Both the position numbers and the translations under genes were made by a program. The notes under the pieces are model-generated. The model was given only the letters and a program-made list of their open reading frames with translations. It did not search any database and was not told the DNA's origin. This document shows, in pieces, positions 1 through 47,972 of a DNA stretch of 47,972 bases. Numbering within the stretch: position 1 is the stretch's first letter; each line of letters starts with the position of its first letter. This stretch comes from Prochlorococcus sp. AG-315-C08 (lineage in GTDB: Bacteria; Cyanobacteriota; Cyanobacteriia; PCC-6307; Cyanobiaceae): the NCBI GenBank assembly GCA_003284185.1, contig QBWB01000004.1, positions 1 through 47,972 on the forward strand. The letters are read 5' to 3'.

Positions 1-81
1 AAGGGGTACTTCGGAAACTTGAGTGGAAGGAGAATCAGCAAACAATTTAAAATCTAAACCTTTTAATTTAAATTATAAAAT

Positions 82-807
82 TCAAGCAGGAGAATAAGCT
101 TCTTTATCCGTCAAAACAATAATTTCAGTATTAGGCTCAACAAGTTTTGCCGGTGTCCTCTCCCATGATTCATTCTGATCAAGTAACCGTTTAAGAGCTA
201 TCTTTTTCGAGGCTCCACTGACTAAAAAAACAACTTTTTCAGCAGAGCTGAGTAATGTACTCGTGAAAGTAATTCTTTTATGACCTTTCCCTTCGCCAAC
301 GGCTATCAAATTATCTCTCTCAAGTAATGCTTCTGAGCCTGGGAACAAAGAAGCTGTATGTCCATCATCGCCTAAACCTAATAAAATCAAATCAAACTTC
401 GGTGGAGTACCAGAGACGTTCTCTATTAAAACTTTTTCATATTCTTTTGCACTAACTTCAGGACTTAATAATTCAATCGTAGAAACGCCATAGAAAGAAG
501 CCTTTAAAGATGGATTACCTTTTTGAAATAAAGAATTATTCAGTAAATGACAATTACTATCTTTCGACTCATGACTTACCCATCTTTCGTCGCCAAGAAA
601 TAAATCGACGCGACTCCAATCAATATTTTTTTTCCCTAATAATAAATATGCAGCTTTAGGTGTGGATCCGCCGCATAACGCGACTTTAACTCTATCTTTT
701 TGGTTTAAAGAACTTTGAATTTTTTGAGTAATCAGATCAGAAGCTTCAATAGCTAGGAAGTTTTTATCTTTAGAAACTTGAATATTGTATTGAGTCATGT
801 TTGTCAA
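82..807 (-). CDS. pgl: 6-phosphogluconolactonase
   Basis: Track ORF; motifs ALCGGSTPKAAY, LFLGDERWV and LLGLGDDGHTASLFPGS typical of 6PGL; overlaps gnd by 4 nt (ATGA). Confidence 0.95.
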   Translation of the reverse strand: MTNMTQYNIQVSKDKNFLAIEASDLITQKIQSSLNQKDRVKVALCGGSTPKAAYLLLGKKNIDWSRVDLFLGDERWVSHESKDSNCHLLNNSLFQKGNPSLKASFYGVSTIELLSPEVSAKEYEKVLIENVSGTPPKFDLILLGLGDDGHTASLFPGSEALLERDNLIAVGEGKGHKRITFTSTLLSSAEKVVFLVSGASKKIALKRLLDQNESWERTPAKLVEPNTEIIVLTDKEAYSPA

Positions 808-2222
808 TCAATCCAATCAGTATGAAAAGACCCTTCCTTGTCAACTCGTTCATAGGTATGAGAGCCAAAGCAATCTCTCATTGCTTGAACTAAGTTTTGA
901 GGCAATCTAGCAGTTCTAAAACTATTGAGATAATCAAGTGTACTGCTGAGACATGGCACCGGTATGCCAGCATCTGAGGCAGATGAAACTACTTTTGTCA
1001 GGCCAGCTAAGCGACTATTTACTTGGTCAGTAAACCAACTATTCAGTATTAAATTGCTCAATTTAGGATCTTTCTTAAAGGCATCCTGAATACGACTCAA
1101 AAGAGTAGACCTTATAATACAACCACCTTTCCAAATTTGAGCTATGGAAGGCATATCTAGGTCGTAACTATATTCATCTGAAGCAAGCTTCAATATATCC
1201 ATACCTTGTGCATAACTAGCAATTGTAGCTAAAACAACTGCATCCATCAATAAAGGCATTCCTTTAGACGGACTCCCAAAATCAACAAAAGATGGTTTAT
1301 TTCCTTTGAGTAAAGTTTCTGCATGAATTCGTTGATCTTTCATTGAACTCATAACTCTGCCATTTAAGGACGCATAAATAGTAGGTACAGAAGCCCCTAA
1401 TTCAAGAGCACTTACTACTGTCCACAAGCCAGTGCCTTTTTGTCCGGCTTTGTCCATTATTTTCTCGACAAGGTCGCTTCTGTCATCGGGATCTTTAACA
1501 CGCAAACATGCTTCTGTAATTTCTACGAGATAAGAAGAAAGCTCTTCAGTCTTGTTCCAATAAGACATTACTGAAGCCATCTCATCACCATTCATACCAC
1601 AAACTCTTTTCATCAAGTCATATGCTTCAGCAAGAATTTGCTCAATCCCATATTCAATTCCATTGTGGACGGTCTTAACAAAATGTCCCGAACCACCTGG
1701 TCCGATATAAGTAACGCAGGGTCCATCTTCTACTTGTGCCGCCATTTTGCATAACAAATTTTCTATTGCTGCATATGATGATTTTGTCCCGCCTGGCATC
1801 ATGCTAGGACCCTCTAGAGCACCCTTCGCTCCACCTGAGACTCCCATTCCTATATATCCAAAACTTTTACTCTCAAGTTCATTAACTCTTCTTTCTGTGT
1901 CCCTGAACTGAGCATTTCCACCGTCAATAAGCAAATCTCCTTCTTCAAGATATGGAGAAATTTGCTTAATAACAGCATCAGTTGCTGCGCCAGCTTTAAC
2001 CATCATTAAGACTCTTCTTGGACGCTCAAGCTTTAATACAAACTCTTGAAGATCCTTTGCTCCTTGAATTGATTTACCTGATCCCCTTCCTGTAAGAAAA
2101 TCCTGAGTCTTTTGATAGGTGCGGTTATAAACCACACTGGAGAAGCCATTACGTTCAGCATTAAGAACTAGGTTTTCTCCCATTACTCCAAGACCGACTA
2201 ATCCAAAATGTGCCTTGGTCAT
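804..2222 (-). CDS. gnd: 6-phosphogluconate dehydrogenase, decarboxylating
   Basis: Track ORF; N-terminal GLVGLGVMGENLVLN Rossmann motif, IDGGNAQFRDTERR, GPGGSGHFVKTVHNGIEYG. Confidence 0.97.
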   Translation of the reverse strand: MTKAHFGLVGLGVMGENLVLNAERNGFSSVVYNRTYQKTQDFLTGRGSGKSIQGAKDLQEFVLKLERPRRVLMMVKAGAATDAVIKQISPYLEEGDLLIDGGNAQFRDTERRVNELESKSFGYIGMGVSGGAKGALEGPSMMPGGTKSSYAAIENLLCKMAAQVEDGPCVTYIGPGGSGHFVKTVHNGIEYGIEQILAEAYDLMKRVCGMNGDEMASVMSYWNKTEELSSYLVEITEACLRVKDPDDRSDLVEKIMDKAGQKGTGLWTVVSALELGASVPTIYASLNGRVMSSMKDQRIHAETLLKGNKPSFVDFGSPSKGMPLLMDAVVLATIASYAQGMDILKLASDEYSYDLDMPSIAQIWKGGCIIRSTLLSRIQDAFKKDPKLSNLILNSWFTDQVNSRLAGLTKVVSSASDAGIPVPCLSSTLDYLNSFRTARLPQNLVQAMRDCFGSHTYERVDKEGSFHTDWID

Positions 2223-2385
2223 TAAGTTAATAAACTTCTACAAAAGCTAGTGTGACGACTATGTCGAGATTTCGCTGCTGATCAACGGTAAATGTCAGGA
2301 TTGAAGGATTCTTTTTAAATTAATTGCTAATTAAAATTTAAAAAAACGATAAGAGTTTATAATCTATTTCTTATGCAAATAGAAA

Positions 2386-3684
2386 TTAAATAAGCGTGCC
2401 ATCAGGGATCGATGAATTTTTAACTATGACAACGATGCCATTACGAATATAAAAGCCCTGTTCGGCTCTATCAGCTTCTTCTACATGGTCTTTATTTATT
2501 ATCGTCACGTTATCGCCTATTCGGGCATTTTTATCAAGAATCGCTCTTTTTACAGTTGTACCTTGACCAACACCTAACGGAATACCTCCCCCGTTCCGAA
2601 GAGCAATTCTTTCTTCGGATGACTCATAAAAATCAGAACCCATAACTAACGTTTCATTTAGAACCACATCACTTTCAATTCGACTTCTAACACCAAGTAC
2701 ACAATGGTGAATACTACAAGACTTAAGAATAGAGCCCTCAGATACTATTGAATCAGTAATTTGAGTATCGACAATTTTAGAAGGAGGCAAATATCTTGGT
2801 CTGGTGTAAATAGGAAATTTCTCATCATAAAAACTAAAAGGAGGTGCGGGCTGCTGAGTTAAGGCTAGGTTTGAATCAAAGAATGCGCCAATAGTTCCAA
2901 TATCCTCCCAATAATCGTTAAAAACATAACTCTTTAACTTATCTCCTCTCCCTAAAGCCTCAGGTATAATTTCCTTACCAAAATCCGTATACGAGGGATA
3001 TTTATTCAGCAAATCAAACAATGTTGCTCGACTGAAAACATATATGCCCATTGAGGCTAAGTAAGGTTTTTCAGCAGCCTCATCAGAATTCAATCCAAAT
3101 CTAGATGTATCTACCGCCATCTCTTTTAATGAATTTCCACTTGGCTTCTCACGAAATTCTTTAATATTTCCCTCTTCATCAGTACGCATGAGTCCAAAAG
3201 CTTCTGCTTGTGCAGAGTCAACAGGCAAAGCTGCCACTGTAAGATCTGCGCCAGTCTTTCGGTGATGTTCAACAAACCGGCTGTAATCCATTCGATATAA
3301 CTGATCCCCTGAAAGAATTAAATATTCATCTACATCCCATTCTTGAAAAAGCCATTGATACTTTCTCACTGCATCAGCCGTACCTTCAAACCATGAAGGT
3401 GTTTCAGGGGTTTGCTGCGCAGCTAATACCTCAACAAATCCTTGTCCAAAAGGTGCCCCACTAAGATTGTAAGTCTGAGCAATATGTCTATTAAGAGATG
3501 CGCTATTGAATTGAGTAAGCACATACATTTTATTGATATCAGAATTTATACAATTACTGATTGGGATATCAATTAGACGATATTTTCCTGCAAGAGGTAC
3601 AGCAGGTTTAGCCCTCATTTTAGTTAAAGGGTAAAGGCGTGATCCTTTGCCGCCCCCAAGGATGATCGCAAGTACTCTCTTCAT
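2386..3684 (-). CDS. glgC: glucose-1-phosphate adenylyltransferase
   Basis: Track [44 protein letters not shown] is the canonical ADP-glucose pyrophosphorylase N-terminus. Confidence 0.97.
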
Positions 3685-3793
3685 TAAGCCTCTAAAAACC
3701 GGCTTTGCTGAGTAAATTTACTGGATAGAGTGCACAAAAAACCATAAAATAAGATATATCTAGTGAGAATTCCTAGTCTCATCGTAAGACAGA

Positions 3794-5116
3794 CTATTTA
3801 GTTTGTTCTTTTTGTGAACTTGAAACTTCAAGATTGAAAAGTTTTTCAATGACATCAAGAGAATCTCTACGCTCATTTCTAGATTGGGGTGCCCTTAATT
3901 TTGTTACTGGAGTATGAAGTATTTTATTGATAATTCCTTTACTAAGCGCTTCTACAACTTTTCTTTCTCTTGCCGAAAAATCAGGTCCCATTCTACTCAA
4001 AGCTTTCTGAAGTTCTTCTTTCCTAATTGACTCCAATCCTGATCTTAAACAATTGATTGTAGGAACAGCCGCTAAGCTATCCCACCATTCAAGGAAGAGT
4101 CGACATTCCTCTTCAATTAATCCTTCTGCTTCTAAAGCAAGTTTCTGACGCGCCTCTTGATTTCTAGCAACAACCTCTTGAAGATCATCTACATCATGAG
4201 ATTCAACACCATTAATGGACTTAGTATCAGAAGAAATATTTCTTGGAACGCCTATATCAATAAGTCTTAGCAATGGCTTTCTATCAATATTAATCAACCT
4301 TTCAGCATCAATAATAGGCTCATTAGATGCTGTACTTGTAAAAACAAGTGTGCTTAGAGAAAGGCACTCATCAAGTTCATTAATTAATCGACATTCAATT
4401 TTAAGAGAAGGGAAATCAGTGGCAAGTTCTTCCGCTCTTTTTCTAGTTCTATTGATCAAAATAAGGGAACTACATCCTTTAGATTGAAGGTGCTGAAGCA
4501 ATAAACGGCTCATTCGACCAGCACCTACAACGGTAACTTTTTCTATTTCTAAGCTCATCAACTGATCTGTGCCCTGAGTTTGACCAAGTTTTAATTGTGC
4601 AAGCTCAACAGCAGCAGAACTAATAGAAACCGCACCAGATCCAAGATTTGTCTCACTTCTTACACGTTTACCAGTACTAACTGCTTGAGTTAATAATCGA
4701 TTAAGAATCGGACCCATACTTTGATGATCTTGCCCAAGACGAACCATCTTCTTAACCTGGGAAAGAATCTGTCCTTCTCCTATAACCAAACTATCAAGTC
4801 CAGCAGCTACCCGCATCACATGAGAAACCGCTTTTTCCTGAACAAAATTAAATAAATGAGGGAATAAACTTTCTTCATCAAGATTGGAATATTCAAGTAA
4901 AAATCCCTTGATAGCATCTATTCCAATTTGAGGTTCTTTTACGAGGCAATAAATTTCTAATCGATTACAAGTACTAAGTACTGATACTTCTAATATTTGA
5001 TCAATTTTTTTTAAATCATAAAAAGATTTCTCAATAAGTTCTTCTGGAATACTCAGCTTTTCACGGACTTCTACAGGGGCCGTGCGATGGCTAAGACCGA
5101 CGACAGCAATATGCAT
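3794..5116 (-). CDS. hemA: glutamyl-tRNA reductase
   Basis: Track ORF; MHIAVVGLSHRTAPVEVREKL, STCNRLEIY, GLDSLVIGEGQILSQVK. Confidence 0.97.
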   Translation of the reverse strand: MHIAVVGLSHRTAPVEVREKLSIPEELIEKSFYDLKKIDQILEVSVLSTCNRLEIYCLVKEPQIGIDAIKGFLLEYSNLDEESLFPHLFNFVQEKAVSHVMRVAAGLDSLVIGEGQILSQVKKMVRLGQDHQSMGPILNRLLTQAVSTGKRVRSETNLGSGAVSISSAAVELAQLKLGQTQGTDQLMSLEIEKVTVVGAGRMSRLLLQHLQSKGCSSLILINRTRKRAEELATDFPSLKIECRLINELDECLSLSTLVFTSTASNEPIIDAERLINIDRKPLLRLIDIGVPRNISSDTKSINGVESHDVDDLQEVVARNQEARQKLALEAEGLIEEECRLFLEWWDSLAAVPTINCLRSGLESIRKEELQKALSRMGPDFSARERKVVEALSKGIINKILHTPVTKLRAPQSRNERRDSLDVIEKLFNLEVSSSQKEQTK

Positions 5117-5150
5117 AAATAATAAGCCCTAGCATTATTTACTTATTAGC

Positions 5151-6155
5151 TCACTTCAAAGAGATGCTTTTAGCACCATCTTTGATGTGGACTGTATTTG
5201 TAAAGCGAGCTGATTTATCAAGTGTACTAATTATAAGACTGCTTGTTCTTGTACAATCCTTTTCAAATTTAACTCCATCAAAAAGCAAACCATCAGTAAT
5301 ACCACTACCAGCAAATACAACATTCTCACCAGAAGCAAGTTCATTAGCCTCGTAAATCTTATCAATATCAGTTATCCCCATTTCATTCAATCTTTTAATA
5401 TTTCCTTCTTTTGTATAGTCTGCCCACTCAGATGTTTGTGCAATTGCAGGATCGTAGACAAGTTGTCCTTGAAAATGGCCACCAAGAGCTCTCATGGCTG
5501 CAGCAGAGATAACTCCTTCTGGAGCTGCACCAATTCCCATCAAACAATGTGTTCCAGTCCCAGCAAAACCACATGCTATGGCGGCTTGAACATCACCATC
5601 TGAGATAGGTTGAACTCTTGCACCAGTCGATCTGATCTCAGAAATCAAATCTTTGTGCCTAGCCCTATCCATCACAACAATAGTCAAGTCAGGAATTGCT
5701 ATACCAAGACAATCACTGAGGATTCTGATATTTTTAGTTGCTGATTTCCTAATATCAACCTTTCCTTTAGCGGCTGGAGGAGCAGCTAATTTTTTCATAT
5801 AAAAGTCTGGAGCATTAAACAAACCGCCTCTATCTGATGCAGCTAAAACAGCCATAGAGCCTCGTTGGCTGTTTGCACAGAGATTTGTTCCTTCACAAGG
5901 ATCAACCGCAAAGTCAACTCCAGGGCCAGAACCTGATCCAACTTCCTCACCTATATAAAGCATTGGGGCCTCATCTCTCTCCCCTTCCCCAATAACTATC
6001 TTTCCTTGCATCTGAATATCTCCCATTCGCTTACGCATTGCTTCTACAGCCGCTGCATCAGCCTCGTCTTTTTGACCCAAACCAGTCAGGTGAGCTGATG
6101 CAATTGCAGCTTGTTCAACTACTTCGAGAATTTCTTGGATGAGAGTGCGATCCAC
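5151..6155 (-). CDS. glpX: class II fructose-1,6-bisphosphatase / sedoheptulose-1,7-bisphosphatase
   Basis: Track [24 protein letters not shown] and [10 protein letters not shown] signatures of the GlpX family. Confidence 0.95.
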
Positions 6156-6355
6156 TTTGGCAGCTAGGTAAAAAAATTAAGCCATTAAGGCAGACACTAT
6201 TGTAAGGAATTAGAAGCCATTCAAAAAATGTCTTAAAAAAGGTCTTACAAATATATTTTTGTCTGTCAGATAGCGAACATAACTGTATCAGTGTAAGGAC
6301 ACAGTAGAACTTATGGCCATCAATTTATAGAATCTCTGCCATAACACAAAAATCA

Positions 6356-7108
6356 ATGATCAAATCTATTTCTTCCTCAATTTTCTCTGAACATCGTCCA
6401 ATTCAAATAATTCCGTCAGTGCTACCTGCGGACTGGGCAAATATGGGCCAATGTGTAAAAGATCTTGAGGATGCAGGCGTTGACAGAATTCAATTTGACG
6501 TAATGGATGGGAATTTTGTACCTAATCTCACCTTTGGACCTGAAATGATTTCTGCATGCAGGAAGTATTGCAAAGTTCCATTTGAAACTCAGTTAATGGT
6601 GAGTCAATACAACTGTGAAACAATGCTTGAAGGCTATGTAAATGCAAGTAAGGGTGCAAAGGGAGAACCAGGAGTGGTGATAGCTCATGCTGAAGCTAAT
6701 ATTCATCTTCATCGCATTCTTGGAAAGATTAGACAACTAGGAGGATCTCCATCAGTTGCACTAAATCCTCATACTCCTATGGAGATGATAAAAGATGTAC
6801 TAAATATGGTTGATCATGTATTGGTTATGACTGTTAATCCTGGATTTGGAGGACAAGCTTATATCCCTACAATGTTAAACAAAATTACTGAATTAAGAAA
6901 AGTAATCATAGAAAAAGGTTACGACATTGACATTGAAGTTGATGGAGGAATTAAAGCAGATTGGTCTCTTTCTCAGTGCTGTGCCGCAGGGGCAAATTGT
7001 TTTATAGCAGGAAGTGGAATGTTTGCTTATCCAACACTGAAAGAAGGTTGCGAGGCTTTAAGAGAAGTAGCAAAAGATGCACAAGAAGGGAAAATCATAC
7101 AAAAATAA
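6356..7108 (+). CDS. rpe: ribulose-phosphate 3-epimerase
   Basis: Track ORF; IIPSVLPADWANMG, FDVMDGNFVPNLTFGP, VNPGFGGQ, VDGGIK. Confidence 0.97.
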   Translation: MIKSISSSIFSEHRPIQIIPSVLPADWANMGQCVKDLEDAGVDRIQFDVMDGNFVPNLTFGPEMISACRKYCKVPFETQLMVSQYNCETMLEGYVNASKGAKGEPGVVIAHAEANIHLHRILGKIRQLGGSPSVALNPHTPMEMIKDVLNMVDHVLVMTVNPGFGGQAYIPTMLNKITELRKVIIEKGYDIDIEVDGGIKADWSLSQCCAAGANCFIAGSGMFAYPTLKEGCEALREVAKDAQEGKIIQK

Positions 7109-7114
7109 TTAATA

Positions 7115-8056
7115 TCAAGAATCAAAAAACCAACCATAACTATGCAAACCAATACCTAATAAATTAACACCAATATAACAAACTATAATTACAAAAAAGC
7201 CTGCTATTGCAACCATGGCAGGCTTTTTCCCTTGCCATCCCTTTGTCAATCTAGTGTGTAAGTAAGCCGCATAAACCAACCAACAAATCAGGGCCCAGGT
7301 TTCCTTTGGATCCCAACTCCACCAACTACCCCAAGCCTCATTGGCCCATACAGCACCGCTTATTAAACCAACTGTCAACAACAAAAAACCTGCTGTTATT
7401 GATCGATAACTTAATGAATCAAGTTGTTCTGCACTTGTCATGTTAATTGGTTCAATTATATTTAATTTTTGATTATTTAAAAATATATCTGACGATTGTC
7501 TAAATCCACCAGACCCAATTGAACTATTACGAATATTAATTTCCTTATTAAAATCAACAATAACAACACCAAAAGATAATATCGAACCAATCAACAAAGC
7601 TGCGTAACTACACATAATCACACTCACGTGCATAATTAACCAACTAGACCTAAGAGCGGGCACTAAAGGAGAAGATGATTGCAAGTTTTCAGGCAAAGCA
7701 AAACTTGCGAAACCAATACATAACAATGAAACAGGAGTAGCAACTGCTGAAACTATTGGAGATCTCCAAGCACGTTCAGCAAAGAGTTGCATCAAAGTGC
7801 ACCCCCAGGTCAAAAAGCATAGAGATTCATAAAGATTACTAATAGGGAAATGGCCTGATTGCCACCATCTCAATATCAATTGACTAGTGAGGAAAAGATT
7901 TGCAGCCGCAATCAAAAGCCTTGAAGCCGAAGAGTTCCTATTACCAGCAACTGACCAAAAAGATATGGGAAGTGCAATTAATAAGAGCAAAAAAGCAATA
8001 AATCCAAGAAAGACAACTGGATCAACAGTAAAAATATTGAAGTTTGAATAAATCAT
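7115..8056 (-). CDS. ccsA: cytochrome c biogenesis protein CcsA (heme exporter/lyase subunit)
   Basis: Track ORF; multi-TM protein with [19 protein letters not shown] tryptophan-rich signature. Confidence 0.94.
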
Positions 8057-8096
8057 TGAACGAAAACAAATTAAAATACCTCAGGAAAATCGAGCT

Positions 8097-9284
8097 TCAA
8101 TTAGATGATTGCCTCAATAAAAGCCCCCCTCCTAACATAGATATAAAAACAGGAGTCCAAGCAGCAAAGACGGGATTTATTGTTCCTTTAACCCCTAGAG
8201 AACTAAAAGCAAAACTCATTATGTAATAAATAAGAATTAAAATTATACTCAAACCAAAACTCTGACTTCTACTTCCTCTATTATTTTTCATTGTGCCAAA
8301 GCTACAACCAATCAAAGCAAAAACTATACAAGCAATTGGTAAAGTAAATTTTTCCTGAATTCTAACTTTAATTCTTCTAGCTTCCTTAATATTTCCACTT
8401 TCTTTATATAAATTACTAGCAATTTTTGCTTCAGCAAGGGTCATATCATTGGCATCTTTTGGTAATTGAGCAATACTTGATAATTCAGTCCCTAAAGGGT
8501 ATAGAAAACTTGAAAATCTAGTTCTAGTATTACTGCCATCAGGACTCAAAGTCAAAAGATCGCCATCAAAGAACTCCCATTTTTTTTCACCAATATTCCA
8601 CAACCCTTCTTTAGCCTTTAACATTTGTGTAAATCCTTTTTTGGAAAAATCAATTACAGTTACATCTATCATCTTCCCATTGATAAATTTATAAGCATAA
8701 AAAAGATGTGTAACCCCTCTTTTCTTAAAATTAGAGTTAGGATCACTTATCTCACCTTTCTTTGAAAATATAATATCTTCTCCCTGCTCATTTGAAAAAG
8801 ACTTACCTAAAGAACTTGATAATATTATTTCTGCATTCCTATTAGTAGTAGGAACAATATTATTATTAAAAATAAAAGTCATTATTGACATAAATATTGC
8901 CAAAACCAAGCCAGGAAATATCATACGATAAGTAGATATCCCAATACTTTTCAATGCCTTAATCTCACTATTTTCATTAAGGCTTCCATAGGTGAGCAAT
9001 GTTGTTAATAACATTGCCATTGGGAATGAAATAACAATAAAACTAGGAAGCTTAAGTAAAAGAATTTGCAAAGCAAATGAGATAGGAAGGCCAAACTCCA
9101 CAATTTGCCTAACTAAATCAAAAAATACTCCAACTGAAAGAGAAACAACTGTAAATGAAGCAATAGAAAAAACTAAAGGTGGTAATAATTCAAGGAATAA
9201 CCATCTATCTATTAATGGAATAAAAAACCACTGATTTAATACTATTTTATTTAGCCTAGATATAAAATAAAAAATACTTGACAT
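8097..9284 (-). CDS. LptF/LptG-family lipopolysaccharide export permease (YjgP/YjgQ)
   Basis: Track ORF; N-terminal DRWLFLELLPPLVFSIASFTVVSLS and VISFPMAMLLTTLLTYGSLNENSEIKALKSIG typical of the LptF/G family; adjacent to an LptB-like ATPase. Confidence 0.88.
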   Translation of the reverse strand: MSSIFYFISRLNKIVLNQWFFIPLIDRWLFLELLPPLVFSIASFTVVSLSVGVFFDLVRQIVEFGLPISFALQILLLKLPSFIVISFPMAMLLTTLLTYGSLNENSEIKALKSIGISTYRMIFPGLVLAIFMSIMTFIFNNNIVPTTNRNAEIILSSSLGKSFSNEQGEDIIFSKKGEISDPNSNFKKRGVTHLFYAYKFINGKMIDVTVIDFSKKGFTQMLKAKEGLWNIGEKKWEFFDGDLLTLSPDGSNTRTRFSSFLYPLGTELSSIAQLPKDANDMTLAEAKIASNLYKESGNIKEARRIKVRIQEKFTLPIACIVFALIGCSFGTMKNNRGSRSQSFGLSIILILIYYIMSFAFSSLGVKGTINPVFAAWTPVFISMLGGGLLLRQSSN

Positions 9285-9287
9285 CAG

Positions 9288-10016
9288 TTATAAGGCAAAA
9301 GAATCTCCAAGATAATGTTGCTTTACAGCATTATCCTTAGAGACTTGATTTGATGTTCCATTTGCAATTATTTTCCCTTCACTAAGAATATATGCGCGAT
9401 CTGTTATTGCCAATGTTGCTCTTACATTATGATCTGTAATTAAAATACCTATCTTTTTTATTTTAAGTCTATTAATTAAATCTTGGATATCATTAACGGC
9501 AATAGGGTCAATGCCCGCAAAAGGTTCATCTAAAAGTAAATATTTAGGTCCAAAGCGACCAACCGCCAAAGCCCTAGCAACTTCACATCTACGTCTCTCT
9601 CCACCAGATAATTGGAATCCGAATCGATCAAGAAAAGAAGATAGATTAAATTCATCAATCAATTCCTCTCGTCTTTTTCGACATAGTGATCTGGATAAAC
9701 CAGAATGGAATAATGCAATATCCAAATTTTCTCTAACGCTAAGATTTCTGAAGATACTGGGCTCTTGAGCTAAATAACCTATGCCCATTTGTACCCGTTT
9801 TATCATCGAATAATCAATAATAGTTCTTTGGTCAAGATATATATTTCCGAAATCTGGTTTCATCAAACCAATTATCATATTAAAAGTACTAGTTTTTCCT
9901 GCTCCATTTGGACCTAAAAGGCCTACAACTTCTCCTGCCTCTACTCTTAAAGTTACATTATTGACGATAGGTCTTTTGGATAGGGTTAGTTTCACTCCCT
10001 CCATATCGAGACTCAT
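9288..10016 (-). CDS. lptB: LPS export ABC transporter ATP-binding protein (LptB-like)
   Basis: Track ORF; Walker A GPNGAGKTS, signature LSGGERRRCEVARAL, Walker B YLLLDEPFAGIDP; LptB-like YLAQEPSIFRNLSVREN. Confidence 0.92.
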   Translation of the reverse strand: MSLDMEGVKLTLSKRPIVNNVTLRVEAGEVVGLLGPNGAGKTSTFNMIIGLMKPDFGNIYLDQRTIIDYSMIKRVQMGIGYLAQEPSIFRNLSVRENLDIALFHSGLSRSLCRKRREELIDEFNLSSFLDRFGFQLSGGERRRCEVARALAVGRFGPKYLLLDEPFAGIDPIAVNDIQDLINRLKIKKIGILITDHNVRATLAITDRAYILSEGKIIANGTSNQVSKDNAVKQHYLGDSFAL

Positions 10017-10090
10017 ATCAAGAAAAGTCCATAAGAATTAAGCCAATCATAAATAATATCTAATATTTAATTATACATATTATGGCAGAA

Positions 10091-11647
10091 TTAATCCATT
10101 ACCCTCTCAACCCAATAAAGATAAAACTTCTCAGAATCATGAAAAGAGTTTTCAAATTTTTTATCAGCAATTAGTCTAAATTTATCAAAATCAAACGAAT
10201 CACCGGAATCTAAATTTCTAATGGATGACCCTTTACTTAAGATTACTAATAACTTTTTAACTTTAGGAAATTTATTTAAATAGATTTTAATTTCATCTAA
10301 AGTTTTACTCCTATCTAAAGTGATTCTATTTGACCATTGAGCATAACTTCCTAACCCCTTTAACTCAGGTAAATAAAAATCCTTATCAAGGTAACCAGCG
10401 ACAGTAGCTACCTCTACATCTCTAGTAGCGAATATTGGATAATCCTGCCAATTACTATTCTCAATGTATCTAGCTGTTTCTTTTCCACTAGAATAAGGTA
10501 TAAGAAAATCATTACTAACCATATGAATACCTGCAGCCAAATGAATTGAGAGACAAAAAAAGAGTATCCGAGGAAAATAAAATAACCTACCTGGTGAATA
10601 CAAATTACTCGTACAAGAAGACTCAAGTTCATCATTATTATTAGATATAGATATCCATGCAGAAGAGATAATCAATAAGAAATAATATCCATAATGTCTA
10701 GATCCATCACCTATAAATAAAAAGTAATTAAATAAAAATAGAAAAATGGTTCCACTAGAAAAGAATACAAGGGACTGACTATAAGACCTAATAAAATAAA
10801 TTGTACTAGCTAATAAAATAATAGTAATTAACGCACATAAAATCAGGTCAAAGAATCTGCTCGAATTAGGAATAATAAGAACATAACCACCAAAGATTTG
10901 ACCTAAAACTCTTAAGAAGTGCCTTATATCGAAAAGAGAAGTTACTAATTTAACTGAATCTTTAACTTGTAAAAGACTAAAAGCACCAAAAACAAGTAGA
11001 GAAAATGAAATAGCAATACTAGAAATCAAGTCATAAACCCAGTATTTACTAGCCGTATAAATTTGTCTTTGCCTTGGATTACTTAGCCAATCCCAAAGGA
11101 GGGTAACCCCTATTGCAAAAGCAAGCGACCAAGCCAATGCTTGAGTATTAGCAAGAAGTCCAATACAAAGAGCGAAAGGAATATAGGTTTTTTTCCTTAA
11201 TGGATAAATGGCACAAAAAATAAAAATAATTAATTCAGAAATTACGTAATGCCTACAAACAAAGAAATATTCCCAGAAAGGAAAATATCCAAAGGTAAAA
11301 AGGGTTTTTATTCTTAAAGTAAAGGGACTATATCTCCAGAAAATAGAGATAGCAAGACTACCTAATAGCCAATGCATCAACTGCATACTGAAAGGTGTTC
11401 CAGTAATATTTTTCGTCAAATAGATCAATACTGACAACAAGACAGGATGACCTGAAGGTGCATTATTTTCCCAAAGATCAACCCAACTATTACTATTCCA
11501 AGCAACGAGCCATCCTTGCATCTCATCTCGCCAAAGAGAATGATTAAACGCTCCTAACAATCCAATTCCAATAAATAAAGCTGGAATAACTATTTCAAGG
11601 AAACGACGATCTTGAAATATTATTAGATATTTTCTTTCAATTTGCAT
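10091..11647 (-). CDS. polytopic membrane protein, possible GT-C-type glycosyltransferase
   Basis: Track ORF of 518 aa with many hydrophobic segments; early extracytoplasmic loop with WRDE motif followed by NNAPSGHPVLL resembles the GT-C/GT39 first-loop layout. Family call is tentative. Confidence 0.6.
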   Translation of the reverse strand: MQIERKYLIIFQDRRFLEIVIPALFIGIGLLGAFNHSLWRDEMQGWLVAWNSNSWVDLWENNAPSGHPVLLSVLIYLTKNITGTPFSMQLMHWLLGSLAISIFWRYSPFTLRIKTLFTFGYFPFWEYFFVCRHYVISELIIFIFCAIYPLRKKTYIPFALCIGLLANTQALAWSLAFAIGVTLLWDWLSNPRQRQIYTASKYWVYDLISSIAISFSLLVFGAFSLLQVKDSVKLVTSLFDIRHFLRVLGQIFGGYVLIIPNSSRFFDLILCALITIILLASTIYFIRSYSQSLVFFSSGTIFLFLFNYFLFIGDGSRHYGYYFLLIISSAWISISNNNDELESSCTSNLYSPGRLFYFPRILFFCLSIHLAAGIHMVSNDFLIPYSSGKETARYIENSNWQDYPIFATRDVEVATVAGYLDKDFYLPELKGLGSYAQWSNRITLDRSKTLDEIKIYLNKFPKVKKLLVILSKGSSIRNLDSGDSFDFDKFRLIADKKFENSFHDSEKFYLYWVERVMD

Positions 11648-11829
11648 TTAGATCTATATCTATAATCAATTTCTTTACTATAGATTAAACAAGTAAAGAT
11701 CTACTTTTAATTTAAAAAATATCATAAACATAAAATCATAAGAATAGTAAATTCAATAAAAATCTGAAATCACAATATCTACCAAAACTAGAAAAATAAA
11801 ACCCACGTAAGTAAGTAGAGTTATTTTTA

Positions 11830-12213
11830 TTAATGAGCAAAATCTAAAAATGGAGTAGTACAAGAAGATAAATCTTTCCCATTCTGCAGGTAATGCAATC
11901 TAGTTTCTGCTATTTTACAAAGTTTAGAAATATCAAGGCCTAAAGAGTCTATTCTTGATTTATTCAATCTACCGAGAGCCTCACCATAAAGGATTGTTGC
12001 TCCATTAGTATTACCATTTTCCAAATGGACCTGTGCAACAGCGATTTGCAAAATACCTTGTAAAGTTTGTCTCTCCGCTCCTATAGTTTCATGCCATATT
12101 TCTTCAAAAATATCATGAGCTCTATACCAATTACATGAATTAAATAATTTCATTCCCAAAATATAACGAGGTTCATTAATAAATAAGTTATCAATATTCT
12201 GATCTATTGTCAT
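11830..12213 (-). CDS. DUF309 domain protein
   Basis: Track ORF; FNSCNWYRAHDIFEEIWHETIGAERQTLQGILQIAVAQVHLENGN matches the DUF309 pattern. Confidence 0.85.
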   Translation of the reverse strand: MTIDQNIDNLFINEPRYILGMKLFNSCNWYRAHDIFEEIWHETIGAERQTLQGILQIAVAQVHLENGNTNGATILYGEALGRLNKSRIDSLGLDISKLCKIAETRLHYLQNGKDLSSCTTPFLDFAH

Positions 12214-12215
12214 TA

Positions 12216-14015
12216 TTACTTTGAGAATTTCCTTGTTTTAAGTTTTCGTAGTCTTATTGATTCGGGAGTAACTTCTAACATTTCATCAGGTCCAATATAT
12301 TCAAGAGCTCTTTCAAGATTCATATCAATTGGTGATTGTAATGCATCTAGTTCATCAGCTCCAGCTGAACGCATATTAGTAAGTTGCTTGGCCTTACAAA
12401 TATTTAATTCAAGATCCTGGGTTCTTGTATTCTCTCCAATAATCATACCTTTATAAACCTTTGTTCCAGGAGTAATAAAAAATTGACCTCGATCTTCAGC
12501 ATTCTTTAAAGAATAAAATGTAGCAACACCTTCCTCAAATGAGATAAGAACCCCATTCCTTCGTTGTTCCAAATCTCCAATAGAAGGTCTATATTCAAAG
12601 AAAGAATGGCTCATAATTCCTTCTCCTCTCGTTGCACGAATAAATTCACCCCTAAACCCAATTAAACCTCTAGAGGGGATAATAAATTCAAGCTGAGTTC
12701 TTCGATCAGTACCTGTTTCCATATTCTGCATTTCGCCTTTCCTAACTCCTAGATTCTCAATACATGATCCGACTGCAGATTCAGGTACATCAAGAACAAG
12801 AGTCTCAACTGGCTCACATTTAATGTCATCAATTGTCCGAAAAATAACCTGAGGTTGAGAGACTTGAAACTCATACCCCTCTCTACGCATAGTCTCAATA
12901 AGTATTCCTAAATGTAGTTCTCCCCTTCCACTAACAGAAAAGCGATCAGGCGAATCTGTATCTTCTACTCTCAATGCAACATTAGTAAGAAGTTCTTTAT
13001 TTAAACGATCTCTTAACTGACGACTAGTTACAAACTTACCCTCTCTTCCTGCAAAAGGAGAATCATTTACGACAAACGTCATCTGTAATGTTGGCTCATC
13101 AACCTTGATTAACGGCAATGGCTTTGGCTCATCAGGACAAGCTACAGTTTCTCCAATAGAAACATCGTCAAATCCAGCTAAAGCAACAATATCCCCTGCA
13201 TTTGCTTCATCAATTTCTATTCTTTTTAAACCTTTGAATCCAAGCAATTTATTAATCCTTGCTTTTTTTACAGTTCCATTTTCTTTAATCAAACTTGCTC
13301 TCTGACCATTTTTTATTATTCCGTTATGAATTCTTCCAATAATAATAGTTCCGAGAAAATCTGAATAATCGAGTGTAGTTACTTGTAGTTGTAATGGCTT
13401 AGTCTGATCGCCAACTGGCGGGGGGACTTGCCTGATAATTGCATCAAATAACGGTTTCATATTATTGCTTTCATTTTTCATTTCTGTCTTTGCAAAACCA
13501 CCCAATCCACTTCCAAACAGATAAGGGAAATCACATTGATCATCATCGGCACCAAGTTCTAAGAATAGATCTAAAACTTTATCTACAGCAGTTTCAGGAT
13601 CAACCCTTGCTCGATCAATTTTATTAACAAAGACAATAGGTCGTAGGCCTTGCTCTAAAGCTTTTTTAAGAACAAACCGAGTTTGAGGCATTGGTCCCTC
13701 ATTGGCATCAACGACAAGAAGGCAACCATCAACCATACCTAAAACCCTCTCAACTTCTCCTCCAAAGTCTGCATGTCCAGGAGTATCAACAATATTAATT
13801 CGAGTATCATTATAAGTAACTGCTGTATTTTTGGAAAGAATGGTTATACCCCTCTCGCGTTCCAAATCATTTGAATCCATTACACAAGTTGGAACTTCTT
13901 CATTATCTCGGAAAGTACCAGATTGACTCAAAAGAGCATCTACCAATGTGGTTTTCCCATGATCAACATGTGCAATGATTGCGATATTCCTTATGGCCTG
14001 TATATCAAAACTCAT
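12216..14015 (-). CDS. typA: translational GTPase TypA/BipA
   Basis: Track [55 protein letters not shown]. Confidence 0.97.
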
Positions 14016-14150
14016 GATTTAGAAAATAAAATTTAGATAGAAGTTGGTGTAGAAAATTGAAAACTATCTCAGAGATACCTATTCTGTAACTTGAATGTAC
14101 AAAAAAGTAAATTAATTAAGCAAGTAGAATCTAACGTTTAAAGGGTAAGT

Positions 14151-14870
14151 TTATTTTAAACCTAGAGTTTTATTTGCAGGCTCAAACTTTCTCAAGGCTT
14201 CAACTGTACCTTCAAATCGCCAATGCCACGGTTCATAGCTAATGCCTTGCTTATTATTTTTAGGAAAAGATAGAACAAAGTGATACTTGGGTGCATACTT
14301 CTTCATCCACTTAAAGGCAGGGGTTTGTTCGAATTCCAATTCAAAATGAGTATTAGGATAACTTCCGTCACCAACATCTATTGCATATCCAGTGCTGTGT
14401 TCAGAATAACCAGGAGGAGCAGAAACTCTTGCTCTTTCAATTGCTGTTTGATTTCTGATCGATTTGTTTTCGTAAAAAATATCTCTTTGCAAATTAATTG
14501 AGCGAAAACCACTCAACAATTGAAGGGAGATGCCACTTTTAGAAGCTTTGGACTGCATCTCTGTGAATTTATCAAAAATATCCTTGTGAACAAAAATTCC
14601 AGGGGAAAAAAGAACTAAGTCTTCTCTAGAAACATCAGAATATGGGAAATGTCCAAGTAAAGTATCTGTTTGAATTGATTCTGAAAAAATTTTAGAATTA
14701 TTAGAAAAAAGATCTTTATTCGAAATTCTATTCGCAATAAAGATTATAAAAGAGACGCCAAGCCCCAAAATCAATACAATCAGAGCAAAAAAAGAATTAC
14801 GACTAATTTTCTTGGGGTAATTAATCCTTTTAGCTAAAGGGATGTCATCTATAGAGTTCATTGGCCTCAT
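14151..14870 (-). CDS. M15-family D-alanyl-D-alanine carboxypeptidase (VanY-like), membrane-anchored
   Basis: Track ORF; single N-terminal TM, then SGFRSINLQRDIFY, PGYSEHSTGYAIDVGD, EPWHWRFEG zinc-ligand motifs. Confidence 0.9.
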   Translation of the reverse strand: MRPMNSIDDIPLAKRINYPKKISRNSFFALIVLILGLGVSFIIFIANRISNKDLFSNNSKIFSESIQTDTLLGHFPYSDVSREDLVLFSPGIFVHKDIFDKFTEMQSKASKSGISLQLLSGFRSINLQRDIFYENKSIRNQTAIERARVSAPPGYSEHSTGYAIDVGDGSYPNTHFELEFEQTPAFKWMKKYAPKYHFVLSFPKNNKQGISYEPWHWRFEGTVEALRKFEPANKTLGLK

Positions 14871-14998
14871 ATGAGCTCAAATCGCTATTGATTCTTAAAA
14901 TGATGTTTCGATAGTAACGACCTTCTAAAAATCTTCATACTTTATATGAGAGAAGGATGTAAGTTTTATATATAAATACTTAAGTCTGTCTTTCAAAG

Positions 14999-16333
14999 AT
15001 GTTGAGAGTTGCTGTTATTGGTGGCGGTCCAAGTGGATCTTGCACTGCAGAAATTTTAGCTAAGGCTGGCATTAAAACATGGCTTTTCGAAAGAAAACTA
15101 GATAATGCAAAGCCATGTGGAGGAGCCATTCCATTGTGCATGGTCTCTGAATTTGATCTTCCTGAATCAATTATTGACAGAAAAGTCAGGAACATGAAAA
15201 TGATATCTCCGTCAAATAGAGAAGTAGATATTATTTTGGATAAAATCTATCCAGGAAGCGATAAGGAATACATAGGTATGTTAAGGCGTGAAGTTATGGA
15301 TTCTTTTATGAGAAATCGCGCCGCTGAACTAGGCGCAACATTAGTAAACGGATTGGTATCAAAAATAGAAACAGGTACAAACAAACAAGGTCCATATACA
15401 CTCCATTATACTGAGGTGATTAATGAACAATCAGAAGAAAAAGGTAAGCAAATTGAAGTAGATTTAATTGTTGGAGCTGATGGAGCGACAAGCAGAGTTG
15501 CCAAAGCTATGGATGCTGGTGATTACAACTATGCAGTAGCAATTCAAGAAAGAATAAAGCTGCCTAAAGAAGAGATGAAGTATTACGAAGATAGGGCCGA
15601 AATGTATGTAGGTAATGATGTCTCACCAGATTTTTACGGCTGGGTCTTTCCTAAGTACGACCACGTTGCAGCTGGAACTGGAACAATGAAAGAAAATGGT
15701 GGTTTGATTAAAAGCCTCCAAATGGGTGTTAGGGAAAGAGCAAAAAAAAGACTTGTAAATGGAGAAGTGATAAAAGTTGAAGCTCATCCAATTCCTGAAC
15801 ATCCAAGACCAAGAAGAGTTGTGGGAAGAATGGCTTTAGTGGGAGATGCCGCTGGATATGTCACAAAAAGCTCAGGGGAAGGCATTTATTTTGCCGCTAA
15901 AAGTGGAAGAATGTGTGGTGAGCAGATTGTCGAATCAAGTCAAAATGGGAAAATAATCCCGACAGAAAGTGATCTCAAAAAATATTTACAAAAATGGGAT
16001 AAAAAGTATGGAACAACATATACAGTTTTAGATATTCTTCAAAGAATTTTCTACACAAGTGATGGAGCTAGAGAGGCTTTTGTAGAGATGTGTAGTGACA
16101 TGGATGTTCAGAGACTAACATTTGATAGCTATCTATATAAAACAGTAGTTGCTATGAAGCCGCTACAACAATTAAAACTCACACTATTAACAATGGGGTC
16201 TGTTTTAAGAGGTTGGGCATTAGCACCTGGAACATACAAACCAGTACCTAGTGCAGTTAGAGATGAAAAGGAAGTTAATAAAATGTTAGCAGTAAGTACA
16301 ATTAAGGGTGGTATAAAAGCTAGCAAAAAGTAA
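14999..16333 (+). CDS. chlP: geranylgeranyl reductase
   Basis: Track ORF; RVAVIGGGPSGSCTAEILAKAGIKTWLFERKLDNAKPCGGAIPLCMV; FAD domain VGDAAGYVTKSSGEGIYFA. Confidence 0.96.
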   Translation: MLRVAVIGGGPSGSCTAEILAKAGIKTWLFERKLDNAKPCGGAIPLCMVSEFDLPESIIDRKVRNMKMISPSNREVDIILDKIYPGSDKEYIGMLRREVMDSFMRNRAAELGATLVNGLVSKIETGTNKQGPYTLHYTEVINEQSEEKGKQIEVDLIVGADGATSRVAKAMDAGDYNYAVAIQERIKLPKEEMKYYEDRAEMYVGNDVSPDFYGWVFPKYDHVAAGTGTMKENGGLIKSLQMGVRERAKKRLVNGEVIKVEAHPIPEHPRPRRVVGRMALVGDAAGYVTKSSGEGIYFAAKSGRMCGEQIVESSQNGKIIPTESDLKKYLQKWDKKYGTTYTVLDILQRIFYTSDGAREAFVEMCSDMDVQRLTFDSYLYKTVVAMKPLQQLKLTLLTMGSVLRGWALAPGTYKPVPSAVRDEKEVNKMLAVSTIKGGIKASKK

Positions 16334-16354
16334 TAATAATCTAAATAGACTTAG

Positions 16355-18517
16355 TTAACGAAGTTTACTAAAATCAGCAATAATTAAGGATTGATTCCTA
16401 AGGATTGATAAAAGATTAATTCTGTTGTTTCTTAGATTAATATCATCTGTCATTACCATAACACTTTCTTCTCCATCAAAGAAATTGGATAAGATATCAG
16501 CACTAGAGGCAAGGCCATCAGCCAACAACTTATATTTAATACGGTCAATATTTATTGCTAAAGGCTTTAATTGCTCTAGAACATTAAACATTTGAATTTC
16601 ACAATCCTTCTCAAATAGAGACTTATCAACAAAATTCAAAGGATCTATCTGATCGTTTGAGATAGAGCTTTTAGATGCCAACTTAGAGGCCCGAGTCACA
16701 ACAGCTTGCAACAATTTAAGTGTATTATTTGTCCTCATATCCATTAATAATGACGCACGGAAATCAACATCTGTTGGATCATCTAATATTTTTGATGTTG
16801 AGGTTGTATCTCCTGCAATTGCCTGAATAATATCAAACTCAACCTCTTTATCTTCTAATAAGCTAATAATTCTTTGACGAAAGAATTCCGTTAACTCACA
16901 AGTAAGAACACTGATGTCAATAGACATTGAAGGGAATAATTTATTCCAATAGATTAGTGAATCTTTGATTACTTGATTGATATTTAATTTCCAATCTTTT
17001 TTCCACAAAATCAATAATATTCCATTAGCAGCCCTTCTTAAGGCATAAGGATCAGATGAACCGGTAGGCCTTTCACCTTTAGCAAAAATGCTAAAAAGCA
17101 ACTCAAAACGTTCAGCTAATGAAACAGCATTGCCAAGATTATTTGAGGGGAGAGAGTCTGCCACACCTTTAGGCTTGTAGTGTTCCAATACTCCAAGGCA
17201 AATATCTATTGGTTCGCCTTCATGAAGCAAGTATTTAGATCCAATAATTCCTTGTAACTCTGGAAATTCATCAACCATATTACTAACTAAATCATGTTTA
17301 GAAAAATGAGCAACTTTAACAGATTTATCAATATCCTCTTGAGTAAATTTAAATTTGGTTGACAGTAATTCTGTAAGCCACTTAATACGATTTACACGAT
17401 CATATAAAGATCCTAATCCTTCAGCAAAAGTAACATCCTGGAGAGTCTCAATACGTGAAGAGCTACTAATTAATAAATCTGACTTTATAAAAAATGAAGC
17501 ATCTGAGAACCTTGCCTTTAAAACTTTTTCATTTCCTAAAATAATACTTTGTTTGGCTGAAGATAATCCATTACTAATGCACAAAAAACTCGGAAACAAG
17601 ATATTTCTTGAGTCAAGTGATAATGGATCAAAATCAACATTTACTTTATATAAAGGGATGTACCTTTGATGAACCTTCATTACAGTAGACAAAACCTCAG
17701 GAGGTAAGTCGAGAAAAGATTCATCAAAACTTCCATGTATAAGTAAAGGAGACTCAACTAAATCTGTCAGCTCATTTAAAAGTTGATCAGACAAATCTGG
17801 AAAAAACTTATTATTTATTTCTTGATTAGCAACTAAATCATTGATAAACAAAAGGCGTCTCTGCCTGTCAACAATAACTCCAGCACCCTGCAATTGATCT
17901 TCATAAGTTTTTGCATTGTTTATATGAAATACTGATCCATGCAACCTATGCGGTCTCGAAATATTACCAATTTCAATTTCGGGGTCGCATCCCGAAATTG
18001 TAAAAGGTAAAATTTCAGAATCAAGCAAAGAAACAATCCAACGGATAGGTCTCGAAAAGCGAAATTCACCTTTCCCCCATCTCATGAACCTTCGACCTTT
18101 AATTTGACTGATCCAGTTAGGTAAATATTCAGACAACAAAGATACGACTGGCCTTCCTTTCTCTATTAATTTAGCGAAAACAAATGAACCCTTTGGCGTT
18201 TCTCGAATCTCTAATACATCAGGGAGAAGATCAAATCTTTTAGCAAAACCGATTGCTGCCTTTGTAGGCTTTCCTTCATGAAAAGCTTGAGAAACAGGAG
18301 GTCCTTTTCGTTCTTCAATTTTATCTTCTGAGAAAGGCGCAATCCCTTCAATCAATAATGAAATTCTCCTGGGGGTAGTCGTAACCCTGATTTCACTATA
18401 TTTTATTTGAGCAGAGTTCAAATCATTATTTACATTTAACTCTAGTTGGGAAATAACAGACTTAGCTAAATCTGCTGGAAGCTCCTCAGTACCAATTTCT
18501 AAAAGATAAGTAGACAA
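16355..18517 (-). CDS. glyS: glycyl-tRNA synthetase beta subunit
   Basis: Track ORF; LLEIGTEELPA, TPRRISLLI, RKGPPV, FARPIRW-like FRFSRPIRWIVSL, DPYALRRAANGI. Confidence 0.96.
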   Translation of the reverse strand: MSTYLLEIGTEELPADLAKSVISQLELNVNNDLNSAQIKYSEIRVTTTPRRISLLIEGIAPFSEDKIEERKGPPVSQAFHEGKPTKAAIGFAKRFDLLPDVLEIRETPKGSFVFAKLIEKGRPVVSLLSEYLPNWISQIKGRRFMRWGKGEFRFSRPIRWIVSLLDSEILPFTISGCDPEIEIGNISRPHRLHGSVFHINNAKTYEDQLQGAGVIVDRQRRLLFINDLVANQEINNKFFPDLSDQLLNELTDLVESPLLIHGSFDESFLDLPPEVLSTVMKVHQRYIPLYKVNVDFDPLSLDSRNILFPSFLCISNGLSSAKQSIILGNEKVLKARFSDASFFIKSDLLISSSSRIETLQDVTFAEGLGSLYDRVNRIKWLTELLSTKFKFTQEDIDKSVKVAHFSKHDLVSNMVDEFPELQGIIGSKYLLHEGEPIDICLGVLEHYKPKGVADSLPSNNLGNAVSLAERFELLFSIFAKGERPTGSSDPYALRRAANGILLILWKKDWKLNINQVIKDSLIYWNKLFPSMSIDISVLTCELTEFFRQRIISLLEDKEVEFDIIQAIAGDTTSTSKILDDPTDVDFRASLLMDMRTNNTLKLLQAVVTRASKLASKSSISNDQIDPLNFVDKSLFEKDCEIQMFNVLEQLKPLAINIDRIKYKLLADGLASSADILSNFFDGEESVMVMTDDINLRNNRINLLSILRNQSLIIADFSKLR

Positions 18518-18672
18518 AAAATTTTCCTTATGTTCTAAGCAAGATTAGATCTAAATTTGATTAACTTCTACATTCTGTGTCCTAGAAAAAATTTAACACT
18601 CTATTAATCCAAACTTGGTCAAGTATTTTTGATTTGAACAAATAGGCACTAGTTAACACGCAAAATGATACA

Positions 18673-18696
18673 GTGTAGGTACCGGTGTAGGTACCA
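18673..18696 (+). repeat. Perfect 12-bp tandem duplication GTGTAGGTACC(G/A) immediately upstream of the sir start
   Basis: GTGTAGGTACCG at 18673-18684 followed directly by GTGTAGGTACCA at 18685-18696; each copy contains the palindrome GGTACC. Confidence 0.9.
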
Positions 18697-18698
18697 TT

Positions 18699-18899
18699 TT
18701 GCCTAAAATCATAACGATACCAGGAAGATCAGGTTTTTACATCAGGGTTGCGGTACCAAGAGGGACATTAAGAGATGCTTTGGGTACATGTGATGTAGTA
18801 AAAAAAATTGGTAATACAAAAAAAGAAGCTGAACAAAACATAAATTCGGCAGAAATCGCAATAAAACAAAAATTCGACGAGAAGCTACGAGAAGAAGAA
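18699..18899 (+). other. Domain within the sir ORF: tyrosine-recombinase N-terminal (arm-type / DUF6538-like) DNA-binding-domain-like segment
   Basis: Translated LPKIITIPGRSGFYIRVAVPRGTLRDALGTCDVVKKIGNTKKEAEQNINSAEIAIKQKFDEKLREEE. The pattern strand(GFYIRVAVP)-helix(LRDALG)-strand(DVVKKIGNT)-long charged helix matches phage integrase N-termini. Recognised by eye, no profile search. Confidence 0.65.
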
Positions 18900-20843
18900 G
18901 TAAAAAAAATCAATAGCTCTTTACCTAGGGGAATCAAGGTTGAAGCAATTGATAATCACAATTCAAAAGAATCCCCAAAAAACATAGAAAAAGATTTAAA
19001 AAATGCTGGATTTAGTAATGCAGCTATCGAAGCACTACTAAATTTCGAAAATAAAGAAAACTCAATTGAAGGAGAAATCGAAGAAAAAGTCCCTTCTCCT
19101 TGCATAGCAATTAACGCTCCTCGAACTAAATTTGAACAATTTAAAGCCGATAGTAATTATTTAAATGAGCCCCTACAAAGTGAATTATTAAATGAAGGTG
19201 ATCATTTTACAAATGACGCTGTTCAACTTCTGAAATTTCATGGTAGCTACCAACAAGATGATAGAGAACATAGAAAAAAAGGTGGAAAAGGTAAAGATTG
19301 GCAAATGATGTTGAGACTTAGAAATCCAGCTGGGTTTGTCCCGGGGCCACTGTTTATTTCATTAGATGATCTCTCTGACCAACTTGGAAATCAAACTCTT
19401 AGGGCAACAACTCGTCAATGCTTCCAAATGCATGGAATAAAAAAAGAGAATATTAAGGAAGTAATAGGAACAATCGTAAGATCAATGGGATCAACTCTTG
19501 CAGCATGTGGAGACGTTAATAGAAATGTAATGGCTCCAGCAGCACCTTACCAAAAAGGAGCTTATCCTGCGGCAAGAAAGTTAGCACTTGACATTGCAGA
19601 TGTTTTATCCCCGAAAGAAGCGGAAAGAACATATCTAGATTTGTGGGTTGATGGCGAAATCAAATATGCAATCAAACCCTCTTCTGAAGTCAAAAAATAT
19701 AGAACAAAACAATTAAATCGAGGAGTATTCAGTGGAGATAAGAAAGAACCTTTATATGGTTCGACATATTTACCAAGAAAATTCAAATGCGCAACTACTG
19801 TCCCAGGAGATAATTCGGTCGACATTCTTACTCATGATATAGGCTTAATGACGTTCACGAATAAGAAAGGAGACTTAGAAGGTTGCAATGTCTATGTCGG
19901 AGGAGGCATGGGTAGAACACATAACTTAGATACTACATTTGCAAGAATAGCAGACCCTATTGGTTTTGTAGAAGGCAAGGATATATTAGAACTGGTTCAA
20001 TCTATCCTCGCTCTTCAAAGAGATTATGGAGATAGGAAAACAAGAAGACATTCCAGGCTTAAATATGTTTTACATGATATGGGTGTTAATTGGTTCAAGA
20101 AACAATTGACAACAAACTATTTTACTAGAAAGATATATAAGTTAAGGCATGAAGTGAAGACAAAACTTGAAGATTATTTAGGTTGGCACAAACAATCTGA
20201 AAGGCTATGGTTTGTTGGCTTACCACTTTTATCAGGTAGGATTAAAGGAGAAGTAAAGAAGGGACTCAGAAATATTGTTGAGAAATATGCATTAGATGTG
20301 CGTTTAACTCCCAACCAAGACTTATTATTATGCAATATAGGAAATTATCAAAAGAATAGTGTAAAGAATGATCTAATTAAAATAGGTTTTATAGATCCAG
20401 GAAACCCGCATCCACTTTTTAGACATGCAATAGCTTGTCCAGCTCTTCCATTATGTGGACTTGCAATGACAGAAGCAGAGCGATTTTTACCAGAACTTTT
20501 AGACCGAATAAACAATCAATTAAAAAGTCTCGGAATCAATAAATCAATTTTAACAAGAGTGACAGGCTGTCCAAATGGCTGTGCGCGTCCATATATGGCA
20601 GAATTAGCTCTTGTTGGTAGTGGTTTAAATCAATACCAACTATGGCTAGGTGGGAGCCGCGATTTAAAAAGGTTAGCAACTCCATACCTACAAAAAATGC
20701 CAATCAATGAGTTAGAAACAACCTTAAAACCTTTATTCCTTAGCTGGAAAAATAATGGAAAGTCAATAAGTCTAGGAGATTATGTAACTAAACTTGGCAA
20801 TGAGAATGTACTTTCCTTGCTGACTTCAAATGCAGCCCCATAA
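18699..20843 (+). CDS. sir: ferredoxin-sulfite reductase with atypical ~142-aa N-terminal integrase-arm-like extension
   Basis: Track ORF (TTG start). From about residue 143 (KFEQFKADSNYLNEPL) it is a complete sulfite reductase, with both cluster/siroheme Cys motifs CPALPLC (C-X5-C) and CPNGC (C-X3-C). Residues 1-142 are not part of the usual sulfite reductase fold. Confidence 0.95.
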   Translation: MPKIITIPGRSGFYIRVAVPRGTLRDALGTCDVVKKIGNTKKEAEQNINSAEIAIKQKFDEKLREEEVKKINSSLPRGIKVEAIDNHNSKESPKNIEKDLKNAGFSNAAIEALLNFENKENSIEGEIEEKVPSPCIAINAPRTKFEQFKADSNYLNEPLQSELLNEGDHFTNDAVQLLKFHGSYQQDDREHRKKGGKGKDWQMMLRLRNPAGFVPGPLFISLDDLSDQLGNQTLRATTRQCFQMHGIKKENIKEVIGTIVRSMGSTLAACGDVNRNVMAPAAPYQKGAYPAARKLALDIADVLSPKEAERTYLDLWVDGEIKYAIKPSSEVKKYRTKQLNRGVFSGDKKEPLYGSTYLPRKFKCATTVPGDNSVDILTHDIGLMTFTNKKGDLEGCNVYVGGGMGRTHNLDTTFARIADPIGFVEGKDILELVQSILALQRDYGDRKTRRHSRLKYVLHDMGVNWFKKQLTTNYFTRKIYKLRHEVKTKLEDYLGWHKQSERLWFVGLPLLSGRIKGEVKKGLRNIVEKYALDVRLTPNQDLLLCNIGNYQKNSVKNDLIKIGFIDPGNPHPLFRHAIACPALPLCGLAMTEAERFLPELLDRINNQLKSLGINKSILTRVTGCPNGCARPYMAELALVGSGLNQYQLWLGGSRDLKRLATPYLQKMPINELETTLKPLFLSWKNNGKSISLGDYVTKLGNENVLSLLTSNAAP

Positions 20844-21535
20844 ATAGCATCATTCTGTCTACTTATCCAACACCATAGTTGATCTCCATAACTAAAATGC
20901 CACCACTCATTTGGATGTTGAACGAACCCCGCTTGATTCATGACTGACCGTAAAAGAGATCTTCTTTTATGGAAAACTTGATGTTTAGATTCAGTCTTAC
21001 AAAAAGAATATTTCTCATAGAAATCAGGCTTAGATATATCACCAATACAATCAATTTCCCCTCCAAGATCTAAAGTATTCCCATTCAAATCAGCAAGTGT
21101 TAAATCAATAGCAGCACCAGTACTATGCGGAGGTGGTGTAGAGGGATTCAAAGATGGTTGAGCCCAAAAACGACTAATCTCGTCAATCACTTCAGTGATG
21201 TCACTATTTACAGAATGGTTCTTAATATCAATCCCCCTAGACTTACAGGTTTCTTGAACGGTGTAATCAAACATAAATTTTTGGACAGAGATAGGTCTCC
21301 AAGCATCAAACAAAGCTAATTGCAAATGAGGATTCTTTTCTGAAAGATATTGCTGGGCTTCAATCAATCTACTTACAACACTTTCACGAAGAACCCATGG
21401 ATCTTCACCATTCAAATATGGAGCACCTAAAGAGACATAGGGATGAGGTGTTACTCGGAATATAAACTCTGGTATAGAAGTTAATGACTCATGACATTCA
21501 CTTATTCTTTTTTTATTCCAAGGTCTTAATCTCAT
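20780..21535 (-). CDS. D-alanyl-D-alanine dipeptidase (VanX/DdpX-like, M15D)
   Basis: Track ORF; LALFDAWRPISVQKFMFDY, PPHSTGAAIDLTLAD, NEWWHFSYGDQLW. 3' end overlaps sir by 64 nt. Confidence 0.88.
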   Translation of the reverse strand: MRLRPWNKKRISECHESLTSIPEFIFRVTPHPYVSLGAPYLNGEDPWVLRESVVSRLIEAQQYLSEKNPHLQLALFDAWRPISVQKFMFDYTVQETCKSRGIDIKNHSVNSDITEVIDEISRFWAQPSLNPSTPPPHSTGAAIDLTLADLNGNTLDLGGEIDCIGDISKPDFYEKYSFCKTESKHQVFHKRRSLLRSVMNQAGFVQHPNEWWHFSYGDQLWCWISRQNDAIYGAAFEVSKESTFSLPSLVT

Positions 21536-21641
21536 AACTAAATGAAAATATGAAAATCAAATTCAAACTGTAAAGAATTTTATTTTAATAAATTCTATCC
21601 CTAAAATTTAAAAGTTCAATACTCTTAAACTATAAAAAAGA

Positions 21642-24218
21642 TTAATTTAATTTATTAGCAATTCTTAGTTTCTCCCATTGATCATTAATTGAATTCTTAA
21701 GAATTGAATGAGAGTTAAGCTCAGGGTCTGACTCTAATATGATTGAAGCTTCTTTTCGTGCTGACTCAAGAACACTCGCATCATCTGTTAAAGAAGCTAA
21801 TGCAAAGTCAGGCAAACCTGATTGATTAGTTCCTAACACCTGACCTGGCCCTCTAAAACGCAAGTCAATTTCTGATATTTCAAAGCCATCATTTGAACTC
21901 ACCAAAACGTCTAGTCTTTGTCGTGATAATTTACTAGTACGTTGATAACCTAATAAACAATAAGATTTAGAAGCACCTCTACCTACACGTCCTCTCAATT
22001 GATGTAATTGAGACAATCCAAAACGATCAGCATTATCTATATACATCACGCTGGCATTTGCAACATCTACACCAACTTCAATGACTGTCGTAGAAACGAG
22101 AATATCAATCTTCTTTTCCAAGAATTTTCTTATAACATCCTGTTTTTCAAGACCTTTCATCCGACCATGAAGCAACTCAACTCTGAGATCTGGAAAGATA
22201 TCATTAGATAAATCCTTATGTACGGTAACAGCTGCACTAAGCTCTAGTTTTTCTGATTCTTCTATCAAAGGAAGTACAACATAAGCTTGATGACCTTTAT
22301 TAATTTCAATTCTGATTAAGTCATATGCCGATTTCTTATCAGATGATGAAATAAGCATGGTTTCAATAGGTGTTCGACCAGGAGGTAATTCATCAATCTG
22401 GCTAACATCAAGATCACCATAGAAAGAGAGGGCTAATGTTCTTGGTATTGGTGTAGCAGTCATTGTTAATAAATGTGGCTGTAATCCTTTATTTAACAAT
22501 CGGTTCCTCTGATCAACACCAAAACGATGTTGTTCATCGACTACTACTAATCCCAGACGCTCAAAAACAACAGGGTCCTCAAATAAAGCATGAGTCCCAA
22601 CAAGGATATTTGTAGATCCATTTACTAAATCTGTAAGAATTTGATTACGACGAACTTTAGTTGTTGAACCTGTTAATAGCTCAACATTTAATTCTAGTTG
22701 AGGATTCCATTTTATAAGTGTTCGATAATGTTGTGCAGCGAGAACCTCAGTAGGTGCCATGAATGCACCTTGCCATCCTGATTGAACAGAGTGGAGAAGG
22801 GCTGCAATTGCAATCACAGTTTTACCACTACCAACATCCCCCTGTAAAAGTCGAGACATGGGCTCAGATCTTGCTAAATCAATTTCGACTTCTCTAAGTA
22901 CTCTTTTTTGAGCATTGGTTAAAGTAAAAGGAAGGATGTCAAGGAATTTAGAAACTAAACTATTACGAGTAGTTTTAATATCCAATAAAGGAGAACCTCT
23001 TTTTTTATATATGTTCCGTTTTAATAGAAGACTTAACTGCAGTAAAAGAAATTCTTCAAAGACAAGTCTTCTTCTTGCTCTTGCTAACGAATCAGAGCTG
23101 TCAGGATTATGAATATTGAATAAGGCCTCCTGCTTACAAGGTAGATCATGTTTTTCAAGAGTTTTTACAGGTATCGACTCTATAAAAAACGATGTCAGGG
23201 GAAGAACAGACTGAATAATATTTCTATATTTATCTGCAGTAATTCCATCCGTCAAAGTGTAAATAGGAAATATCTGACCTATTATTCTAGATTTTATTAA
23301 TGTGTCTGGACTTTCAATAACTTCTATTAAAGGATCATTTATTGATTTCCCAAACTGATTCTCTTTAACCAAACCACTAACAACTACAGTAGATCCGCTT
23401 GGATATAGACGTTCCTGAGTTTTTAAATATGAGAAGTTACTTCTTCGGCGGCCAGCTAAAAAGCGTGTAACTTTTAAACTTCCTGTATTGTCTTTAATAA
23501 ACAACTCAAGAATAGATAAATTTGGATTTTTAGGACTTATAAAGGAACTGCAACGCCTAACCTTTGCGACAATTGTTACAGTATCGCCTATTTTAATTTC
23601 ATCAATGGTTTTCAAGGAAGTGTAATCTACATAATCACGCGGAAAATTCAGCAAAAGATCCTTAATTATAAGAAGTCCTAAACCAGATAATCTCTCAGCA
23701 AGTCTTGAGCCTATACCTTTAACTTCGGCAATAGAACTTTCTAAACTTAAAGAATGATTTGCAGGACTAATATCAGATATATTAGAAGCAGAAATTTTTT
23801 GTATATTTAATTTTGGAGAGCTAGCTCTTCGAAGTGGAGCATAATGTTTGCTTAAGCCATGAAGATATTGTCTAGTCCTTACAACAAGTCGACGTCTCCT
23901 CTCTATAGACATAGAAGAATATTTATTATATTTTTCAGCTAAACTATTTACAACTTGATTATCACTAAATAGAAGACAAGAAGGTGAAGTCATTAAATAA
24001 TTACAAATAAAAGACGAAAACTTCTCTTTTCTTCCTTGAACATTGATAAAATCTCGATTCACTTCAACCGTTAATGCCTGCTGTAAAGTTCTAATCCATA
24101 TGTTTAATTCACTTGATTGCTTCTCAGAGATCAAAAGTGAATCTTGATTATTTATATTTTTTCTGTGTTTTTCCACCAATCTTGCTGTACCTCTTCTGCT
24201 AATGAACGACCTTCCCAA
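21642..24218 (-). CDS. recG: ATP-dependent DNA helicase RecG
   Basis: Track ORF; RLLQGDVGSGKTVIAIAAL, LVVVDEQHRFGVDQR, LTMTATPIPRTLALS, HQLRGRVGRG. True start is probably downstream of 24218, e.g. near LISEKQSSELNIWIRTLQQ. Confidence 0.95.
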   Translation of the reverse strand: MGRSFISRRGTARLVEKHRKNINNQDSLLISEKQSSELNIWIRTLQQALTVEVNRDFINVQGRKEKFSSFICNYLMTSPSCLLFSDNQVVNSLAEKYNKYSSMSIERRRRLVVRTRQYLHGLSKHYAPLRRASSPKLNIQKISASNISDISPANHSLSLESSIAEVKGIGSRLAERLSGLGLLIIKDLLLNFPRDYVDYTSLKTIDEIKIGDTVTIVAKVRRCSSFISPKNPNLSILELFIKDNTGSLKVTRFLAGRRRSNFSYLKTQERLYPSGSTVVVSGLVKENQFGKSINDPLIEVIESPDTLIKSRIIGQIFPIYTLTDGITADKYRNIIQSVLPLTSFFIESIPVKTLEKHDLPCKQEALFNIHNPDSSDSLARARRRLVFEEFLLLQLSLLLKRNIYKKRGSPLLDIKTTRNSLVSKFLDILPFTLTNAQKRVLREVEIDLARSEPMSRLLQGDVGSGKTVIAIAALLHSVQSGWQGAFMAPTEVLAAQHYRTLIKWNPQLELNVELLTGSTTKVRRNQILTDLVNGSTNILVGTHALFEDPVVFERLGLVVVDEQHRFGVDQRNRLLNKGLQPHLLTMTATPIPRTLALSFYGDLDVSQIDELPPGRTPIETMLISSSDKKSAYDLIRIEINKGHQAYVVLPLIEESEKLELSAAVTVHKDLSNDIFPDLRVELLHGRMKGLEKQDVIRKFLEKKIDILVSTTVIEVGVDVANASVMYIDNADRFGLSQLHQLRGRVGRGASKSYCLLGYQRTSKLSRQRLDVLVSSNDGFEISEIDLRFRGPGQVLGTNQSGLPDFALASLTDDASVLESARKEASIILESDPELNSHSILKNSINDQWEKLRIANKLN

Positions 24219-25357
24219 TAGCGTTGCTGTTTAATCATACCTATTAGTAGATTGCGGTGATATTTTATATGAGTTCTACATTTTCTTAATCTAGGATCAT
24301 CAAATTCAAGATCAGAAGGTGTAATTAGCAAGCAATTTATATCTATTCCATCTCCTGCCAAACCATTATTCATTGGTAATTTCAATGTCAAAATATTAGA
24401 TATAGACTTATGAGTAGCAATTTGGCCAGACAATACAGAATCCAAGAGAGTTAAGGGTATAAGTGTATTTATCAAACCAGATCGAAGAAGTTCGACATTA
24501 ATTTCGTGAGAAAAATCACGTAATCTCCTAATCAAAGCTATATCTAATGAAAGCATCCACTCATACAAACCAATAGGAGAATCAGGAAGCAATCTGTTAT
24601 TATTATAAATATTTCCTAGCGAATCAGCCGTAGAAGATAATTCGTAATTACCTGAATCTAAATCATATGATTCTGTTGAGTCATCAGACAAAACCAAAAT
24701 AGACTGTAGAATATCGATCTCTTGTTCTTGTAAATTATAAGCTTCTGATTTCTCTTCATTATCAGGAATTAATTGTTCACTATTTTTAGGTATTTCCTCA
24801 AAGGTTTCAGATTTATTTGATGGATTATTTATAACAAATTGTTGATCTTCAATTGAATAAGAAGATTGAACTTCTCCATTCCATCCATCCAAAATTGATA
24901 AATCCTCTAAAGGAGGAAGAGAACTTAAATAAACTGAAGAGTTTAAAGTAGAGGAACTAATATTATTAGAAATTTGTTTTTTCTTTAGTGAGTTAACAAA
25001 ATCTCTTTTTGAACTAATTATTTTTTGTTTATTCTCTATATCAATTGACTTAGCTAATTCATTTAAATGCTCTATTGTCAAAAGTGAAATATTTTTCGAA
25101 ACTAATTTATCAATATTCAATTGAAAAGTCTTTCGAGAATTAACAGTAGATAGTCCAGGATTATTTCTTGATAGTTCAGTAATAAATGAAAATAAAGATG
25201 TTCTAATTGCTAACGGAAGGACTTCTCTTAATTGCTCAAGGTATAAAGCTTTTGTTTTATATAATTGAGTTGAAAGATCATTACATTTATTTCTTAATAG
25301 CTTCAGTTGATCTAATGGGTCAAACTTTGAATTAATTTGATTATTATTTAAAGTCAA
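24152..25357 (-). CDS. hypothetical protein
   Basis: Track ORF of 401 aa between tsf and recG; collinear, non-repetitive protein; no recognisable domain. Overlaps the annotated recG 5' end by up to 67 nt. Confidence 0.75.
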   Translation of the reverse strand: MTLNNNQINSKFDPLDQLKLLRNKCNDLSTQLYKTKALYLEQLREVLPLAIRTSLFSFITELSRNNPGLSTVNSRKTFQLNIDKLVSKNISLLTIEHLNELAKSIDIENKQKIISSKRDFVNSLKKKQISNNISSSTLNSSVYLSSLPPLEDLSILDGWNGEVQSSYSIEDQQFVINNPSNKSETFEEIPKNSEQLIPDNEEKSEAYNLQEQEIDILQSILVLSDDSTESYDLDSGNYELSSTADSLGNIYNNNRLLPDSPIGLYEWMLSLDIALIRRLRDFSHEINVELLRSGLINTLIPLTLLDSVLSGQIATHKSISNILTLKLPMNNGLAGDGIDINCLLITPSDLEFDDPRLRKCRTHIKYHRNLLIGMIKQQRYWEGRSLAEEVQQDWWKNTEKI

Positions 25358-25359
25358 AA

Positions 25360-26016
25360 TTAACTAGATGTCATAGAAGCAACTTCTTCAGCAAAATCAG
25401 GTCCCTCAACTTCAATGCCTTCACCAAGAGTATATCTAGTAAATCTACGCACTTTTACATTCTCGCCAATCTTTCCAGCAACTTGTTTTACTAATTCCTC
25501 AACATTGATAGAACTATCTTTAATAAATGGTTGTTCTAATAAAGCCATTTCTTTTAACCTTTTTCCAATTCGTCCCTCAACGATTTTAGCCTTAATTTGA
25601 TCAGGCTTACCTGAAAGATCATCTCTTCCCATTTCGATTTCCTTCTCCTTATCAGAAATCGATTCAGGGATTTGATCAATACTGACATATTCAACATTTG
25701 GACAAGCTGCTACTTGCATAGACAAGTCTCTTAAAAGACCTTGAAACAAATCACCTCTAGCTACAAAGTCGGTTTCACAATTAACTTCAATAAGTACTCC
25801 AACTCTTGAGCCAGTGTGGATATAGCTTCCGACAGCACCTTCTGCCGCAACTCTTCCAGATTTCTTTTCAGCGCTAGCAATACCTTTTTGTCGCAACCAT
25901 TCAATGGACTTTTCCATATCCCCATTATTTTCAACTAGGGCTTTTTTACAATCCATCATTCCTGCTGATGTTTTATCACGCAGTTCTTTGACGAGTTTGG
26001 CGTTTATTGCCGTCAT
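25360..26016 (-). CDS. tsf: translation elongation factor Ts
   Basis: Track [38 protein letters not shown]-like [12 protein letters not shown]. Confidence 0.98.
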
Positions 26017-26066
26017 TTTTATAAGAAGAAGTTTTTAAAAGAATGAGATTTAGTTTTAGTTAGCGT

Positions 26067-26080
26067 AATAAGCGCTTATT
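26067..26080. repeat. 14-bp perfect palindrome between rpsB and tsf
   Basis: AATAAGCGCTTATT is identical to its reverse complement; located in the rpsB-tsf intercistronic gap. Confidence 0.6.
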
Positions 26081-26095
26081 TTATTTATTCAATGA

Positions 26096-26788
26096 TCATT
26101 CGTTTGAGCCATGCCTTCCTTCATTAATAGCATCAGCTAGTCTACCCAAAATAAGTTGTACTGATTTAACTGCGTCATCATTACAAGGAATAGGTACTTC
26201 ACAAAGGTCTGGATCGCAGTTAGTATCAAGCATTGACACCAAAGGAATATCAAGTTTTCTTGCCTCTAATACAGCATTTGTCTCTCGTCTTTGGTCAACT
26301 AATACAACAACATCTGGTAATCGCCTCATACCCTTTAATCCTCCTAAGTATTTTTGCAATCTCTCCAACTCACGTCGCAAAACAGCACCCTCTTTTTTAG
26401 GACGCATTGCAATTGCACCAGTTGATTCCATTCTTTCTAAATCCTTTAATCTGTCAATTCTTGCTTTCATTGTTGTCCAGTTTGTGAGCATCCCCCCTAA
26501 CCATCTTTGATTAACATAGGAAGCCCCACAGCGAACTGCCTCTTGAGCAACAACTTCTGAAGCTTGTTTCTTAGTTCCTACAAAAAGAAATCTTTTACCA
26601 CTTCTAGCTGCGCCTCTGGTCCATTTATAAGCGCTGTTCATACAAACAGCTGTCTTGACAAGATCAATAATATGAACCCCATTGCGAGCGCAATAGATGT
26701 ATCTAGACATCTTTGGATTCCAACGTCGAGTCTGATGCCCAAAGTGAGCACCAGCTTCCATCATCTCGGAGAGAGAAACTACAGCCAT
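26096..26788 (-). CDS. rpsB: 30S ribosomal protein S2
   Basis: Track [49 protein letters not shown]. Confidence 0.98.
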
Positions 26789-26890
26789 GTTTTTTTTTAA
26801 GTTCCGGGTTCGCCTCCACCCAACAGGGATAAATTAATTAAAGGCCAGAAGCCGATATCTATTTATCACCCGAAACGGTCAGGTGTGCGG
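26789..26890 (-). promoter_or_regulatory. GC-rich, structured-looking 5' leader of rpsB
   Basis: Leader strand contains TTTCGGGTGAT...GGCTTCTGGCC...TTGGGTGGAGGCGAACCCGGAACTT; GGGT/ACCC can pair locally and ACCCGGAA can alternatively pair with the upstream TTCGGGT. Local GC content stands out in an AT-rich intergenic context. Confidence 0.4.
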
Positions 26891-26925
26891 TTTTAAAGTA
26901 CTTAAACAATTTAACAAATGATGGC

Positions 26926-27858
26926 TCAATGAAGCTTAATTAATTTGGCTTCTCTATATATTTGTCTTACTCCAATTAAATTCAACGGAATTCTTAGCAA
27001 ATCCATAGCCAATCTAGAATGTCCTTTTTTTATTAAAAAATTCAATAGAGGTCTAAGTGTTCTTGTATTAATGAGTCCGCCAATGGTTAATAGTTCCCAA
27101 AGAAATCGATGGATAAAAGTGTACTGAATAATAAATTTAACTCTCAAAGTTGGATGCTTACGATAGAAAATCAATCCCATTTTTGCGCGCTCTTTTTCTA
27201 TACGGATTAAATCTGTTATTTGATTTATAGATAAAGGAGGGTGCCAATGATAACCGATAGCTTTTGGACATTTAATAAGCTTTACTCCCATATTTCTTAA
27301 TCTTTCGCCTAATTCCAAATCTTCCCATCCATATAAACGAAAAATAGGATCAAAGAGACCAGATTGTACCAAAACCTTCTTATCAATTGCAACATTGCCT
27401 GTTGCAAAATATGCCCAAGATAGATCTTGAAATTTAAAAGATTCTGAATTTGGTTTATTAAAGTTTGATGTATTTATGACTGAACCATAAGTAAAACATT
27501 TTCTATTTCCTAGATTTTTCCAAGCTCTAATTAATGATTGAACATGAAAAACTAGAAAATTCTCGTCAACGATAAGATCACTATCAATAAAAACTATTAA
27601 GTCTCCCCTAGATTTTTCGACACCAAGATTCCTTCCTAAAGCTGGGCCTCCATGTGTTTGCTCATAGAGACAGACATGCGGGTAATCAAAAGAATTCGAC
27701 TTGATCCATTCAGTTGTTCCGTCTGTTGATCCATCATCTACAACTACAATCTCGTAATCAATAATTTCCTTTATTAAAAACTGAGCTTCTAATGCTTCTA
27801 GGCATTTTTTTAATATCGGAAGACGGTTATAAGTTGGTATAACAACACTAACGAACAT
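26926..27858 (-). CDS. glycosyltransferase family 2
   Basis: Track ORF; VSVVIPTYNRLPILKKCLEAL, VVVDDGSTDGTTEW, LIVFIDSDLIV, GWEDLELGERLR. Confidence 0.92.
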   Translation of the reverse strand: MFVSVVIPTYNRLPILKKCLEALEAQFLIKEIIDYEIVVVDDGSTDGTTEWIKSNSFDYPHVCLYEQTHGGPALGRNLGVEKSRGDLIVFIDSDLIVDENFLVFHVQSLIRAWKNLGNRKCFTYGSVINTSNFNKPNSESFKFQDLSWAYFATGNVAIDKKVLVQSGLFDPIFRLYGWEDLELGERLRNMGVKLIKCPKAIGYHWHPPLSINQITDLIRIEKERAKMGLIFYRKHPTLRVKFIIQYTFIHRFLWELLTIGGLINTRTLRPLLNFLIKKGHSRLAMDLLRIPLNLIGVRQIYREAKLIKLH

Positions 27859-27950
27859 ATTAAACAGTTAAAAATAAAGTTATTTTATGTGAAGACATCA
27901 AAATAAGAGATTTAAATACATTATTAATATTACATTTTATACATTGCTTA

Positions 27951-28106
27951 TTAATCAGCAGCACCGCCATTATTGGCAGTTCCTGTAACCCCATTACCTG
28001 CACCTTCTCCCCGGCCATCATTACGTAGTTTACGCTTTTTGAATTTTCTTGCATAAGCGCGGTTTCGCTCTTGTTTTTCCTTCTTGAGATTTCTTCTCTT
28101 AGACAT
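27951..28106 (-). CDS. small basic hypothetical protein (51 aa), below the track cutoff
   Basis: ATG at 28106 to TAA at 27951, translation MSKRRNLKKEKQERNRAYARKFKKRKLRNDGRGEGAGNGVTGTANNGGAAD; strongly basic N-terminal half and Gly/Asn-rich tail; fills the gap between the devA-like gene and the GT2 gene. Confidence 0.7.
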   Translation of the reverse strand: MSKRRNLKKEKQERNRAYARKFKKRKLRNDGRGEGAGNGVTGTANNGGAAD

Positions 28107-28142
28107 GCTTTTAACTTTTAAAAGATTTATTCATCCAACTTA

Positions 28143-28835
28143 CTAAACAGAGGGCAACAATTGTCCATCTTCCATACGTAAGAGACGATCTGCTACATCC
28201 AATATTCTTGGATCATGGGTGACCATTAATACCGAACAGGCTTGATCAAAAGCTAATTTCTTTAATAAGTCCACAATTTCTCTACCTGTAGAACTGTCTA
28301 AAGCTGAGGTTGGTTCATCTGCTAAAAGTAATTTTGGTTTAGCAGCAAGTGCTCTAGCAATAGCAACTCTTTGCTTTTGCCCTCCTGATAAATCATGAGG
28401 AAGCTTAGACATATGATCTTCCAAACCAACTGCTCTTAGCCATTCCCTCGACTGATTACGACGGGCCTTATAAGAAAATCCATTCAATAGGTCAGCACCC
28501 ATTTGCACATTTTGCTCAGCAGTAAGACATCTCAAAAGATTATGACCTTGAAAAATCATTCCAATCTTTTTTCTTAGATTTTGTCGTGTTTTTCTATTCG
28601 CTCCAAATAGCTGCTGTCCAAAGACTCTAAGATCACCGTCCTCTACCTTACGAAGAGCCCCAATCAAAGTCAAAAGAGTAGTTTTGCCGCAGCCTGAAGG
28701 TCCTGTAAGTAAAACAACTTCCCCAGGAAATATTTCCATTGAAATTGATTGAAGAACATGTCTTCGTGTCTCCCCTTCTCCAAACCAATGATTCAAAGAA
28801 TCTATTTTTAAAGTATTTTCATGAGTATCCTTCAT
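28143..28835 (-). CDS. devA: DevA-like ABC transporter ATP-binding protein
   Basis: Track ORF; LTGPSGCGKTTLLTLIGALR, LSGGQKQRVAIARALAAKPKLLLADEPTSALD; followed in the same operon by DevC and DevB homologues. Confidence 0.9.
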   Translation of the reverse strand: MKDTHENTLKIDSLNHWFGEGETRRHVLQSISMEIFPGEVVLLTGPSGCGKTTLLTLIGALRKVEDGDLRVFGQQLFGANRKTRQNLRKKIGMIFQGHNLLRCLTAEQNVQMGADLLNGFSYKARRNQSREWLRAVGLEDHMSKLPHDLSGGQKQRVAIARALAAKPKLLLADEPTSALDSSTGREIVDLLKKLAFDQACSVLMVTHDPRILDVADRLLRMEDGQLLPSV

Positions 28836-28872
28836 TTATAAATCATTAATTTTAAGGTCATAACTCTGAAAT

Positions 28873-30045
28873 TTAAAAAATCTCAGCAGGATCAGCATCA
28901 GCTAATTTTTTCATTGCTGCAATCGCCGAACCCATACACATAAAAAGTATCAAACAAAATATAATAGAAGCTCTGGCAAAACTCATTTCGACTGGTAATT
29001 TTGTTGAAGATCTAACTAAAGAATAAAGTAATTGACCAGAAACATAAGCGGGTATATATCCCATTAAGGCAAGAAAAAACCCCTCTCTGGCCACAACACC
29101 AATTAGACTTCTTAAGTTATATCCCATTGCCATTAAAGTTGCATACTCTGGCAAATGATCACTTACATCACTATATAGAATTTGATAAACTATTACGCAT
29201 CCAACTACAAAACCCATTGCTGCACCTAGCGTAAATATAAAACCTATGGATGTACTACTTTTCCAGTAATTCTTCTCAAAATCAATAAAAGATTGAAGAG
29301 AAATAACTCGTACATCATTAGGTAAACTTGCATTTAGAGAACGAACAATACTTTCAATATTAGATCCTTTTTTTGTTCTTACCAATCCAATCTCAATACT
29401 TCCAGGAGGATTAGCAGAATACAAATCTAGATAAGTTTCTCTACTGGTGATTAAATTTCCATCTGCACCAAAAGAAGGTCCTAAACTAACCAAACCAGAA
29501 ACTCTAACTCTTTTTCCAGCAACCTCAGTTTCGACAATTCGACCAGATCTGAACCAAGAAGAAACTGGGCCAAATTCATCTCTAGAGAGTTCATCAAATA
29601 AAACCCTTCCTTTATTTTTAAGAGTGTCAGCTTTTTCTTTAAAATTAGGATCTAATAAAAGATCATTTGTAGGATCAAAACCTAAAGCAAGAATAGATCT
29701 AGTTGATAGATTTTCAGGATTTCTCCAGAGTAGAAAGTTCCAATTAACAGCTGTAGTTCCTATTACATCTTTATGCGCCATTGCTTGTATCAATCTCCTT
29801 CGAGGGAATCCACTCATACTTATTGAACTTTTGGAACGAGGACTAATTAAAACTAAATCTGCATTAAAAAGCTTATGAACAGTAACACTAGCATCAAACA
29901 AACCATCTCGGAAACCAAGTTGCATAAACATCAATATTCCTGCGAAAGAAATTCCGGCAATTGCAACTAAAATCCTCAAAGGTTGTCTAGTCAGCAATAG
30001 CCAGGCAAGAGGAATTCGTCTATTCTCAAGAAACTTTCTTATCAC
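28873..30045 (-). CDS. devC: DevC-like ABC transporter permease
   Basis: Track ORF; IPLAWLLLTRQPLRILVAIAGISFAGILMFMQLGFRDGLFD is the DevC N-terminal signature. Confidence 0.9.
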   Translation of the reverse strand: MIRKFLENRRIPLAWLLLTRQPLRILVAIAGISFAGILMFMQLGFRDGLFDASVTVHKLFNADLVLISPRSKSSISMSGFPRRRLIQAMAHKDVIGTTAVNWNFLLWRNPENLSTRSILALGFDPTNDLLLDPNFKEKADTLKNKGRVLFDELSRDEFGPVSSWFRSGRIVETEVAGKRVRVSGLVSLGPSFGADGNLITSRETYLDLYSANPPGSIEIGLVRTKKGSNIESIVRSLNASLPNDVRVISLQSFIDFEKNYWKSSTSIGFIFTLGAAMGFVVGCVIVYQILYSDVSDHLPEYATLMAMGYNLRSLIGVVAREGFFLALMGYIPAYVSGQLLYSLVRSSTKLPVEMSFARASIIFCLILFMCMGSAIAAMKKLADADPAEIF

Positions 30046-30965
30046 AATGGTTGAAAGCGAGCTATAACTTTCATACCTGTTAAATGACTAACAATTCTGG
30101 CAGAAACTTTATCTAGTTTAACTCTAACTTCAACAATTCTTGCATCTGCATCGCCAGTAGGATCAGTTGAAAGAACTCTTCTTTGTCTTACCTGTGGACT
30201 GATTAAATCCACCTCTCCTTTCAATGAACCTTTGAAGCCCCCATTCTCACTTATTAAAGTAACTGCCTGACCAATTTCCACATTATCAATATCAGATTCA
30301 TAAACTTCAATTAATGCCTCCATTAATTGATTAGAGCCAACCTCAACAACGCCTCTAGAATCAGAACGTTCTCCTTCACGAGAAACTATTTGCAGCACAA
30401 TTCCATCAATTGGGCTTATTAATTGCGTTTGAGATAGATCAAAATTGGTTGCCTTAATACTTGCCAAGAGGCTTTCTTTCTCGTCATTTAATAAAAGAAG
30501 TTTATCCTGAATCTTTTCTAAGACAATAGAAGCGATTGCGTCTCTAAGTAATAGTTTCTTATACCTATTAACTTCTCTTTTTTGAATAGCTAATTGATTA
30601 AGAACTAGATTTAATTTTGAATAATCAACTTCTAAATTAGCTTTAATCTTTGGTCGATTATCGAACACTGCTAATATTTGTCCTTTAGAAATCGTATCCC
30701 CTTCTTTTACCAATAATTTAGAGATTCTGGGAGTTCCTCCTTTCAAACCATTTGGAGCGGCAAGAATCCTAACTTCTCCAAAAGGATTTAGTTGGCCTAG
30801 TGCTGCAACGCTTTTTATTATATTAACTTCTTCTTTACTATCAAAATTCTTTTCATTATCTTTATTTCCACTTGAGCATCCAAAAAGGATACCAAAAAGC
30901 AGTGGTGATAGACCTGTAAATAATAAATAAGTAACTCGTCTAAATATAGAGGACATAATTAACAA
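30042..30965 (-). CDS. devB: DevB-like HlyD-family membrane fusion protein
   Basis: Track ORF; VAALGQLNPFGEVRILAAPNG, lipoyl/barrel-sandwich hybrid pattern; 4-nt overlap with devC. Confidence 0.88.
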   Translation of the reverse strand: MLIMSSIFRRVTYLLFTGLSPLLFGILFGCSSGNKDNEKNFDSKEEVNIIKSVAALGQLNPFGEVRILAAPNGLKGGTPRISKLLVKEGDTISKGQILAVFDNRPKIKANLEVDYSKLNLVLNQLAIQKREVNRYKKLLLRDAIASIVLEKIQDKLLLLNDEKESLLASIKATNFDLSQTQLISPIDGIVLQIVSREGERSDSRGVVEVGSNQLMEALIEVYESDIDNVEIGQAVTLISENGGFKGSLKGEVDLISPQVRQRRVLSTDPTGDADARIVEVRVKLDKVSARIVSHLTGMKVIARFQPL

Positions 30966-31699
30966 TCAAAAAGGATATCATCTATATAACGATTAGCCCA
31001 TGAAGATCCAAAGAACTTTGTTAATACACTTCTCGTTTTATCATTTTGCTTTTGATTTAAACAATATAGTTTTTGAAAATCGAATCTTTCCTTAGTATTA
31101 AATGATTCAAAATGATCAGGTTTTATATTATTAAGGAAGGTTGATAATATTGATAAATATTCCTCAATTAGCTTAAGAAATAATATCTCTTCACTATTAT
31201 CCACAGGACAAATAAAACATACATATGGAGAGAAAATATTACCCCAAGTTGGAAGATCTCTAAATTCCTTGAATTTTGGAATAACTATTGAAGACATATT
31301 AGAATTAAAAGCTTCTGAAGTGTTTTTAGTTACGGGGGATAGATCAACAATAGCAGCAGAGATCTTGTCAGAGATAACAACTAAATCAACACCAAATATT
31401 GGTATGTCGAAACAAGGGTCAGGAAAAAAAACACTATGGAGCACTTGCAATGTATTCCCTAAACTTGCAACCTCCAAATGAAGCTTTCTAAAACCCTTTG
31501 CTTGATAAAACTCATTAATAATAAAAAGGTCCTCATTATTCAGACTTCCATATATTTGTTTTAACTGAGGGTCTAAGCTCAAAACTTTAACATCCTCAAA
31601 GGAATTAATTCTATTCTGTACCAAACTAACGACATCTAGCAAAAGAGGGTGTAATTTATTTTGGATACTAAAAGCTGATTTCAAGGTAAATAAACACAA
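30959..31699 (-). CDS. pcyA: phycocyanobilin:ferredoxin oxidoreductase
   Basis: Track ORF; KLHLEVASLGNTLQVLHSVFFPDPCFDIPIFGVDLVV is a ferredoxin-dependent bilin reductase signature, PcyA type. Confidence 0.9.
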   Translation of the reverse strand: MCLFTLKSAFSIQNKLHPLLLDVVSLVQNRINSFEDVKVLSLDPQLKQIYGSLNNEDLFIINEFYQAKGFRKLHLEVASLGNTLQVLHSVFFPDPCFDIPIFGVDLVVISDKISAAIVDLSPVTKNTSEAFNSNMSSIVIPKFKEFRDLPTWGNIFSPYVCFICPVDNSEEILFLKLIEEYLSILSTFLNNIKPDHFESFNTKERFDFQKLYCLNQKQNDKTRSVLTKFFGSSWANRYIDDILFDC

Positions 31700-32076
31700 A
31701 GGTCAAAGGTTAAGATATTCATCATGGAAGCTATTCAACTCTCTTTGACCTCATAAGAGTAACTCATATAACCATTTTAGAGCAATAAAACAAAGCATGA
31801 GAGTTTTCAGATGAAAAAAGAAAAATATTTAACCAGTGACAATTCTTTTATGTTTACATTGTGTCTTAAAAAACCTGATTACTATATATATATATTTCAA
31901 TTAAATTCAAATGTAAACTAAAAATCAATAAATTTCAAAAATCAACCCCAGTTCAAGTCAATAATTCCAATTTAATAATGTAAGTTAAATTAGTAAATAT
32001 TGAATTTGATAAGAATAAAACTTATAATATGAAAATTATTATTCTCCTTTAAAGATCACATTATAAATCTCTGGGA

Positions 32077-33309
32077 ATGAAAGTTAATCATTGGTCATTA
32101 TCAAATGGTGCAACATGTGTTGTAACAGAAATAGAGAATTCATCACTAACTTGTGTTGACTTATGGTGTCGCGCAGGAAGTATTTACGAAAGGGCCGAAG
32201 AGGAAGGAATGGCTCATTTCCTTGAACATATGATTTTCAAAGGAAGTAAGAATCTTTTTGAAGGTGAATTTGATTTTAAAATTGAATCATTAGGAGGGAG
32301 TAGTAATGCTGCTACTGGATTAGATGATGTTCACTATCACATATTAATTCCACCCAATAGCATAAAACAAGCAATATCTCTTTTATTAGAATTAATCTCA
32401 TCTCCTCGAATCAATAAGAATGCATTTGAGATAGAGAAAGAAGTAGTTCTTGAAGAGATAGCGCAAAGTAATGATCAACCAGAAGAAGTCATATTTTCAA
32501 CGCTCCTAGAAAATTGTTGGCCATCTCATCGTTATGGAAGACCAATACTAGGTAATAAAGAGAACTTGAATAAAATGATCCCAGCTGAAATGAAATCATT
32601 TCACAAACGCCAATATGTGGGTAAGAATTGTACTCTTTCAATTGCAGGAGTACTACCAGAAGAAATCAAATCCATAATTAACACTAGTAAGCTTAATTCT
32701 CTTGAAATAGCAGCGCAACAAAGAAACTCCAATCTTAAACCTACTTTCAGAAAAGGCTTTAAGAAACAATTAATACCAAGACTTGAGAGCGGAAGAATAT
32801 TGAAAGCTTGGGAACTATCACCGGCAAAAGAACAACTACTAATTTTAGGAGCTGATATTGCTACCACAATATTATCTGAAGGTCGAACTAGCCATATGGT
32901 TAGAAGATTAAGAGAAGAATTACAAATAGTAGAATCAATAGAAATGGATTTACATATTCTAGAGAAAGGTGGATTAGTGCTTTTAGAAGTTTGTTGTCCA
33001 ACAGAAAATATAAATAAAGTCGAGAAAGAAATTAATAAAATCCTTTTACAAGCAATAGAACACGTCACCAGCGATATAGATCTAGAACGTGCAAGGCAAT
33101 TAGTCAAAAACAATATTTATTATGGAACAGAGCTAAGCAGTCAAGTATCATCAAATTTAGGAGCTCAAGCTCTTTGGGGGCGTTATCAGCCATTATTAGA
33201 ACCAATCCAAAATATTCCATATTGGACAGCCAATCGTCTTAATAAAATTATCTTTCCCTTACTACATCCTGAAAATTGCTTTACATTAATAGCTGAACCT
33301 AAAATATAA
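32077..33309 (+). CDS. M16-family zinc peptidase, catalytic type
   Basis: Track ORF; zinc motif HFLEH (HXXEH) in EEGMAHFLEHMIFKGSKN. Confidence 0.93.
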   Translation: MKVNHWSLSNGATCVVTEIENSSLTCVDLWCRAGSIYERAEEEGMAHFLEHMIFKGSKNLFEGEFDFKIESLGGSSNAATGLDDVHYHILIPPNSIKQAISLLLELISSPRINKNAFEIEKEVVLEEIAQSNDQPEEVIFSTLLENCWPSHRYGRPILGNKENLNKMIPAEMKSFHKRQYVGKNCTLSIAGVLPEEIKSIINTSKLNSLEIAAQQRNSNLKPTFRKGFKKQLIPRLESGRILKAWELSPAKEQLLILGADIATTILSEGRTSHMVRRLREELQIVESIEMDLHILEKGGLVLLEVCCPTENINKVEKEINKILLQAIEHVTSDIDLERARQLVKNNIYYGTELSSQVSSNLGAQALWGRYQPLLEPIQNIPYWTANRLNKIIFPLLHPENCFTLIAEPKI

Positions 33310-33313
33310 CTAA

Positions 33314-34576
33314 ATGAATAATTTAAAGATAACTTTAGAAGAAAGGAAAACACAAAATATAATGGTAGCAAAGTTATGGATCAATGAAGGGAGTAGGGCA
33401 GATCCTAATGGCTTAAAAGGTATTCACCAAATATTAAGTTCAGTAATGTCCAGAGGTTGTGGGCCTTATGATAATAATAAACTTGCAGAAATAGTAGAAA
33501 ATTGTGGGGCAATTTTAAGATGTGAAGCTTATGAAGATGGCCTTTTAATAAGTCTTAAGTGCATAAAAAATGATGCAAATGATCTTATCTCTTTAATTGG
33601 CTGGATGATAACAAAACCAAGTCTTGATAGAAACCAAATAGAATTAGAAAAGAACTTAACATTAAAATATCTTAGAAGACAGCGTGAGAACTCTTATCAA
33701 CAGGCTTTTGATGGATGGAGACAATTAGCCTATAAAAAGGGACCCTATGGACATGATCCGCTTGGATTAATTAATGACATAAATAATGTAACTAAAGAGA
33801 GCATAATACCAATTTCAAACTCACTAATATATAGAAAGAAAAATATAGTGATTTCGGGATCTTATCCTGCAAATATAGAAGATCATATCAGAAGTTCAAA
33901 AGCATTTGAGAAAATAATAAGGTACAACTTAAAGGATAAAATCTTTCCTTTTCAAAGTAATAGTAAAATCATTATGGAAGATTATGATGACAACATTTAC
34001 ACCAAGATAGAAGATACTAAACAGGTTGTAATATTAATAGGCAAGCCAACTGTTTCATATTCCCATGAAGCTGATTTAGCTCTTCGTTTGATCGCTTGTT
34101 ATTTAGGATATGGAATGTCTTGTTTATTATTTAAGATCCTTAGAGAGAAGTATGGAGTTGTATATGAAGTAGGTGTTTATCATCCAGTTAGGGAGAAAGA
34201 AACACCATTTATCATTCATGCATCAACCACTGAAGAGAAAGCAACTATTACAATTAAATTATTACATGAATGTTGGAATAGAATCATAGTTAATGAAATT
34301 ATAAAGGAAGAATTAAGTCTTACAAAAACAAAGTTCATAGGTCAAATAGCTCATTCGATGCAAAGCATTAGTCAGCAAGCAGAAAGAAAAGCTCATTTAC
34401 TAGGAATTGGACTAAATATAAATTATGATAAGGAGATTAGAACCAGACTAAAAATAATATCCAGTAAAGATATCCTAAGGGCAGCACAAATATATTTAAA
34501 AAATCCTTTATTAAGTGTTTGTGGTAATAAACAGGTAGTGAAAAAAATAGAGAAGGAATGGGAAAATCTATTCTGA
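33314..34576 (+). CDS. M16-family peptidase-like protein lacking the HXXEH motif
   Basis: Track ORF; NEGSRADPNGLKGIHQILSSVMSRGCG in the position of the M16 zinc helix, but no HXXEH; starts 5 nt after the preceding M16 ORF ends. Confidence 0.88.
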   Translation: MNNLKITLEERKTQNIMVAKLWINEGSRADPNGLKGIHQILSSVMSRGCGPYDNNKLAEIVENCGAILRCEAYEDGLLISLKCIKNDANDLISLIGWMITKPSLDRNQIELEKNLTLKYLRRQRENSYQQAFDGWRQLAYKKGPYGHDPLGLINDINNVTKESIIPISNSLIYRKKNIVISGSYPANIEDHIRSSKAFEKIIRYNLKDKIFPFQSNSKIIMEDYDDNIYTKIEDTKQVVILIGKPTVSYSHEADLALRLIACYLGYGMSCLLFKILREKYGVVYEVGVYHPVREKETPFIIHASTTEEKATITIKLLHECWNRIIVNEIIKEELSLTKTKFIGQIAHSMQSISQQAERKAHLLGIGLNINYDKEIRTRLKIISSKDILRAAQIYLKNPLLSVCGNKQVVKKIEKEWENLF

Positions 34577-34795
34577 ATTATTTTTTTCTATAAGATTAAT
34601 TCGATCAGACGGTATTAGAAATTTACCTCTTCTAAAACTAACTTCTAATAGTCCATTCGCCCTTATACCAAATATTTCACCAACTTCATCTAAAGATACA
34701 AGATCAGGAGGTCTTAGCATTTGAATAGCATCAACTGTTTTAAGATAAGGCATTGGCACTTCTAACGAGACCTTATCACCTATAGAAAATTCCAT
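34568..34795 (-). CDS. sipA: SipA-like (DUF3148) protein, NblS-interacting regulator family
   Basis: Track ORF; IGDKVSLEVPMPYLKTVDAIQMLRPPDLVSLDEVGEIFGIRANGLLEVSFRRGKFLI resembles SipA/DUF3148. Confidence 0.75.
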   Translation of the reverse strand: MEFSIGDKVSLEVPMPYLKTVDAIQMLRPPDLVSLDEVGEIFGIRANGLLEVSFRRGKFLIPSDRINLIEKNNSE

Positions 34796-34919
34796 TAATA
34801 ATGTGAAAAACTATATTTCAAAGAAAATATTTCTTATTTTATCACATTTTTTTTATTATCTCATTGACATAACAACCAATGGGTAAATAATACAATACAG
34901 GATACGCATTTATGACTCC

Positions 34920-35492
34920 TTGGAAGTATTTAGCTCTGGGATAAAAGCATTGACAGGGATAATGTTAATTCTGGTAGGAGCAATGATACCGTCTGCAATA
35001 CTTATTCCCCAAAAAGACCTATCGTTTTCAGTTTATCATTTACCAAGTACTTGGCAAATAGGAGGGATTCTTTTGTGCTCCTTACTTTGTGGACCTCAGA
35101 TAGGAATTATTTCCTCCCTTTCATATCTATTAATTGGACTATTTTATCTACCTATTTTTCAAGGTGGGGGGAGTATTGGTTACATTCTTACGCCTGAATT
35201 TGGCTACCTAATAGGATTCGTTCCAGCAGCATGGACATGTGGAAATTTAGCACCAACTAAGCAAAATTATAGTTTAATAAATATAATATATAGTACTATA
35301 GGTGCCTTAATTCTAATTCACTTTTTTGGTATAAGCTATTTAATAATAGGTAACCTATTTTGGAATTGGAGAGAAAGTCTTATGGACCTTATCATAACAA
35401 ATAGTATTGCTCCTTTGCCTTCGCAAATGGCTCTATGCTTATCAATAAGTTTTACTTTTCTAATACTAAAAAAACTACTTTTCATAAAATGA
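34920..35492 (+). CDS. bioY: biotin transporter BioY (S component)
   Basis: Track ORF; YLLIGLFYLPIFQGGGSIGYILTPEFGYLIGFVPAAW typical of BioY; TTG start. Confidence 0.88.
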   Translation: MEVFSSGIKALTGIMLILVGAMIPSAILIPQKDLSFSVYHLPSTWQIGGILLCSLLCGPQIGIISSLSYLLIGLFYLPIFQGGGSIGYILTPEFGYLIGFVPAAWTCGNLAPTKQNYSLINIIYSTIGALILIHFFGISYLIIGNLFWNWRESLMDLIITNSIAPLPSQMALCLSISFTFLILKKLLFIK

Positions 35493-35953
35493 GAGAAATG
35501 AAAATAAATCGTTTACTATTAATTTCATATTCAATTCTTATAATTTTATCAGATCAAATCTCGAAATATATTGTACTGAATACAATTAGTTACCAAGAAT
35601 CATTGGTTTTAGTTCCAAATATCTTAAAGATAACTCTAGTAAAAAATACTGGCGCTGCTTTTAGCCTTTTTAGCAATTCAACATCATTACTAACTTTTAT
35701 TAGCTTAATGGTGTCAGCGGCACTAATAACTATTTTATGGAAATTCACTCCTAGATCAAAATTTAATTCTATTGCATTAGCATTTCTTCTTGGAGGTACT
35801 TTAGGTAATGGTATTGATCGACTTTTTAAAGGATTTGTTCTTGACATTTTTGAATTAATCCCCTTTAATTTTCCAATATTTAATTTTGCCGACATAGCAA
35901 TAAATGTGGCCGTATTGTTTATGATACTCGAATTAATAAAAATAAAAAAATGA
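35489..35953 (+). CDS. lspA: lipoprotein signal peptidase (signal peptidase II)
   Basis: Track ORF 35435-35953 with likely start at ATG 35489 (ATGA overlap with the bioY stop); motifs VKNTGAAFSLF, GGTLGNGIDRL, FNFADIAIN. Confidence 0.93.
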   Translation: MREMKINRLLLISYSILIILSDQISKYIVLNTISYQESLVLVPNILKITLVKNTGAAFSLFSNSTSLLTFISLMVSAALITILWKFTPRSKFNSIALAFLLGGTLGNGIDRLFKGFVLDIFELIPFNFPIFNFADIAINVAVLFMILELIKIKK

Positions 35954-35996
35954 TTCAAAATGGTAACTTATAAATAATTAATCTTATAATTTCTAA

Positions 35997-37559
35997 ATGA
36001 ATCCTCTTGATATGAAGAAAAAAAGGCTTATTTTATATATTTTATTTCTGCTTTTTTTAAGTCTAATATTTGCTGGAATAGTTGGTGCCATAATTAGATT
36101 AATAAATATACCTGCAATAATAATTACAATTTTTCTATTAGGATTTATAAGTATTCAAAAACGTTTTGAATGGTGGGAACGTTTCATAAGTTCAAATCTT
36201 AATTTTTTAACGGATAAAAAAAATACAAATTTTATTCCATCTACTAAAAAAAAGGCAGCTGGAGAATCATTAAAAAGCATTGATCAATTAATAGATTTAA
36301 TAAATGATAAAGTTACAGCTAAAGCTTTAAAAGAAGAAAAGGAGAGGGTTTCCATAGAACTAACTAGAGGAGATATTGTATTAGTAGTTTTTGGTATTGG
36401 CTCAAGCGGGAAAACTTCTCTTATTAGGGCATTGCTTAAGGAAATCGTTGGTAACGTAAGTGCTGCTATGGGATCTACTAGATCTCTTAAGAAATATAGA
36501 CTTAGGCTTAAAGGACTTAGAAGAGGTATCAGGATAGTTGATACTCCTGGAATACTAGAAGCAGGAGAATTAGGTAGAGTAAGAGAAAATAGAGCCCTTA
36601 TTCAAGCTGGAAATGCAGATTTAATTCTTGTTGTCGTAGAAGGTGATTTACGTGCAACTGAAATAAATACTATTAGGAATTTATCTAATGTTGGCAAAAG
36701 ACTTTTAATTGTACTTAATAAAATAGACTTGAGAGGAGAAAACGAAGAACGAGAATTAATTAATATACTAAGTACTAGGTGTAGTGATTTTATTAATTCT
36801 GAAGATATTATTACTACTGCCGCATCACCACAATCAATCGCAATATCTGGTAAAAATCCATATCAACCGCCACCAGAAATTAATAATTTAATCAGGAGAT
36901 TAGCATATATCCTTCATGAAGAAGGTGAAGAATTAATTGCAGATAATATTCTTCTTCAATGTAGTTCTCTCGATAGTCAAGGGAAAAGACTATTAAATAA
37001 TCAAAGAAATAAAAAAGCAAGAAAATGTGTAGATAAATATGGATGGATAAGTAGTGGGGTTTTGTTCATCACACCATTACCAATGATTGACATGCTTGCC
37101 GCTGCAGCTGTTAATGCACAAATGGTTATGGAAATTGCAAATATATATGGAGTAGATCTAACTAAAGAAAGAGCCCGGAATTTAGCTATTTCAGTAGCAA
37201 AAAGTCTTGCTGCATTAGGAATAGTTAAGGGAGGTGTTGCTTTGGTCACTACGTCACTTAATCTAACTTTACCAACATTGTTAGTTGGTAAAGTAATTCA
37301 AAGCATAAGTATCTCATGGTTAACTCGGGTAGCTGGTGCAAGTTTTATAACTTATTTCAAACAAAATCAGGACTGGGGAGATGGAGGAATTCAAGAAGTT
37401 GTTCAATATCATTATAATTTGAATAAAAGAGATGAGAACTTTAAACGATTCATCAAAAAATCATACGAGAGAATTGTAGAGCCATTAACTAAAAATAAAT
37501 TCAAAAAATTACCACCGAGATCAAGGCTTCAGAAGGAGGAGGGATCATCGGACCTCTAG
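35997..37559 (+). CDS. Era-like GTPase with membrane-associated C-terminal domain (DUF697-like)
   Basis: Track ORF; N-terminal TM region, P-loop GIGSSGKTSLI, DTPGI, NKIDL; C-terminal GVLFITPLPMIDMLAAAAVNAQMVMEIANIYGV. Confidence 0.88.
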   Translation: MNPLDMKKKRLILYILFLLFLSLIFAGIVGAIIRLINIPAIIITIFLLGFISIQKRFEWWERFISSNLNFLTDKKNTNFIPSTKKKAAGESLKSIDQLIDLINDKVTAKALKEEKERVSIELTRGDIVLVVFGIGSSGKTSLIRALLKEIVGNVSAAMGSTRSLKKYRLRLKGLRRGIRIVDTPGILEAGELGRVRENRALIQAGNADLILVVVEGDLRATEINTIRNLSNVGKRLLIVLNKIDLRGENEERELINILSTRCSDFINSEDIITTAASPQSIAISGKNPYQPPPEINNLIRRLAYILHEEGEELIADNILLQCSSLDSQGKRLLNNQRNKKARKCVDKYGWISSGVLFITPLPMIDMLAAAAVNAQMVMEIANIYGVDLTKERARNLAISVAKSLAALGIVKGGVALVTTSLNLTLPTLLVGKVIQSISISWLTRVAGASFITYFKQNQDWGDGGIQEVVQYHYNLNKRDENFKRFIKKSYERIVEPLTKNKFKKLPPRSRLQKEEGSSDL

Positions 37560-37665
37560 CATCTAATATAAAAACCAGACCTAAATAAATCAAGCCTATT
37601 AAGATAGATATAAAAGCAGTAATTAAAGCTATAATGTTTTTCTTATTAAAATAATTATTATTCAT
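37501..37665 (-). CDS. small single-TM hypothetical protein (54 aa), below the track cutoff
   Basis: ATG at 37665 to TGA at 37501; MNNNYFNKKNIIALITAFISILIGLIYLGLVFILDARGPMIPPPSEALISVVIF; one clear TM helix followed by DxRGPMxPPP; overlaps the convergent GTPase gene end by 59 nt. Confidence 0.7.
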   Translation of the reverse strand: MNNNYFNKKNIIALITAFISILIGLIYLGLVFILDARGPMIPPPSEALISVVIF

Positions 37666-37672
37666 CAGTAAC

Positions 37673-39043
37673 TTATTTAATAGATTGATTGATAAAATCT
37701 GAAAGTAATTCTAAGTCATCATTTTTTGTATGGGGATTACCTAAAACAACTTTCAAATAATATCTGCCTTTATATAGAGGCCTAGATAACATAAAATTTT
37801 TCTTCAACAAATAATTTCTGGTTTGCTTAGACCATTCTGAACCTTTATTGAAACTATAGCCCTTTGGAGTAAATGCTAAAAGATGCAATGGCCCTGTAAT
37901 TATTTCAAACATAGATGTATCTATTTTTGACTCTAAGTAATATCTACGATTAACAGACCCCAAAAGAAGATCTTCAATTCCTTTTTCACCTAATTGTCTT
38001 AGCCCAATCCAAAGTTTTAGAGCTTCTGCTGATCTGGTACCTTGAATGCCCAATTCCCCTCCGTGAGTATATTCACCTAAAGGTGTTTCGGCGTAAGGTA
38101 ATCCAGTAGAAAAAGCAGAAGAAAGAACACTCTTTTCAGATACAAGTAATAAAGAAGAGGCTTTGGCAATTCCTAATAATTTCTGAGGATTAACAGTTAT
38201 TGAATTTGCTAGGGAAGTACCTTTAATAAGATAAGAGGTTAAATCTGACAACCCAAAGGCACCTCCAATCGACCCATCAACATGAAGCCATAAATTTTCT
38301 TTTTGGCAAAATTTAGCAATATCATTAATGGGATCAATTGCTCCTCTAACTGTAGTTCCAGCTGTGGCAACTACGCCAAAACATTTTCTATTTTCAGAAT
38401 GAATCCTATTAAAAGTTGAATATAAACTATTAATATCTAATTGTCCTTCTTCATTAGTTGGGATTTTTTGCAAAGAATCTTGAGTTAACCCCATAATCCG
38501 AATTGCCTTTGAGAGGGAAACATGCGAATCATCACTTGCAAAGAAAACGGCCGAAGAATCATTCTCAAGCCCAGCGTTATGTCTAGCAAGAACTAATGCC
38601 ATCAAATTACTTAAACTTCCACCACTAGCAGCAACACCGCCAGATCCTGGCTTTAAACCTAATTTCCTACAAAACCATTCGCAGAGCTGTCTTTCCAAAG
38701 AAGACAAGCTAGGTGACAATTCTTCAGCTAAAAGATTGTTATTTAAACCTGCACAAATTAATTCTCCTACGATTGAAGCTGTTAGTGGTGGTGGATCTAA
38801 ATGAGCCAATGCGCCTGGATGAGATGGTCGATAAGAACCATCCATTACTAATTGAAGATCAGCCAACAAATCGCTGTTAGAGATGCCATCTAATTGAGGA
38901 GCAACCTCTGGAAGAAGAAAAGAGTCTGGCAATGGTCCATCACTTCCAGATCGAGCGAACCATTCACAGAGATTTCCAGAAGCCTCTCCAAGCAAAAGTC
39001 GAAACTGTGGGTCTATTTTGTGAGGAGAAGCGAAAGGGTCCAA
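37673..39043 (-). CDS. PLP-dependent group II decarboxylase (glutamate / aromatic-L-amino-acid / diaminobutyrate decarboxylase-like)
   Basis: Track ORF; ASGGSLSNLMALVLAR, LWLHVDGSIGGAFGLSD, SITVNPQKLLGI (PLP lysine). Substrate not assignable. Confidence 0.88.
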   Translation of the reverse strand: MDPFASPHKIDPQFRLLLGEASGNLCEWFARSGSDGPLPDSFLLPEVAPQLDGISNSDLLADLQLVMDGSYRPSHPGALAHLDPPPLTASIVGELICAGLNNNLLAEELSPSLSSLERQLCEWFCRKLGLKPGSGGVAASGGSLSNLMALVLARHNAGLENDSSAVFFASDDSHVSLSKAIRIMGLTQDSLQKIPTNEEGQLDINSLYSTFNRIHSENRKCFGVVATAGTTVRGAIDPINDIAKFCQKENLWLHVDGSIGGAFGLSDLTSYLIKGTSLANSITVNPQKLLGIAKASSLLLVSEKSVLSSAFSTGLPYAETPLGEYTHGGELGIQGTRSAEALKLWIGLRQLGEKGIEDLLLGSVNRRYYLESKIDTSMFEIITGPLHLLAFTPKGYSFNKGSEWSKQTRNYLLKKNFMLSRPLYKGRYYLKVVLGNPHTKNDDLELLSDFINQSIK

Positions 39044-39153
39044 AGAAAAGAAAACTCTATTTAAAGTCTGAGAGAATTGGATTGAAAACGATCAAAAATG
39101 ATTAACATTTCATAAATCATTTTATTTGATCAATCTCAAAACTCCTTAATAAA

Positions 39154-39639
39154 TTGCCAAAGCCAATCTCACTAAGCCTGCAGCAAAAAAATGACTGGAT
39201 GACAAAATTGTTGTCTAAAGCAAAAAGTATAGGAGAAAAGGGAGAAGTTCCAATCGCTGCAGTTGTCTTAAATAAAAAAGGTAATTGCATTGGTTACGGG
39301 AGCAACAAAAGAGAAACAATGAAAGATCCTTTAGGACACGCTGAGTTAATTGCTCTTAGGCAAGCTGCTTGGATTAAAGAAGATTGGAGGTTTAATGATT
39401 GTACTTTGATAGTAAACCTCGAGCCATGCCCGATGTGTGCAGGAGCATTAATACAAGCAAGGATGGGGCAAATAATTTTTGGAGCTAATGATCCTAAGCG
39501 AGGAGCCTTAGGAGGAACAATCGATCTATCAACGCATAAAAGTGCACATCACAAAATGATAGTTTCTGGTGGAGTTATGAAAGATAAATCAAGGAAATTA
39601 TTAATAGATTGGTTTAAGAAAAAAAGAAAAAGTATTTAA
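39154..39639 (+). CDS. tadA: tRNA-specific adenosine deaminase
   Basis: Track ORF; GHAELIALRQA and EPCPMCAGALIQARM zinc motifs. TTG start, or ATG about 45 nt downstream. Confidence 0.93.
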   Translation: MPKPISLSLQQKNDWMTKLLSKAKSIGEKGEVPIAAVVLNKKGNCIGYGSNKRETMKDPLGHAELIALRQAAWIKEDWRFNDCTLIVNLEPCPMCAGALIQARMGQIIFGANDPKRGALGGTIDLSTHKSAHHKMIVSGGVMKDKSRKLLIDWFKKKRKSI

Positions 39640-40799
39640 ACTCTAAATTTAGGTAATTCTGTTTTAAAAATATCAAGTATTTTATGTACATTTTTCGAAT
39701 TAGAGTTATATCCCATCAAGCCTATTCTCCATACTTTCCCAGAAAGGTCACCAAGCCCAACACCAACTTCAATCCCATAATTATCTAATAAATATTTAGT
39801 AAAAGCTTTTCCATCAACTCCTTTTGGGATCTTTACTGTTGTAAGAGTAGGTAAACGTAAGTCTTTCTTAACATGTAATTCTAATCCAATATTCTCTAAT
39901 CCATCCCAAAGTAATTGGGAATTATTCTTATGCCTAGACCATGAAGAATCTAGCCCTTCTTCTGCTAATAACCTAAGAGCTTCTCTAATACCAAAATTCA
40001 TATTAACAGGAGCAGTATGATGATACACACGATCACTTCCCCAATATTTATTTAGCAAGGACACATCTAAATACCAATTAGGTACTTTGCCTTTTCTCTT
40101 ATTCATTTTATCTTCCGCTCTTTCATTCATAGTAAAAGGGCCTAATCCAGGCGGACAGCTTAAACCTTTTTGACTACAACTATAAGCTAAATCTATCTTC
40201 CATTCATCTAAATACAGTGGTACTGCACCTAAAGAAGTTACGGTATCAACTAACAATAAACAATCATATTTCCGGCAAAGATCACCAATACCATTCATTG
40301 GTTGACAAACACCAGTAGAAGTTTCTGCATGAACAATTGCAAAAACAGCAGGTCGATATTCTTTAAGGGCCTCTTCAATTTCGTCAAGAGAGAAAGCTTG
40401 TCCCCAATCTTTTTGAATAGAGAAAACATTTGCTTTATATCGACCTGCCATATCAGCAAGTCGATGGCCAAAGTATCCCTTTATTGCGATAAGAACTTTG
40501 TCGCCTGGTTCTACAACATTGGCTAAAGTGGCCTCCATAGCAGCACTACCAGTTCCACTCATTGGAAGTGTTAATCGATTATCCGTTTGCCATACATATC
40601 GAAGTAACTCTTGTACCTCACTCATTAAATCTACATAAAAAGGATCGAGATGGCCAATGGGAGATTGAGAAAGTGCTTTCAATACAACTGGATCGGCATT
40701 CGATGGACCTGGGCCAAGTAACAACCTTTCCGGACAAGTAGTTGGACCAAAATCTTTGCGATGTCGATTATCAACAGAAGGAAGAATTTGTGTGGCCAA
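39636..40799 (-). CDS. alanine/serine-glyoxylate (serine-pyruvate) aminotransferase, class V
   Basis: Track ORF; LLLGPGPSNADPVVLKALSQSPIGHLDP, SGTGSAAMEA, SCSQKGLSCPPGLG. Confidence 0.92.
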   Translation of the reverse strand: MATQILPSVDNRHRKDFGPTTCPERLLLGPGPSNADPVVLKALSQSPIGHLDPFYVDLMSEVQELLRYVWQTDNRLTLPMSGTGSAAMEATLANVVEPGDKVLIAIKGYFGHRLADMAGRYKANVFSIQKDWGQAFSLDEIEEALKEYRPAVFAIVHAETSTGVCQPMNGIGDLCRKYDCLLLVDTVTSLGAVPLYLDEWKIDLAYSCSQKGLSCPPGLGPFTMNERAEDKMNKRKGKVPNWYLDVSLLNKYWGSDRVYHHTAPVNMNFGIREALRLLAEEGLDSSWSRHKNNSQLLWDGLENIGLELHVKKDLRLPTLTTVKIPKGVDGKAFTKYLLDNYGIEVGVGLGDLSGKVWRIGLMGYNSNSKNVHKILDIFKTELPKFRV

Positions 40800-40966
40800 G
40801 AAAACAAATCAACTGATATAAATCTGAGCCTAATCATCCATAGGTAATGTCGGGGAGTTTTTTATCGATTTTGCAATAGCTTCAAAAGGATTTAGCCACA
40901 ATTTTTATCATAAAACGTGAAAAAAAGTAAAAAAATATAATTTTCCCTACTCAAACCCTAAAGAAA

Positions 40967-40980
40967 GTACCCATTGATAC
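40967..40980 (+). promoter_or_regulatory. NtcA binding site (GTA-N8-TAC) upstream of glnA
   Basis: GTA CCCATTGA TAC, an exact match to the NtcA core GTAN8TAC, 64 nt upstream of the likely glnA ATG at 41045; possible -10 TATTAC around 41000-41005. Confidence 0.8.
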
Positions 40981-41044
40981 AAAAAGAGAATCAAACGCTT
41001 ATTACGTTGATATATAAATAAATTCGTTGAAAAACAAATCAACC

Positions 41045-42466
41045 ATGAGTAAGACCCCCCAAGATGTCCTCCGCCAAATCAAGGACGAGGGCATTGAGCT
41101 CATAGATCTAAAATTCACTGACTTACATGGAAAGTGGCAACATCTAACTGTCACTTCAGACTTAGTAGAAGAAAGTTCATTCTCAGAGGGGCTAGCTTTT
41201 GATGGTTCTTCTATTCGTGGATGGAAAGCAATAAACGAGTCTGATATGGCAATGGTTCCAGACGCTTCAACAAGCTGGATAGACCCTTTTTACCGTCACA
41301 AAACACTTAGCCTGATTTGTTCTATTCAAGAACCAAGAAGTGGGGAACCATATGCAAGATGCCCTAGAGCATTAGCACAAAAAGCCTTGGATTATTTATC
41401 AGGTACAAGCGTTGCAGATGCTGCATTTTTTGGCCCTGAACCAGAATTCTTCATATTTGATGATGTCAGATATAACTCAGGGGAAGGTGGCAGTTTTTAT
41501 AGTGTTGACACAATTGAAGCACCCTGGAATACAGGAAGAATAGAAGAGGGAGGAAATCTGGGTTACAAAATACAACTTAAGGAGGGTTATTTCCCTGTTT
41601 CACCAAATGATACAGCTCAAGATATGAGATCAGAAATGCTCTTATTAATGGGACAATTAGGAATACCTATTGAAAAACATCACCATGAAGTTGCAGGTGC
41701 TGGACAACATGAATTAGGTATGAAATTTGCACCACTAATTAATGCAGCTGATAATGTAATGACGTATAAATATATTGTCAGAAACGTAGCTAAAAAATAT
41801 GGAAAAACCGCAACTTTCATGCCAAAACCTGTATTCAATGATAATGGAACAGGCATGCATGTTCACCAAAGTTTATGGAAAGGTGGGCAACCTCTATTCT
41901 ATGGAGAGGGTACTTATGCAAATCTTTCACAAACGGCTAAATGGTATATAGGGGGTATTCTTAAACATGCCCCATCCTTCCTTGCCTTTACAAATCCCAC
42001 AACAAATAGTTATAAGAGACTAGTACCTGGCTTTGAAGCTCCAGTAAATTTAGTTTATTCACAAGGTAATAGATCTGCAGCAGTAAGAATTCCTTTAACT
42101 GGTCCAAGCCCTAAAGCAAAGAGGCTTGAATTCCGTTCAGGAGATGCACTTGCTAACCCATATATAGCTTTCTCTGCAATGATGATGGCTGGTATTGATG
42201 GAATTAAAAATCAAATTGATCCAGGAGATGGAGTTGATGTTGATTTATTTGAATTACCATCTGATGAGTTAGCAAAAATCGATACGGTACCCTCTTCATT
42301 AAATGATGCTATAGAATCATTGAAAAACGATAATAAATACTTAACAGAAGGAGGTGTGTTTACCGATGATTTTATTAATAACTGGATTGAATTAAAATAT
42401 GAAGAGGTTCAACAACTAAGACAAAGACCTCATCCTCATGAGTTCACAATGTATTACGACGCATAA
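41045..42466 (+). CDS. glnA: glutamine synthetase type I
   Basis: Track ORF 41027-42466; ATG at 41045 ([33 protein letters not shown]) is the likely start; [30 protein letters not shown]. Confidence 0.97.
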
Positions 42467-42494
42467 AAAATATTATAAAATTAAAAGGTAATAA

Positions 42495-42537
42495 AAATTT
42501 AAGGTCTATGAACAAATTATTCATAGACCTTAAATTT
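42495..42537. terminator. Perfect hairpin downstream of glnA (18-bp stem, 7-nt loop), probable intrinsic terminator
   Basis: AAATTTAAGGTCTATGAA (42495-42512) / loop CAAATTA / TTCATAGACCTTAAATTT (42520-42537) is a perfect inverted repeat with A-rich left and T-rich right flank. Confidence 0.8.
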
Positions 42538-42601
42538 ATTTGAGATTTTCAGTCATAAATCATTTATATCTGTTAGATAATAAAGAATTAGTAAAAGGTT
42601 C

Positions 42602-43669
42602 ATGGCAAGGCCAAGCCTCACAAAAATTGCATATCACGCTCTTCAGCAAGGTAAAACACTTGCGGGAATAGCTCATAAGGAGATCAGCACAAAATTAATG
42701 GAAGTAATGGCACCTGAAGCCACTACAAAAAAGTTTCCAATTAATAAAGAGCTTATTAAAGAAGTTAGACAATCGATGTCTAAATTAGAGAGGATTGATT
42801 GGAAAGAGGCTGAAGAGGGTATTTATCCAAAATCACAGCTTTTTGAGGCTCCTTGGCTCGAATGGGCAAAAAAATATCCATTAGTCTGGTTTGATATGCC
42901 TTTGACATGGGAAAGACGTAAAAGAAAAGAAACCAGAGAGATCCCAAAGAATATAAATCAAGAAGAATATCCAAATTATTATTTACAAAATTTTCATCAT
43001 CAAACAGACGGTTACCTTAGTGAACATTCTGCAAAAATCTATGATTTACAAGTCGAAATTCTTTTCAATGGAACAGCCGATCCTATGAGAAGAAGAATTT
43101 TAGCACCTTTAAAAAGAGGTCTAAAACAATATACAGATAAAGATAATTACAAAGTAAAAGTATTAGACATAGCCACAGGAACAGGCCGAACACTTCAACA
43201 AATCAAGAGTGCTTTACCTGAAGTAGAACTCTATGGTCTTGACCTTTCAGGTTCATATTTAAAACAAGCAAGTAAATATTTAAGTTCTAGAAGAGGAGAC
43301 GTTGTACAACTTGTAAAAGCCAATGCTGAAAATGTTCCATTTTCTTCAAACAGTTTTCAAGCAATTACATGTGTTTTTCTACTTCATGAGCTCCCCAGAA
43401 ATGCGCGTCAAAATGTTATTAACGAATGTTTTAGGTTACTAGAACCTGGTGGAATTTTTGTTCTAGCTGACTCTATCCAAATTGCAGATTCTTCAAAATT
43501 TATATCTATAATGGATAACTTTCATAAAATATTTCATGAACCTTTTTATAGCGATTACATAAAAGATGATATAGATTCACGACTTAAAAAAACTGGATTC
43601 ACTTCATTATCGGCTGAATCATATTTCATGACTAGAGTCTGGAAGGCAATTAAACCTATAAGTGATTAA
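42602..43669 (+). CDS. SAM-dependent methyltransferase (class I)
   Basis: Track ORF; VLDIATGTGRTLQQIKSALPEVELYGLDLSGSYLKQA, ANAENVPFSSNSFQAITCVFLLHELP, LLEPGGIFVLADS. Confidence 0.9.
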   Translation: MARPSLTKIAYHALQQGKTLAGIAHKEISTKLMEVMAPEATTKKFPINKELIKEVRQSMSKLERIDWKEAEEGIYPKSQLFEAPWLEWAKKYPLVWFDMPLTWERRKRKETREIPKNINQEEYPNYYLQNFHHQTDGYLSEHSAKIYDLQVEILFNGTADPMRRRILAPLKRGLKQYTDKDNYKVKVLDIATGTGRTLQQIKSALPEVELYGLDLSGSYLKQASKYLSSRRGDVVQLVKANAENVPFSSNSFQAITCVFLLHELPRNARQNVINECFRLLEPGGIFVLADSIQIADSSKFISIMDNFHKIFHEPFYSDYIKDDIDSRLKKTGFTSLSAESYFMTRVWKAIKPISD

Positions 43670-43762
43670 TTTTATTAAATAATTAAGATTCAGATCTATT
43701 TATTTAAATAACTGTAAATATCATTAAAATTAATTAAGACTGTAAAAAATTCTTATTAATTC

Positions 43763-44017
43763 ATGGCACCTAATAATACATTATGGTCTATTAAAGCCAA
43801 ACAACTTACAAAAGAGCTTCACAACGAAATCAGCCTTAATAATAATTCCTGGCACAAATTTAGGGCCAGTAAAGAAAGAAGAAGTGCAGAGCTAATAATG
43901 GCTGCTATGTCACAAATAATTAATAATGGCGAAGACATAGATGTAGAGAACCTCCTCAAACAAGCAATCCTCTGGATCAAAGAAGATGTAAAAGATCCTG
44001 GATGCAATAACCATTAA
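43763..44017 (+). CDS. hypothetical protein (84 aa)
   Basis: Track ORF; soluble helical protein in an intergenic interval with no competing ORF of better quality; the antisense ORF looks spurious. Confidence 0.7.
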   Translation: MAPNNTLWSIKAKQLTKELHNEISLNNNSWHKFRASKERRSAELIMAAMSQIINNGEDIDVENLLKQAILWIKEDVKDPGCNNH

Positions 44018-44415
44018 GTACTATTTCTTTTAAAAGATAATTGAAGCCTATTTCCTTTTCTACTCCATCTAACATCATCAAAGCATTTATGAATTATATA
44101 TAAACCTCTTCCATTATCTGAGTCAATTTTCAAAGGTAATGAGTTTTTTCTTTTGAAAGGAATAACCCCATTCCCTTCATCTTGAATTTGCCATACAAAC
44201 CAATTTGGAGTAAGTATTCTTCTCACACGTATAAATTTATTTGGTTGAGATAAGTTTCCATGTCTTACAGCATTTACAAGAGCTTCATGAAGACCTAGTT
44301 CAAGTCGATTTGAGGTTTCACTACAAATGACTGGCTCTAGAAGGATTTTAACAAAAGATGATAATCTTAAAGTTGAGGGATGAATAAAAACAGCCCACTT
44401 AGTTGAAGGCTCCAC
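44014..44415 (-). CDS. RsbW/SpoIIAB-like ATP-binding (anti-sigma factor-type histidine kinase fold) protein
   Basis: Track ORF; ELGLHEALVNAVRHGN (N box) and QDEGNGVIPF...DNGRGLYIIHKCFDDVRW (G1/G2) typical of HATPase_c_2. Confidence 0.82.
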   Translation of the reverse strand: MEPSTKWAVFIHPSTLRLSSFVKILLEPVICSETSNRLELGLHEALVNAVRHGNLSQPNKFIRVRRILTPNWFVWQIQDEGNGVIPFKRKNSLPLKIDSDNGRGLYIIHKCFDDVRWSRKGNRLQLSFKRNST

Positions 44416-44548
44416 GATTAGTTAAAACTCTGTTAAGAAATTGATCCATAGATTTTTACTAATTAAGTTCATTAGAAAAAAACTTATTTGAACATAATAT
44501 CTTCATTAAAACTTTAAGTTAAAACACTTAAAGATAGATAATGAAAAT

Positions 44549-45265
44549 CTAACGTATTTCCAATAATGAAGGATGATTTAGTAAAGAATCCATAAGACGG
44601 ACACCTCTAAGCTGGTTAACTAATGGCATATGACCATCAGGAGCTTGAATGGACCAATCAAAGGCTTTGGGGTATCTTGTCCAAACACCATCTTTTTTCC
44701 ACCCAATACGAGGCCAAAGCTTTTCATATCTTCCATCAACGGAATCTAAAATTTTTGCTTGAACTGAAAAACCAAATTTACCTTGTGAGTAAACAATCCA
44801 TAATTTATCTAAAGTAACCAAGTCGATACCAGGAATTGATGCCACTTCAGAAAAATAAACGTATCCTCTACTAATTGCTTTTTCACCCGCAAGTTCTCTC
44901 AACTTTGAACTAGTAAAGCGATCGGCTTCTTCATATCGTGCAGAAAGCAAAGCTTGCTGAAGAAATGAATAATCAAAATCAACTTCCGAGGGAGAGGAGA
45001 ACCATGAAAGATCCTGGCAATTAAGATTGCTTTTTATGAAACTTTCATCACGTTTGTGAATCACCTGCAAGATAAAGCCAGCAGCCCAATCATTATCTTC
45101 AGAACTAAAAACTGACATTACAGAAGATCCAAGTCCCAGCAGTTCATCGACTCTTTGCTCCAAAATGGGCAAAAAACTACGTCGTTTTCTTTCCGAAGCT
45201 CCTTTGAAAGCTTCTAGAAGTTCAACAATGTTCTGATCTTTTGAATTAAGAGTGTCTACAGCCAT
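44549..45265 (-). CDS. gun4: GUN4 domain protein
   Basis: Track ORF; LLSARYEEADRFTSSKLRELAG, LDKLWIVYSQGKFGFSVQAKI, GRYEKLWPRIGW, TRYPKAFDWSIQAPDGHMPLVNQLRGVRLMD. Confidence 0.85.
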   Translation of the reverse strand: MAVDTLNSKDQNIVELLEAFKGASERKRRSFLPILEQRVDELLGLGSSVMSVFSSEDNDWAAGFILQVIHKRDESFIKSNLNCQDLSWFSSPSEVDFDYSFLQQALLSARYEEADRFTSSKLRELAGEKAISRGYVYFSEVASIPGIDLVTLDKLWIVYSQGKFGFSVQAKILDSVDGRYEKLWPRIGWKKDGVWTRYPKAFDWSIQAPDGHMPLVNQLRGVRLMDSLLNHPSLLEIR

Positions 45266-45303
45266 AAATTACATCCGGTCTGGAGAACCAGGGAACTAAC
45301 ACT

Positions 45304-46356
45304 ATGTCAGAAAAAGCAACTTATCCAACTTACTGTCTAACAGATTTTCGTAATACTTCAGGACCAATAATTGATGTAAGGAGTCCAGGAGAATTTTTTC
45401 AAGGACACATACCAGGGGCAAAAAATCTACCTTTATTTTCTGATAGTGAAAGAGCACTAATAGGAAAAAGTTATAAAAAAGAGAGTAGAAAAAAAGCTAT
45501 CTACAATGGTCTGAAGATCACACTACCTAAGATCAAATATCTACAAACCTCCCTTGCGGAAAGCGCTAGCAGACAAGAAAATTCAAAAAATACTTTAAGA
45601 ATCTACTGCTGGCGAGGTGGCATGCGCTCAGGAACCTTAGGGTGGTTAGCAGCTTCAATTGGTATTAAAGTATATATACTTAAGGATGGATATAAAACCT
45701 ACAGGAAATGGGTCTTAGATCAATTCGAAAAAGATTATCCTATTCGACTCTTAGGCGGAAAAACAGGAACAGGGAAGACAGATATTTTAAAATCCATTAA
45801 TAGTAAAAAAATTTATGCTCTAGATCTTGAAGGACTAGCAAATCATAGAGGTAGTAGTTTTGGATCACTTGGGATGAATCAACAACCAACGAGTCACCAA
45901 TTTGAAAACTTAATAGCCGAACAATTAGATGTATTTATAAATAAAAACTATAAAGAAATATGGGTTGAAGCTGAAAGTCCTAATTTAGGTAAATGTCGCA
46001 TTCCTAATAGCTTCTATAAACAAATGAAAACTGCACCTCTCCTAGAAATAATAAAAAAGAAAAAGGAAAGAGTAGATAATCTGGTGAATATTTACAGTAA
46101 AAACTCACAAGCTGATCTAAAAGATGCAGTATTAAGAATTCATAAACGATTAGGTTCCAAAAGAACATCAGAAGCATTATTAGCAATAGATCAGAGAAAA
46201 TGGGCAGAAGCATGTATTGCCATGCTTTACTATTACGATAAATGCTATGATTATGAAATAAAAAAGAGTCAAAATATAAACATTATAGATATTAGTGGAT
46301 TAAGCATCAAACTATCTATAGAAAAGATTTTCAAAGAAAAACTAAATACTCTATGA
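45304..46356 (+). CDS. mnmH: tRNA 2-selenouridine/geranyl-2-thiouridine synthase
   Basis: Track ORF; rhodanese part IDVRSPGEFFQGHIPGAKNLPLFSDSERALIG with YCWRGGMRSGT, then P-loop GGKTGTGKTDIL. Confidence 0.93.
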   Translation: MSEKATYPTYCLTDFRNTSGPIIDVRSPGEFFQGHIPGAKNLPLFSDSERALIGKSYKKESRKKAIYNGLKITLPKIKYLQTSLAESASRQENSKNTLRIYCWRGGMRSGTLGWLAASIGIKVYILKDGYKTYRKWVLDQFEKDYPIRLLGGKTGTGKTDILKSINSKKIYALDLEGLANHRGSSFGSLGMNQQPTSHQFENLIAEQLDVFINKNYKEIWVEAESPNLGKCRIPNSFYKQMKTAPLLEIIKKKKERVDNLVNIYSKNSQADLKDAVLRIHKRLGSKRTSEALLAIDQRKWAEACIAMLYYYDKCYDYEIKKSQNINIIDISGLSIKLSIEKIFKEKLNTL

Positions 46357-46410
46357 GATATTATTTACATACAAAAAAGAAATCTCTTCATTAAAATTCA
46401 AAAATATATC

Positions 46411-46764
46411 ATGACTAATAAAAATAAAAGAGTTACTATTCAATTTATCAAAGGAATCGATGAAACAACTCAACCTGAAATTAGACTCTCTAGAGATAGA
46501 AATAAAAAGACTGGTCAAGCAATATATAAATTCAGAAATCCAACATCTATCTCGGAGGAAAACTATAAAAATATAGAAAAAATGTACCTTATAGATAAGG
46601 AGGGAGAACTATCAACAAGAAAGGTAAATATTTATATTTTAGATAAGAATTTGAAAGAAATTGTTTCTATCTATAGCTGGAAAACAGATATAGACTTCAA
46701 TAGGTTTATGAGGTTTGCTAGAAGATATGCAGAATTTATTAGTCTTGGGAGTTTTGAAAGTTGA
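46411..46764 (+). CDS. psb28: photosystem II assembly protein Psb28
   Basis: Track ORF; IQFIKGIDETTQPEIRLSRDRNKKTGQAIYKFRNPTSI...MYLIDKEGELSTR...RFMRFARRYAE. Confidence 0.9.
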   Translation: MTNKNKRVTIQFIKGIDETTQPEIRLSRDRNKKTGQAIYKFRNPTSISEENYKNIEKMYLIDKEGELSTRKVNIYILDKNLKEIVSIYSWKTDIDFNRFMRFARRYAEFISLGSFES

Positions 46765-47843
46765 CTAAGAATTTAAACACATTTCCTTGGCTAACCACCA
46801 TAGCAATATTGATTTCATTATTTCTTTTATGGAATCTAAAAGATGTTTTAATTCAATTATTTGCCTCTATTATTATTGCCATGGCACTTTGCACTATAAT
46901 TGGGAAGCTAAAACAAATATTATCCATTCCTAGGCCAGTTGCCTTTTTTATAACTTTAATATCCTTTATTTTATTTTCAAGTATTTCAATACTAATCATT
47001 ATACCTCAATTCGCAGGTGAATTTCAAGAATTAATAAACCAGATCCCTTCAGCATATCAAGCCCTTTGGGACCTTTTTACGAATATAATTGATACTCTTA
47101 CAGAAATTATTCATAAAGACAGACTTCCTCTTTCAGAAAAAGCTTCAGAATTAAATAATCAATTAAGTTATTTCCCTGATGGAGCGAATCTTGCGAATGG
47201 AGTTACAGATAGTTTAAGAAAATTAATTGGCTTAGCTGGCAATTTAAGTATTGGCTTCTTACAACTTTTATTCATTACTACAGTAGGTCTAATGATCACT
47301 ATACAACCCAATTCATATAAAGAAGTGGCAATATTATTAGTGCCATCCTTCTATAGAAAACGTTTTAGATCAATCCTAACTGAATGTGGTAATGCGTTAA
47401 GTAGTTGGATGACAGGAGTAATTCTAAGTTCAATATGTGTAACATTACTTGCCTGTATAGGTCTTTATTTATTAGGCATAAAATTAATATTTGCAAATGC
47501 TTTAATTGCAGGTTTATTAAATATTATTCCAAATGTTGGTCCTACCATAAGTACTATTTTCCCTATGTCAGTAGCACTATTAGATACTCCATGGAAATCT
47601 TTAGCTGTGCTAGGTTTATATATTATAATTCAAAATATAGAAAGTTATTTAATAACACCATTTATTATGCATAAACAAGTCAAGTTATTACCAGGCTTAA
47701 CTATAACAGCTCAATTATTGTTTACTGTCATATTTGGTCCATTAGGATTATTGTTAGCAATCCCATTGGCAGTTGTGATAAAAACATTTGCAAAGGAAAT
47801 CCTTATTCATGACATATTAGAAAATAAGAATATATTAAATTAA
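46761..47843 (+). CDS. AI-2E family transporter / PerM-like permease
   Basis: Track ORF; multi-TM; LLNIIPNVGPTISTIFPMSVALLDTPWKSL and C-terminal LLPGLTITAQLLFTVIFGPLGLLLAIPLAVV are diagnostic. Confidence 0.9.
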   Translation: MTKNLNTFPWLTTIAILISLFLLWNLKDVLIQLFASIIIAMALCTIIGKLKQILSIPRPVAFFITLISFILFSSISILIIIPQFAGEFQELINQIPSAYQALWDLFTNIIDTLTEIIHKDRLPLSEKASELNNQLSYFPDGANLANGVTDSLRKLIGLAGNLSIGFLQLLFITTVGLMITIQPNSYKEVAILLVPSFYRKRFRSILTECGNALSSWMTGVILSSICVTLLACIGLYLLGIKLIFANALIAGLLNIIPNVGPTISTIFPMSVALLDTPWKSLAVLGLYIIIQNIESYLITPFIMHKQVKLLPGLTITAQLLFTVIFGPLGLLLAIPLAVVIKTFAKEILIHDILENKNILN

Positions 47844-47866
47844 AAGAAAAAAGAATTAACTAATGG

Positions 47867-47971
47867 TTATGTTTCCCAGGGATCAATAGCTGACAAGTTA
47901 CTTATTTCTGGTAGCTCAGTATCTTTTATTTTCTTCATATCCTTCCATTCGCACCACATGGAATTTAACAA
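47867..47971 (-). CDS. C-terminal end of a CDS truncated by the window edge, hypothetical
   Basis: Open frame LLNSMWCEWKDMKKIKDTELPEISNLSAIDPWET ending in TAA at 47867; continues off the right edge. Confidence 0.4.
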   Translation of the reverse strand: MLNSMWCEWKDMKKIKDTELPEISNLSAIDPWET

Positions 47972-47972
47972 C

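Follow-up and report, generated by a model that had tools for sequence, protein, structure and literature searches.

The integrase IntS of the KplE1 prophage is autorepressing: it binds arm-type sites near the −10 box of its own gene (PMC2951348). The plastid ferredoxin-sulfite reductase DCP68/SiR binds and compacts DNA and represses transcription (reviewed in PMC4154389). In plastid SiR no added domain is involved, and it is the enzyme itself that attaches to DNA, apparently without specificity. Trigger enzymes, or enzymes with DNA-binding domains, such as BirA, PutA and NadR, use HTH or RHH domains.

The locus described here lies in a window (the whole stretch of DNA that was analyzed) of 47,972 nucleotides from a Prochlorococcus genome that is partial (962 kb, 52% complete) and has relatives named Prochlorococcus sp. 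AG-402-xx and others. The ORF at 18699–20843 consists of approximately 118 tyrosine recombinase residues (an arm-type DNA-binding domain plus linker) joined to a complete ferredoxin-sulfite reductase. Like IntS, whose product binds arm-type sites over its own −10 region, the fused sir gene has the same type of domain and analogous tandem sites at its start, but here an assimilatory metabolic enzyme stands in place of the catalytic integrase, and there is neither an att core nor a recombination function. The fused protein resembles the trigger enzymes (BirA, PutA, NadR; for the evolution of BzdR see PMC3602430) in being a metabolic enzyme with a DNA-binding domain that is predicted to regulate the gene of its own pathway; it differs from them in that the domain is an integrase arm domain, putatively acquired with the cognate type of binding sites. 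Plastid SiR is the same enzyme, is DNA-associated and represses transcription, as is inferred for the fused protein, in which, by contrast, the implicated elements are a separate, acquired domain and a single specific tandem site. Finally, picocyanobacterial recombinases of the DUF6538 type are homologous to the fusion in the arm and linker (residues 1–113) and also carry tandem repeats before the start, but the intact relatives have SAM-like and catalytic domains, and the fusion has neither.

Structure and distribution of the fusion

The sir ORF encodes 714 amino acids from a TTG start. Pfam detected no domain in the extension alone, and its homology was therefore tested with profiles of relatives. 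A profile built only from fused proteins and another built only from intact integrases, i.e. picocyanobacterial tyrosine recombinases of the DUF6538 type (L083, L084, L085, L095 and others), aligned over residues 1–113 with a probability of 99.3% (hhalign, E 8.8e-21). When residues 1–73 were compared with 300 genomes of the family, the matches besides fused sir were ORFs of approximately 410–470 aa and some truncated ones. Phage_integrase was present in all five full-length relatives tested and a Phage_int_SAM_5 match in four, while two of the five matched DUF6538 weakly, below the cut-off, at residues 5–60. In intact relatives Phage_int_SAM_5 and Phage_integrase follow residue ~126, and the fusion lacks both. 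Because the break lies immediately N-terminal to the SAM-like core-binding domain, the captured piece comprises the arm domain and linker. Having no catalytic domain (R-H-R-Y residues), the fused protein is not an integrase.

These comparisons show that residues 1 to ~113–118 are homologous to the N-terminal arm-type DNA-binding domain and linker of integrases; that they bind DNA is inferred. The arm domain occupies residues 1–66 (18699–18896, + strand), the region in which related integrases match DUF6538 weakly. Its AlphaFold2 model has the E-E-H-E-H order expected of an arm domain (E3–5, E13–18, H23–28, E32–38, H41–65; block pLDDT 82–93 over residues 1–60). Foldseek searches of the PDB and BFVD gave no significant match of the extension model to a solved arm domain, and the fold assignment therefore rests on homology. 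The arm is followed by integrase-derived linker helices (residues 67–118; 18897–19052, +), of which the profile alignment reaches residue 113, and by a fast-evolving joint between the modules (residues 119–133; 19053–19097, +). The closest intact arm is that of L084 (53% over 59 aa). No relative was found by tblastn of residues 1–73 in phage records or in a scan of viral contigs, so that the donor integrase is not identified.

The remainder of the ORF (residues 134–714 plus stop; 19098–20843, +) is a complete ferredoxin-dependent sulfite reductase. Residues 139–706 match the NCBIfam sir model TIGR02042 (E 2.2e-217; 722.8 bits, just under the cut-off of 731.5), NF010029 is matched above its cut-off, and residues 137–704 match maize ferredoxin-SiR (5h8v_A). 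With a full-length core and both siroheme/4Fe-4S Cys motifs (CPALPLC and CPNGC), the protein meets the criteria of a ferredoxin-dependent assimilatory sulfite reductase. The ancestral SiR part starts at about residue 133–134 (SPCIA), because unfused sir proteins share SPCIA-N-x4-KFEQFKADS; ordinary sir has no counterpart of residues 1–118.

An earlier sequence-only reading of the window had given this ORF with its coordinates, TTG start and sequence, and had described it as an arm-domain-like module fused in frame to a complete sulfite reductase with both Cys motifs, lacking the core-binding and catalytic integrase domains. All of this held: the reductase is confirmed by the TIGR02042 and 5h8v matches, and the missing domains are present in intact relatives only. 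Its placing of the SiR start at about residue 143 held in part and is corrected to ~133–134, and the integrase-like part, which it proposed to test as residues 1–70, extends to ~113–118. The profile check that it suggested was negative with Pfam on the extension alone and positive by profile-profile alignment to intact integrases (99.3%).

Every complete sir gene found in the genus is fused (at least 26 genomes, closed chromosomes included) and is the sole sir copy; weaker matches of the sir search in the genus are what we take to be nitrite reductase (nirA). Within the genus, the fused genes are 83–85% identical overall, and residues 1–72 of the extension are 81–89% conserved, also in closed one-contig genomes, which excludes a sequencing join or assembly artefact. 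A second genus with the fusion is represented by one genome (G101, isolate AG-404-P15; 67% identity). Among the 53 genera with a sir, no other picocyanobacterial genus (about 50) has the extension; Prochlorococcus-like unfused sir frames are of ~600 aa, and the longer open sir frames of other genera showed no match to residues 1–73. In a tree of the SiR core the fused proteins group together as a single clade (support 99/97), which shows that the fusion arose once. The mean pN/pS was 0.107 for the arm, 0.187 for the linker (0.19 for residues 67–118), 0.61 for the joint and 0.07–0.18 for SiR; purifying selection acts on the arm domain as strongly as on the enzyme. Limitation of the extension to one clade together with purifying selection is as domestication predicts. 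No report of such a fusion was found in the open-access papers searched; subscription papers were outside the search.

The position of the start codon (TTG or GTG; TTG at 18699–18701, +, in the window) is invariant across the aligned species. In most of them an in-frame ATG occurs at codon 114, but it is absent from the window species, L003 and L017. Within codons 1–175 of the window the only in-frame starts are the TTG codons at 18699 and 18780 (codon 28). With no ATG, GTG or TTG from codon 29 to at least 175, ordinary initiation cannot yield the enzyme without most of the extension.

The sequence-only reading had made the same point, locating the first in-frame ATG at 19305 and the only other upstream start at TTG 18780; this held, for the window and for conventional starts. 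Its proposal that a mobile-element fragment had been captured and domesticated is supported by the profile homology, the restriction to one clade and the purifying selection. The survey of sir N-termini across picocyanobacteria that it called for places the extension only in the genus of the window and that of G101, and the sequencing error that it named as a possible refutation is ruled out by conservation in closed one-contig genomes. Its description of a potentially DNA-binding enzyme gains weight from the tandem arm-type-like repeats that it had missed, DNA binding itself not being shown.

Tandem repeats at fused sir and in intact relatives

The divergent neighbor of sir is glyS (16355–18517, −). 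The glyS-sir synteny is the same in fused and unfused genomes, which differ in the intergenic region and in the first sir residues. Neither a tRNA nor an Rfam RNA was found in the window. The fused clade has neither the ancestral sir upstream motif (GCTACGG-like) nor the GTG start region, both being replaced. A TTTCGCTACGGT/TTTAGCTACG-like motif is shared upstream of several unfused picocyanobacterial sir genes (L121–L132), as is a start region with GCCGTGA, and neither is present in the fused clade.

The TTG start is immediately preceded by a tandem repeat, TGTAGGTACC-n2-TGTAGGTACC, whose copies occupy 18674–18683 and 18686–18695 (both +) with a 12-bp period and a variable 2-nt spacer; its full 22 bp read TGTAGGTACCnnTGTAGGTACC. 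AATGATACAGTGTAGGTACCnnTGTAGGTACCAtT is near-invariant across 30 genomes, only the two spacer bases varying freely. The distance from the repeat to the start shows small length differences between species that shift the frame, and in many species the repeat contains an in-frame stop (TAG); the repeat is therefore not coding in most species, although in the window itself the frame is open through it from a TGA at 18666.

A single copy of the repeat 21-mer per genome, always at fused sir, was present in 22 members of the genus and in G101, and none in the other 277 genomes, two of which are genus members with assemblies lacking sir. No second site with up to 3 mismatches was found in six near-complete one-contig genomes. 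Single half-sites TGTAGGTACC elsewhere number 0–2 per genome, near a rough composition-based expectation of ~2, and therefore no wider regulon is claimed.

A −10-like hexamer, TACAGT (18669–18674, +), is kept across the genus, its final T being base 1 of the first repeat copy; the assignment is a sequence-based inference without TSS data. In 7 of 11 genes (fused sir and relatives) TAnnnT ends on base 1 of the first repeat (binomial p 3.6e-6, computed on TA frequency). This shared position suggests that the promoter of the integrase was captured too. GTAGGT within the repeats has a weak Shine-Dalgarno character and, given also the TTG start, a role in translation control remains possible.

The same layout recurs in intact integrases. 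Tandem 12–13 bp repeats (at least 9/10 matches) were present within 45 bp upstream of the start in half of the intact or partial relatives (13/26; combined p 3e-14). The closed genome G002 contains five exact copies of TGGTAGGACC, the unit of its integrase, and all are confined to the two termini of a single ~7-kb element, beside a 21-bp att-core direct repeat. In G211 the unit TGTGGGTACC is found at both element ends with a 41-bp att core alongside, and G261 and G080 also have repeat units at both ends. Repeats at both ends beside an att core represent the layout of arm-type integrase sites. L084, whose arm is the closest to that of SiR, carries TGTAGGTACA, nearly the sir unit, and arm domains that are more alike have more similar repeats (Mantel r 0.54, p 0.0002), a correlation that may partly reflect shared ancestry. 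The repeats at sir are thus very likely arm-type sites, strongly supported by the relatives though without binding data. The other arm and the core site of the parent element are absent at sir, so that one arm only remains; no clear att-core remnant was seen near sir in the window, and one 12-mer with a single mismatch was present near sir in G101.

Proposed autoregulation and rival explanations

We propose that, in the region between glyS and sir of an ancestral Prochlorococcus, the remnant of a tyrosine-recombinase gene that had lost the parts for core binding and catalysis became fused in frame to sir. The arm domain, its tandem arm-type sites and probably the integrase's own promoter (the latter inferred) would have been captured together, replacing the old sir promoter and the first ~10–15 residues. 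Fused SiR would then bind the tandem repeat overlapping its own promoter and start, and repress sir; there are no binding, expression or TSS data, nor evidence that two sites suffice for tight binding. If SiR represses its own gene, negative feedback would set its level. It is speculation that the state of the enzyme (oligomer, siroheme/4Fe-4S loading, ferredoxin docking) or its substrate tunes occupancy. The fusion, its conservation, its single origin and the presence of the sites are shown; capture by sir of an integrase arm domain with its sites, making SiR autorepressing, is the likely and parsimonious reading, with sir inheriting a circuit like that of IntS; in it DNA binding and repression are inferred.

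Two alternatives are unlikely, yet not excluded. In the first, fused SiR is a DNA tether, binding its sites or the nucleoid broadly, with an effect on DNA compaction or SiR localization and not on sir expression. The plant ferredoxin-SiR DCP68, which binds and compacts plastid DNA and represses transcription (PMC4154389), gives DNA association of SiR a precedent. However, there is only one paired site per genome, it is located exactly where sir begins, and its spacing is invariant, which points to a dedicated local target. In the second, selection kept the captured integrase promoter and start region, and the arm domain is a passenger, a folded and harmless N-terminus. Since the ancestral upstream motif and GTG start were replaced, promoter replacement alone could be the functional change, but at the amino-acid level the arm is as constrained as the enzyme (pN/pS 0.107), in contrast to the relaxed joint (0.61), and near-invariance extends to both repeat copies and is not limited to the −10-like box.

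A role in RNA is very unlikely. Here fused SiR would bind its own near-leaderless mRNA, or the repeats would be ribosome-binding sites, in either case with translational control; the repeats do abut the start codon, and GTAGGT is weakly Shine-Dalgarno-like. Against this, the unit recurs in intact elements far from the integrase start, at the opposite end beside the att core, where it is a DNA site, and the orientation and spacing of the repeats match arm-type sites. An artefact of assembly or annotation, with translation starting inside SiR and the upstream frame open by chance, could appeal to the codon-114 ATG of most species and the annotated-type TTG/GTG start, but is all but excluded by the species without that ATG (the window species, L003 and L017), by the absence of ATG, GTG and TTG from codons 29–175 of the window and by a frame that remains open and under constraint throughout the aligned species and in closed genomes.

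Capture with autorepression, our preferred reading, suggests a route by which a mobile element gives a metabolic enzyme a DNA-binding domain, an operator and probably a promoter in one event. We lean, by a narrow margin, towards a bolder version, in which a housekeeping enzyme became its own specific repressor in one step through a cassette of integrase domain, arm-type operator and promoter, possibly forming a switch that senses redox state or siroheme and controls sulfur assimilation in cells that are streamlined and have few regulators. This lineage has very few transcription factors, and in such a setting one can directly test how autoregulation evolves and how sulfite reduction is controlled. 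The old puzzle of DNA binding by plastid sulfite reductase is also revisited.

Apparent integration sites of the related elements

The far ends of elements carrying the relatives are located in or beside the 6S RNA gene (Rfam RF00013; L178:7926-8107, L179:4317-4500, L088:4031-4215, L089:3347-3531). The att-core direct repeat (21 bp in G002, 41 bp in G211) lies inside 6S, and 6S RNA therefore appears to be an integration site for a family of picocyanobacterial elements. Beside the G002 integrase, a small ORF (L178:15490-15864, −) encodes repeated DQRARxDLxxLDQKARxD units of no known function.
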